Source: Lampris incognitus (taxonomy: Eukaryota > Chordata > Actinopteri > Lampriformes > Lampridae). From it: DNA of 64,000 nt. Below are positions 1 through 64,000 of the stretch, piece after piece. The position numbers and the translations under genes are program-made. Under the pieces are notes generated by a model that did no database searches, had not been told where the DNA came from, and saw only the letters and a list, made by a program, of their open reading frames with translations. The first letter of the stretch is position 1. Each line of letters opens with the position of its first letter. The stretch is taken from NCBI RefSeq assembly GCF_029633865.1, contig NC_079214.1, positions 20,046,950-20,110,949 on the forward strand. Reading direction: 5' to 3'.

Positions 1-2535
1 CATAAAAAAAACCAAGAATAAGAACCACACATGTAATTAAGAATATAGATACACAGAATAAGGTAGGGTGAAAACAATCCCTAGTGAAGGTAAAAGCTAA
101 ATGCATGTGTGTACATAAGTTTTTGAGTGTGCAGGACTATATTGGGGTAGAATATGGATCTGGGTCAAGAAAGGTTGGGGGTTAACCCATACTGAATACC
201 AACCCTGCTTACAGATTTGTTATCGATAGGTTTTTTTTTACATGCGTATTGAATGAGCAACCTCAGTTCATCTTTTTTTTCCATCACAGATGAATTGTGC
301 TTTAGAAATGAACTCTCTAACTGAAGATCATGATCCTCATTTTGCATGATGTCTCCCACACTATCATCACCAATGCCAGTTCATGACAGTAAATCACATT
401 TTCTCCACAAGGGCTGGTTCAGAAAATTAGACATTCCTTAATCTGATCAGATACTCATAAGGTATTACAGAAAAAAAAGAATGAGTAAAGCAAGAAAATT
501 ACAAAGAAAAGCACGTCATCTTATAGCTAGTAATACAGCACTAAGTAGCATTGATGGAGCACGATAAAGACCACTGGATCAACTCAATTAGAGCCTTCTC
601 AGAATAAGGACATGGCTAGAGAATTTAAAGTCCCTAACTATGGAAATACTGTCAATTAAGCCTGAATAATTGCCATCTCATTCAATAAATTCAAATAAAT
701 TAACTTAACAGGAATTCAAGTTAATTTGAAAACTCATGCCCATGGAGCTTTGGGGTCTGCATAGATTACACACATTTACAGCAGTCATTCTCCCACAATC
801 AGTCACAGAGTGTTTTTGTGAAAGCCAATTAAACATCACATGTTCCATCTTAAGAAAATTTCTCACCACTGTCCTATTTCACCAATATTTTGATAGATGG
901 TAGCAAGTACAACCGTGAAAGGGCTCAATTTTCAGCCGGCTGACAAAATCTGTACTAAGTCAGGACAGGCAAGACAACTACGCCCTTTGCATTCAGTCAA
1001 GTTTGCAATTTTTCGTGATCGGAAGCACAGTGGACATTTGCTGTCGGTAAATCAAATGAAAATAACAGAGACGGTCAAACGTGGCATCTAAGGGCAAATT
1101 CCCCACAAGGCTGACTGTGATATTCTCACTTTACATTGTTGTGCATTATCTCAGTTACAATTAGTGGGCCAGAGTGACTCTGACCATTAAGGCAGATTAC
1201 ATGAGGAGAATCCTACGCTTCGAAATGCCACAGACTAGCTGGCATTTGGGAAAAAAAGTTTTATCTCCAACCCACCAAAAGTCACAGGCAGACACCGGTC
1301 TCAGTGCCACCACACCTCGAGTTGACTATCAATGCCGCGGTAACCTATCACAACACAGCCAGCTTTTGCTGACTAGGAACTAATGATATTCTGATGCATA
1401 TCTCACACCACAGGTCTCATGGGAGAAATTAAAGGCTAAATCTGCTGGAATAACATTAAAGGCTAAATCTGGTGGAATAGACAACTATCTAATTGAGCTG
1501 TCATCTGAGGAATATCAAAATAACTTTTTTCATAATTATGTCTAACAAAAAAGAGCTGTTTGACAAAATAGACATATGGTTTAAAATTTAAAAAAATGAA
1601 TAAATGATGAAAACACCCTCATTTGTAGGTCCTAATGTTTCATCCTTTATGCACAATTCTTCATTGTGTTACACCATGAGAAAATGCCCCCCGCAGGAAA
1701 AGATTGTGTCACAGGAGGAAAGCCATTGTTTAAATGGGAGAATTAACATTCATTCATGGTTATAACAGCTTTTACTTGGATGACTGGACCAAAATGTCTG
1801 AAAATTCAACCTACACTTACAGCAGTAACGGTGACTTGAAAGCCCCCTTTCCACCTTCTGTAGACTACTGGATTTTATTCAGTTTGAACGTTTTCGCATG
1901 CAAATAAAGCCATGAAATACCTACTAAGGATGAATTGATTCTTATAATCCATACCTTTTCAGAAGCTGATTTAAAATGTAGTGTGGGCTCACTGAGTGCC
2001 AAGGTAAATAATACAAAAGTTAAATTCATTTCGTTTCCAATCAGTAACATCAAGCAACCCCTGCTGATATATACAATTCACATTATGCTACCAGAAAGCC
2101 AAAATATCACACATAGCGTCTTTATGGACCCCTTTTCTTGAGCTACCACTCTGTTGTCATTCAAAGGGGCAGGCATCCGGCATCCGCACCCTTCAAACTC
2201 ATATATTAGCCTCTGCAGAAATACCCACCTTGAGGAAGGGCTTACCTGCTGAAGACTTGGACAACTGTTCCTCTTAGGAGCTGTTAATAACAAAGTAAAA
2301 TTGACAGCCCATTTGGCAAATGTCAGTAAATTTGACAGTCATGAGAGAAGGGACAAGTAGCTAGCGTTGGTAAGTTGCAACCCCTGATGACAACATTGCA
2401 ACTCCTCAGCATTGCAGTTAGAGATTTACTATATTGAAGAGTGACCATCTACTTCAATGGAACATAAACTTGGCCTGTAATTGTGAATTATCCTTGAGAG
2501 GACTGAAAAGGCAAACTTTATGTGGACAAGGCTGA
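1..2535. other. Non-coding DNA, no gene recognised
   Basis: Moderately AT-rich sequence. The open frames are all shorter than about 75 codons, resemble no protein known to me and lack convincing splice sites. No transposon termini were recognised. Confidence 0.5.
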
Positions 2536-2536
2536 G

Positions 2537-2598
<62 letters not shown>

Positions 2599-2603
2599 TT
2601 TAT

Positions 2604-2646
<43 letters not shown>

Positions 2647-2661
2647 CATACATATACATAT

Positions 2662-2738
<77 letters not shown>
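2536..2738. repeat. Compound TA/TG/CA microsatellite
   Basis: About 200 bp of alternating purine-pyrimidine tracts in the order (TA)n, (TG)n, (CA)n, (TA)n, (CA)n, (TA)n. The adjoining TG and CA tracts make it partly self-complementary. The apparent reading frames across it (Ile-Tyr, Cys-Val and Thr-His runs) are repeat artefacts. Confidence 0.97.
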
Positions 2739-2742
<4 letters not shown>

Positions 2743-3640
2743 GTTGTTAAAAGGAACACTCAATGGTAGGGAAAGTGCTCAACAAATAAGGAGCAAAATA
2801 TGAGACTTGTGCTACCCTGTCATTTCATCCACACATGAGATTATCACTATAAAAGCCAGCAGTGCCTATGCAACCTTAAGATACCCGCTGTTAAAGCGAC
2901 ATTGTATAAGTTTTCTACTAATTTAGCGAACGAGACGTCAGCGTTTCTTCATGCACAGGAAATGGCACTCGCTACAAGGCATGATAAAAATGAACATAGG
3001 ATTTTCATGTTTTTTTTCTTCAACAGCAGGCCACACATATTTTGTTTGCTACAACCTCTACTGCCAACAAGCCATTGCTGAAAAGAAAAAAAGCGCAATT
3101 TCCTGTGCATACATTTAGGATCACATCGTGTTCACTGGTATTGTAACAATACCGCCCATTATTATTATTATTATTGCCCATTATTGCGCCAGACCATCTG
3201 AGGCAATGGCAATGGAATTAAGTGGTGTATTGAAGCACCACAGTCCTCAATATGTTGTGTACACAATGTGAATCTTAATAGATTATTGACAAAAAATTAC
3301 AGTGTCGGTTTAAAATGTTAACCTTTTACTGCATTGACATCTAAAATCGAAAAATATTACATCACATTCTTCTATCTTTATTTACACATGGTAACTCACC
3401 AGATCCAAGAAAAAAAGTATCCCAACAATTCCGAAAATAAATCAAAATTGAAATTAATAACTGGGCTGCATAAATGTACACCCCTGCCAAACACTTATAA
3501 TTCTAAATTAGCTCAAGTCCATGTGTTGAAAAGTAAAGATTCCCATAAATTGTCGGTAAGCTTCCTCTGCTGGGTAATATTTTTCAAAGAAAATAACATT
3601 TCATGAGCAGCAAGGAGGCTTAAAATACCTCTCAGAACAT
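2739..3640. other. Non-coding DNA, no feature recognised
   Basis: No gene or transposon end is visible. A short ATT-rich run occurs near 3160-3175. Confidence 0.4.
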
Positions 3641-3955
<315 letters not shown>

Positions 3956-5884
3956 CTAGAGTCCACCCAGAGGTCACAAAAACTTTGAAGGACCTGTAGT
4001 CCTTTGTGGCAAATTCAAGTCATTGAATGCATTTGACGAAAAGAAAATTGTGAAACATGCTGAAAATGTTAATCAGTCCTAAGATTTTGAAGCCATATTG
4101 CATAAATGTGAAAACGGTCACAACAAGGTCTGTGGTTATCTTGAGTAACCGGGTCATGATTTCTGGAAAGAGACACTGCTGTTGAGTTTTCCACATGTAT
4201 TCTTTTGGCATTTTGAGCAACACAAGTCAAGTGCCATCCAGTTCCATGGTACTGGAGAGAAGGCAGACACCTCTACGATAGAGCCCTGCATGGGCCAAAA
4301 ACTCCAGCCCTAGCCTGGCCCTGGCCTGTGGTGTTCAAACCCTCGCCCGGCCTCAGCCTGACAATGTCTGTAATCTTTCAGCCTGAGTCCGACCCGAGAC
4401 CGACACCAATAACACTTTAAGCTCTCTCTGATGCGCGCTGTCTCTGATACACGCAAACACACACACAGCACTCGTCCATTCTTATAATAATAATAATAAA
4501 TCAATCTTATACAGCGTTTTTCTAACACTCAAAGTCACTTTACAATAAACGGGGTGAAACAAGACAACAGATAAACATAGCACAAACCTACAGGGGTGGG
4601 TGGGGAGGGGGGGCTACGAGAGGGAGAAGCAGCAGCCACACACGACGCCAGCAGTACTCTCTGACTTAAACTTATATATAATATTTATAATATATTCAAT
4701 ATGACAATATTTCATACAGTGGCCTATGTGTGCTCTGCCCAATTACGGGAAGATAAAAGAGCCTGAGTCCAACCCAATCCTGATCTATTAAAAAGAAGAA
4801 AAAAACTCAAACCAAAACGATCTAGATGGATAAATAGCACTGCGGGTAAGAGGAAAAAACATGTATTTTTTTATTTTGGGGTGAACGATCCCTTCAAGCA
4901 CAGAGATCAAGGTGCTGGAGTCGGAGCCCTGGCCTCTATTCTGTTGGACAATTCTTGAAGAACACAAGTCCATTCATGCTCTCCAAACCATTTGACAGAA
5001 CTTAGACAGTTTTGCAAATATTGCCCCATCATCATAGATTTCAATTTTGAAATCATTTTTAGGAATTTGAATATTTCTTTATGGGTGTTCTAGGGTTTCC
5101 ATGTTCAAGTAAATGTGTGTGTGTGTGTGTGGGGGGGGGGGTCTCTCTTTGTATTCAGTATATAGGTTGTGAATCAGAAAAGGTGAATATTTTGAAAGGA
5201 TGTGTAAGCATTCTTCTGGCACAGTCCACTTTGTAAGATTGGAGTCAAGGGACAAAAATATCAAATGTGTTTCTTTCCATTATGAGGTCGAGCATCCTGT
5301 CACGTCAGAAAGGTCAAACACTGGGGGGGGGTCATTGATGCGCATGCACCGGTCTATTTCCCAGTATTGTGGTATTGAATTTGACTGGGGGAAGTTCCCT
5401 AACACGTCTACTTTATCTTACTATAGTATATAGTCTTGATATCAGTACATCCCTGATGTTGTCTCCTAGGAGAGCCCAACAAATTACACAAAACATGAGG
5501 GGATAACAGTTCAGAAAGACCCATGCCACGCCAGGGAAACAAAAAGTACAAGCACAATTAAGTATGACTAAAATAATTACCCCATGAATTTTATCATACT
5601 TTAGCGAATTAATCTCAAATATCTTAAACAGGTACAACAGATGTGTTGCTAATAAACGTCACTGGATAAATCAACAATCAAATATTTCTATTGGGCCTTA
5701 GGTGTGTGGTCAGTGACAAGCTTATCAATTACTCAGTCGAATGCACTTCCTACAGGAAATTACAAATTGAACGTTATACAAGAAAAAAAAGAAGTTTGTA
5801 ATCAAGATTATTCATCGAACTAGATTTCGGTTTGCTGTGAGGTAGGCTTAAAAATATGGATTGTTTGACATAGTATTAAACACA
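3956..5884. other. Non-coding DNA, no gene recognised
   Basis: It contains ordinary AT-rich sequence, a short TTATTA run near 4484-4500 and a (TG)n/(G)n run at 5114-5140. No exon or transposon terminus could be supported. Confidence 0.4.
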
Positions 5885-5951
5885 AACATTTCACTGCATG
5901 TTTTACTTTGTATTTCTGTGCATGTGACAAATAAAGTACTTGAACTTGAAA
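5885..5951 (+). repeat. L2-type LINE 3' tail fragment
   Basis: The sequence 'tttcactgcatgtttta' followed by 'gacaaataaagtacttgaac' matches the 3' end of the L2-like element at 44460-45095 in this same window, including the start of the TTGAAC tail repeat. It is a severely 5'-truncated copy. Confidence 0.6.
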
Positions 5952-6240
5952 CTGGTTTTATTTACAATCTGTTATGTGCGGGTCTCTTTCATTGTCAAAT
6001 ATGGACCTTACTTTGAGATTATAGCGAGCTATTCCAGATTCCACATGCAGACCTTGGCGGAGTATATTTCCCTGCGCACACTTCAAACACCAGAGGCCGA
6101 AGAGGGAAAGAACAAACACCAGCAATATGGGTCGTAGTTGAAAGAACATGATTTACAATTTATGTTTGAATATGGTGTTAATTTAAATTAAAACAACGAA
6201 GCAACAGCAGCAGAGGACATACAGAAACCCCTTCCCTATG

Positions 6241-6418
6241 AGCGCCCGTATCGAGAAGCGCCACCTCAACGAAGCCTTCGGATGTGGGCGGGACTTCCGA
6301 CCGAGCGCACCCGGAAGATTTGGATGCAAGTTAGGGCGCCCGACGTGCATCCATATGTTCTCTACTTAAAACCTTTTAATGTAATACATGCGTTTTCTGT
6401 AGAATAGTGATCGTAACA
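6241..6418 (+). promoter_or_regulatory. SEC11A promoter and 5'UTR region
   Basis: A GC-richer block directly upstream of the SEC11A start codon. It holds a GC-box-like GGGCGGGA at 6286-6293 and two ETS-type cores in opposite orientations: ACTTCCG at 6293-6299 and CCGGAAG at 6311-6317. No TATA box is evident. ETS and GC boxes without TATA are the usual arrangement in housekeeping gene promoters. Transcription start was not determined. Confidence 0.5.
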
Positions 6419-9400
6419 ATGTTATCTTTAGATTTTCTTGACGATGTGCGTCGCATGAATAAGCGGCAGGTACGTACCCAATCATGAGTGTTTTTTTCTT
6501 TTCTGATGAAGCAATGAATTCGTTTTTCTCCCTCTGTGGTAAGGAGACCGGAGCTAACTAGCCCACGACCGCTAGCCCGCTCCAGTAACACGTTGCAGTT
6601 TAAGTCCCTTGTTAGCTAGCTGCAAAGTCATATACACTGTATGTCTTTTTATTTAGCGTGTTCACAGTAAAATCTGAACTTAAACGAAAGATGTTCAGAG
6701 AATTGGGAGTTCGGCGTACCTAGCTTCCTGTTTCGTTGAATTCCACGAATCCGTTTTTTCACTCTTTTGTTTCAGCTCTGTGGCGCTGACCAGTTGTAAA
6801 TGACAAGTCAAATGAGTTTTATGTGAAATGCGTGTATAGGCAAGCGAGTGCACAGTCAAACAAACATACTAGACAGTCGGGTTTGGCTTAAGTTGTCAAC
6901 TTGATGTAGCTAACAAAGAAATGTTTTGCAGTCTGCTGGATAAGATGCTGAGCCCAATCCACGTATGGTTTGAAGGGATAATGACTCATAGATAATATCT
7001 GCACTTTTGTATGCAGCTCTATTACCAGGTGCTGAACTTTGGTATGATTGTGTCCTCTGCGCTGATGATATGGAAGGGACTCATGGTTGTCACTGGCAGT
7101 GAGAGTCCTATTGTTGTCGTCCTAAGGTTAGTATTACATTATTGTTGTCTTCCACGTCCCCTTTCCCACGTACATCCTTACAGTGCACGATAATCAACAT
7201 TGGTTATTTCATTAGCCTGGTAATGGAAGAAAAACATGTTATGCAGTCTAGACTAACATTGGTCTGACTTGACAGCGTTTGAATGGAAGCGACTGCAAAG
7301 AGGTCATATAAGAAATTTAGATTTGAATTTCCTTAGTTGAACAGATTACCAAAGAGCAAGTGTAACGCTATTCAAATGCAGTCGAAAGTTGATGGCGAAG
7401 TCACCATTAGTTAAAATTTGATGAAACTTCATGGGGAAATAAGGTCATTTTAGCACAGAATATGAGACAGCGAGAAAACATAGGTTATAAATAAGTTTAG
7501 AGCAAATGTAAGGTATAGAAACTAAAAAGTATCTTACAATGCAATACCTGAAGGTGTTTATGTGAAAAGGGATTTAAAACCAGAGAACACCTTACGCAAA
7601 AGGCTATGCTAAGAGTGTGCACAAGATGTTTGCCAGTGTTTGGGTTCACATTTTCACCCTGGATGGTGATAAATATATTTGGGGTGACAAATGAAAGGTG
7701 GGATTTGTGCTGTTGTTTTGACAGGTGAGCTCCAAGTATTGTAATTTCAATCTTTCATACCATGTGCTGCAACTGCGTACGCAGAAATCACTGTGGGTGG
7801 GCACAGAGAAAATCAGGTGGGCCTGGCCCTTCAAAGACCAATCATACTTAATGGGTTCTGAAACACATATGACAACCAAAACAGGCCATTACAACTATAA
7901 TTGTCTGAATGCACCACAGTTTAATCATACAAGCCTTATACATCATACGAGGTAATGTTACAAGCACCAAGAGAAACATTAAGGTTGGATTCAGACAGAA
8001 TCAGGCAGTGTAGCGCCTTGCCGCAGCGGTATGGGGGTGTCACAACACTGGCAGTTGTGATCAGTGATTGCCGCAATGGGCCATCGCAACAATCATGGCC
8101 CAGTTGGGCCTCTTCGGTCTGATCGCTGGCTTACGTGATTGGCCACCGCAGCGTGACGTTGGGTTGCGTGGCAGCAAAAGTTGAATCTGGCTCAACTCTG
8201 CGTTTTTTTTTGTTTGTTTTTTTTTTTGCGAAACTCCCTGTAGCAAGCGCTGCTGCAGCATAAACTTACTACCCTCATTCAAAATGAAGGGGAGGACTTG
8301 CGTTTTTGATGCATTGTCCGATTCTGTCTGAATCCAGCCTAACTGGCACGGTGGCGGTGGCCACATATTCTTTCACACACACAGCTGACAGACAAGACAT
8401 AACAGCATCATTAGTCAAGTGTATAGAGGTACACCGGTACCAACATACTCGGTAACGTTAAAAATGACACTTGAACATAGCATGGCACAGTGGCCACATA
8501 AAACACACACACACACATACACACACACGCAGCAACATCAGCATAAAATCCAATTGTACACCCAACAAAAACTGTACTCAATAAACAATATTATTGAAAT
8601 AGTCAATAGGGTACTACAGTCCAAAATAGTAAATTAGCTTACATTTGATGATTACAGCAGGAGACAACAGTTTGGTGTTTAACGTACATGTTTTTACTAC
8701 TTGGCACTTGTAGAGGAGAAACTGGTGCAGGAGCAGATGTCTGGGTTGAGAATGATGGTTGAACTTGAGCTGAATTCTCTTCCTCCTGCTCCTCACAATG
8801 TCTTCTGATGACAAACTTAAGCAAACTGCTTTGTTTCGCCATGATTTTTATCTTAACCTACATTAAAAGCATCTAGCTAGCGGAAAGTAGGCTTCTGTTC
8901 CTCTGTGCAATGCGCGAGCTATACACTGAGTGAAAGAGGAGAGGGGCTGCTCACATTTTGGCATTTTGCAAAATGCACTGCCGCTCAAAAAATCCGACCC
9001 ATCATCGTCATATGGTAAACAAGAAGCAAGAATTGTTTTATTTTCTTTGGTCGCGTTTTTTTTTTTTTACCAATTAATTTAAATATTGTAAAATAATAAG
9101 ATGATAAAGTTTTTTTTTAGATTTGCAGCTAACTCGTGCATTTTTTTTTATGGTTATGCTGGGTGTGTCAGTTTGAAATTTAGATGGCACAGTCACATCC
9201 AGGCACGCCCGTGGCTACGCGGTTGATGCGCTGATAGCACAAGCTGGCAACTCACTCATACCATAATTCTCTTTATCATTCTCTCATTAATGGTCTCTGT
9301 ATATCTATTATTTTGTTTTACAACCCTACCTCCTCATTCAAAGGTATATTTGTGATTTATTAAAAAGGGCTCAGAGTGGGTTTATCAACCCTAACGTTGA

Positions 9401-11213
9401 TGTGACACTGTGCTGCTGCATACAGGTTGCCTACAACATTAATAATTTAGTGCTCTTGTACTGTTACTCGTGTCTTTGCTTAATTCATACTACAGATGAT
9501 TGAGAAGCCAAACTTCCCAAAGAATGTGATGTGCAGAGAAAACAATGGTGTGATATCTGATTGCAAAAACAACTAGATAATTTCCGGGTGCATGTAATTT
9601 ACTGAAGGAATAGGTACAGCTTATTCCCATATTTTGCTTCTACTGCTGCCTTCTAGCTCCATTGTTCTCAGCCTTAATACTGTATTATTTAAATGTAAAA
9701 AATGAAGATAACTGAAGTGTTTAATTTTGAAAATGTATTCCTCCATTCCATTCAACAAGGTAGTTAAACTGAGAAAGTTTTTTTTTTTTTTATTTCAGTG
9801 GGAGCATGGAACCAGCTTTCCACAGAGGAGACCTCCTGTTTCTGACCAACCGGGTAGAGGATCCAATCAGAGTTGGAGAAATTGTTGTCTTCAGGATAGA
9901 GGGCAGAGAGATTCCAATAGTACACAGAGTACTGAAAATCCATGAAAAGTACATTTCCCTTTTATTAAGTGTTATTCATGGTATCGTCGTACTATCAATA
10001 TCACTTCGGTCCATGCCTGTCTCTGAAACTTGAATGTTATTTTTAGGCCTGACCTGTATCGAAAAGAATGTGAAGTAATGTTCATCTAGATCAGCGTTAT
10101 TATGAATCGTCATCAGACTGGGCTACTGAAAAAGGGAACCTAAGCTTATAATGAGATGTAATACTACTGATTCTTTGTTTATAGGGAAAATGGAGACATT
10201 AAGTTCTTGACCAAAGGCGATAACAATGCAGTGGATGATCGAGGGTTGTACAAGCAGGGCCAGCACTGGCTGGAGAAAAAAGATGTAGTTGGGAGAGCCC
10301 GAGGGTAAGTCTCTTTTGAGGAAAAATCCACAGCTGTGTGAATAACTACCTTTCCCTTATATAAAATACACACTCACATACTAGACGGAGAAGTTTCCTG
10401 TTCATACTACAGGAGCAGATTTGACATCTTTTTAAAGTTTAGAAAGTAGGGACCACATTATCTTCATTTGAGCTTGTGGTATGAGTTGGGACTGGAAGAC
10501 AGCAAACCCTTGAGATTAACGTTGTACGTGATCAGTTTTTCAACCCCCTTTTAATTCTGGTAAAACTATTGATTCCTGTCAAGAAACCATCAGCTGTCAT
10601 CTAATAATGCAGTGCAGTAAAGTAAATTCCACTTTCTTGTAGGCTTTCATATTTGGAAAAGTTCCCTTTCATTGCTAATTGAGATTCCTTGTTTTACTAC
10701 TTTAACTTTTATTATGAACTGAAAATCGCAATGAATTGTCAGTGATTATCACACTGCCATTTTCAGAGGCCCTTCAATTGACTTCACGTTGCAATCTTAC
10801 TGACTGGTTAGCCAATAACAGTGGTCGTTTCTGAGACTAAAATTTTGCATTCTTAAAACGTTTTCATTAAACAAATAGATGAATGAATCTTTGTAGTTCT
10901 TCTGTGTGATTCATATTTATATGTGGGTTGACTTGTAATTCGTACCAACCAGATGAGCTGATGCTGAATGTTCTTAACCTCTTCAGGTTTGTGCCATACA
11001 TTGGAATTGTTACCATTCTGATGAATGACTACCCCAAATTCAAGGTAATGAATGTGAACACTTACGCCTACCCCGATATGGTTTTATTTGATTTTAATCC
11101 TTTCAAGGGGTTATGATTGATTAGAAATGGTCTAACATTAGATTTTTTTGTTCCTTCCCCAGTATGCTGTCCTCTTTATGCTGGGTCTCTTTGTGTTGGT
11201 CCATCGTGAGTGA
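6419..11213 (+). CDS. sec11a: Signal peptidase complex catalytic subunit SEC11A (six exons)
   Basis: SEC11A is the serine endopeptidase subunit of the ER signal peptidase complex, which removes signal peptides from proteins entering the secretory pathway. Coding exons are 6419-6469, 7017-7126, 9799-9948, 10185-10304, 10987-11044 and 11163-11213; every intron is GT-AG and the phases join to give 179 residues plus stop, the human length. The start [17 protein letters not shown] is that of vertebrate SEC11A. A membrane segment near residues 20-40 is followed by the S26-family SGSMEP box with catalytic Ser56; His96 (IPIVHRV) and Asp122 (NAVDDRG) complete the expected Ser-His-Asp set. The C-terminus ends FVLVHRE. 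It differs from the human protein, as I remember it, at only a few positions. SEC11C is the alternative paralogue, but the N-terminus favours SEC11A. Introns 2 and 4 are AT-rich; intron 2 carries a MITE. Confidence 0.97.
7980..8342. mobile_element. Harbinger-like MITE in SEC11A intron 2
   Basis: Terminal inverted repeats of 20 bp (GGTTGGATTCAGACAGAATC at 7983-8002, its complement at 8320-8339, one mismatch) are flanked on both sides by TAA (7980-7982 and 8340-8342). A 3-bp TWA duplication is characteristic of PIF/Harbinger transposons. No coding sequence is present inside, so it is a non-autonomous element. Confidence 0.7.
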
Positions 11214-12090
11214 GGAACCCAAAAGACAATACACAGTAAAAACTGACCATGTCCAGGAAACCTCAAACCATGCCTTTAAAAAAAAAAACACAGAATTTTG
11301 TTTGGATTTTGTCAAACCCAACCAGCTTTGTTTGTAACATTTCTTTGGGTGTTTTTGTAGAAATGTGAATTGGGCATTCACATATTTAAAAAAAAATTCA
11401 TGCTTTAAAAGTTTTTTTTTTTTTTTTTTGGGAGGGATTTTAGGCTAGATTCAAGTTGAAGTCAATTTTTGTTTTTAATCCTCAGTATGTGAAAATAGCT
11501 TTCTTAACGGTCAAGTGTTTTTTTTCCTCTGTTCATTGTATTTGAAAAAAGGTGAAGTATTTAAGGACAAGCGAGTGAGTGTGATATTCAATATGAAATC
11601 TGATACCCTCCATGGATTAATTCAACTTTTTCCATATCCTCTACTCGTTGCAGAAGTCAACTAGTATCTTAACTGCTGAGATTGAGACGTTTCCTTTTGG
11701 CCGTAGAGCAACAGTGTAGTAGAGGTGCAGCAAATGTGTCATGTGTTGAACTTCTACTATGGTTTCATCTGTGTGTTTGCTTATTTCAAGTAATGTTTTA
11801 CACAAATTTCAACATTGGAGTTATGTCTCACAACTGTTTTATTAAGGTACAGTCAGTGATTAGCAATACACGTCTTGAGATCTTTTTGAAAGACATTTAA
11901 GGGGATAATATTGGTTTTTGTATGTCTATCACTGAGAGAAAATGATTGTATTAAATGATAAACCTTTCAAACATTGTTAGTGGTATTCTTGTGTGTGATA
12001 TGTTAATTTTTTTCAGAAGACAAAAAAATTGGCTACCAAGAAAGACAACTTGATGATGTTAGTCAATATTGCATGTTCAGAAATTAAACC
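11214..12090 (+). other. Probable SEC11A 3'UTR
   Basis: AT-rich DNA following the SEC11A stop codon, with candidate poly(A) hexamers ATTAAA at 11950-11955 and 12083-12088. The end of the transcript cannot be fixed from sequence alone. Confidence 0.35.
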
Positions 12091-12432
12091 TTTGGATTTT
12101 AGTACAGGCCACTTCCAGTTACACCACTAACTCCATTCCAAAGTCAGTCTATCTTAAAAATGTGATCTGTTATTATCTTCAGTACCAGCCGAGGTCAGTA
12201 TCATATTCACGCCCACAGTGGGTCCATCGGGGTAGAGATACAGAACTAAACATGTTCTGTTTGGCAGAAAATAGTTCTTTTTGTATCGGTCCAACTTCTC
12301 AGTGAAGGCCAGAGGGCTGCTGTTTTGATCTGCAAAGGAATCCTTTTGGCAGATTTCAGCCGACATGTCTTGGTGGTAGTGGAAATGTATTCAACACTGC
12401 TGATTTTGCTGAATATGTATAGACTGAATTTT

Positions 12433-12556
12433 GTTCCCCCCAAGAAAGGTTTAAAGTCTAATACCAGTTGTATCCAGTATTGATGTGATGGTTGTTCCCC
12501 CCCAAGAAAGGTTTAAAGTCTAATACCAGTTGTATCCAGTATTGATGTGATGGTTG
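12433..12556. repeat. Tandem duplication of a 61-bp unit
   Basis: The segment beginning GTTCCCCCCAAGAAAGG and ending GATGGTTG occurs twice in direct succession, starting at 12433 and 12494. The copies differ only by one C in the homopolymer, so the duplication is recent. Confidence 0.9.
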
Positions 12557-12780
12557 GGCATGATTTTAATTCTATGCTAGATCCACATTTGGACAGATCA
12601 GATCATCAACAAAAAAAAAAAAGTGTTTTCAAAATTTACATTATTAATATGAACTTTGATGATGCGTGGAGGATTCTTTCCATTCTTGGGTCCATAATGT
12701 TTACACTGGGGACTTAATACTTTCTGGTTGATAACAACATTGTCGTATACATAAAATGCAAAATATTATAACATTCATCT

Positions 12781-13218
12781 TTTTTTTTTTGGATTTTTTT
12801 TCCTTCCCAATTGTATCCAGCCAATTACCCCTCTCTTCCAAGCTGTCCCGGTCACTGCTCCAACTCTTCTGCCAATCTGGGGAGGGCTGCAGACCACCAC
12901 ATGCCTCCTCTGATACATGTGGAGTCGCCAGACGCTTCTTTTCACCTGACAGTGAGGAGTTTTGCCAGGGGGACGCAGCGCATGGGAGGATCACACTATT
13001 CCCCCCAGTTCCCCCTCGAACAGGCGTCCCGACTGACCAGAGGAGGCGCTTGTGCAGCGACCAGGACATACATCCACATCCAGCTTCCCACCCGCAAACA
13101 CAGCCAATTATGTCTGTAGGGATGCCCGACCAAGCTGGAGGTAACTCGGGGATTCGAACCGGCGATCCCCATGTTGGTAGGCAACGGAATAGACCGCCAC
13201 ACTACCCGGATGCCCCAA
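12781..13218 (-). mobile_element. tRNA-derived SINE with perfect 11-bp TSD
   Basis: Read on the minus strand, the element begins near 13218, has a canonical pol III B box (GGTTCGAATCC, 13150-13160) about 40 bp downstream of an A-box-like stretch, and ends in an A-rich tail at 12781. It is flanked by the perfect duplication AACATTCATCT (12770-12780 and 13219-13229). At about 438 bp it is long for a SINE. The open frames across it on both strands (up to 181 codons) are not protein-coding. Confidence 0.85.
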
Positions 13219-13340
13219 AACATTCATCTCTGATCATTGCACAAGTACTCTCACGCTTAAGCAAGACAATTTCACAAAAGCTCAAAGACATTGGAGATTG
13301 AACCCCCAGCTCCTCACAGATTTGAGGATTTGTGAATATA

Positions 13341-14949
13341 CAGTGCCTTGCGAAAGTATTCGACCCTTGACAGTCATCACTAATTTCTGGATTATAAAAG
13401 ATACACATCTGTTCCTGAACAATATTATTTTTGTGAACCCATAAGCTCTAACAGCATGGTCCCAAAACCAAAATAAGTTGTCTCACTGACTTTTTTTATT
13501 AATAAAAATGTAAATATAGTGCTTGCATAAGTATTCAACCCCTTGCGCTCTGAAAGCTTCAAGTTTACACAAATGACAAATTATTCCTTAAACAAACTCA
13601 GGTAAACACAATTGGACATAATTAGTGTGCACCTGTAAGATATTAAAATAACGGTCTCATTTATGGGTATAAAAAGCACCATGTAAAGTTCATTAGCAGG
13701 CGTGAACTCCATCAGAAAATGAAGACAAAGGAGCACAATACTGAAGTAAGAGACAAAGTGATTAAAATGCAGAAGGCGGGAAAGGGATACAAAACAATAT
13801 CCAAGATGTCTCATGGAACATTGTTGGATCTATTGTCAGAAAGTGGAAGCTGTATCACACCACCCAGACGCTTTGTAGGGCAGGCCGTCCCTCAAAGCTA
13901 AGTGTCCGAGCAAGATGTGGGCTGGTGAGGAAAGCCACAGATGATCCTGCAATCACTTTGAAGGAGCTCCAGAGGTCAGTGGCTGAAACTGGAGTAAATG
14001 GGCATGAGTCAATCATATCACGAGCTCTCCATAAATCTGGCCTGTATGGGAGGGTGGCAAGAAAGAAGCCATTGCTCAAAACTATGCATATAAAAGCACG
14101 CTTGGAGTTTGCCACCAAGCATGAGAGAGACCCAGTTAGGATGTGGATAAAGGTTTTGTAGTCAGATGAGATGGAAGTTGAGCTTTTTGGCCAAAACTCA
14201 AAGCGTTATGTGTTCTTCATACCTAACACTGCTCATGCCCTAAAACAACACTCTCCCTACAGTGAAGCATGGTGGTGGCAGCATAATGCTATGGGGTTGC
14301 TTTTCATCAGCAGACACTGGGAACCTTGTTCAAATTGAGGGAAGAATGGATGGAGCTAAATACAGGGAAATATTAGAAGAAAACCTGTTGCAGTCTGCCA
14401 TAAAACTGAAGCTTGGGAGAAGGTTCACCTTCCACCAGGCCAATGATCCAAAGTACAAGGCTAAAGCAACAGTGGCATGGCTCAGCAACAAAAAGGTGAA
14501 CGTTTTGGAGTGGCTAAGTCAAAGTCTGGACCTCGACCCCATTGAAAATCTGTGGCACAGACTGAAAATCGCAGTCCAGAGGCACCATTCCACCAACCTG
14601 CAAAACCTGTACAAATTCTACCAAGAAGAATGGGCAAGAATTACTCCAGAACAGTGTGCAAAGCTTGTACATACTTAACCCAAGAGAATCATGGCTGTTA
14701 TTGCAGCAAAAAGGTACTCTACAAAGTATTGATATGTGGGGGTTTAATACTTATGCAGGCACTATATTTTAGTTTTTAATTTATTAAAAAAAGTCAGTGA
14801 AACATAACTTATTTTGGCTTTGGGAACATGCTGTTAGAGCTTAAGGGTTCATAAAAATAATATTGTTCAGGAACAGATGTGTGAGTATCTTTTATAATCC
14901 AGAAATTAGTGATGACTGTCAACAGGGTTGAATACTTTTGCAAGGCACT
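13341..14949 (+). mobile_element. Tc1-like DNA transposon with long inverted repeats (decayed)
   Basis: Inverted repeats of about 205-210 bp (13341-13545 and 14739-14949) begin CAGTGCCTTGCGAAAG and are flanked by TA, the Tc1/mariner target. The right tip is slightly damaged (GGCACTATA instead of GGCACTGTA). A short piece of the same terminus recurs at 19473-19492. Confidence 0.9.
13719..14678 (+). pseudogene. Tc1-like transposase pseudogene
   Basis: Recognisable transposase sequence is spread over at least three frames: an N-terminal helix-turn-helix part (13719-13901), a middle part (13925-14161) and the catalytic C-terminal part (14262-14678). The first catalytic Asp survives in WSDEMEV, and the DPIENLWH motif holds the last Asp/Glu region, but the second motif reads QANDPK where active Tc1 enzymes have an Asp in place of the Ala (QDNDPK). 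With frameshifts as well as this change, it cannot encode an active enzyme. Confidence 0.88.
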
Positions 14950-15910
14950 ATAAATAAAAAGTTACTGGAATATCATGAAATATTATATACGTCCCTAACA
15001 AATGCAACTCCAGGAGCCATGCAAACTCTTTTAGATGCATGTAAACATCCGGTGCCAAATCACAGTGAAAGCTGCTCTTTAGATGCAAGTGAAGAAACTG
15101 CAAACGGACAATTGTAAATCACTGACAAATTAGAAAACTCCAAGGTCAGATGGAATATATAATGAGCCATACAAGAAGTTGATTTATTGATTAGCTCCAT
15201 ACCAATACAAAATTTACACTCTGGCACATAAAAGTGGTTTACTACTGGTGACACTAATCAATGTAACTGCAAAACACAGGGAAGACTTAGAGGAGGTGGG
15301 GTCCCATAGACCTGTCTCCCTGCTAAACACAGATCAAAAATACTGGTCAAGACTTCAACAAGGAGACTCATCCTTCAAATGAACATAATGGTGAACATGG
15401 ACCAATGGTGCACTTGGGCTTTATTCCCAAATGCAACTCTTATCTTAATATTAGATGTCTTTCTAATGTCATACACTCCCCTGAACAATTCAAGGTGGAC
15501 CTTATTGTTCTTTCATAAGATGCTGAGGAAGGGTTTGATCAGATTCAATGGTTCTGTTATGCAGTCCTAAAAAAAAATTAAATTGGAGATGTGCTTATGT
15601 CTTGGATCAAATTATGATATAATTATCCAAGTGCAAGGCTGCTCACAAATCAGACTGCAATTTCAGCTTGCATTGCACACCTTGCATTGTTGCTATTTCC
15701 ACTAGCCATGCAACTGCTCACTGAAACTATCCTGGCACAGCCTAACATCCATGGATAATACAGAGTATACGATAGACAAAATTTTGCTCTAGACTGATAA
15801 CATTCATCTCTACATGTACCACCCTCAGACCACTATTCCATCAATATATAAAGTGATTGACTTAATTGGGGCAAAGGCCGAGAGTGGATTAAACAACTTC
15901 CATTAAAGAT
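14950..15910. other. Non-coding DNA, no feature recognised
   Basis: Ordinary AT-rich sequence. Open frames are short and do not resemble known proteins. Confidence 0.4.
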
Positions 15911-15911
15911 A

Positions 15912-16012
15912 ACAAGTCAAGTCAATTTTATTTGTATAGCCCATTTTTACAAATTTGCCTCAGTGGGCTTTACAGCAATACAACATCCTGTCCTTAGACC
16001 CTCGTGTTGCAG
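15912..16012 (+). repeat. Dispersed fish repeat (CAAGTCAAGTCAATTTTATT family)
   Basis: The block from 'caagtcaagtcaattttatt' through 'acaacatcctgtccttagac' is repeated in reverse orientation at 31640-31740. It is a widely dispersed fish repeat; I cannot name the family with confidence. Confidence 0.65.
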
Positions 16013-16462
16013 CTGTAAGATGGTTGCTCACAGACTGAAGAACACCAGTCCCACCAGGAATCAGGATCTGCACATTTATTCTGAAGAAAGTAGCATGGGT
16101 GGGGCACAATCAATTCACACACAGTGGCAGGCTGTCTCTCATTCCCCATTACAAGAGCTGCTCAACTTTTTTTTTTAATGTATAACAAAATACAACTATA
16201 AACAAAATATAACAAAATATAATATATAACAGTTTTCCCCACAGGTCTGAAGTATACTTATGGTGGTAGCCGGCGGAAAGGGCTGGCATTACCTGCCGGC
16301 ACAAAAATGGTCTACTACATGTGACAAACAACAAATACGTGTGGCCTTTAACACAATATTTTGATTTATTTCAATACTCATATCTGCTAAGTAAATGCAT
16401 GAAGAATTAGTAGTCCAACCTTAGCTCTGTGTCTTTCTAACTGCCATAGCCCAAAGAGAAAA

Positions 16463-16600
16463 CAGTAGTCCCCCCCTTATTGGCAGGGGATATGTTCCAA
16501 GAGCCCCAGCGGATGTCTGAAACCACGGATAGTACCAAACCCTAGAGATACAGTACGAAGTAACTGACGGCCAGGTAGCATATACAGTGTGAATACGCTG
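16463..16600 (+). mobile_element. Tigger/pogo-like MITE fragment
   Basis: The sequence starts ACAGTAGTCCCCCCTTATTG, then 'ggatatgttccaagagcccc', 'gcggatgtctgaaaccacgg' and 'atagtaccaaaccctagaga'. This run is typical of pogo/Tigger-type non-autonomous elements with CAGT termini. The right end was not found. Confidence 0.5.
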
Positions 16601-17060
16601 GACAAAGGGATGCTTCTTTTTTTCCCCTTTGGCATTGTCCTCCCTTTATTTTTAATTTTTAATTTTTTTACTGACGAACATTCAAATATACAGACATTAC
16701 AGACATGTGCTCAACGAGATTACAAAGACGGGTAAGAACTTCACAAAAGGATAAAATAAAAGATAAATAAGAAGACAAAAAAAATCAACATTGGGGTAAT
16801 GAACTACATTATTATAAACCTATGAGGAAAAAAAACTTGTATCATAAACTATCAAATTATTCCTCTATAGATAATTCAGCATACATTTTCAGTGTTATTG
16901 CTTTTTTTATCATTTATAAGTTCCAGAGTCTTCACATACTCTTTAAATTCACATAAGAATCCAGAACTGACTTTTGTTATTCTGCATTTATGTATGTGAA
17001 TTTTACCATATACATAGGATGAACAAATTTACAATGAATTCAATGTTATTTTTATCATGG

Positions 17061-17169
17061 TCTCTCTCTCTCTCTCTCTCAATTTCCATTCAATATGTGC
17101 TTTACTGGCATGACATAGGTTTGTGTACATATTGCCAAAGCACGTAAAACAACAACACAATACAACAAT

Positions 17170-17221
<52 letters not shown>
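17061..17221. repeat. Short repeat embedded between two (TC)n tracts
   Basis: (TC)n at about 17061-17080 is followed by a roughly 90-bp segment (AATTTCCATTCAATATGTGC to ACAACAATGAT) and another (TC)n at 17172-17221. The embedded segment, containing 'tactggcatgacataggtt' and 'acatattgccaaagca', is a common fish repeat. TC on both sides suggests insertion into an existing array. Confidence 0.7.
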
Positions 17222-17222
<1 letters not shown>

Positions 17223-17685
17223 ACAGATGGGGTATCCAGGTGTGTGACACGTGATTTTTTTTATGTTTCTTGTTCTATGTTTGCATTAATATGTTTGCGT
17301 GTCTTTATAAAAAGGAGAAAATAAACGTTTGAAGAAAAAAATAGTAGTGAATTTTGTCATCAAGCCGCTTGCCTACAAGGTCTGTTTGCATAGCCGCCGC
17401 TCCCATAACGCGCATCACGCACTGTGCTTAGGGCACCAACTGCCGGAGGGGGGCACCAGATTATTTATTTATTTATAATTTTCATAATGATTAATTATTT
17501 AAAGTTAAGATGACGCACAATTATAATTGGTACCATAAGACCATTATAGGTAGTACAAAGACATACATATTTCCTCGAAATAATAAAATGAATTATGGTG
17601 CCCCCCTCCTCCTCCTTCCTATGGTCTGTGCGATTGCGCCTAACAAACTCAAGCCTGGCGCCAACTGAAACGTTAGCTACACACC

Positions 17686-17770
17686 ATGGCTTCAGACAGG
17701 CAGCAGGAGTCGGGAGCAGAGAAGCGAACAAAGAAGAAGCCGCGGGATGACGCTCGTGCATCACTTGCAG
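17686..17770 (+). pseudogene. hAT copy A transposase exon 1
   Basis: An 85-bp exon starts at ATG 17686 and ends at a GT donor (GCAG|GTATGT). It encodes MASDRQQESGAEKRTKKKP and ten further residues. The equivalent exon in copy B (42867-42951, minus strand) has the same length and only a few differences. The rest of the gene is missing here. Confidence 0.65.
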
Positions 17771-17802
17771 GTATGTTTCAGAAATGTTAATTTTTAAAAC
17801 AC

Positions 17803-18410
17803 TGTTGCGAAATCGGGGGGGGCAGCTCGGCCGGACCGTCACAGCCGGGACGCGAACTCAGATTTCCCGCACCTCGGGCGACAGCGTTAACCAGTCGACT
17901 AAAGGGTCAGATTTACTTATGCATGTACGTTACACTACCCTGTGGAGTTAGAAAACAACGAGACAGGAGACGTGAGAGTAGACGTAGTCGAGGTAGCTCC
18001 AACTTGCATGTCATACGTTCGACAACGACACTGAACTCACTGTGAACCGGAAGCGGAAGTGCATTATCTGACCCCTCGCCTCTTCCCTTAAAGGTACACC
18101 GTCCTCTTAGGTGAATGTCTCTCGATATATAGATGTGGGTCACCACAACCCCCACTTTTTCAGGAAGCGCGTCCTCGCACTTCAGCTCCCTCACGCCTCT
18201 GGGCGCACGCGCTTCCGATGACCTCACGGTCTCACCATCCCACTTCTGACACCAATGTAGCGAAGTCAGGGGGGCAGTCCGGGAACCGCCGCCACAGCCA
18301 GGACGCGAACCCGTATCTCCCGCAACAGGGGCGACAACGTTAGCCAGTCGACTAAAGGGTCCGACCCGTTAACAAAGGGCTAAAGTGTCTAGTTATTCAT
18401 GTACGTTACA
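17803..18410 (-). mobile_element. TRIM-type miniature LTR element, copy A
   Basis: Two direct LTR-like repeats (17803-17934 and 18256-18410) with TG...CA ends surround 321 bp without coding capacity. On the minus strand the internal region begins with the primer-binding site TGGTGTCAGAAGTGGGAT (18 nt complementary to the 3' end of tRNA-Leu). Flanks are ACAC on the left and ATAC on the right. The uninterrupted site in hAT copy B reads AAAATACTGTAAAG, showing this is an insertion with a 4-bp duplication. The LTRs contain tRNA-like A and B boxes (minus strand). Confidence 0.85.
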
Positions 18411-18879
18411 ATACTGTAAAATGCTTAAATGTTAGCCTTGGAAGTTGGAATGCATAACATACATAGCTTAATGGTAGGAGACATCTTGAGGCAACCAGCT
18501 TCCTAAAGTTAGCAAGCTAAATATTTTTTCCCCTGGGGGGTTTGTGGAGGTGGGGGTGTGGCTGGTAGTTTGTGCACCACCACACTGCGGGGGGGGGGGG
18601 GGCACCACAAAGCAATTATGCCTAGGGCACCCAAACGGCTAGCAGCGGTCCTGTTTGAAAATGTGATTTTGTTTGAGAGATCACCATTTGCACATTTGTA
18701 TATAGATATTTACCAGAGTATATCCACATTCTTAACTTTTAAAATTGTGTTCCTGTTTACTAGTGTTGTACTTATTTTGTTGCACAATTTCAGAGTAGCC
18801 AATTTCGGTCTCGATGAATTTACCAAGCACTGTTCTGCCGACGAGAGTATACAGTAGATTATTGACTGTTGCAAACTGT

Positions 18880-19375
18880 TCTCTTCTCTCGCATGTCTTT
18901 TCTCTTTCTGAATGTCTTCTCCTTTCTCTTCTTCTGTGTGTGAATGGTGTGATGTGGCTCCCTGTGTGCACATGTAGTTTGTCCTCCTCCAAGGTCTTCA
19001 TGGTGACAATGGTCGACACCTGGACATTACTTGGCATCCTCCTCATCACATTGTTTATATATCTTATAAAGCCATATAATTTAATTATCCTGTTTTAATG
19101 TTATATCCTTCTTCTCCGATGTGTGAGTAATGTCTTTTCTTGTCTCTTCTCCTGTGTATGTGAATGGTGTGATGTGAGTCTCCCCTGTGTGCGTGTGTAG
19201 TCTGTCCTCCTGTCAGGTCTACATGGTGATGGTGGTCGCGTTGCTCAGGTCCTGGGCTAGTCTGGTGGCATCTGGACACTGCTTGACATCCTCCTCATAT
19301 TCTTCATATAGTATCTTATAATTCCATTATAATTCTGTTGTCCTCTTTCAATGTTGTATTCTGTAAATTGTGTTT
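18880..19375. repeat. Diverged tandem repeat of about 220 bp
   Basis: Two successive segments (about 18880-19095 and 19100-19340) share 'gtgaatggtgtgatgtg', 'tgtgtgca(c/t)', 'tgtcctcct', 'ggtcttcatggtga' and 'catcctcctcat' in the same order. This looks like a dispersed fish repeat with an internal duplication. No coding potential is evident. Confidence 0.6.
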
Positions 19376-19410
19376 TATTCTGTACACACAACATCCATTG
19401 CATGTCTGTC

Positions 19411-20575
19411 CAGGGGCGATTCTAGGATCAGACAGTTAGGGGGGCTCAGCCCCTTATGAGAATGACATGCATACAGTGCCTTGCGAAAGTGTTCAATCAA
19501 TCCATGTGCCCCGATCCCAAAAGTGAATAGATTTATACTCCGTTGCTTCAGTCTTCGAGTGGCAGTGATGCAATTCAAGCCATGTTCAGAATGTTATGAA
19601 GAGTCTGTGCTGAGATTTAGAAAATGCTATGTAGACAAGTGACGTACAAGCAACTTGATAGAGCTCAAACAGACTTGCCAATGTACAGACAACTGTGTGT
19701 TACTGTAATTAAGCGTTATTAATTTGTTCAGCTTCTCTCTGCTGACCATTTTATACCTGTTAATAAAAGCATTTCCTCTTATACATCAATTATTCAAGTA
19801 TGTGTCTAGAAACACAACAAATCTGAGAAAAGTTACTTTAATGTTGAGCCACAAAACCATCACTTGGTTTACAAAGGTAGAAAAATATTGACTAAATGAA
19901 AAAAAAGCTTAAAAAGTCACTTTCTTCATGAACTACCAGCATCAAAATAAAAGACAATGAGGGGTAAACAATATTTGAATAAATAAAGATTGTTTTAACA
20001 TTGGCTCGATTCACCCCAAAACTCAACCCATCTTACCCTAAAGTACAATGTCACTTAAGAATTAAGCTGTGTCGCCTCACCTTGAGGGTGGCAAATCTAT
20101 CACTTTTTGGTGACTGACTCTCTCAAGCACCTCCTTCTCGACTGACATCACAGCCAGGTGCTGGAGTCTATTTTGCCCCATGGTCCTCCTGAGCCAGGTA
20201 TGGAGCCGACGCAAGGCACTAAAAGACCTTTCACAGCTACAGCTGCTAACTAGCATGGTCAAGGCAACCTGAATATTAGCTTTCAGCGAAGGGAACATAT
20301 CAGAATCCAGTAGGTTGTACAAGGTGAGCATGTCTTGAACAGCACCAGCCTCTCTTGCGCCTCAGATATTTTTTGGAAACCATCACTTCCTCTGACTTCA
20401 GGTCAATATGGTAATGCAGTGCCAGTTCTGACAAATGTGGCTCAGACAAGAAGTGGTCTGATGTTGGACTGCATGCCTGAATTCCATGAAGCACTTCTTC
20501 ATTCACATCAGAAAAATGCTTCTCAAGTTCAGAGAGCATTCTGTCCAGACAAGGAAATAAAAATTTCCTTTTGAG
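19411..20575 (-). mobile_element. Remnant of a second hAT transposon
   Basis: A hAT-like tip (CAGGGGCGATTCTAGGATC) at 19411 is followed further in by transposase C-terminal sequence on the minus strand. A 20-bp piece of the Tc1 terminus lies at 19473-19492 just inside. The other end of the element could not be identified. Confidence 0.5.
20077..20539 (-). pseudogene. hAT transposase C-terminal fragment (ZMYM1-like)
   Basis: Two overlapping minus-strand frames (20300-20539, then 20077-20331) encode the end of a hAT transposase. The dimerisation-domain core CSCERSFSALRRLHTWLR is followed by GQNRLQHLAVMSVE, as in fish ZMYM1-like hAT proteins. A frameshift and missing N-terminal part make it non-functional. 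Confidence 0.75.
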
Positions 20576-20709
20576 TTATTCTTTTTTTTTCTTTTTTTTT
20601 TAACAGGACTTAAATACAAACAAACAAAGTACAGAACAAGAGGTCTTCCTTGTTATCATCCAACACCAAAGACAGATATACAGGTACAGGTCATCACACA
20701 GATTTCAGC

Positions 20710-21770
20710 AATGTTGCCTAATGAGAAAGAAGAGAGGAAAAAAATAACCCCCATTCATCAACAGTTTCCTTTAAGTAGAAATCCCTTTTTTTTCCCTGTA
20801 TTTTTCCCTTTTGTATTTCTGTAGACGAAGGGCGAAAGTCATCTTTTCCATGGAGCATATATAATTGACAATTCCAATAAAAAGGTCCATATTTGCAGGA
20901 TTTCTCTGCAGCCAACATTTGGTGACAGCTTTTTTTTAGATGTTATACTAGGAACATTTTCAGGAGATAGGCATCACCTTTACATAAGTTTTTAGGGGGG
21001 AACTCCAAGATACAGAAAGGAGAAGACATCAATATTAAAGCCCAGGATCCTAGATATCAAACGTCCCACTTTTTCCCAAAAAGGTTGATTATGTGGACAC
21101 AACCAAAATATCTGGGCATGGTCCACTTGCATTGATCCACACTCTCTCCAGCAAAGGTGCTGGGTCCCAGGTCAGTGAGTTAGTGGTGGTGCAGTGAGTT
21201 TCCCAGGCAAGTAACCACACATCCTCAGGTATTTCCACCCTCATATCTTTTTTTTTGTCCAATGCTGTCTTACAGTCAGTTAAATTTTTGTTCATTGAGG
21301 TGAGAGCATTGGGTAATTTTCCAATGACCCGTTTGTTACTTTCACCCTTATAAGCATCTATAAACATCTGGATAAGTTTTGAAAAAAATTAGGTTGAGGG
21401 CCTTTTAATCTCCTTCAGAAAAAAGTGGCGGACCTGTAAGTACCTATACAAAGCCTGTCTATTATCGAGTTCAAATAACTGGCATAAGTTCTGAAAGCTG
21501 TCGGGTTGGTTATGCCATGGTGGGTCCATTGCCTGTATCCGTGATCATGCACTGCTGGTGTAAAGTTTGACTTGTAGGCTGGCCAACTTAGTATTTTTAT
21601 TTCTCCATATGAAGCTGGAATCATTTAACCACCTCTAACTACATCTTAATGGAAAGACCGACACTGATTTTGCAACTGAAATATTTCTTTCACCCTATCG
21701 AGACAACCCAGAACCGACTGTATTGGTGTATCCACCAAAGAAAATTCGATGTCTTTCCATTTAGCTTCAC
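20710..21770 (-). pseudogene. L1-type LINE ORF2 C-terminal fragment
   Basis: Minus-strand frames contain the L1-family C-terminal signature: reading near 21075-21130 gives HAQIFWLCPHNQPFWEKV, the Cys-His region found after the reverse transcriptase of vertebrate L1 ORF2. Upstream pieces (21089-21367, 21415-21624) fit the same region but are frameshifted. The element is 5'-truncated and inactive. Confidence 0.65.
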
Positions 21771-22195
21771 ATGTTGAATTACACCAAAGCACTAGTGATC
21801 TTAACTGAGCAGATAAAAAAAAAAAAATCCCTCAAGTTTGGTAGTGCCATGCCTCCCCTCTCTCTAGGCAGCTGCAGGGTTGAGTATTTTATTCGAGGTC
21901 TTTATTTGTTCCATATGAACCTAGAAATGTGTTTGCCCCAATCTCTAAACTGTTTAACAGGGATCTGTACTGGCAGAGCTATGAATACAGTAGTTTGGGG
22001 AGGATATTCATCTTGATTGATCTTATTCTACTGCCTATGACAAGGGGAAGCAGAGCCCACCTATCCATGTCCTTATATACCTTATATATTTTCTCTCTCT
22101 CTTTGCACTGACAATCACACACAAAAATGTTGTATTCAACTGAAAAATGACATTGGCCTATACTCTGTTAATAAATAAACCAAAGGTAAAGGTCA

Positions 22196-22420
22196 GGTAT
22201 TTAGCAGATGCTTTTATCCAAAGCAACAAACATAGACACAAACAAACAGAGTGAGCAGTATAAGCGGTTCGGATAATGGACGGATGGCCCTGTGATGGCC
22301 TGGCGGCCTGTCCAGGGTGTCTCCCTGCCTGCCGCCCAGTGACTACTGGAATAGGCTCCAGCATCCCTGCGACCCAGAGAGCAGGATAAGCAGTTCAGAT
22401 GACGGAATGGACGGTTAAAT
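22196..22420 (-). repeat. Dispersed fish repeats
   Basis: The run 'atttagcagatgcttttatccaaag' near 22199 is a widespread fish repeat. It is followed by a minus-strand copy of the block seen at 3641-3770 (about 22255-22420). Confidence 0.55.
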
Positions 22421-22951
22421 GTAAGGGGAGGTTGAGGAGAATACACATTTAATAACAGTATAGCAATACACTGCTTAGGGATATGAATTCATTGTGAAGT
22501 CCAATGAATATGAGCAAGGCAGCAGCTGCCTCTGCATTATAAACGGTCTTTCTTGACTACCTGTCCATTTTCTCACCTGGTTTGTCTTGCTCTCTTTCTG
22601 CTGACTCCATCTTGCTCTCTCCTTCTCCCTCTCACTTTTTGTGCTGTCAACCAAAAGGCAAATGTAACAACCAAACAGAATTTATAATCTAATAAATGCT
22701 AAATGGATTGCTGTGGGCAATACAGTGAGCTGACATCTTTTTGACCTTACTCTCTCACCTGAACCTGGCTGTTCTCCTTAAAAATAAAAAATAAAAAATC
22801 GCATAGCCATCTAGGAAAAAAAACAGACATTTCCAACGAGTCAGGCTTTATTCCAATGCCTCAATTCACTGTCCATAAAAGTACTGAAACATCAGTTAAC
22901 TCCTTTGCTGGAAACTGTGCAAGCAGACTAGCTCAGAGCTAGCCGATAACC
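22421..22951. other. Non-coding DNA, no feature recognised
   Basis: No gene, splice-compatible exon or repeat boundary could be supported in this stretch. Confidence 0.35.
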
Positions 22952-23145
22952 CAGGAGTGGGCAATCTTGTCCAGAAAGGGCCAGTGTGGGTAAGGTTTTT
23001 GTTCCAAGCAATCACACACCTGTGTCTCCTAATCAAGTTCCTCAGCAAAGACTCTTCAGGTTGATTAGTAGCACCAGGTGTGTAACTGCTTGGTTGGAAC
23101 AAAAAACTTCACCCGGCCCTTTCTGGATAAGATTGCCCACCCCTG
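22952..23145. mobile_element. Palindromic hAT-type MITE
   Basis: The 194-bp element consists almost entirely of two inverted arms of about 70 bp starting CAG(G)AGTGGGCAATCTTGT and ending in its complement. It is flanked by CGATAACC (22944-22951) and CGAGAACC (23146-23153), an 8-bp duplication with one mismatch, as expected for hAT elements. Confidence 0.85.
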
Positions 23146-23772
23146 CGAGAACCTCTAGCGCAGCGTTTCTCAACCGGGGGTCCGCGGACCCCTAGTGGTC
23201 CGTGGTGTAATTGCAAGGGGTCAGTGAAAATAAAATATCTTTAAAAAAAAGATCCTATGACATTTATAGAAATAGGATTATTTACTCAAATGTGACTGAG
23301 ACCTTTATCTACCTAAACTATAAAGGGTAACGGGACTTTTTTCTCTAATTACATCTGTTTCACAAGTGTAATTTATTGTATTTTAATAAGAGATCTCGCT
23401 CCCGTTTGCATTGTTAAAAGTTACTGCATGACGCTGTTAATACAAACTTAACACGATCTGCATCCGTTTCCAAATTATGAGCCCCCTAGTGTTTCAGTGG
23501 GCGTACACCATTAATTTCTTAATAATGATTTTATTGTGAAACATCTGCAGGAAGGTGTTGTGGGAAAACTCAGTAACTTGCAAGATTCAGGTTAGCGCTT
23601 GAAATTAAGCTAATGTTATAAACAAAGAAGAAGATGATAAGCACAGTTACACGAAGAAGAAGAAGAAGAAGAAGAAGTCATGACAACATGGAGAGATGGC
23701 TCAAATTTAAAAAAAACGGACGAAGGAGACTCGGGGCCACCCGAAAAGAAAACCAAAACAGACAGCAAAAAG

Positions 23773-23965
23773 TGTAATGATCTGTGCCCTCTGGCTATGT
23801 TAACTTATAACATTAATAAAGCAAGGACGACTTCTCTCGTGCTGGGTGTTTATTCACCGACCGGATTCCGACTGACGTTGTTACGTACATCACGTGACTT
23901 TGTTGTGGCGCTACGGAAAGCCGTAAGGGACATTAGCAAATCAAATATTACTAGCAAATATTACA
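23773..23965 (-). repeat. Gypsy 3' LTR
   Basis: This 193-bp terminal repeat is identical by eye to the one at 28360-28552. The polypurine tract lies next to it on its internal side. Confidence 0.96.
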
Positions 23966-24285
23966 TCTCCCTTTTTCTGAAAAGTGCTGCTTTCTCTGCA
24001 GAGATACAGACCACGTTGAGCACGTTTATAAGCGAATACAATCTTAATAAGAAAGAATATGAAAGTGGAACTCTTATATAACTGGACTGCAACAAAGTAG
24101 TGTAAAACATTTCCTTCACTGTCTAAATGTGACACCGTAATAACATTTCATCTTTTTTTTCATTTCATTACTGGTAACTGCAAACAGCAGGTAGGTACAC
24201 AAGGTAAGTGAACGCTGTAAATATTTCTTTTCAAAACATAGCAGGTATAGTACAGGTTGGTGTAAAATTCTCTTTTTTTTAACAT

Positions 24286-27200
24286 TCATAAGTCAAGGAT
24301 TTGTCTTGGTTTGATCGTGCGACCTGACCTCGTGGTGTAACCAGGCTGTGTGTCTGGTTGTCGCTGATTGTTCGTGTCTGGAGGTTCAGCATGCTCTTGC
24401 TGATGGGCTTGTGTGTTGTTGTTAGCGCTGGTAACAGTCTGCTGTGAAGTGTGTGTGTGCGTAGTGTGAGTGTTCACTCTGCTTTGTCGCAGGTGTTGAC
24501 GGTTGCGTTGGTAGATCTGACCTTCTTTGGTTTGGATGTGGTAGCTCCTGTCTGTGTTCGCTGGTCTTTCCACAGTTGCAGGTCTCCAGGATCCATCCTC
24601 CTGCCGGAAGCGGATTGGTGTGCCTGCGGGCAGGTGGGGCAGAGGTTTGGCTGTTCGGTTGTAGTATGCCTGCTGGCGCTGTTGACATACCTCTCTCCTT
24701 TTGTGAACATCCTCCTGACTGGCGATCTGTGGCTGCAGGTGTTTTGCTGTTGATGGGAGAATGGACCGCAGCCTCCGACTCATCAGTAGCTGTGCCGGTG
24801 ATTTCAGGTTGTCCACCGGTGTGTTGCGATACTCCAGTAAGCTCATGTAGGGGTCTTTGTTCTCAGCTTTGGCTTTGTCCAGGATGCGTTTGGCCGTCTG
24901 GACAGTCTTCTCGGAGAGGCCGTTGCTCTGTGGGTAGTGGGGGCTTGTGGTGGTGTGTGAGAAACCCCATGTCTGTGAGAAGTTGCGGAACTCACCAGAG
25001 CTGTAGCACGGACCGTTGTCGCTGATGATAGTCTCGGGGATTCCGTGTCGAGCCATTGCTGCTTTCAGCTTCATGATGACGGCAGATGAGGTGCAGTTGT
25101 AAAGTCTCTCTAGCTCGAAGAATCTGGAGTAGTAGTCCACAGTGACTATGAAGTCCTGTGAGTTCCATGTGAATAGGTCTGTGCCTATCACTTGCCACGG
25201 CCGCTCGGGTATGGCGTGTGACATCATTGGTTCCTTTGCATTTGCGCTGCGCCGTTCTTGGCATATGCTGCAGTCTGCTACCGCATCCTCGATCTGTTTC
25301 CCCATGCCAGGCCAGAACAGTAAGTCTCTTGCTCGGCATTTGCTTTTTTCCACGCCAAGGTGGCTGGCATGGATGCGCTGTATCATGTCCTTGCGAAGCT
25401 TTTGGGGGACAATGATTCTCTCACCTTTGAACAGGATACCGTCCATTTCTGAGATTTCTGCTCTGTGGTTCCAGTATTCCTGGATGCTGGGCGGGCACTT
25501 TTTCTTTGTGTCTGGCCAGCCAGTGAGTGTGGCTCGTCTGAGTGCGGTGAGCTGTGGATCTTGCGCTGTTTCCTGCTTGATTTCTGTGAGTCTTGTGTCG
25601 CTCACAGGGATGTTGCTGAGGACTGTGTGCACTTGGGCCTCCATCCCTTCCTGTAGGTCACTGTCGTGGTGTTCTATTGACTTGCGTGACAGTGTGTCGG
25701 CCACCGGTATGTCCTTACCGGGGCGGTGGATGATTTGGATGTCGTATTTTTGGAGCGCCAGGATCATCCGTTGCAGCCGGGGTGGTGCTGCTGCCAGTGG
25801 CTTTTTTAGTATTGCCTCCAGAGGCTTGTGGTCTGACTCCACAATCACTTTTCGTCCATACATGTACTCGTGGAACCTCTTGCAGCCGAAGACCACAGCG
25901 TAGAGCTCCTTCTCTATCTGTGCGTAGTTTTCTTCAGTGCTGTTGAGTGACTTGGACGCATAGGCAATTGGTTTGCCATCTTGGAGCATGACAGCCCCAA
26001 GGCCACTTTTGGATGCATCCACTTGGAGTCGCAGCTCTTTCTGCGGGTCGAAATATGAGAGTACTGGACCTGGGTGCTGTGTAATGAGATTCTTCATCTC
26101 TTGGAACGCCTTGTCGTGGACTGCATCCCACACAAACTCACTGTCCTGTTTCAGAAGCTGTCTGAGGGGTGAGTTTATCTGTGAGAGGTGTGGAGCAAAT
26201 CTGGCGAGGTAGTTGATCATGCCGAGGACTGTCTCCAGCTCTGCTTTGTTCTGTGGGGGTTGCATGTCCTTGACCGCCTTCACCTTGTGTGGGTCTGGTT
26301 TGATGCCTTCGTGTGAGAGCGTGTGGCCGAAGTAGCTTACCTCGGACACGCATATGTGACACTTGTCGGGGTTGAGCCGCACCCCTCGCTCCCTTGTGCG
26401 CTTCAGCATCGCTCTGAGACGCTGGTCATGTTCCTCTTTAGTCTTGCCGAACACTAGTATGTCGTCCACTATGGCCGTCACACCGTCCAATCCTTCATAT
26501 GTTTCATCCACGCGTCTCTGGAACTCGTCTTGAGCGGACACGATTCCGAATGGCAGTCTGAGGAAACGATACCTGCCAAACACTGTGTTAAATGTCGTCA
26601 ACATTGAGGATTCAGTGCTCAGTTTGATGGCCCAATAGCCTGACCGCGCGTCTAACACGCTAAAGTACTCAGCTCCAGCGAGCTTTGTGGTGGCGTCCTC
26701 CAGCGTGGGGAGGGGGTAGTGAGGTCGTTGTATCACTTTGTTAAGAGCTCTGGGGTCTAAACACACTCTAAGTTTGCCTGTCTTTGGCTTCTCAACAATA
26801 ACGAGTGCGTTCACCCATTCTGTGGGTTCTGTTACCTTACAGATTATGCCGCCTTTCTCCATGCTGTCAAGCTCGTCCCTCAGTTTGCTGCGTAGGGCGA
26901 TGGGGATTCTGCGTGGCGGGCAGACGACCGGCGTTGCATCTGGTGTGACGCGGAAGGTGCACTCGCCTGGGAACTCTCCTATTCCCTGGAAAACATCTGC
27001 ATACTCATCCATTATGCTCTGTGATGTGACATTGTTTTCCTCGCTCACAGCCATCACTATTTTTACCAAGTTTAGGTCACGGCATGTTTTTATTGCCATG
27101 ACTGGTGGGGCGTTTGTGTCAATGACGTAAAAGTCCAGCATCATTGCATTGTCTCTGTACTTACATTTGAGTTTGCATGTGCCTTTCACGCTCAGCGCGC

Positions 27201-28326
27201 CTCCTCCATATTCAGTGAGTCTGTGTATTGCTGGTTTCAGTGTCACATTTTTGAACAGCGCCTGGAACAGGTTGGTGGGAATAGTATTGGCCTGTGCCCC
27301 AGTGTCTAGTTTAAACTTTACCTTCTGTGGAGGTGTGCCAATTCCAACCTCTACGTAAGCCTGCTCGTTGCTTTTTCCGTTGTTCTCTATTGAGATGCAG
27401 TCTATGTACAGCTCTGTCTGTTCTCCCACAGCGGTGCTCTCCACTGTAATGTTGTCGAAGTACAGTTCTTCCTGTTCTCTGTCAGTGGTGCACTCTTCTG
27501 GGTTCTCTCCGACGGCATGTACTGTGCCGCGGTAGTACTTTGTCTGTCCCTGGGAGCTAGACTTGCATACTTTAGCAAAATGATTGAGCTTCTTGCATTT
27601 AATGCATTGTTTACCCTTAGCTGGGCAAGTGGCTTTAGCGCCGTGTAGCCCTCCACAATAGCTACACGCCCTGGCGGCGGTGCTAACGTTACCCTCCCTT
27701 TGTCTGAAGTTAGCGTTAGCTGCTTTGGGTGCGTTCGGTTTGTAAGTCTTTCTGCCTATTGCGTGCACCGTTTCATGTGTGCTGCCCTGGCCCATAAACG
27801 TTAGCTGTTGCTTTGCTAGCTCGTGTGAGCGGGCTACATCTATGGCTTTTTCTAACGTTAGCTCAGCTCCCTGGCTAAGTAGCTTTTCTCTCACTCTGGG
27901 TGAGTTGGTGGCAAACACGATGCGGTCCCTGACCATCTCGTCGGCATTTGGGTAGCCACAGTCTTTGACTAGGAGCTTTAGCTCAGTTACAAATCGTTCG
28001 AAGGATTCACTCTCTCCCTGCATCTTTTCATGAAATTTATATCTGGCATAAATCGGGTTTGCTTTGGGGGTGATGTACTCAGTGTACTTATCGTAGTACG
28101 TTTCTAGCTTCTTGGCTTGTTCTCCGCTGAGTGTCCAAGTGTTGTGCACATCGCGCCCTTTTTCCCCTATCCAGAGCAGGAGGTAGCTGCATTTCTCCTC
28201 TTCATTCTTCCCGCGCAGGGGGCCCTTGAACATTAGCTCCGTTGTTTGCCGAAATCGTCTCCATGCTTCAGGTAAGTTCGCCGATTCCCAGTCCATCCGT
28301 GGAGCTGGAACGCCGTACGAATCCAT
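24286..28326 (-). CDS. Gypsy Gag-Pol polyprotein (1346 aa)
   Basis: A single uninterrupted frame encodes Gag and Pol fused. Gag is about residues 1-260, with zinc knuckles at 221-234 (CX2CX3HX5C, slightly non-standard) and 241-254 (CX2CX4HX4C). The aspartic protease has DTGA at 341-344. The reverse transcriptase shows FSVLDARSGYWAIKL and the catalytic VDDILVFG. RNase H follows (LQVDASKSGLGAVML), then the integrase with its HHCC finger (HASHLGVEKSKC...CSIC) and D,D,E core (GTDLF, ISDNGPCYS). The C-terminal tail is rich in Thr, His and Gln. The fused single-ORF layout resembles mag-like Gypsy elements. The start at 28326 is the first ATG after the primer site. All domains appear complete. Confidence 0.95.
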   Translation of the reverse strand: MDSYGVPAPRMDWESANLPEAWRRFRQTTELMFKGPLRGKNEEEKCSYLLLWIGEKGRDVHNTWTLSGEQAKKLETYYDKYTEYITPKANPIYARYKFHEKMQGESESFERFVTELKLLVKDCGYPNADEMVRDRIVFATNSPRVREKLLSQGAELTLEKAIDVARSHELAKQQLTFMGQGSTHETVHAIGRKTYKPNAPKAANANFRQREGNVSTAARACSYCGGLHGAKATCPAKGKQCIKCKKLNHFAKVCKSSSQGQTKYYRGTVHAVGENPEECTTDREQEELYFDNITVESTAVGEQTELYIDCISIENNGKSNEQAYVEVGIGTPPQKVKFKLDTGAQANTIPTNLFQALFKNVTLKPAIHRLTEYGGGALSVKGTCKLKCKYRDNAMMLDFYVIDTNAPPVMAIKTCRDLNLVKIVMAVSEENNVTSQSIMDEYADVFQGIGEFPGECTFRVTPDATPVVCPPRRIPIALRSKLRDELDSMEKGGIICKVTEPTEWVNALVIVEKPKTGKLRVCLDPRALNKVIQRPHYPLPTLEDATTKLAGAEYFSVLDARSGYWAIKLSTESSMLTTFNTVFGRYRFLRLPFGIVSAQDEFQRRVDETYEGLDGVTAIVDDILVFGKTKEEHDQRLRAMLKRTRERGVRLNPDKCHICVSEVSYFGHTLSHEGIKPDPHKVKAVKDMQPPQNKAELETVLGMINYLARFAPHLSQINSPLRQLLKQDSEFVWDAVHDKAFQEMKNLITQHPGPVLSYFDPQKELRLQVDASKSGLGAVMLQDGKPIAYASKSLNSTEENYAQIEKELYAVVFGCKRFHEYMYGRKVIVESDHKPLEAILKKPLAAAPPRLQRMILALQKYDIQIIHRPGKDIPVADTLSRKSIEHHDSDLQEGMEAQVHTVLSNIPVSDTRLTEIKQETAQDPQLTALRRATLTGWPDTKKKCPPSIQEYWNHRAEISEMDGILFKGERIIVPQKLRKDMIQRIHASHLGVEKSKCRARDLLFWPGMGKQIEDAVADCSICQERRSANAKEPMMSHAIPERPWQVIGTDLFTWNSQDFIVTVDYYSRFFELERLYNCTSSAVIMKLKAAMARHGIPETIISDNGPCYSSGEFRNFSQTWGFSHTTTSPHYPQSNGLSEKTVQTAKRILDKAKAENKDPYMSLLEYRNTPVDNLKSPAQLLMSRRLRSILPSTAKHLQPQIASQEDVHKRREVCQQRQQAYYNRTAKPLPHLPAGTPIRFRQEDGSWRPATVERPANTDRSYHIQTKEGQIYQRNRQHLRQSRVNTHTTHTHTSQQTVTSANNNTQAHQQEHAEPPDTNNQRQPDTQPGYTTRSGRTIKPRQILDL

Positions 28327-28359
28327 ATTGGGTATTTAAACTCCGCTACTCTGACACCA

Positions 28360-28552
28360 TGTAATGATCTGTGCCCTCTGGCTATGTTAACTTATAACAT
28401 TAATAAAGCAAGGACGACTTCTCTCGTGCTGGGTGTTTATTCACCGACCGGATTCCGACTGACGTTGTTACGTACATCACGTGACTTTGTTGTGGCGCTA
28501 CGGAAAGCCGTAAGGGACATTAGCAAATCAAATATTACTAGCAAATATTACA
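28360..28552 (-). repeat. Gypsy 5' LTR
   Basis: Identical by eye to the 3' LTR. The internal region begins at 28359 on the minus strand with the primer-binding site. Confidence 0.96.
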
Positions 28553-30507
28553 AAAAGAGACTTAACAAAGAAGATGACATATTATTTGGATTTACGGCAA
28601 CTGATTCGGAACCTCAGCAGCCTCTGTGTTTTTTATGTGGAGAGGTACTGTCAAACCACGCCATGAAACCGGCACACCTGCAGCGGCACCTAAGCACCAG
28701 GCACCAGTCATCAGTGGGCAAGACTGCTGACTTCTTCAAACGAAAATTGTCGGAGTTCAGGGGAGCGCAAAATCACATGCGTGCCGCAAGTCAGACTTCA
28801 GCAACTTCCCTTCAAGCATCTTACCAGGTAGCTTTGCTAATCGCTAAAGCTAAAAAGCCGTATACAATAGCAGAGGAGCTAATTGCACCAGCAGCAGCTA
28901 TCCGAGCTGAAACTGTGGTGGATAAAAAAGCAGCCGATGCAATCCGGTCAGTACCGCTGTCTAACGACACAATATGCCGCCGCAGAGTGGATGAGATGGC
29001 TGGTGACATTGTTCAGCAGGTGACTGATAAACTGAAAAGAGCGAGCTCTTCTTCAGTACAGCTAGACGAGTCTACTGATGTGAATGGAGAAGCCCAGTTG
29101 GTCATGTTTGCTCGTTTCAAAGATGACACAGTCAACGATATAGTTGAACACATCGTCTTCTGCAAGCCACTACCTGAAAAAACTACGGGTGAGGACATTT
29201 TTAATTTGATTGACTGTTTTTTCACGGAGCACGCGTTGGACTGGAAGCGCTGCTCGCATGTATGCACAAACGGTGCAGCGTCTATGACAGGTCGGCACCG
29301 CGGATTTGTCTCTCGCATCAGGCAGGTAAACCCCAACATCCAAAGCATGCACTGCATAATTCACAGAGAAGCGTTGGCTTCAAAACGCATGAGCCCAGAA
29401 CTGGACAGTGTTTTGACTGACACTGTGAAAGTGATTAACTTCATTAAATCACGACCTCTCAACGCAAGACTGTTCCACAAGCTGTGCGACGATACAGGCG
29501 GTGACCATCATCAGCTGCTGCTACATACAGACGTACGTTGGCTATCAAGGGGGAAAACACTACAGACACTGGGAACTGAGAGAGCAGGTGCGCGATTTCC
29601 TCCGAGCATGGACATCCTCTGGCTGCTAAACTTGAAGACCAGACCTGGTTGGCTCACCTGGCTTACCTTGCTGATGTTTTTGGCCGTCCGAATGAGTTGA
29701 ACACGAGCTTGCAAGGTGATGATAAAACTGTTCTTCAGATGTTTGATAAAGTTTCAGCATTCATGAGGAAAACTGACCTCTGGTTGAGACGGTGTGAAAA
29801 GGGGGATGTCAGTAATTTCCCTCAGCTTAACTCTTGGATAGCTGACATGAAACAGAACATGAAGCAGAACATTTTGAAAACTGTAAAAATGCACCTAGCC
29901 AAACTGTCAGCTGAGTTTCAATCCTACTTCCCAGACATTGAGGACACGTGTACTAGACATGACTGGATACGCAGGCCATTCATGCCCAGCAGCATGGATA
30001 CAGCACCAGAGCAACTCCATGAGAGCATCATTGACCTGTCTTCAGACAGTGGCTTCAGACTGAAGTTTTCAGAGACATCACTAACACAGTTTTGGTGCTG
30101 TGTGGAGAAGGAGTACCCAGAGCTTGCAAAAGAGGCTCTCTACTAGTTGGAGCCATTCGGGTCTACATACTTGTGTGAGGTCACTTTCTCAGCTCTGACA
30201 CACATAAAGACCAAACAGAGAAACAGACTTCAAGAGAGAGGTATCATTACAGCTGTTGCCACTATTCAACCCAGGTTACAGAAACTCATGAGCGGCAGAC
30301 AAGTACAAGTGTCTCACTAACGGTTACACAGCACACCTCACCACACATGAACTTTTCACCACACCACACCCAAGTGGCACACAAACAGTGAGGATGCTTT
30401 GCTTTGAAAACACACACACCATCTGCCTCTATAGACAAAACTAAGACTTAACTATACAATATCCATTGAGATTTCATACTTATGTTTGTTTTCGTTCTTG
30501 CAGAGTG

Positions 30508-30786
30508 CATAAAAATTCTGTTTTGTTACATATTTCTGGAAGTTACTGTATAAATATTCTGTTTGTTACATATATCTGAAAGTTACTGCATAAAAATTCT
30601 GTTTTGTTACATATTTCTGGAAGTTACTGCATAAATATTCTGTTTGTTACATATATCTGAAAGTTACTGCATAAAAATTCTGTTGTTACATATATCTGAA
30701 AGTTACTGCATAAAAATTCTGTTGTTACATATATCTGAAAGTTACTGCATAAGAATTCTGTTTTTTAACTATATCTAAGTTACAAC
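30508..30786. repeat. Minisatellite of about 40-bp units in the hAT 3' region
   Basis: About six and a half units of 39-41 bp ('attctgttttgttacatatt' followed by 'tctggaagttactgcataaa'), in two alternating variants, lie between the transposase end and the right hAT terminus. Confidence 0.88.
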
Positions 30787-30971
30787 TGAAAGCGCTTATT
30801 TTTGCCCCAAAGAGTGAATAAATGCTATAATGCAATTTAAAATGCAGTTTCTACTGTTTCTATCAAATTGCAACCCCCTCCCCCAAGATCAGGTGGAGGG
30901 GTCCTCAGGGTAGATCAAAAATACGCAGGGGGTCCAGGACCCCAAAAAGGTTGAGAACCACTGCCCTAACG

Positions 30972-31639
30972 AACCATGTCAGCTAACGTTCTTTGACACA
31001 GAATGGGACTATAACCAGTCCAGACACTTTCTGTTATAATGCCAATTTGGCCCAACGTTCTCAGAACATTCAGCAATTTTATTTGCTGACGTTTCGACTT
31101 ACTTGCGTTTTTAATCTGCGCCATGAATTCACTAGCAGACTATTTTAAAGTAAATCGCGGGCTCTTCTTCTTCCGCTTCTTCTTCTTCTACTTTGTGGTT
31201 TATTGGCGGTTGGCAAAGAATTGCGGGCTCCTCCTCCTTCCCCGATCACCGACGTTGCGGTCTAAAGGTGCATGCCGCCACCTATTGTACCGGAGTGTGT
31301 AACGTCATGACTAGGCTACTGGACATTAGGCATAAATGTGTTTAATCAAAGCCATTTGAACTTGTCTCGAACAGACAAGTTCAAAAAATCTAACGTAAAA
31401 GGGCTAAAATGATTTCAGTAAATGATAATAATGCTAATTAATTATTATCATACTTCTGATTATTTTTAGGGGTACTGAGATGAAATTTAGGCCTAAAAAG
31501 GGTCTAAAATCGCCAGTGCGTCTCTCCGTCTTGGGAGAGAGATCCCTCCTCTTGCTCTCCTTGAGGTTTCTTCCTATTTTTTCTCCATGTTAAAGTTTTT
31601 CTGTTTTTTTTTTTTTTAGAAAGTTGGTCATTATCCAGT
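30972..31639. other. Non-coding DNA, no gene recognised
   Basis: Ordinary sequence right of the hAT element, with a TTC-rich run at 31167-31190. No open frame resembles a known protein. Confidence 0.4.
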
Positions 31640-31740
31640 GCGAGGGTGTAAGGACAGGATGTTGTATTGCTGTAAAGCCCCCTGAGACAAATGTGTAATT
31701 TCTGATAATGGGCTATACAAATAAAATTGACTTGACTTGT
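31640..31740 (-). repeat. Dispersed fish repeat (second copy)
   Basis: Reverse-orientation copy of the repeat at 15912-16012: 'gtaaggacaggatgttgtat' and 'tacaaataaaattgacttga' are the diagnostic parts. Confidence 0.65.
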
Positions 31741-31843
31741 CAATATGCATTTCACTGCTCATTGTGGAATATGTGGAGTATGTGATGAATAAACCTTTGA
31801 ATCTTGAAACAAGAGGAGGGCTTTGAGGTTCTGGGACTTGTGC

Positions 31844-31945
<102 letters not shown>

Positions 31946-34900
31946 CTTTGACCTTTAACCAAGCCTTTAATGTTCCAATTCTTCAGTCACATCAACATTA
32001 ACACAAATACTCATATACATAGTGGAAAAACACAACAATTTCCATACACAGTAAAAACAAAAGGATACAGACCTTCCCCTATTTTTCCTTTTTTCAGAAA
32101 TTAAGAAGAAGCACTTGGTCTTCCACTGTGCACAGCACATCCCCATGTCCCCACATAGAAATAAATCCTTCCAAGTTTGAAAAACATGAACTCAATTTTC
32201 AGCCGAGCAGCCACTAGACCCCTGAACATGAGCATCTGTGGACCCTGTGCCTTTAATTTTGTTCCGTCTGCCAAGCCAAATGCTAATTTTCGCCTGACCT
32301 ATCAAAAAATTAACCAAGGTGACACGTCTGCACTGTGCTGCCGTGTACCTCAGACCAAAGACATACAGGCTGTCTGCAAGAACCTCTCCACTGCTGCAGT
32401 ACAGAGAAAAGAGGGCCCAACCTGGGACATCTGAGCCATAAGTGCTGTGGGGTTTCCTCATCATTACAGAAAGAGCAATGACTCCCTGCCCTAGGATCAA
32501 TGTGTGCCACATGTCTGTTCGTAGCCACAGGCCCATGTACCACCCTCCACTGTAGATCCGCAGTGCATTTCTCTATGGGGGGTTTTACAGGGACCTCCAG
32601 CTGCCCCTGGGGGATGAGCCTGGTGCCAACACACTCAACCACCTCGACTCCTGCACGCCGGCTAGTGATGTTCTGTTGAGAACCTTTACAGCGACTGCGT
32701 ACAAGGCCTTCTGTGATGTACTTAAGAAGTCATGTAGTTCTGGTGTTTTGAAGGATAGAATGGCCCCCTTCACTTCTTCCTGCTCCTCCACTGCTGCACG
32801 GACTGACAAAGATGGAAAAATAGGCCGCATAGCTGGCTGATCCTCTCCACACTCCGCTCCTAGTGCCTCTCTGAAGAAGCCAGGAAGTGCACCGATCACT
32901 TCCCCCAACAACCTCTCCATCAAACGAAGAGATTTAAAGCCAGTCTCTTGGCTCAAAGTGCCAGCCGTCTTCCACTCTCCTCCTGATCTGAGACACACTA
33001 ACTTCGTAAGTCCAGCTCTTATGAGGGATCTCAGTACACTTACAGAGCTGAGCATCCTGCAGTGTATCAGTGGGTTATGGAACAGTGGTTCCTCCCCTAC
33101 ACTGCCATAGAGCTGGGAGTAGTCTCTGTTTGTGCGTAAGACCGTTCCCCAAGTGCAGAGGACAGATCGATAGAAGGGTGTTGTCGTGAAATCCATGCCA
33201 GCCAGGCCCAGAAGGAACAAGTGCTTGTCATAGTTCAGGTTCATAACCCTATGAAGCAACACAGATGCTGTTTCACTCCAAAGTCGCTGGTCATGGTATA
33301 AAAGGTGCTGCACAGTTTGAAGGCGAAAAGCCATGATAAGACTGCGGAAGTCAATCAGGCCCTGGCCTCCTTCTGGCACTGGTAGGAACAGTACAGCAGA
33401 CTTGGTCCAGTGAAAGCCTCCCCAGAGGAAGTCCACCAGCGTCTTCTGTACTTCCCGTATGAGCGTGTCCGGAGGTTCTACAACTGTAAACCGGTGCCAG
33501 AACATCGAGGCAATCAAGTTTTTAACAATCAAGACTCTCCCCCTATAGGACAACTGAGGCTGGATCCAAGTCCATCTAGACAATCGGGCACTGAACTTTT
33601 CAATTAAAACCTCCCAGTTTTTGCTCAGGAAGCAGTTACTGCCCAGAAAGACACCTAGGCATTTTATCCCTTCTGTATTCCACTGCAGCCCCGCTAGTAA
33701 TGTCGGCTTTTCTCTATTGTTCCACTCCTGCAGCAAGAGACCCTAAGATTTTGACCAATTGACTTTTGCAGAGGAAGCTTGTTCATATAAGGCCAATTTC
33801 TGCTTGAGAAATTGTACATCGTTGTTATGAAAACCGTGACATCGTCAGCGTATGCTGATAAGCTAACTGCAGTGGTGATGTTCCCTGAAAAAGTTAGTCC
33901 TGGGAGCCCCTGCCTGAGCTGAAATAAAAGCGGTTCAATGGTCAGGGAGTATTGCATTCCAGATAAGGGACAATCTTGTCTTATACCTCTCTTAACAGAG
34001 ACAGGTCGACTGAGTCCACTGCCTACCTTCAACAGAACACTGGCTCCGGAATACAACAACTTGATTCAGTTAATAAATGTATCCCCAAAACCAAAACCTT
34101 GAAGTGTTTTGAACAGATAGCAATGATCAATCCTGTCAAAAGCCTTCTCTTGATCTAAGGAAAGCAGGCCAACATCCAGCTCCTGGAGCTTAGATATGGC
34201 AATAAGGTCCCATATCAAAAAAAGATTATCCTTAATTGTACGGTCAGGAATACAGTATGTCTGGCTGTAATGTACAACCGTATCAATACACTGTTTGAGT
34301 CTATTTGAAAGACATTTTGCAATTATCTTATAATCCGTACATAACAATGAAACTGGCCTCCAGTTTTTCAGTAGGCCAAGATCTCCCTTTTTGGGTAGCA
34401 GTGTCAGGACAGCCCTTCTACAACTCAAAGGTAGAGTTCCAGAGTTCAAACATTCTTTAAAAACATCGTGTAAGTCTCATCCAATTAGAGTCCAGAACGT
34501 CTTGTAGATCTCTGAAGGAAGTCCATCAACTCCGGAGGCTTTGCCACAGCTGAGCTGCTGAACCGCCGCAGGCATCTCGTCAAAGGAGATGGGGGACTCC
34601 AGCAAAGTCACCTGTGTTTCACCCACCTGAGGCAGTCCCTCCAGTATCTCCCCCACACAGTCATGGTCACAGGTCTCCGCACTGAACAGGCTACCATAAA
34701 AGTCTATGGCCAACTTCCTCATCTCTGATGGATCTGTTGTTATTGCCCCACTGGGAAGTTTGAGATGCATCATCACATTGCTTTTTCTAATTTTTCTCTC
34801 GAGTTTAAAGAAAAAAGAAGTTGGAGCATCCATGTCTTTGATGGTGGCAATTCGGGTTCTGATTAAAGCACCCTTTGCTCTCTCATGTAGGAACCTACCT

Positions 34901-35088
34901 AAAGCCTTCCTCCTACTTTCCCAAGTGCTGCTGTTGCCATCATGTCCAATAATTACTTATATTTTTCTAATATCCTAATTTAACTCTCTAATTCGTCAAG
35001 ACAGATTTTCTCCACACCGAGAGTGTGTTGTTTGTATTGCTGACATAAAATCCTAATTTGTGTTTTTCCTACCTCCCACCATCGAGCT

Positions 35089-38000
35089 ACTACTACTACT
35101 ACTTTCGGCTGCTCCCGTTAGGGGTCGCCACAGCGGATCATCCGTTTCCATTTCTTCCTGTCTTCTGCGTTTTCCTCTGTCACACCAGCCACCTGCATGT
35201 CTTCCCTCACCACATCCACAAACCTCCTCTTTGGCCTTCCTCTTCTCCTCTTCCCTGGCAGCTCCATATTCAGCATCCTTCTCCCAATATACTCAGCATC
35301 TCTCCTCCACACATGTCCAAGCCATCTCAATCTTGCCTCTCTTGCTTTGTCTCCAAACCGTCCAACCTGAGCGGTCCCTCTAATATAATCGTTCCTAATC
35401 CTGTCCTTCTTCGTTACTCCCAGTGAAAATCTTAGCATCTTCAACTCTGCCACCTCCAGGTCCGCCTCCTGTCTTTTCGTCAGTGCCACTGTCTCCAAAC
35501 CATATAACATAGCTGGTCTCACAACCATCTTGTAAACTTTCCCTTTAACTCTTGCTGGTACCCTTCTGTCGCAAATCACTCCTGACACACTTCTCCACCC
35601 ACTCCAACCTGCCTGCACTCTCTTTTTCACCTCTCTACTGCACTCCCCGTTACTTTGGACAGTTGACCCCAAGTATTTAAACTCAAATGCCTTTGTCACC
35701 TCCACTCCTTGCATCCTGACCATTCCACTGTCCTCTCTCTCATTCACGCATAGGTATTCCGTCTTGCTCCTACTGACTTTCATTCCTCTTCTCTCCAGTG
35801 CATACCTCCACCTCTCCAGGCTCTCCTCAACCTGCACCCTACTCTCGCTACAGATCACAATGTCATCCGCGAACATCATCGTCCATGGAGACTCCTGCCT
35901 GATCTTGTCCGTCAACCTGTCCATCACCATTGCAAACAAGAAAGGGCTAAGAGCCGATCCTTGATGTAATCCCACCTCCACCTTGAACCCATCTGTCATT
36001 CCAACCGTACACCTCACCATTGTCACACTTCCCTCATACGTATCCTGCACCATTCCTACATACTTCTCTGCAACTCCTGACTTCCTCATACAATACCACA
36101 CCTCCTCTCTCGGCACTCTGTCATAAGCTTTCTCTAAATCTACAAAGACACAATGCAACTCTTTCTGGCCTTCTCTATACTTCTCAATCAACATTCTCAA
36201 AGCAAACATCGCATCTGTGGTGCTCTTTCGTGGCATGAAACCATACTGCTGCACGCTGATCGTCACCTCTCCTCTTAACCTAGCTTCTATTACTCTTTCC
36301 CAAATCTTCATGCTGTGGCTGATCAACTTTATACCTCTGTAGTTGTTACAGTTCTGCACATCGCCCTTGTTCTTGAAAATCGGTACCAGTATGCTTCTTC
36401 TCCACTCCTCAGGCATCCTCTCACTTTCCAGGATTGTGTTAAACAATCTAGTTAAAAACTCCACTGCCATCTCTCCTAAACATCTCCATGCCTCCACAGG
36501 TATGTCATCAGGACCAACTGCCTTTCCACTCTTCATCCTCTTCATAGCTGCCCTCACGTCCTCCTTGCTAATCCGCTGAACTTCCTGATTCACTATCCCT
36601 ACATCATCCAACCTTCTCTCTCTCTCATTTTCTTCATTCATCAGCCCCTCAAAGTATTCCTTCCACCTTCTTAGCACACTCTCCTCGCTTGTCAGCACAT
36701 TTCCATCTCTATCCTTGATCGCCCTAACTTGCTGCACATCCTTTGCAGCTTGGTCCCTCTGTCTAGCCAATCGGTACAAGTCCTTTTCTCCTTCCTTAGT
36801 GTCTAATCTGTCATACAATTCACCATACGCCTTTTCCTTTGCCTTTGCCACCTCTCTCTTTGCTTTACACTGCATCTCCTTGTACTCCTGTCTACTTTCT
36901 TCATCTCTCTTACTATCCCACTTCTTCTTTGCCAACCCTTTCCTCTGTATAATTTGCTGTACTTCCTCATTCCACCACCAAGTCTACTTGTCTTCCTTCC
37001 TCTGTCCTGATGACACACCAAGTACCTTCCTAGCTGTCTCCCTCACTATTTCTGCAGTGGTTTTCCAGCCATCTGGCAACTCTTCACTACCACCCAGTGC
37101 CTGTCTTAACTCCTGCCTGAACTCCACACAACAGTCTTCCTTCTTCAACTTCCACCATTTGATCTTCGGCTGTGTCTTCACTCGCTTCCTCTTCTTGGTC
37201 TCCAAAGTCATCCTACAGACCACCATCCGATGCTGCCTAGCTACGTTCTCCCCTGTCACCACCTTGCAGTCTCCAATCCCTTTTAGATGGCGCCTTCTAC
37301 ATAAGATATAGTCCACCTGTGTGCACTTTCCTCCACTCTTGTACGTCACCCTGTGTTCCTCCCTCTTCTTGAAATATGTATTCACCACAGACATTTCCAT
37401 CCTTTTCGCAAAATCGACCACCATCTGTCCTTCCACATTTCTCTTCTTGACTCCATACCTTCCCATCACCTCCTCATCACCTCTGTTCCCTTCACCAACA
37501 TGTCCATTGAAGTCCGCTCCAATCACCACTCTCTCCTCCTTGGGTACCCTCTCCACCATGTCGTCCAACTCATTCCAGAATTCTTCTTTTTCATCCTTCT
37601 CACACCCAACTTGCGGGGCATACGCGCTGATAACATTCAGCAATAAACCTTCAATTTCCAGCTTCATAGTCATCACTCTGTCTGACACTCTCTTCACCTC
37701 CAGCACGCTCTTGACATACTCTTCCTTCAGAATTACCCCTACCCCATTACTCCTCCCATTCACACCATGGTAGAAGAGTTTGAACCCACCTCCGATACTC
37801 CTGGCCTTACTCCCCTTCCACCTGGTCTCTTGCACACACAGTATGCCTACCTTTCTTCTTTCCATCATGTCAGCCAGCTCTCTCCCTTTACCAGTCATAG
37901 TGCCAACATTCAAAGTTCCAACTCTCACCTCCACATGCCTACCCTTCCTCCTCTCTAGCTGCCTCTGGACATGCTTTCCCCCTCTCCTTCTCCTTCGCCG

Positions 38001-38224
38001 AACAGTAGCATAGTTTCCACCGACACCCTGCAACAGTACCGGTGGCAGTCGTTGGTAACCCGGGCCTCGACCGATCCGGTATGTAAGTCTTATTTATGAT
38101 TCGCATATTTGATTTGGCAAAGATTTTACGCCGGATGCCCTTCCTGACGCAACCCTCCCCATTTGTCCGGGCTTGGGACTGGCACTAAGGATGCACTGGC
38201 TTGTGCATCCTCAGTGGCTGGGTT
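35089..38224 (-). mobile_element. Full-length RTE-clade LINE inside the Tx1 element
   Basis: It is bounded by a 16-bp duplication CTCCCACCAT(C/T)GAGCT (35073-35088 and 38225-38240, one mismatch). The 3' end carries an AGTAGTAGTAGTAG tail, the short tandem-repeat type of tail typical of RTE elements rather than poly(A). The host Tx1 frame can be read across the insertion point (...LAQWWE then VGKTQIRILCQQYKQ), confirming the boundaries. Confidence 0.92.
35118..38033 (-). pseudogene. RTE LINE ORF (endonuclease-reverse transcriptase), one in-frame stop
   Basis: The frame runs 36984-38033 (349 codons) and 35118-36935 and upstream in the same phase, separated by a single TAG at 36984-36986. The AP endonuclease shows VGTLNVGTMTGKG, CVQETRWKG, IGADFNGHVG and the final VDYILCRRR. 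The reverse transcriptase shows VPIFKNKGDVQNCNNYRGIK, FVDLEKAYDRVPR, LHQGSALSPFLF and the catalytic MFADDIVI. The C-terminus ends in the RTE-type WLGHVWRRDAEYIGRR and GKRRRGRPKRR blocks. One base change accounts for the interruption between QRKEDK and TWWWNEEVQ. Apart from that stop the ORF looks complete. Antisense frames here are shadows. Confidence 0.93.
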
Positions 38225-39149
38225 CTCCCACCATTGAGCTAAGCTCTCAAAATCTTTCTTCCTCAGCCTCCAATGACTCCAGAAGTCAGAGAAGAGCTGA
38301 CAGAAGGCTTTATCGTGCGTTAGCCGCACACCGAAGTGCCAGTAGGAACAGTGTCGAAATTGAACTTGTAAGGAAAAATCTGCCACTACTAAATGGTGAT
38401 CTGAAAATCCCATCGGTGATATCGTGGACTTAATCAACCTGTTGCTGTATGTTTGATTGAGGTAAATCCTGTCCAAGCTGGCTGTGCTTGCACTACCCTC
38501 GGCAGCTTTTACCCATGTGTACTGCCTAGCTGTTGGATTAAGTGTCCTCCAAACATCCGTAAGGTCGTTTTCTGCGACCACAGTGGACAGAAAAGAAGCT
38601 GATGGTTGATGGGGCTCTTCTGAGTTTCTGTCAACTGTAGGGTGTGTAGTGCAATTCCAGTCTCCTCCCACCACTATGGTTGAGCCACTATTAAATTGTT
38701 TAAGTTTATCCCTCAGTTTGCTAAACAATCTCAAGCGATCAGTGCCTGTATTATAAGCATACACATATATAAACACAAAAGGTATTTCTCGGATTGTTGC
38801 CTGAACTACTTGGATTCTGCCCTGCTCCACTTCACATGTCAAAACATTTGTTAAAAGGAGGCACTGCGAGAAAAGAACAGTTACACCTGCACTAAAGTTG
38901 GTACCATGGCTCAAAAAAGCCTGGCCTGCCCAACTCATTCCCCACTCTATCTCGTATGTGTTTCCTGTAGGAAGAGCACATCTATGTTCCTAGCTCTACA
39001 CACCTCGCTTAACTCTATCCCATCCCCAATTAATATTTAGACTCCCTACTCGCAAACTGTCCATTAAAAGAAGAGAGAAAATGAAGGATGAGACAGTGAA
39101 ACCTTTCCAAGAGAGAAGAAAAAAACACCTTTTGTGTATCACCTATATT

Positions 39150-40817
39150 TCAGTTTTGAACATTTAAAGGAACCTTTCCTCGCCTTTCTTTCCTGAGTTT
39201 CGTCAAAATCTTCTTTAGACGAAACCTCCTCTGTTTGCTAAACTCTTCATATTCAGCCGTTTTTCTAATCTTCATAACAGAGTTAACAAACCTGTCCAAA
39301 TCTGAGAAGAAATCTGTTACTTCCACAGACTGTCTGCCATATGTTTCATCAAGGAAATCATTAATCTCCTTCAATGAGTATGACTGCTGATCACCTTGTG
39401 ACACAATATCAGTAAACTGAAATAGGCTATCATCCTCTAACATTTCCTCATCTTCATTTCCAGCGTTTTCACAGTGTGACTCACCTGCAGGGACCTGACT
39501 CTCAGACTCAGGTGGGTGACTGTCTCTCACTGGTTCCGTCTGTCCTCCGTCTCTGCATACATCCGCATCCTGTGCTTCAGTACCACTCAGATTACCGTCA
39601 TTTACAGTATTGCTGTCCTGCTCAGTTGTTACACTTCCCTCCATACCAGGTTGCGGTGCCGCGCTCAGCGGCGCCGTCAGGCTGTGGCTCGCCTGAACTG
39701 CTGCCCGCTGTGGGCTCCCTGTGCGGGCAGGATGAACGTTTGCGGCCGACACACTCAAAACATTTCATGCTGCCAGAGCTTGCATACAAAGTGTAGAAGC
39801 CGTGTTCGTATTTGACTTTAAATGACATTTGTAGATGTTCTGAGGGATCATTTAAATACATGAACACCTGTCTCCGCAGGGAGTTAACATGCTGCAGTCT
39901 GGCGTCGTCACAACCCAGACGTACTGTTCTGAACCCGCTAGCAAACTTTCCGAAGCCGCTCTGGTGCCGAGCGGAATAAACCGCCGTTCTTGCAGTCCGC
40001 TCGTCATGTGGCTGGGAGGTTCGTATCCCAGACTCGCCGTAACCGGTCACGGCCAGAGCGTCCACGGGGTAAGGCATTCATTAGGCCACCCTTACCCGAG
40101 GGATAGTGGGTGTAGATCGGTGTAGTGTTCGGGGACTCGTCGTTCTCCAGCGACCCCTCTGGCCCACCCGGGCGCCTGCAGCCAAGCAACTGAACTGAAA
40201 GCATTCTCCCTACGCCTCCTTCGCGGCCTGAAGGCGATGCAACCATGCGAGGCTTCAGCGTGTAAAATAGCGAGAGCAGCCGACACGAGTTTGAAGGAAA
40301 CTGGTGTTACAACTATCTCCTTCCTGTGGAAACGTGAGCCAATCGACAAGTTAATCGACAAGAGTTCCGGCCATATGCCAGTGGGTTAATCGGGTGGGAT
40401 AAGGGAAAAAAACTAGAAATAAATTTAAAAAAAAAACTTTCCGAAACGACTCAGTTCTCTTTCAATGAGCTCATTCGGGATAAACGGAGGTAGGCCTGAC
40501 ACGGTAACACGTGTCGACGGCACAAACAATGGCGAGACGGCTACAAACAGACCGTCCAGTACCAGGCCTCTCTCAACCAACAGGTGGACTAAACGCTCCT
40601 CTCGGAGAAAAGCCACCACGGCTTTAGTCACCCGAGAGCCGTAGGTGATGTTCTCATAGCCGACCTGTTCTCCTGCAGCCAGGAGAACCTGTTCCACAGT
40701 GTACCGCGAGTCAACCACGACTCTAACCCGTTGTCTGATAGACAGGGGAGGCGAGCCCTCACCGGGGAGGGACGCTATATTGCACACCACCGAACGCCAA
40801 CCAGCTACTCCAGTCAC
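39150..40817 (-). pseudogene. Tx1 ORF1 pseudogene
   Basis: The N-terminal part (40425-40817) begins MTGVAGWRSVV and reaches SRFGKF, where the SINE 39955-40433 is inserted. The frame resumes with ASGFRTVRLGCDD and reaches a zinc-knuckle remnant (CFECVGRKRSSCPHRE) that lacks the residues between the second Cys and the basic stretch. The acidic C-terminal part is in 39150-39758. ORF1 proteins of this class bind the LINE RNA. It is interrupted and frameshifted. Confidence 0.78.
39955..40433 (+). mobile_element. tRNA-derived SINE inside Tx1 ORF1
   Basis: It is flanked by the 12-bp duplication AAACTTTCCGAA (39943-39954 and 40434-40445). The head carries a pol III B box (GGTTCGTATCC near 40018-40028), and the 3' end is A-rich (AAATAAATTTAAAAAAA). 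The body has 'gttcggggactcgtcgttct', a block I associate with common fish SINEs. Confidence 0.85.
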
Positions 40818-40984
40818 TTTCCAACAACCAACGACGAAGTAATATTAAACTTCTCTCACCTTACCATTTAGAGAAGAAAATAAAAGTTAAAGCAGTAGAA
40901 AACAAGTGAATTAAGCCAAAAAACACGCTCAAGCTCATTCAACGCCCTCACTCGCGCTGACGGACCCAACCTTCCCGCATGCAG

Positions 40985-41099
<115 letters not shown>

Positions 41100-41939
41100 A
41101 GGGAGGGAGGCCATATGGGAAATGTTCTGTCAACACTGATAGTCATCAAATAACTTATGTGAACTAAAAAGCTAAATGGAATGCTTTTATGTAGCGCTTT
41201 TCTAGTCTACCAACCACTCAAAGTGCTTTACAGTCAGGGCCGCTGCTAGCCATTTGGGTGCCCTAGGCGTAATTGCTTTATGGTGCCCCCCCCCCGCCTT
41301 GTGGTGGAACACAAACTACCAGCCACACCCTAACCCCCACAAAACCCCCAGGGGAAAAAAACACCGCATATTTGTATAAATATTTGTATTGGTAAGAAAA
41401 TATTGCACAGAAATATTTGAAAGTGCAATCTTATTCAATAAATACAAACAAAGAAATATATGTAATTATCAATGTTGCAACTGTGGTTAAAACTAAAGAA
41501 ATGTAAATAAATACAAATAAGAAAAACAGAATGGTTCAAGTATTCACACAAAGCAGAAGAAAAGTTACACAACTTCACAAACACTGCAAAAGACAGTATA
41601 TGTTGCACTACAGAACATGCATTTCCAGCTGTTGCAGGAAGCTCTTCGCAAACTTTGTAAAGTCAGTATATATTGCCCTATAGAACAGTTAAAACAACAA
41701 CAACACACACTCACACACAAGTGCAACCTTCTTCATTAACATAAACCAAATAATTATATTTTAATTATCAATGTTGCTACTGTTGATAAAATTAAATTAA
41801 TATAAATACAAATAAGAAAACAGAACTATACAATTAGTCACACAAAGCACAAGTTACAAAGCTTCAAAAAACACTGCAAAAGACAGTAGGCCTATATATT
41901 GCACTACAGAACAGGCATTTTCAGCAGTCGCAGGAAGCG

Positions 41940-42149
41940 CTACAGACGCACACGTCTGCATTTCCTGGCTGCAAAATCGTTAATTAACTCATCATATGAC
42001 AGCTTCTGAGCGAGTTCTGCATTGATGCTGATAACAGCAAGACCGCTTAGACGTTCCTGTCCCATTGATGAACGCAGGTATGTTTTAATGAGCTTAAGTT
42101 TTGAAAAACTTACAGGGATTTGGATAGACCTCTGGAAGTTGGTTGTCAT
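41940..42149 (-). pseudogene. hAT copy B transposase C-terminal fragment
   Basis: The last 69 codons of a ZMYM1-like hAT transposase: SKLKLIKTYLRSSMGQERLS, then LAVISINAELAQKLSYDELI, ending RRVRL. The core upstream (CxERxFS-like) is lost. With exon 1 at 42867-42951 encoding MASNRQQEPGAEKRTKKKP, the remaining coding sequence is far too short for activity. Confidence 0.8.
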
Positions 42150-42372
42150 GAAGAAATGTGAGCATCCCTGACAAAGAAATCGGTTTCACACAGCCAATTA
42201 GCAATCTCTGAACGCTGGTCCATCTGTCATGTCAGATCTGATTACAAGTAGCCTACGATGTCCACAAGTTACTCCTGTGTTAAGAGGCTACAATCTGATT
42301 CTCTCAAACGGCCTTACACGATCATAATGGGTCTTGCAGACGCCATGTTTTGAAATAAATATGCTAAACTTG

Positions 42373-42507
42373 TGTAACCGGTTATTTTCTTGCCCTGTGC
42401 GGGATTCGATACGGGGTGTATTGCACCACAAGGCGACATCACTAACCGCTCGGCTAAAGGATCAGACCCCTTAGCTAGGGACTAATGTGTCTTATTAGTA
42501 GTTTACA
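42373..42507 (-). mobile_element. Solo LTR of the TRIM-type family, copy B
   Basis: A 135-bp sequence with TGTAAC...TTTACA ends is flanked by CTTG on both sides (42369-42372 and 42508-42511), a 4-bp duplication. Its centre shares 'gcgacatcactaaccgctcg' and 'gctaaaggatcagacc' with the LTRs at 17803-18410 and 56458-56881, including the tRNA-like A-box region on the minus strand. Its outer parts are more diverged. Confidence 0.75.
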
Positions 42508-43904
42508 CTTGGCTGAATGCTTTGCTAAAGACGGATGGGTCTGGCATGCTAATGACTGGTTTGAAGCAAGGGGTATCCACACGTGATGAGTAGGCTAACT
42601 ATTACAGAGAAGACTCGTGAATTTAAGAATAAACCGTCATCTATTGCTGAAAATCTGCACCTAGTGACGTAACTACTAGCTCCCCTTAAATATTTGCTTC
42701 CTAAACAATGCTGGTAACGTTAAAGATGATGAGATATTTGCTTGCAGCTAACGTTATACGATCTTTAGCTTGCTAACTACCTTGCTAGGCTACGTATGTT
42801 ATGCATCCCAAGGCTAACATTTAGGCACTTTACAGTATTTTTAGAATTAACATTTCTAAAACATACCTGCAAGTGATGCACAAGCGTCATCCCGCGGCTT
42901 CTTCTTTGTTCGCTTCTCTGCTCCCGGCTCCTGCTGCCTGTTTGAGGCCATAGTGTGTTGCTAACGGTTCAGTTGGCGCCAGGGTCGAGTTTGTTAGGCG
43001 CCATCGCACAGACCATAGGAAGGAGGAGGAGGGGGGCACCATAATTCATTTTATTATTTCGAGGAAATATGTATATCTTTGTATTACCTCTGTGACCCTA
43101 TTCTTCTGTCTGTCGGCCCGCATACCCCTTGAACAGTCTCTGCGTTGTGTTATTCTTTTTAAATAATTAATCATTATGAAAATTATAAATAAATAAATAA
43201 ATATGGTGCCCCCCCCTCCTCCGGCAGTTGGTGCCCTACGCACAGTGCATGATGCGCGTTATGGGAGCGGCGGCCCTGTTTACAGTGTATGCCTCATACT
43301 CACCCATTCACACATTGATGATGGAGGCGCCAACCTGCTCATCAGGAACAGTTAGGGGTTCACTGTCTAGCTCAAGGACACTTCAACATGCTCTTTGGAG
43401 GAACCGAGGATTGAACCAGCGACCTTCCAATTACTAGATGACCCACTTCACCTCCTGAGCCATGCCTTCCCATTAAACGGCCATTGTGCTTACATACACT
43501 GCTGTTTTCACCCCCTCGTGGAGCTGTATGATGTAATTACTGATGTATCAAGTGTCAATCAACTTTCATCAAATCTAAGGCAAAAAAGCAACTTCTCACT
43601 ATATTCAGGTGTACTTGAGTGTCACCTGGGATTGAATACATCCAGCCGGCTAGCAGTCTTTGTCAGAGCTCAGGGCCTTTTGGCCAGCCATGAGCTGCTT
43701 TTTCTATTTTGTTGCTTTTTGGTTTTTTTTGTTTTTGTTTTGGTCATTTTAGTGGTGTATTACAAGTGTGTACTTACATCTAGTAACAAAAACATTTTGT
43801 CATGAAAAAGCAACAATGAGCATCATGCAAATATGAAGAAAGAAGAGAGGGAAAAAAGCCACTTCGTTTTGTCGTTATATTATTACAACGAATTGTATTC
43901 TTGT

Positions 43905-44210
43905 AACAAAGTTGTTCTCTGCATTTAACACATCCTGTTGTATAGGAGCAGTGGGCAGCTGCACGGGGACCAACTCCAATTCTCCTTTCCATTGCCTTGG
44001 CTAGGGGCACAGACAGGCGTATTAACCCTATCATACATGTCTTTTTGATGGTGGGAGGAAGCTGGAGCACCCGAAGGAAACCCACGCAGACATGGGGAGA
44101 ACATGCGAACTCCACACAGAAAGGACCTGGATGGCCTGGGTTTCAAACCCAGGACCTTCTTGCTGTGAGGCAACAATGCTAACCACTGGGCCACTGTGCT
44201 GCCCATTAAC
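43905..44210 (+). repeat. Dispersed fish SINE-like repeat, copy 1
   Basis: It contains 'gtataggagcagtgggcagc', 'cccacgcagacatggggaga' and 'gctaaccactgggccac' in order. A second copy with the same order and orientation lies at 60345-60640. The tRNA-like end carries no intact tRNA gene. Confidence 0.75.
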
Positions 44211-44462
44211 TTGTTAACTAAGGCTCTGGAGCAGGGCCACACCTCAACCACTCCTCTAATCACCTGGCTGGCCTACTTATACCTGATCAACCCATCCAGC
44301 ACCATTTGTCTCCATTCTCTCGACCCCCACCCTCCTACTCCCTCCTTCTCTTGCATTCATTACCTCATCCTTCCCGCTACCCAGCACTCTTCACATCCAT
44401 TCATCCCCCTCATTCCTCACTCTACCCATCCGTCTTCACATCCTTCATCCCCTTTCACTCAG

Positions 44463-45095
44463 CAAACTCTAAAGAAGTCCAGACAGAGGCTCTACTTCCT
44501 CCAAAGGCTGAGGAAATTCAAGGTCTCACCATCCATCCTGAAGACATTCTATTCCTCGGCTGTGGAGAGCGTCCTAACAGGCTGCATCACCGCCTGGTAT
44601 GGAAACTGTTCTTGCCATGACCGAGTTGACCTGCAGAGAGTGGTGCATTCAGCTGAACGCACCACCAGAACATCCCTCCCCATCCTGCAGGACACTTACA
44701 CCAGAAGGGTGAGGATAAGAGCCAAGAAGATCATGAGAGACACTTCTCACCCTAACAACGAACTGTTCAGGCTATTGGGGTCTGGTAGACGCCTCTGTAG
44801 TCTTAGGGCCAAAACAGAGAGACTAAAGAGAAGCTTCTATCCACAGGCTATAAGAACTCTCAACATATACGACCTTTCACATACTTGAGATGGCTAGGTT
44901 TGTGGGGTTTTTTATTGTTTATTTCGACTTATAAAAAAAGAGGAAAAAATGCACTGATCTTTTGTCTTTTATCTAGGTCTATGTCTTTTTCACATAATGA
45001 CAGACGGAGTGCCCCTCTTCATTTCACTGCATGTTTTAACTTATATTTCTGCGCACATGACAAATAAAGTACATGAACTTGAACTTGAACTTGAA
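44463..45095 (+). pseudogene. L2-type LINE, 3' end of the reverse transcriptase ORF and tail
   Basis: The + strand frame 44463-44888 encodes the end of an L2-like ORF: SRQRLYFLQRLRKFKVSPSI, TGCITAWYGNCSCHDRVDLQ and RRVRIRAKKIMRDTSHPNNE are typical. The 3'UTR ends with AAATAAAGTACATGAACTTG and a TGAACT repeat tail. It lacks the catalytic reverse transcriptase region, so it is a 5'-truncated copy. Confidence 0.82.
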
Positions 45096-45504
45096 CCCTC
45101 ATCCCTCTTTTTCTTCTCTCCTCTTTTCAGGCACCATTTGGGGTCCATAGTTGGCTCGGAAAAACAATCACCCGAGACGGCACCTCCACCCCAAGTGTCC
45201 TTCCTCCCAGCCACCATATGTCATGATGTCCCAGACCAGCCTAATCAGACGACCTCCACATCCGTCCTCACCCTCACTTCCATCATTCATCCCCATCACC
45301 CAATACTTCCTCTCCTCATTAAACCCATAAACTCGCATTGTTGTGGCATGGTCCTTGCTAGTGAAATTATATATTAATGTGGCAAAGCTCTAGCCACTGG
45401 AGGGAGTGTGTCTATGTTCCCTCAGCCCAATGTTCCCTCAACCCTATTTCATTGACTAAACTCAAACTAACCTGCCTTAACGTGACTTAAAACTCAACCT
45501 CTAC

Positions 45505-45560
45505 CTAACCCTAACCTTAACCCAACACTTACCTTAACCTAACCTTAACTGATAGCTAAC
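45505..45560. repeat. Degenerate CCTTAAC/CCCTAAC repeat
   Basis: About 50 bp of imperfect CCTTAACC and CCCTAACC units precedes the 16-bp minisatellite. It resembles telomeric repeat but is too short and degenerate to call interstitial telomere. Confidence 0.6.
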
Positions 45561-45579
45561 CTATTCAATAGCTAACCCA

Positions 45580-46628
45580 CAGGGCTGAGGGAACGCAGGG
45601 CTGGGGCAGCATAGGGCTAAGGGAACACAGGGCTGAGGGAACATAGGGGTGATGGAACACGTGGCTGAGGGAACACAGGGCTGAGGGAACACAGGGCTGA
45701 GGGAACATAGGGCTGAGGGAACATAGGGCTGAGGGAACATAGGGCTGAGGGAACACAGGGCTGATGGAACACTGGGCTGATGGAACACAGGGCTGAGGGA
45801 ACATAGGGCTGATGGAACACAGGGCTGATGGAACACGAGGCTAAGGGAACACATGGCTGATGGAACACTGGGCTGATGGAACACAGGGCTGAGGGAACAT
45901 AGGGCTGATGGAACACAGGGCTGATGGAACACGAGGCTAAGGGAACACATGGCTGATGGAACACGTGGCTGAGGGAACACAGGGCTGATGGAACACAGGA
46001 CGGAGGGAACACAGGGCTGATGGAACACAGAGCTGAGGGAACACGGAGCTGATGAAACACAGGGCTGAGGGAACACGGAATTGATGGAACATGGGGTTGA
46101 TGGAACACAAGGCTGAGGGAACACAGGGTTGATGGAACACTGGGCTGATGGAACACAGGGCTGAGGGAACACAGCGCTGAGGGAACATAGGGCTGAGGGA
46201 ACATAGGGCTGAGGGAACACAGGGCTGATGGAACACTGGGCTGATGGAACACAGGGCTGAGGGAACACAGGGCTGATGGAACATAGGGCTGATGGAACAT
46301 AGGGCTGAGGGAACACAGGGCTGATGGAACACTGGGCTGATGGAACACAGGGCTGAGGGAACACAGGGCTGATGGAACACGAGGCTAAGGGAACACATGG
46401 CTGATGGTACACGTGGCTGAGGGAACACAGGGCTGATGGAACACAGAGCTGAGGGAACAAGGAGCTGATGAAACACAGGGCTGAGGGAACACGGAACTGG
46501 TGGAACATGGGGCTGATGGAACACAGGACTGAGGGAACACAGGACTGATGGAACACGGGGCTGATGGAACACAAGGCTGAGGGAACACAGGGTTGAGGGA
46601 ACATGGGGCTGATGAAACAGAGAACTGA
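45580..46628. repeat. 16-bp minisatellite, about 65 units
   Basis: Units of CAGGGCTGAGGGAACA and variants (GATGGAACA) run for over 1 kb. Because 16 is not divisible by three, three units restore the frame and the minus strand stays open in all three frames (373, 243 and 242 codons), each encoding the same 16-residue Cys/Pro/Ser-rich repeat. These are repeat artefacts. Confidence 0.96.
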
Positions 46629-46696
46629 CCACACCACCGGAGGGTTCTGAATGGAAGAAGGACAATATTTAGGTGGTAACACGGGCTTTTCATTTG

Positions 46697-46699
<3 letters not shown>

Positions 46700-46760
<61 letters not shown>
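46700..46760. repeat. (TC)n microsatellite
   Basis: About 60 bp of pure TC dinucleotides. Confidence 0.95.
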
Positions 46761-46763
<3 letters not shown>

Positions 46764-47068
46764 CTCTCACTTGCACGGGCTGGTGTGCTCTGGTGCTGGA
46801 GCCGCCCCCTCCCTCTTTTCTGTCAGAGTCCCCTTTTCTCCGTTTTTCTCCAGCCGAGAGTCCATGTGTATCAGACCAGGACCCAGCTTCACTGCAGTAT
46901 GTAAGCACAGTTTGTTAATTCAGCACACCTGAGGCTGAACAGTAATCAGCCTCCCTACTGCGTCTGCTCTCCTGCGGACTGCTCCCTCTCTCCACTTGCA
47001 GCCGATGCTAAAATCACACAATTAAAAAGACCTAGATGAAGAAATTTAAGTAATGTATACGCTTCCGC

Positions 47069-47430
47069 TTCCGGTGTGGGGAAATGGCGGCGCGAATTCA
47101 CGTTCGCAGCGGCCTCACCCAGTACCGGTGTGGGAAGATGGCGGCGCGAAGTTTTTGTCTTGTTGTTGGCTGGGAGAGCTGGCAATGGATCGGCTGTGAG
47201 AGCTTGGTCTGCTGCGCTGTGGGCCCAAGGACCGCAGCCTTGCCCAGCCCCGGAGCTGCACCCGAGGAGGTAACACCGAGGACGGTCTGACAGGAAACGG
47301 AGCAGGCTAAGCTAACTGCTTGCCCACGCAAACCGGCAGTTCCGATAAGGGCTGTCTGGCTGCGGCCTCACCTAGCGTTGACTGTGGCGTTTTTGATGTT
47401 GTTGTGTGGAGTGCGGGGAGGTGTGTCAAG
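47069..47430 (+). repeat. LINE-like 5' region with repeated subunit, left of Copia
   Basis: The block 'ccggtgtgggaagatggcgg' and its neighbour 'ccggtgtggggaaatggcgg' occur twice within 60 bp. The following part (about 47160-47345) is partly repeated after the Copia element at 52455-52640: 'gagcttggtctgct', 'gaccgc', 'ggagctgc(g/a)cccgag', 'aggctaagctaactgct'. This suggests tandem monomers of a LINE 5'UTR interrupted by Copia. The family is uncertain. Confidence 0.5.
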
Positions 47431-47752
47431 TGTCAGATGTATCGGCGTAGCGGTGGAGATTGATACAACTTGACACTATTAGTATCTTTAGCCTTTGGCA
47501 TATTTATTTTCCATCAGGCTCATCATGCGACCATGATGTCGCATGATCTTGAATCAACAAGTCTACCGGAACTGGTAGGCTACCAACAGAAGAAGTGGCA
47601 GTGACATCACATCCTGATGCACTGCCTAGTGTAAACATTGCCCTCTGGTGGACAAATAATATTATTGCCCTCTACTGGGCACAGGAGTTATATCCATTAC
47701 TATGAACACAATAAGTAAGGGCGTACATTATATTATAATAAAACATTCAACA
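47431..47752 (-). repeat. Copia 3' LTR
   Basis: 322-bp terminal repeat identical by eye to 52129-52450. Confidence 0.96.
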
Positions 47753-47889
47753 CCCCCACTCGCACATAGCTTATTGTGGTATAACAGTGCAATGTAGAAA
47801 ACAATAACCAAAAATATTCCCGCTATTTGGGGATGTTACCAAAATAACAAAAATACAATGAGTCACACCATACATGGCGTTTTAGCAGT

Positions 47890-50800
47890 TCAAGTACCAA
47901 ACAAGTGCTGAGCAAACTTTTTAAGTTGTAGCTTTGTGGCTGGTTTGGTCATCAAGTCAGCGATCATGCTGTCAGTAGGACAGTATTCCAGAGATATCTT
48001 ACCACTACTAACAGTCTCTCGTATGAAGTGATATTTAATATCAATGTGTTTACATCTTTGGCGATTAACTGGATTTCTTGCTAAAGCAATTGCTCCTTGG
48101 TTGTCATCATAAACCTTAGTTTGTGCATATTTGTATTTATCCATACCCTTGAGTAGCTGATGTAAATACATACACTCCTGAATAGCTGACGCTAAGGCCA
48201 TGTATTCTGCCTCGCAGGTAGATAGTGCAACTGTCGGTTGTTTCCTACTCTTCCAAGAAATGAGAGAGCTTCTCTCACTTAGGCTGACACAATATCCCGT
48301 GGTGCTACGTCTATCAGAGACCTCTGAGGCCCAGTCAGCATCACTGTGGATTATAAGCCCTAGCTGACTTTTGTAATCCCTTTTAAAACATAAACCACGG
48401 TGACTTGTACCCTTGAGATACCTGAACACGTGCTTTACTGTGTTCCAGTGCTCCTCAGTTGGATCAGAGAAATGTTGGGAAAGTTTGCTGACCACAAAAC
48501 TTAAATCTGGCCTAGTGCAAGTAGCCAAATAAATCAAACTCCCAACTGCCTCTCGATACAACCTTGGATCTTCCATTTTTTCTGCATCCTCTGTGTATTC
48601 TAGTTTTGCCTCGCATGGGGTCTCTCTAGACTTACAGTCTTGCATCCCAAACCTGGAGAGGATTTTATTCACATACCTCTCTTGTGACATAGTGACTTGG
48701 CTCCCTGACTGGTGAAAATCAATCCCTAGAAAATGATTGAGTTTCCCCAGGTCTTTCATTTTGAACCTAGCGGTGAGCATCATTTTTACAGTTTTCACAA
48801 CATCCTCATTGTTAGCGGCAATGATTAGATCATCAACCCATACAACAATGATTACTTTTTCATTTTCCTTTTCCCTTGTGTATTGACAGTTATCAGCAGG
48901 ATTTTGTTTGAAACCATTTTCTGTGAGGTATGCATGTAACAGAGCATACCAGTTCCTGCCGGACTGTTTAAGTCCATAAAGGGACTTCTGTAGTTTGCAT
49001 ACTAGTCGTTCTCCGGTTTTTGATACCTCCTCATAACCTTCTGGTTGTTCTAGGTATATCTCTTTATCTATTTTTGCATGCAGGTATGCAGTTTTTACAT
49101 CCATCTGATGTAAAACTAAATCGTCCTGCACTGCTTTCTGCATGACAACTCTAACAGTAGTCATGTCAGCTGTCGGCGAGAAGGTTTCTTCGTAGTCAAT
49201 ACCTTCCTTTTGGCTGTAGCCCTTAGCTACATATCTAGCCTTACATTTTTCTGACCCATTAGCGTCACTCTTTAGGGAATACACCCACCTGCCCCCCACT
49301 GTCTTTTTGCCTGGTGGCAACTGGGTGATTTTAAAAGTCTCATTCTCTTTCAGTGACTGCATTTCGTCATCCATAGCATTTTTCCACTGTTTTGACTTTG
49401 TTGACCTGATAGCTTCCTGAAAAGTTTGTGGTATGTCACAAACAGCTCTGTAACAAGCATCTACACAAATTACCAGTGTGTCTGTTGTATCAGTGTCGTA
49501 TTCCTGTAAATGCGCTGGCATTCTCCTATTTCTAGGTGGGTTCCTTCTAACTCCCCCACTGCTTGGCTGTTCACTCTCGACCTCAGAAACATCACCACCA
49601 ACACTTTGACCTGATGCATTTTCATCATCATTTATCTCATTGTCATAGACCATGGGTTCTACCTCCCTGTCCTGACATTCACTGTGTGGTCCCTGTGTCT
49701 GTGTTTCTTTCTCTTTAGGGGTCCTATTGTTGAACTTCACCAACCTGTGTCGTGATACCTTCTGTGTGTCAGGAAAATATACAAGATAAGCAGGACTATT
49801 CTTATCGTAGCCCACAAAAACACCCTCTTTACATCTGGAGTCCATCTTCCCTTTCTCTTGTGTGTATGTAAAACACACAGACCCGAATTTCTGAAGTCTG
49901 GACATGTCTGGTTTCTTGCCTGTAAGCATCTCATATGGTGTTTGCTGGGTGCGTTTACTATAGCACCTATTTCTTACGTGTGCTGCGGTCTGCACAGCAT
50001 GACTCCACAGTGTATCTGGTAACTTGCTGTCTAGCAGCATACACCTACCCATCTCAAAGAGGGTTCGCCAACCTCTCTCCGCTGTACCGTTCTGGTGAGG
50101 TGAATAGGGTGCGGATGTTTCATGTTTTATGCCATTTTTGGTTAGCAGCGCTCTGAACTCTTTACTGGTGAATTCGCTCTCATTATCTGAGCGAATTATT
50201 TTGACCTTTCCAAAGGGGGCGGAGTCTGCTAAGTACCTCTCTGTGGCCTGTAAAGCATCACTTTTGGATTTGAGAAAATATACGGTCATCGCACCCGAAT
50301 AATCGTCTGTAAAAGACTGTGCATACTTGTGACCTTCTAGACTTGGGGTTCTCATGGGACCAGCAAGATCCGTATGGACTAGCTGAAGAGGCTCTGTAGC
50401 CTTTTTATCTGCCTCTCTATTCCGTGTTTGTGTGAACTTTCCTTTAGTACATATCTCACACATCTGTGCTGGTCTAACAGCACTACCTCGTATTTCCATA
50501 CCTCTTACCACACCCATTAGTTTGCTTACATCCTCGTAGTTGCAATGCCCTAAAATCTCATGCCATGTTTGCATGTCATGGCACACACTGCAAGTATCAA
50601 CATTTTTCACAACAGTGGGTAGGTAGAACAAATTACCACTTTCATGGAAATCAAACCTGGTACCCTTCTTGGTGAGCATGTGACTGTCCCCTCTCTTAAA
50701 AGTCACTGTCGCCCCTGCATTGGTTGCTCTTGCCACTGAAAAGATGTCGTGCGGGTACGTCGGCATATACAATGCGTCCTGTAGCTGTGCGGTTTGTTCT

Positions 50801-51936
50801 CGTCCATCGCTGTCTAGTAGAGAGATCAGCGCCGTCCCTCTGCGTTGCGCTGTCCCCGTGCACTTAGTTCCATCTGCCAGCTCGATTGAATGGGCGTCGG
50901 GCTGGAAAGTGTTATCGAAGCTCTCGAACATGGCAATATCAGTCACAATGTGAGATGTCGCCCCAGCGTCCACCATGATCCCTTTCTTTTTCACATTGGC
51001 TGGTGGCCTGTCGTTGCTCGTCGTCATGAAGAGGAAGTCCCTGTCGTTCCTGCTCTCCTCCTCTTCGTCCTCTGCAACCTTTCGGGCTCCGTCTCCTTTT
51101 CCCTTCTTCCTGCACACTGAGTCAGCGTGCGAGTTGCTCCTGCAGTGACTGAACCACACTTTCTGGGTGCACTTGGTCCTGACATGTCCTTTAACACCAC
51201 ATCGGTAACACGTCAGAGTGGCTTCCCCATCTTTTCTTTGTGTCTTGGTGCCTTGTTTGCTTTGCTTAGTGTTAGTCTTCATCACAGTGTCCGCAGATCC
51301 AGACGTCCTCATCTTTTCGGACTCTTCATACACCCTCAATCTTCTCTTAAAGTCTTGGAATGTGACATTGTCCTCATTTTGTGTTACATGGACAGCCAGT
51401 GGTCTGAATGAGTCAGGCAGTCCATTCAAGATGGTGGCTACAAGTAGCCCATCACTTATATTCTCTCCTGCATCGCGGAGAGCTGTTATAATATTCTCTG
51501 CCCTTATTATGTAATCTGTAACAGTCTCAGTTCCTTCCATACTTATAGTGGTCAAGGATGTGTACAGATTCAGAATCCTTGGCTTGCTTTTACCTGTATA
51601 GTGCTCTCTTAATATTTTTAGAGCTTTGCGGCCATCTTCAGCAGCATCGTGTCTTATTAATGACAGACTCTTATCATCAAGTGAATTTACTAATTGTGCA
51701 TAACAGTCTGCATTTCTTGCTACATCTGTAGCTATAGCGTTAGCATCGGCACCGTCGGCTGGTGCTTGTAAAATAGTGTCTTTTAATTTCATTATGTGTA
51801 ACCGGCTAAGAAATCTTGTCTCCCACAGATCGTACTTATCCTCTGCTCCGTCGAACACGGGCCTCATTAACTGCTGCTGTAACAAGGAGACCCTTCCTGC
51901 TGCAGCCGCCATTATCACTTTCTTTTCCAAGTTCAA
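47890..51936 (-). CDS. Copia Gag-Pol polyprotein (1348 aa)
   Basis: One open frame carries the Copia order Gag, protease, integrase, reverse transcriptase, RNase H. Gag is about residues 1-300, with a CCHC zinc knuckle at 243-256 (CYRCGVKGHVRTKC). A second knuckle at 262-275 has Phe in place of the first Cys. The protease site DAGATSH is at 323-329. The integrase shows its HHCC finger (HEILGHCNYED...CEIC) and D,D,E core (HTDLAGP, RSDNESEF, NGTAERGWR). The reverse transcriptase has MDVKTAYLHA and the catalytic VVWVDDLIIA. RNase H has SDADWASEVSDRRSTTGY, CEAEYMALA and KHIDIKYHFIRE. No stop or frameshift is visible. Integrase before reverse transcriptase separates Copia from Gypsy. Confidence 0.95.
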   Translation of the reverse strand: MNLEKKVIMAAAAGRVSLLQQQLMRPVFDGAEDKYDLWETRFLSRLHIMKLKDTILQAPADGADANAIATDVARNADCYAQLVNSLDDKSLSLIRHDAAEDGRKALKILREHYTGKSKPRILNLYTSLTTISMEGTETVTDYIIRAENIITALRDAGENISDGLLVATILNGLPDSFRPLAVHVTQNEDNVTFQDFKRRLRVYEESEKMRTSGSADTVMKTNTKQSKQGTKTQRKDGEATLTCYRCGVKGHVRTKCTQKVWFSHCRSNSHADSVCRKKGKGDGARKVAEDEEEESRNDRDFLFMTTSNDRPPANVKKKGIMVDAGATSHIVTDIAMFESFDNTFQPDAHSIELADGTKCTGTAQRRGTALISLLDSDGREQTAQLQDALYMPTYPHDIFSVARATNAGATVTFKRGDSHMLTKKGTRFDFHESGNLFYLPTVVKNVDTCSVCHDMQTWHEILGHCNYEDVSKLMGVVRGMEIRGSAVRPAQMCEICTKGKFTQTRNREADKKATEPLQLVHTDLAGPMRTPSLEGHKYAQSFTDDYSGAMTVYFLKSKSDALQATERYLADSAPFGKVKIIRSDNESEFTSKEFRALLTKNGIKHETSAPYSPHQNGTAERGWRTLFEMGRCMLLDSKLPDTLWSHAVQTAAHVRNRCYSKRTQQTPYEMLTGKKPDMSRLQKFGSVCFTYTQEKGKMDSRCKEGVFVGYDKNSPAYLVYFPDTQKVSRHRLVKFNNRTPKEKETQTQGPHSECQDREVEPMVYDNEINDDENASGQSVGGDVSEVESEQPSSGGVRRNPPRNRRMPAHLQEYDTDTTDTLVICVDACYRAVCDIPQTFQEAIRSTKSKQWKNAMDDEMQSLKENETFKITQLPPGKKTVGGRWVYSLKSDANGSEKCKARYVAKGYSQKEGIDYEETFSPTADMTTVRVVMQKAVQDDLVLHQMDVKTAYLHAKIDKEIYLEQPEGYEEVSKTGERLVCKLQKSLYGLKQSGRNWYALLHAYLTENGFKQNPADNCQYTREKENEKVIIVVWVDDLIIAANNEDVVKTVKMMLTARFKMKDLGKLNHFLGIDFHQSGSQVTMSQERYVNKILSRFGMQDCKSRETPCEAKLEYTEDAEKMEDPRLYREAVGSLIYLATCTRPDLSFVVSKLSQHFSDPTEEHWNTVKHVFRYLKGTSHRGLCFKRDYKSQLGLIIHSDADWASEVSDRRSTTGYCVSLSERSSLISWKSRKQPTVALSTCEAEYMALASAIQECMYLHQLLKGMDKYKYAQTKVYDDNQGAIALARNPVNRQRCKHIDIKYHFIRETVSSGKISLEYCPTDSMIADLMTKPATKLQLKKFAQHLFGT

Positions 51937-52128
51937 TCTCCAAACGTTGAACTGCGGCTTGTAGAAACTCTCGTTGCGCGCTTTTCACTGCATTTTCAGC
52001 GGGAGTCTCTCGGCGCCGTCTTCAGAAGCCCTTTTAGCCTAGCTAGTAGCTTCACTTGGCTAACAGACAAAAGTTCGTTTTTCTGTTACCTTTCCTTGCT
52101 CTAAACTGGCATGACTGGGCCCATAACC

Positions 52129-52450
52129 TGTCAGATGTATCGGCGTAGCGGTGGAGATTGATACAACTTGACACTATTAGTATCTTTAGCCTTTGGCATA
52201 TTTATTTTCCATCAGGCTCATCATGCGACCATGATGTCGCATGATCTTGAATCAACAAGTCTACCGGAACTGGTAGGCTACCAACAGAAGAAGTGGCAGT
52301 GACATCACATCCTGATGCACTGCCTAGTGTAAACATTGCCCTCTGGTGGACAAATAATATTATTGCCCTCTACTGGGCACAGGAGTTATATCCATTACTA
52401 TGAACACAATAAGTAAGGGCGTACATTATATTATAATAAAACATTCAACA
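52129..52450 (-). repeat. Copia 5' LTR
   Basis: 322-bp terminal repeat; the primer-binding site starts at 52128 on the minus strand with no spacer. Confidence 0.96.
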
Positions 52451-52455
52451 TCAAG

Positions 52456-52830
52456 GGTGTCTGGCTGGTGCTGGATCGGCAGGGAGGGCTTGGTCTGCTT
52501 CCCCCGGTTGCCACAGGGACCGCGGCCCCTGCCTGGAGCTGCGCCCGAGGGGGAAACACTGAGGGATGTCTGACAGGACTCGTAATCAGGGCAGGCTAGG
52601 CTAACTGCTAGCTCATGCAGACCGGCGGTTCCGACGGTCATCCTGGCTGGCGTTTGTTCCCCTGGACGGTGATTTTTGTTTGTTTGTTTTAGTTTTGATA
52701 TGTGTTAGTTTGACTATGTGTGTTCTTGTAGTTCTTGAATGTGTTTTTGTCTGTATGTTGCACTGCTGTGGTCTTTGGGAAAACGGCGTTTCGTTTCACT
52801 TCATGTGCGCAAGTACATGAAATGGAATGA
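52456..52830 (+). repeat. LINE-like sequence right of Copia
   Basis: It continues the interrupted element at 47069-47430: a second 5'UTR-like monomer (about 52455-52640), then a short 3'-like part ('ttgtttgttttagttttgat' to 'gcgcaagtacatgaaatgg'). The absence of any ORF suggests a heavily deleted L2-type copy. Confidence 0.45.
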
Positions 52831-52930
52831 CGAAGTGTTCCTGATTCCTGATGTCGCCTCATCCATTCAAACAATTAGTTGTAATTTCTATCTCATTTCC
52901 AGCGTTGTTAGTTTTATTGAGGGTATTTGA

Positions 52931-52956
52931 TGACGTCGCGGTATTTGATGACGTCA
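52931..52956 (+). promoter_or_regulatory. Two CRE-like sites in a short tandem repeat
   Basis: The unit GGTATTTGATGACGTC occurs twice, giving TGACGTCG at 52931-52938 and the perfect CRE palindrome TGACGTCA at 52949-52956. They lie about 1.1 kb upstream of the NMB TATA box. Function is inferred from the consensus only. Confidence 0.5.
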
Positions 52957-53185
52957 CTGTGTTCAGTGTGCACCTGATGGATGGAAGCGATACCACAATT
53001 ACGAGCCTTTGACAAGTTGGATATAACTTTAGGTTTATTATTCATTTCATAGAACAAGCCAGTTGGAGGAGCGGTGAGAAGATCAAGCATGTTAAAGGGA
53101 AGACACAATGAGTCCAAATCATACCAAACTGAAAACAGTACATCGGCTCAGAGAGCAGCCCTCAGTTATCCATGGTTGCAAAAGC

Positions 53186-53193
53186 TGACGTCA
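53186..53193 (+). promoter_or_regulatory. CRE palindrome upstream of NMB
   Basis: TGACGTCA lies inside the longer palindrome GCTGACGTCAGC (53184-53195), about 850 bp upstream of the NMB TATA box. CREB-family factors bind this sequence. Confidence 0.5.
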
Positions 53194-53222
53194 GCCTGCC
53201 ACTAATCAGCGCAGCATGATTG

Positions 53223-53224
<2 letters not shown>

Positions 53225-53297
<73 letters not shown>
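53225..53297. repeat. (GT)n microsatellite upstream of NMB
   Basis: About 70 bp of pure GT between the CRE sites and the NMB core promoter. Confidence 0.96.
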
Positions 53298-53299
<2 letters not shown>

Positions 53300-54038
53300 G
53301 GTTAAGAAAAGGGAAAAGGATAACGCAGGCTACTGACCACTACACCCCGAAGTGACAAGATGAGGCGCTCTGTCTCGTAGCGGTGAAAATCAGCAGGTCC
53401 TCATGTTTTCACAAGTCTGAGGCAAAATCACAGCAGTACGCCACAACTGGCCAGATGTCATGTGCTGATGACCAGGGCCAGGCTTGGTCCCTGTTGGAGG
53501 TATTGTGGCAGGAAATGGTGTGCTGGTCTCAGCTTCCTAGGAAAGAATTAAGGCTCTCTTGTGGCATGTGTAAAAAAAAAGAAAAAGGTTGTTGTTGTTT
53601 TTTAAATCAACCATACAATTATCACCTCTTGTCAAAACCCATGTGATCATGTTCTAGGGTTGGTTTTGTTAATTGGTGGTACTCATTATGTCCTTTGCTC
53701 CTCTATCAGCATGCGGTGACTCAAACCATCGTCATGACCAGATTTTATGTATCTGACGCAGAGAACTTCAACATTTGTTTTTTGTTTTTTGTTGTTGTTG
53801 TTGTTGTTTTTCATACTGCTATTGATACTCCCAAATGACAATTAGGAAAATGTTCGACGCAGCACCGCCCACGTGCGGATCTGCCACGACAGTAGGACAG
53901 AATAAAGGAGGCGACGCACTGGAAGATAGATAATTAACGACTGCCTCAGCAACTATTTGACACGGCGAATTAATTCGCAGATTGCACGTAAACCCCCTAC
54001 GTGCACAAACGAGAGATCCCACCCCAAATACGGCAGCC

Positions 54039-54045
54039 TATAAAA
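54039..54045 (+). promoter_or_regulatory. NMB TATA box
   Basis: TATAAAA in a GC-rich setting, about 109 bp upstream of the NMB start codon, so transcription would begin near 54070. Tissue-restricted neuropeptide genes commonly have TATA promoters. Confidence 0.75.
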
Positions 54046-54153
54046 GCCGCCGCGCGCGCCTGAGCCCGAGCCCGAGCCATCCGTCCCGATTAAAGAAGGA
54101 GCCACTTGGACTTCTGCGCCCTGGAGGAGGACAGCCGCTGCTCCCTTGTTGCG

Positions 54154-54824
54154 ATGCGTGGGTGCGCGTTGAATCAGGTTTGCCATTGCGGTTTGCCGAC
54201 CTACCTGGTGCTGCTCTCTGTCGTGTCTCTCACCGCCGCGGTCAGCTTCGACCTGACCGAGCTCAGGAACAAAGTTGCCAAAATCAAAGTGAACCCCAGA
54301 GGCAATCTGTGGGCTACAGGTAAGCAGCCTTATCGTCCCTGTCTTGTGCACCAGCCCAGTCGGCTCGTGGCTTGTTTGTTGCAGCCTTGTTTTCCAACTC
54401 TTAACACAGGGGCTGATTAGAGTTTTAAGGGGATCTTGCCAAAAGTGTGAGGTTTTGATTCGAGACAACGTTAACAACGTTTTTCACATTAAGGGCATTT
54501 TATGGGCAAGAAGAGTGTGATGGACAACACTCTGCTGCCTTCGGCCGACGGCCCGGGTGTGGATGCGTTCGGAGTTGGCCTGGGTCCGGAACAAAACGAG
54601 GATCTCTTCCAGGAGGTTTTACGAGTGGCCCTACAAGCCCAGGTGGACACGCAGAAAGGCCTTCCGAAAAGCCAGGTGAGACAAGTGCATAGAAATGGGA
54701 AAACATTTGATGGAGACGGAAGGGGGAAAAGTGACCACCTGCAAAGTTAACCCCTGATGTTATGCACTCTCTGTTTTAGGAGACGGGGTTGCTAATGAAG
54801 ATTTTAGAAAACTACCGAAAGTGA
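54154..54824 (+). CDS. nmb: Neuromedin B precursor (three exons)
   Basis: NMB is a bombesin-family neuropeptide acting on the Gq-coupled receptor NMBR. Coding exons are 54154-54319, 54494-54675 and 54780-54824, all with GT-AG introns, giving 130 residues. A signal peptide occupies about residues 1-30 (hydrophobic LPTYLVLLSVVSLTAAV). The mature decapeptide GNLWATGHFM is residues 50-59, followed by the amidation glycine Gly60 and dibasic Lys61-Lys62 cleavage site; the preceding Arg49 is the N-terminal cleavage site. Intron 1 splits the peptide between Thr55 and Gly56. The C-terminal extension ends MKILENYRK. GRP, the other bombesin-family gene, ends GHLM, so FM identifies NMB. Linkage to SEC11A, as in human, supports it. 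Confidence 0.97.
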
Positions 54825-55082
54825 GCTCCTGAACGAATTAAAGCATGGACACTCAAGAGGTCATCTGATCTGACCTCGCTGGTCAGGATAACAATGATAA
54901 TAATAACAATGCCCCGTGTCTATAGTCTTCTTTATCATAATTGTAATTTCACAGGAACTGACATTATCATAGTTCGCGTCGCTTACAACAGGCTCTACCT
55001 GTCACTTGTGTGGGGAATTTGTTTTCACGTTATATGGATGATGTGTACTACGACACTGTATTGTTGAAAACTATTTATTTCA

Positions 55083-55088
55083 AATAAA
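55083..55088 (+). terminator. NMB poly(A) signal
   Basis: AATAAA about 260 bp after the NMB stop codon; the first canonical hexamer downstream. Confidence 0.65.
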
Positions 55089-55127
55089 ATGATTCTTTGC
55101 AAAGGCTGTGATGTCACTCTATCCCAG

Positions 55128-55481
55128 GTAAAGACACTTTTATTCGACCCGAGTGGAGAACACACACCCGCATACCTGAGCTGCTCAACATGCAGAACAG
55201 CAGCCTGGTGCTGGGCCACATGGAGACCATGATGAACACAATAACCAGGGAATTTCACCTTACATATATCATGTTTAAGGACCCTACTGCAGTTCCTCGC
55301 ATTGAACTGTTTGGTAAAGTGAAGTATATAACCCAAGTTAGTTTTCAAATAATAATCCCTTGACTATTCCCAACCCCATTTTGTGAGACATTACATGCAA
55401 TTGATTCTTATTCTTAATTTAGACGATAAACTGGTGCAGCATCATGACAAAAAATATCCAAATTTGATCCCGATACAGTAA
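55128..55481 (+). CDS. Two candidate exons of an unidentified gene
   Basis: Candidate exon 55128-55313 (186 nt) has an acceptor (CTATCCCAG) and donor (GTAAAG); candidate exon 55423-55481 has an acceptor (CTTAATTTAG) and ends at TAA. The phases join (G|AC = Asp) to give about 80 codons without a stop, including PEWRTHTRIPELLNMQ, EFHLTYIMFKDPTAVPRIEL and LVQHHDKKYPNLIPIQ. I do not recognise the protein. The frame runs open across about 83 codons in exon 1. It starts 40 bp after the NMB poly(A) signal, and no upstream exon was found. NMB exon 1 would be phase-compatible, exon 2 would not. It could be a last part of an unknown gene, an alternative NMB 3' end, a pseudogene or chance. Confidence 0.35.
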
Positions 55482-55591
55482 CACGGGGAGACGATAAACG
55501 ATGACATTGAATTGTTGCCCAGCCTTATGCATACAAGCATTGTGACCACCGCTTGGTGTAATTAACAGTGATTAATTATAGAGGAGGGGGT

Positions 55592-56903
55592 TGATCGATG
55601 GGCTGACTTAACCCGCCTTCGGAGGGCCTCTACCGGCCGGCTTTGCCGGCGTTCGGGTGGCCGGTTCCTTCGGTCTTGCGGAGTTCACCCAAGGGCGGCA
55701 ACAACGACACGACTCTGGGCACCGTCGGCTGCGCGGTGGGGTCCTCCAACTCCGGTGCTACTCTGGGAACCATGAAACAAAGCGCGGGGTGGGGCGGCTC
55801 GCCCTGACGTCCCCTCCGTGCGCCTCCGGGTACCCGACTCTCGCCCCCATCATCCGGGGAGACGGCGGGGTGTTTAATGCCTCCACGCGCTGTGGGAGCA
55901 TGTCATTGATAGAGGAAACATTCAGTTTATACACGTGTAAATGACCCATGGACAGTCAACACATGAAGCACACTTTTACTTGTATTGCGGTACAAAAAAG
56001 TAGTGTACTTGAAGCTCATTTTATTAAGTAAACGTCAAGTATACTAGTATCAATGTACTATTTAACTTTTGCCATCAATCGGGAAGGAGAAGGTAACCTC
56101 TACCACCCGCGGCTAGGGTGTCGCAAGCCTCAGCGCTTTCCTCCCCCGCAAGGGAAGACCGTGTCGGTTTCAGCGTAGCTCTCCCTCTATGCTCCGTTCT
56201 CCCACACACGCCCGCCTTCGCCGGCTCCCGCCTTCGCCTGACTGTCTTTCGCCGCTGACCGCGTTACGCGTGCGGGTCGGGGTTTCCGTGAGCGCTGAGA
56301 GAGCTGCTGTCGGTGTCTCCAAGGCGCGCAGAAGAGCAAAGGCAGCTGCCATTGAGCTGTGCACCAGCCACGCTCGCACGCACACACGCAGGCACGCTAT
56401 CCATGATTGGACTACGATCTCAGATCAGACGAGACAACCCGCTGAATTTAAGCATATTGTAGCGAATTCAGGGGACAACGCAACCACAGGAACTGCCGCG
56501 GCCGGGAAGCGAACCCGTATCGCCCGCACCGCAGGAGACATCGCTAACCGCTCGACTAAAGGGTCAGACCCGCGGGCCAGCGTGTCCACTTATCCATGCA
56601 CGTTACACTACCCCCCTCCTTCGGGAAGCGTGTCCCCGCGCTTTAGCATATCAGCTCCTTCACACCTCAGGGCGCCTACGCTTCCGATGGCCTTACGGTC
56701 GCTCCATCCCACTTCTGACACCAATGTAGCGAATTCGGGGGACAACGCAACCACAGGAACTGCCGCGGCCGGGAAGCGAACCTGTATCGCCCGTACCGCA
56801 GGAGACATCGCTAACCGCTCGACTAAAGGGTCAGACCCGCGAGCCAGCGGCCAGCGTGTCTACTTATCCATGCACGTTACAATATTACCAAGCGGAGGTC
56901 CAT
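55592..56903 (+). pseudogene. rDNA fragment: ITS-like sequence and 28S rRNA 5' end
   Basis: The 28S start is clear: 'ctcagatcagacgagacaac' then 'ccgctgaatttaagcatat' up to 56457, continuing after the TRIM-type insertion with ATATTACCAAGCGGAGG (56882-56898). The GC-rich parts 55592-55905 and about 56080-56416 are probably ITS sequence by composition and position. An AT-rich stretch (55906-56080) stands where 5.8S would be expected, and no 5.8S was recognised. Not a functional rRNA gene. Confidence 0.7.
56458..56881 (-). mobile_element. TRIM-type miniature LTR element, copy C, inside 28S fragment
   Basis: LTRs at 56458-56607 and 56725-56881 (150 and 157 bp, the second with an 8-bp internal duplication) flank only 117 bp. 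On the minus strand the interior begins with TGGTGTCAGAAGTGGGAT, a perfect 18-nt complement of the tRNA-Leu 3' end one base after the LTR, and ends with the polypurine tract GGAGGGGGGTAG. The 4-bp duplication ATAT (56454-56457 and 56882-56885) splits the 28S sequence. The LTRs carry minus-strand pol III A-box (TAGTCGAGCGG, 56548-56558) and B-box (GGTTCGCTTCC, 56505-56515) sequences. Confidence 0.9.
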
Positions 56904-57121
56904 GAATACTGGGTTGGCATCCAGCGTTTTTCCTGTGCCCCCGTCCATAGGGTTAGTGGTTGTATCAGGAAGGGCATCCGGCGTAAAATTTTGCCAGATC
57001 ATTATGCGGACTGACAAGACCGCCATCGGGGTTGTGCCCTCACAGGGTACCGATGGAAACTGTCGATTCCGCTGTGGCGACCCCTGGGAAACAGGGAACA
57101 AGCCGAAAGGAGAAGAAGAAG
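56904..57121 (+). repeat. RTE-derived SINE-like tail
   Basis: It contains 'aggaagggcatccggcgtaaaa', also present near the 5' end of the RTE LINE at 35089-38224, and 'ccgctgtggcgacccc' with 'agccgaaag', as at the LINE's 3' end, followed by an AGAAGAAGAA tail. It therefore joins both ends of the LINE and lacks its coding region. Confidence 0.75.
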
Positions 57122-57139
57122 AATTATAGAGGAGGGGGT

Positions 57140-58632
57140 AACACCGCTGTACAAACTCCACGCCGCTGACTGGCATTACTGAACTGTAATAGCGTCGGAA
57201 GAATTCATGCATCAGATGTGAGGATTTTGCAGAAAAGCAGACTCTAAGAGGGCAATGACCAGAAATGGTTGTAGTGACATGAATATGAGTCATTAGCGTC
57301 TTGCATTACATTAACGTCCATCCGAGATAGTTGCTGGATTCATTTTAGTGCCCTTGTCTGCTGAGGCTGGACTTGATCCAAGACAGAATGGTATCCCTTA
57401 TTGTATATGATGCACAAAGTGCTATAAAATACATGCAAAAAAATGCAATGAATACAAAAATAACATTTTCCATGGCCCCTTGAGTGGTATTCTGTAAGGC
57501 CACATATTGGGCACCTTTTGCAGCACACGGCTGTTTGTGCAACACATTTCAACATCGTTGCTCAGCAGGAGCCACGCAGAACATTTCTGCTCTCGTGTGC
57601 CCTAAAAATCATGTCCAAAATATCACTTATGTAAATACAAAGGTAGGCAGCTTATATAAACAATGTTTCTATGTATTGTGAGTATTTTCTTTTGACATAA
57701 AATCGATATCGTCTTTACTTTCATATGTCCCCTGTCTGGCACCTGTACGGTTTTCTTGCCCTAGCTAACTTTTGCATGAAAGGATGATCTCCTGTTTCCC
57801 TCGATCAATAACGGTGATGTGGATAGATAGTTCAGCTTTATCGCCTCCGGCTAACACTAACCCATTGGCATATAAAGGATGCATTTATTCCAGGGTATCT
57901 CCCTCTGTGTTTCATATGTCAGGCCAGTAGCTTTATGTCATTTTTAAGATGTTCAATCTTTTCTGTTCTCGAGTTGACCACTGACCTAGATAGGGGTTCA
58001 GTAAAGGAACCCCTCTCTCACTGGTGTCCTGATAGTTGTATGCATTATACTGTTATCTTTCCATACACTTGTGCTAATTCAAAGCTAAGTTGTATGTGCT
58101 ATTGTATGTGCTAAGAGGTATGTGCTATTGCTACCGACAGAGCTGGTTATTGTCTGTATCTCCGCTCCATCACTTTCTGGTTTAATTCTTGGCTGAACAT
58201 ATAGCTTTAAAAAAAAATAGGAGATGGACTCTAGAAAACATTACGACTGAGAGGGATGGAAATTGAATACCAACAATGCTTTTTGGTCGGTTGTTCACAA
58301 AACCTGAGTTGGGATCCAAAAGTGGGTCACTGGAAGACTGAATTGAATTTTCTAAAGAAATTGGTCTGAAAAGAGAATGTATACTTTGTGCTGACAAAGC
58401 CAGCCCAAGTTCAATTCACGGTGGGGTATGGCATATTGTAGACTGGTAGGTTAGTAGGCCGGAAAACAGGGTGCATTCTGTTAAATAAGCAGTTTCTAGT
58501 TTTGGGTTGCCAGATTTTACTCTCTCTGATGACAAAGCGTTGAAAATCATTAAATGGATGCTTGTGCTGTTTATATGACGAGGGGAGTTGGAAACCAAAA
58601 TTCTTTGTATTTTTTTTTAAAGAATTTTGAAA
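57140..58632. other. Non-coding DNA, no gene recognised
   Basis: Ordinary AT-rich sequence with no exon, transposon end or RNA gene that I can support. Confidence 0.4.
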
Positions 58633-59017
58633 CAGTTCATCCGGACACAACGTTTATTGACAGATGTGTTTCGTCACTCATCTAAGTGACCTCTTCAGTC
58701 TATGGCAACAGATGTGAGAGAGGCCGTCTATGTGAAAAGGGGACGACCACCCCTGAACCGAGAAGGGGGGGCTGAGAGTACATCTGTCACCATCTTACAA
58801 TGCTGTGATTGCAACTATTCCTCAATCCTCTGTGAATAGTACACATGACCATTGTAACTCTAGTTAATGCTCACAGCAATCTGCATATGAAACTGATCGT
58901 TATGTTCATATGGATGGATGCGACTGTATTGTTTATAAGGGTCAGTTTAGACTGAAGAGGCCACTTAGATGAATGATGAAACGTTTCTCTCAATAAACAT
59001 TGTGTCCAGATGAACTG
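58633..59017 (+). mobile_element. Penelope-like element 3' fragment with inverted arms
   Basis: Inverted arms of 69 bp (58633-58701 and 58949-59017) share 'gtccagatgaactg' and 'cttagatgaatgatgaaacg' (complement on the left). The spacer encodes, with one frameshift, the end of a Penelope-type protein: VREAVYVKRGRPPLNR then RVHLSPSYNAVIATIPQSS. Fish Penelope-like elements end in this way. Confidence 0.7.
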
Positions 59018-59660
59018 CTTCACCTTTCTGTGATCAGCTGTGACTTATGCTTCCTCAGTACTGGGGCAAGTGGGCTGACTTTGTTATCTCTCTTGAATCG
59101 TAGGTCAGTGCATCAGGGTAAGTCCATCTTTCCCTCTCTTGCATGTTAGGATTCATCCAGTAATCATACTACTGACACCCACCTGGCTACTAACATTTTC
59201 CATATTTTCCAACTGCAAAAGGCAATCGTCAGTGCATTCAGATCAGGGATAGAGTGCTCTTGGAATACAACATAGTTTTCACATCTAATCTGTTGCTTTT
59301 TCCAGCACAAGGGGGGGGGGGGTCACGCACCGAGACAGTGAACCACTCATGCCTTCCTCAGTTTTATGTCAAAATGTATCAGACCGGCCTAATCAGACAA
59401 CCTCCACATCCGTCCTCACCCTCACTCGTGCCTTCCTCAGTTTTATGATACCGGAAATGTATTGAGAGAATTGCTGATATATGGTACATGCCCAGGGCCA
59501 TGCATTAAAATGAATGCCATCTTGTAGTGATTGAACTGCACAGCACCACAACGCATGGGACTGCCAACAGTGACCAGAGTTTGTCATTAAAGTGGTGTTA
59601 TTTGGATTATACTTTTATAAATGATTAAAAACCCATCCATGCTACGTATATCAGCGTTGA
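59018..59660. other. Non-coding DNA with a short shared segment
   Basis: At 59381-59425 a roughly 45-bp segment ('cctaatcagacaacctccac' and 'atccgtcctcaccctcact') nearly repeats 45233-45280. No gene is visible. Confidence 0.4.
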
Positions 59661-60235
59661 AATGCCGTTTGTTTGATTTCTCTGTTTCAAAGCTGTCTGG
59701 TTTTAACTGAGTACAGTGAGGCGACGGTGATACACTGCCACCCTGTGGCAGAATATGGTAAACACTTTTTTTGTGACGATTGGCTTTCTGAGACCGAGGA
59801 GCACCCTCTCTGTTCAGAACTTAATACAAACTGGTTAAGCGCAAGATAGTTTAAGAAAATGCCAGGATAGCTATTAAATTTAACAACATAACACATTGTG
59901 TGTAACCATCATAAACAGTGCTAACAATTTGCTTTAAAAAAAACGAGGATAAAGAGAGGAATCAGCTCTTTGACCTAAACATTTAGTTGCTCTACAAGTA
60001 GATTCTGTTTTGTTAAATCAGATTAGAGACGTTTCATTTTAGTTCAGTTTAGTTTAGTTCAGTTCAATTCAGTTCAACTCAGTTCAGTTCAGTTCAGTTC
60101 AATCAATTTAACTTCACTCAATTTCATTCCATCATTTTCAAATAAGTTTAAGAATATAGACGAGGACAGTCTGAAATATTCAACTGAGCTTTTTTGAGAA
60201 ATGTGTTTGGGGCTACATTCTAATAAAAAGCATGG
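59661..60235. repeat. Diverged duplicate segment, copy 1
   Basis: Several blocks (GATACACTGCCACCC, AGTTCAGTTTAGTTCAG, TTCAACTGAGCTTTTTTGAG) recur in the same order at 61680-62100. It includes a GTTCA-rich stretch at 60046-60106. Confidence 0.5.
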
Positions 60236-60299
60236 GTAAAATGTGTGCTTTGACAATAATAACGGTTTATTGATAGATAATAAGAAGAAAAGAAAGCCA

Positions 60300-60640
60300 C
60301 TTTATTTTGTCATATTCTTACAATAATTATATTCTTACAATGAATTTGTTCTCTGTGTTTAACCCATCCTATTGTATAGGAGCAGTGGGCAGCTGCAGCG
60401 CCCGGGGACCAACTCCAGTTCTTCTTTCAATTTTGGTCAGGGGCACAGCCAGGAGTATTAACCCTAACATGCATGTCTTTTTGATGGTGGGAGAAAACCG
60501 GAGCACCCGGAGGAAACCCACGCAGACATGGGCAGAACATGCAAACTTCACATAGAAAGGACCTTGGACGGCCTGGGGTTCGAACCCAGGACCTTCTTTC
60601 TGTGAGGCAACAGTGCTAACCACTGGGCCACCATGCTGCT
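60300..60640 (+). repeat. Dispersed fish SINE-like repeat, copy 2
   Basis: It matches 43905-44210 in order and orientation: 'gtataggagcagtgggcagc', 'cccacgcagacatgggcaga', 'gctaaccactgggccac'. The contained tRNA-like end (GGGTTCGAACCC) is a partial B box. Confidence 0.75.
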
Positions 60641-61679
60641 CTATTTTTTTTAAGAACGCCAGTGAGTTAACAGTTATTATATGTATTTAAAAGACAATTA
60701 ATTTGGGTTTACAGTATAGAAACTAAATGGTTGGAATTTGCTAAAGTGGAATTGTCTAGAGTTCACTTTTTCTATGACAGCTTAGTAACGTGATGAAAAT
60801 GACCAAAGAAAAGTTAAGGCCTTCTGCCTTACAGAGGATCACAATTGGAACATGTCAGTAACTTGATTCACATTGCTGGTCCATGTAATTATTTGAAATA
60901 ATCTTAGATTGGCACAAAATATTACAGCCAAATATACAAATCTTAAACTGTATTTAATTATGGAGAATATACGTATGTTACAGCATAGGTCAAGGACAAC
61001 ATCCAAATTCAGCCTAAAAGAAGTGTCCCTTCAATGTAGTTGACCTTGATGAAGGTGGAAATCATCAAACAACAGAAAATCAGCCAGCTCACTACTTATC
61101 TTGCAGAGGTTAAAGGGGAATTTAACGCTGGTGACTATAACACCGGATGGACTATGATCTATCTATCAATGTCACCCTGCCTATCTTTCTGTCTATTCTC
61201 GCTTTTATCTATTTGTTTATTTTTTGTTTGTTTATGTTTTTTAGATTGGTGGACATAAATTCAAAGCTCAACTAGCCCAACTGTGTATAGGCTCTCATGG
61301 TCACCAGTTCTGGTTATAGGCTCAGAATTTGAATGATTCATAAACCAAAATGTGGATGTTTGTCAACAGTATCTTATTTCCCCTGCTTATAAATGCCACA
61401 GTAGTCTGGCTGAAGTGACGAAACCTGACACATTCAAATGTGGCAGATTTTAACTTAGCATTACCGAGTGAGAACACTACAGGTAACAACTTTTGGATCG
61501 CCCAATCCCTTTTACCTTGAGGGGGGCTACTGAAATGATAAAAGAGAGTATAGGGAACATGCTATTGCATGTCTCCCTAGGGACTGTGGTGGTGCAGCCC
61601 AAGTGCTTTATCGATTTCATCTTATTATTACGTGATTGAACAAGCTATCTATGCAACTTATTGATTGTCATGTAGCTCC
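60641..61679. other. Non-coding DNA, no feature recognised
   Basis: AT-rich sequence without a supported exon or repeat. Confidence 0.4.
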
Positions 61680-62100
61680 GAACTGCTGTTGTTTGCTCCA
61701 TATTGCTATTGCAGCTGCCTGTATTTACAGAGTGTGGTGTGGTGACGAGGATACACTGCCACCCACTGGCAGGGACATGTCAAGTGCATTTTGAGGCCAT
61801 TACTAGAGTATTCTGGCGCATGAAATGACAAATGGTCCCCAGAGCCCAAGGGGTGACCTTTCTGCGCAAAACTAACGGGATAGACACAAAATAGCTTTTA
61901 AAATACTGGCAGTGATGTTCGAGCTGCATGGTGTCAGACCAACCCAAAAGGTCACGTCACTTCAGTTCAGTTTAGTTCAGCTCAATTCAAGTATCTCCAA
62001 TCATGTACAGCCCATCATTTAAGACTGACATGAACGCGGACATTTTTGAATATTCGATTAAACTTTTTTTTTGGAGGAAAAAGTGCATTTGGATACTCCC
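61680..62100. repeat. Diverged duplicate segment, copy 2
   Basis: Colinear with 59661-60235 as described there. The copies are considerably diverged, so the duplication or repeat is old. Confidence 0.5.
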
Positions 62101-62295
62101 CCCCACCCACCCCGCCCCCGTAGTGGTAAATCTAGCAGTTTATTTCCAGATAATTGTGAGTTACCAACTATTTAAACGTCTATCCTCAAGACAATTTGTA
62201 ACGTCACGGGAATATACAGTGTCCGATATTGTCCATAATTGTTCAGTTTGGTCGGAACGATGAGCTCACTGGAGCATGTGACCCTGGAACGGCGA

Positions 62296-63735
<1,440 letters not shown>

Positions 63736-64000
63736 GTAAATGTCTATGAACTGTGAACCTGAACATTTTAGGAAGCCTTTAGTTTTTACGATATGTATTT
63801 ATAGTGCAATTCCTTGAAACATTGTACAGCTTGGTTGCCCATTTGCTCAGTGTAGATGGTATTTTCTTTCTGAGAAAAGGTCTTAGAAATGTATTGTTCG
63901 GCTTTTGACTTTGGCGAACTGCAGTGTACCAATTAATGAGTGTTGAGTTTGCAGTTTAGTTTTCATGGATCTGAGTGTTGGCAAAATGTATGGAACTGTA

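Follow-up and report, generated by a model that had tools for sequence, protein, structure and literature searches.

A Helenus-type TRIM of Lampris incognitus with tRNA-like A and B boxes in its LTRs, and its likely Ty3/Gypsy helper family

Copies in the window and in the genome

Three copies of a short LTR retrotransposon lie in the window (the whole 64,000-nucleotide stretch of Lampris incognitus DNA analysed here): two complete copies, A and C, and a solo LTR, B. They are found where the first-pass annotation had placed them, and the sense strand of all three is the minus strand. Copy C (56458..56881, minus strand) is 424 bp long and is flanked by the target duplication (TSD) ATAT at 56454-56457 and 56882-56885. 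Its 5′ LTR (157 bp, 56725..56881) and 3′ LTR (150 bp, 56458..56607) differ by four substitutions in 150 aligned positions and a 7-bp gap, and enclose an interior of 117 bp. The primer binding site (PBS), TGGTGTCAGAAGTGGGAT at 56706..56723, fits the 3′ end of tRNA-Leu. The clear polypurine tract (PPT) reported for this copy is GAAGGAGGGGGGTAG at 56608..56622, which abuts the 3′ LTR and adjoins TGTAAC.

Copy A (17803..18410, minus strand) is also complete but holds a nested solo LTR. Its own LTRs (155 bp at 18256-18410 and 132 bp at 17803-17934) are more diverged, with 29 substitutions in 132 aligned positions, while its PBS (18237..18254, minus strand) consists of the same 18 bases as that of copy C, in agreement with the tRNA-Leu primer site described previously for the two complete copies. 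The nested LTR (207 bp, 17941..18147, no strand assigned) belongs to another Gypsy family, has its own duplication (ACCC/ACCC) and interrupts the PPT. Interiors of 117 to 321 bp had been reported; the lower value stands for copy C, but the 321 bp of copy A are made up of an interior of about 110 bp and the 207-bp foreign LTR, without which the copy measures about 400 bp. Solo LTR B (135 bp, 42373..42507, minus strand) represents a sister subfamily and is flanked by CTTG/CTTG. All LTRs have the form TG...CA, and their lengths confirm the range of 132–157 bp given earlier. The 4-bp duplications are exact in C and B, but in A only three of the four bases agree (ACAC/ATAC). Judged by their short length, the copies are without coding capacity.

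Relatives of the nested 207-bp LTR occur at two loci (L069 and L070), each with two such LTRs about 4.25 kb apart. Both contain reverse transcriptase (RT), and the scanned pieces of L069 also match RNase H and an integrase zinc-binding domain. This Gypsy family was rejected as a helper of the short element because its PBS (TTGGTGACCCCGACG) belongs to another tRNA. Three long open frames of the window, all on the minus strand, contain other element types in their scanned pieces: 24286-28335 matches a Gypsy-type pol (RT, integrase), 47890-51984 a Copia-type element, and 35118-38093 the RT and endonuclease of a LINE. Copy C itself interrupts a stretch at 56381-56457 and 56886-56910 (CCGCTGAATTTAAGCATAT / AAGCGGAGG) that presumably resembles the 5′ end of 28S rRNA; an Rfam scan at the gathering cut-off gave no match for it.

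The family is abundant in the 1.48-Gb genome. Copy C has at least 41 further near-full-length matches at 93–96% identity (40 of 3042 candidates scored), and among the matches listed two pairs overlap, as tandems sharing an LTR. Tandem units with shared LTRs were also seen at L004 (1501-1990) and L085 (1509-2065). The exact PBS 18-mer occurs 5346 times genome-wide, and its reversed control not at all. Of the first 30 sites listed, 28 adjoin an LTR or interior of this type; 25 of these continue into the interior, and three (L043, L052 and L055) into sequence without assigned identity. For solo LTR B, at least 40 relatives are present at 94–97%; two complete ones, L071 and L072, have about 100 bp of interior and a PBS, TGGTGGCAGCGGTGGKAT, that differs from the primer site of A and C and which we take to fit another tRNA-Leu isoacceptor. 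The duplication at L071 is CTAT/CTAT. PBS and PPT are conserved over the copies, which speaks against tandem SINEs, and that reading was rejected on these grounds together with the LTR-type TSDs. Elements of this kind are already catalogued, as Helenus (Kojima 2024, PMC10886601), and copy C, copy A without its nested LTR and L071 (372 bp) fall within the Helenus TRIM size range (311–1263 bp).

Promoter-like boxes in the LTRs

An A-box-like and a B-box-like stretch had been described on the sense strand of each LTR, and both were confirmed, at a tRNA spacing that dinucleotide shuffles rarely match. Scoring used the 22 positions of the A-box/B-box consensus TRGYNNARNNG/GGTTCGANTCC. In the 5′ LTR of copy C the A box (TAGTCGAGCGG) is at 56815..56825 and the B box (GGTTCGCTTCC) at 56772..56782, with second copies at 56548-56558 and 56505-56515; in solo LTR B the corresponding positions are 42446..42456 (TAGCCGAGCGG) and 42402-42412 (GTATCGAATCC), all on the minus strand. 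From start to start, the boxes are 43–44 bp apart in the LTRs of the window (43 in copy C). Measured against this consensus, both LTRs of C have one mismatch in 22, B and the 5′ LTR of A two, and the 3′ LTR of A three. Shuffled sequences scored as well 0 and 0 times per 1000 for the C LTRs, twice for the 5′ LTR of A, 13 times for its 3′ LTR and once for B. On the antisense strand the best scores were 5–7 mismatches.

Over the whole window and both strands, eight box pairs have no more than one A-box mismatch and two in total. Four are the Helenus-type LTRs (the 3′ LTR of A misses this cut) and four lie at three other places, at 60630, 44193 and 13204 on the minus strand. Two of these places have the A box TGGCCCAGTGG and the third TAGTGTGGCGG; to us they look like tRNA-derived SINEs.

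The survey was extended to 54 end-to-end LTRs from fetched loci, after 52 partial sequences among 106 matches had been dropped. The best box pair is 43–44 bp apart in 19/20 LTRs resembling the 5′ LTR of C, 7/7 resembling its 3′ LTR, 9/9 B-like LTRs and at least 10/17 resembling the 5′ LTR of A. The D- and T-arm pairing claimed for the LTRs held in part. Of the five possible T-arm pairs, C- and A-like LTRs form 3.8–4.0, against at most 3.2 for slid partners, and B-like LTRs form 2. In the register best suited to C, D arms form 3.6 of 4 pairs in C-like LTRs, 2.3 in A-like and 3.0 in B-like, with other registers reaching 2.3–3.0. Acceptor pairing amounts to 2.7–3.9 of 7. No tRNA covariance-model match was found in Rfam even at E ≤ 10, ARAGORN (bacterial code) returned no tRNA genes, and Rfam scans for 5S rRNA, at the gathering cut-off and up to E 10, were likewise without a match. 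The promoter boxes are thus kept across the LTRs, and the tRNA-like fold suggested earlier is not supported, since Rfam gives no match and arm pairing is only partial.

The boxes are consistent with transcription of the LTR by pol III. A run of four T occurs once in the 54 LTRs and a run of four A eight times; counting against pol III, this near absence of T4 terminators would give an RNA without a defined 3′ end. The T-run depletion is not claimed as a sign of pol III because the 54 copies are related. Alternatively, pol II could transcribe from U3, and the tRNA-like stretch could be what remains of a SINE, or could serve packaging or reverse transcription as an RNA structure. The missing cloverleaf and Rfam match would fit this, as would the degenerate B box of subfamily B (GTATCGAATCC). 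However, the A box is free of mismatches in the B and C copies of the window and has a single one in A, boxes and spacing are better kept than the arms (2 of 5 T-arm pairs in B), and the one LTR scored from family G, described below, lacks such a box pair (5 mismatches); a relic or structural role is therefore rather unlikely. A stem in the interior (GGAAGCG...CGCTTCC) was considered as a packaging signal, with 86.1% of cells paired versus 26.9–55.6% for slid partners. It is not claimed, because its covariation score (0.140) is no higher than that of shuffles (0.145), RNAalifold prefers other pairs in the interiors, and the folding z-scores are −0.57 to −1.49 for four single interiors and +0.71 for the LTR stretch.

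Family G and its hybrids with the TRIM

A Ty3/Gypsy element, here family G, adjoins one copy of the TRIM (L004). Its junction, CA followed by TTGGTGTCAGAAGTGGGATGG, has the same start as that of Helenus: the two families agree in the primer site, in the spacer base that precedes it and in two bases that follow. G pieces at this locus exceed the Pfam cut-offs for RT, RNase H and integrase; their matches to protease, zinc knuckle and Ty3 capsid fall short of the respective cut-offs. The G LTR is about 376 bp (TGTGGCGAATTC...CCACGTCACA), the interior is 5 kb, and the G PPT (AAGGAAGGGGGCAG) is similar to the Helenus one. Searches for exact matches found 66 places with the G PPT–U3 junction and 51 with the U5–PBS junction; on the same strand these form 15 pairs at 4.9–5.9 kb and one at 1.06 kb. 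A search for an autonomous partner with matching LTR ends and PBS had been suggested, and in G the PBS context is identical, but the LTR ends do not match straight. Family G is nevertheless the likely autonomous partner of the present Helenus family, going by these junctions and the hybrids described below. Another LTR family with the same PBS (L039/L040) was rejected as a helper: the bases that follow its PBS differ, and none of its five exact junctions is a hybrid, which as a control is too small a sample to exclude recombination at the PBS.

The ends match crosswise. When the 16 inner bases of each end of a C-type LTR were compared with those of G, 20 of 32 agreed crosswise versus 10 of 32 straight, and ends of shuffled letters reached 20 once in 20000; this figure is optimistic, because the test came after the pattern had been noticed and used one LTR of each family. 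Accordingly, the Helenus LTR may stand in reverse orientation to that of its helper. At one locus (L098) an inverted G U5 end forms the 5′ terminus of an insertion with an exact duplication (ATAG), and at another (L090) the Helenus PPT is followed by an inverted Helenus LTR. As a tentative proposal, somewhat less probable than its opposite, the Helenus LTR would be a helper-type Gypsy LTR inverted relative to the interior, with the helper U3 end (TGTGGCGAATTC) serving as U5 and the helper U5 (TGTGACGTGG...ATAA) as U3. Through the inversion, the tRNA-like promoter would have come to point in the sense direction; the integrase would take both ends in either role, and L098 and L090 would be present-day examples. 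The crosswise match could also mean that G is just a relative, the real helper being another Gypsy element with unswapped, Helenus-like LTR ends. Against this, no such element was seen among the 28 PBS loci (25 with Helenus interior, three without assigned identity), and the hybrids name G, making a different helper distinctly unlikely.

Reading onward from the G U5–PBS junction revealed the hybrids. Sequence was read at 42 of the 51 sites; the nine left comprise two on small contigs and seven with a G PPT–U3 junction about 5 kb away, which were chosen out on purpose and expected to be plain G elements. At 15 of the 42 sites the G LTR end runs into Helenus interior, and at 23 into G leader. 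The other four are different mixes: in two, a Helenus LTR whose end is hybrid is joined to Helenus interior, one combines a Helenus-like end with G leader, and one combines an upstream part without assigned identity with Helenus interior. The share of 15/42 is probably too high, since likely plain G sites were left out, and becomes 15/51 if none of the nine is a hybrid. One of the seven (L130, outside the 42) does show a hybrid order of G LTR, Helenus interior, Helenus LTR and G leader. The reciprocal junction, Helenus U5 and PBS followed by G leader, occurs exactly at four places.

Seven of the 15 hybrids have two readable ends. Their duplications are exact in five (L083, ATAT/ATAT; L085, GTAT/GTAT; L102, ATAC/ATAC; L106, ATAT/ATAT; L098, ATAG/ATAG) and agree at three of four bases in two (L110, ATAT/CTAT; L095, ATAC/GTAC), compared with a permuted mean of 1.43 exact pairs (P = 0.005). 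The remaining eight lack two readable ends or were partly read; L086 was not counted among the seven on account of the AT repeat that flanks it. L095 begins with a Helenus LTR and L085 contains two Helenus units. L085 and L098 sit 3 bp apart in copies of one repeat, which makes their independence uncertain. The exact duplications indicate that these hybrids integrated as one cDNA. The order G LTR, Helenus interior, Helenus LTR is expected if plus-strand strong-stop DNA of G transfers, at the identical PBS, to minus-strand DNA of Helenus. In L086/L080 a G LTR is followed by Helenus interior, Helenus LTR positions 1-120, a G pol tail and a second G LTR, as minus-strand template switching would give.

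The hybrids fit copackaging and strand transfer within one particle. They would have no bearing on copackaging if they arose when integrated G and Helenus copies recombined in the chromosomes, or underwent gene conversion, at the PBS. Such a process could draw on the identical PBS region and the many places occupied by both families; three hybrids (L099, L108, L109) also lack an intact 5′ end within the sequence read. However, the two flanks of a product of crossover between loci would be unrelated, whereas the duplications are exact in five of seven cases, above permutation, and L086/L080 has a Helenus segment between two G LTRs, the arrangement expected from template switching. Recombination between integrated copies is therefore a very unlikely source.

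Several rearranged loci were also observed. Helenus-like LTRs at L097, L103 and L123 end in GARTACGTCACA, a mix of the Helenus and helper U5 ends. L092 has a G pol tail and PPT, followed by the initial 85 or so bases of an LTR resembling that of the helper; next comes an inverted Helenus LTR, which ends in ACGTTACA. A matching duplication around the inverted part was not seen. L127 and L128 carry head-to-head Helenus LTRs (inverted C-type, then A-type) between a reversed PBS and G leader; the two LTRs meet within or close to the A box. Using these junctions to locate the 5′ end of the RNA was rejected, as the arms come from different subfamilies and the L128 junction lies in the TCGA palindrome of the A box.

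The sequence shows the LTRs, PBS, PPT, TSDs, A and B boxes, common helper junction and hybrids with duplications. Quite probably, this is a Helenus-type TRIM with a tRNA-derived internal promoter, whose predicted pol III transcript would be packaged, reverse-transcribed and integrated by family G. Transcription by pol III would begin in the 5′ LTR, immediately upstream of its A box, and the transcript would continue through the interior and 3′ LTR. As the footprints suggest, the RNA would be packaged in G Gag particles, tRNA-Leu would prime its copying by the G reverse transcriptase, and the G integrase would insert the cDNA with 4-bp duplications.

Relation to known elements

What is new here is the likely helper family and the G/Helenus hybrids; the element is otherwise ordinary for its class. 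In the portions of PMC10886601 drawn on here, helpers of pol III-type TRIMs are identified only by a common PBS or, in fungi, a common interior. Hybrids with TSDs are a direct genomic trace of the particle that carried the RNA, and reading what follows the helper U5–PBS junction is a method usable on other genomes. If Gypsy Gag does package pol III transcripts, two transcription systems meet in one life cycle. Among the titles and abstract openings surveyed, TRIMs whose LTR contains tRNA sequence are the subject of PMC10886601 alone, no paper identifies a helper by way of hybrids, and the present partner and its hybrids were not found.

As described in those portions of PMC10886601, Helenus elements are TRIMs with a PBS, a PPT and tRNA-derived sequence in the LTR, including A and B boxes; their hosts are fungi, animals and one plant. 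Animal members have 4-bp TSDs, vertebrate ones use tRNA-His, -Leu or -Lys as primer, and zebrafish LTR-11_DR reaches thousands of copies with tandem arrays. The describer calls the use of pol III not validated, and for animal Helenus proposes Gypsy helpers from PBS similarity. Membership of the present family in this kind is supported by its anatomy and boxes, the named families having been compared by description: it is like Helenus and LTR-11_DR in TRIM length, A and B boxes in the LTR, PBS, PPT, 4-bp TSD and tRNA-Leu among the primers. It differs in that one helper family is here named from hybrids rather than from PBS similarity.

Plant Cassandra TRIMs carry 5S rRNA sequence in their LTRs. 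They are likewise short, with sequence derived from a pol III gene in the LTR and with tandem arrays, as far as the accounts drawn on go; Cassandra and Ajax differ from the present element in the 5S sequence itself, which has no match here. In the part of a 2020 paper drawn on, the autonomous partners of Cassandra are called unknown (PMC7215508). For the hybrids, the closest parallel is found in the Triticeae, where copackaging with strand switching has been invoked to account for complex LTR elements with TSDs (Sabot and Schulman 2007, PMC1950507). From the portions of that account drawn on, the Triticeae insertions involve mostly closely related elements, whereas those of L. incognitus combine a TRIM with its presumed helper, the two differing in their LTRs.
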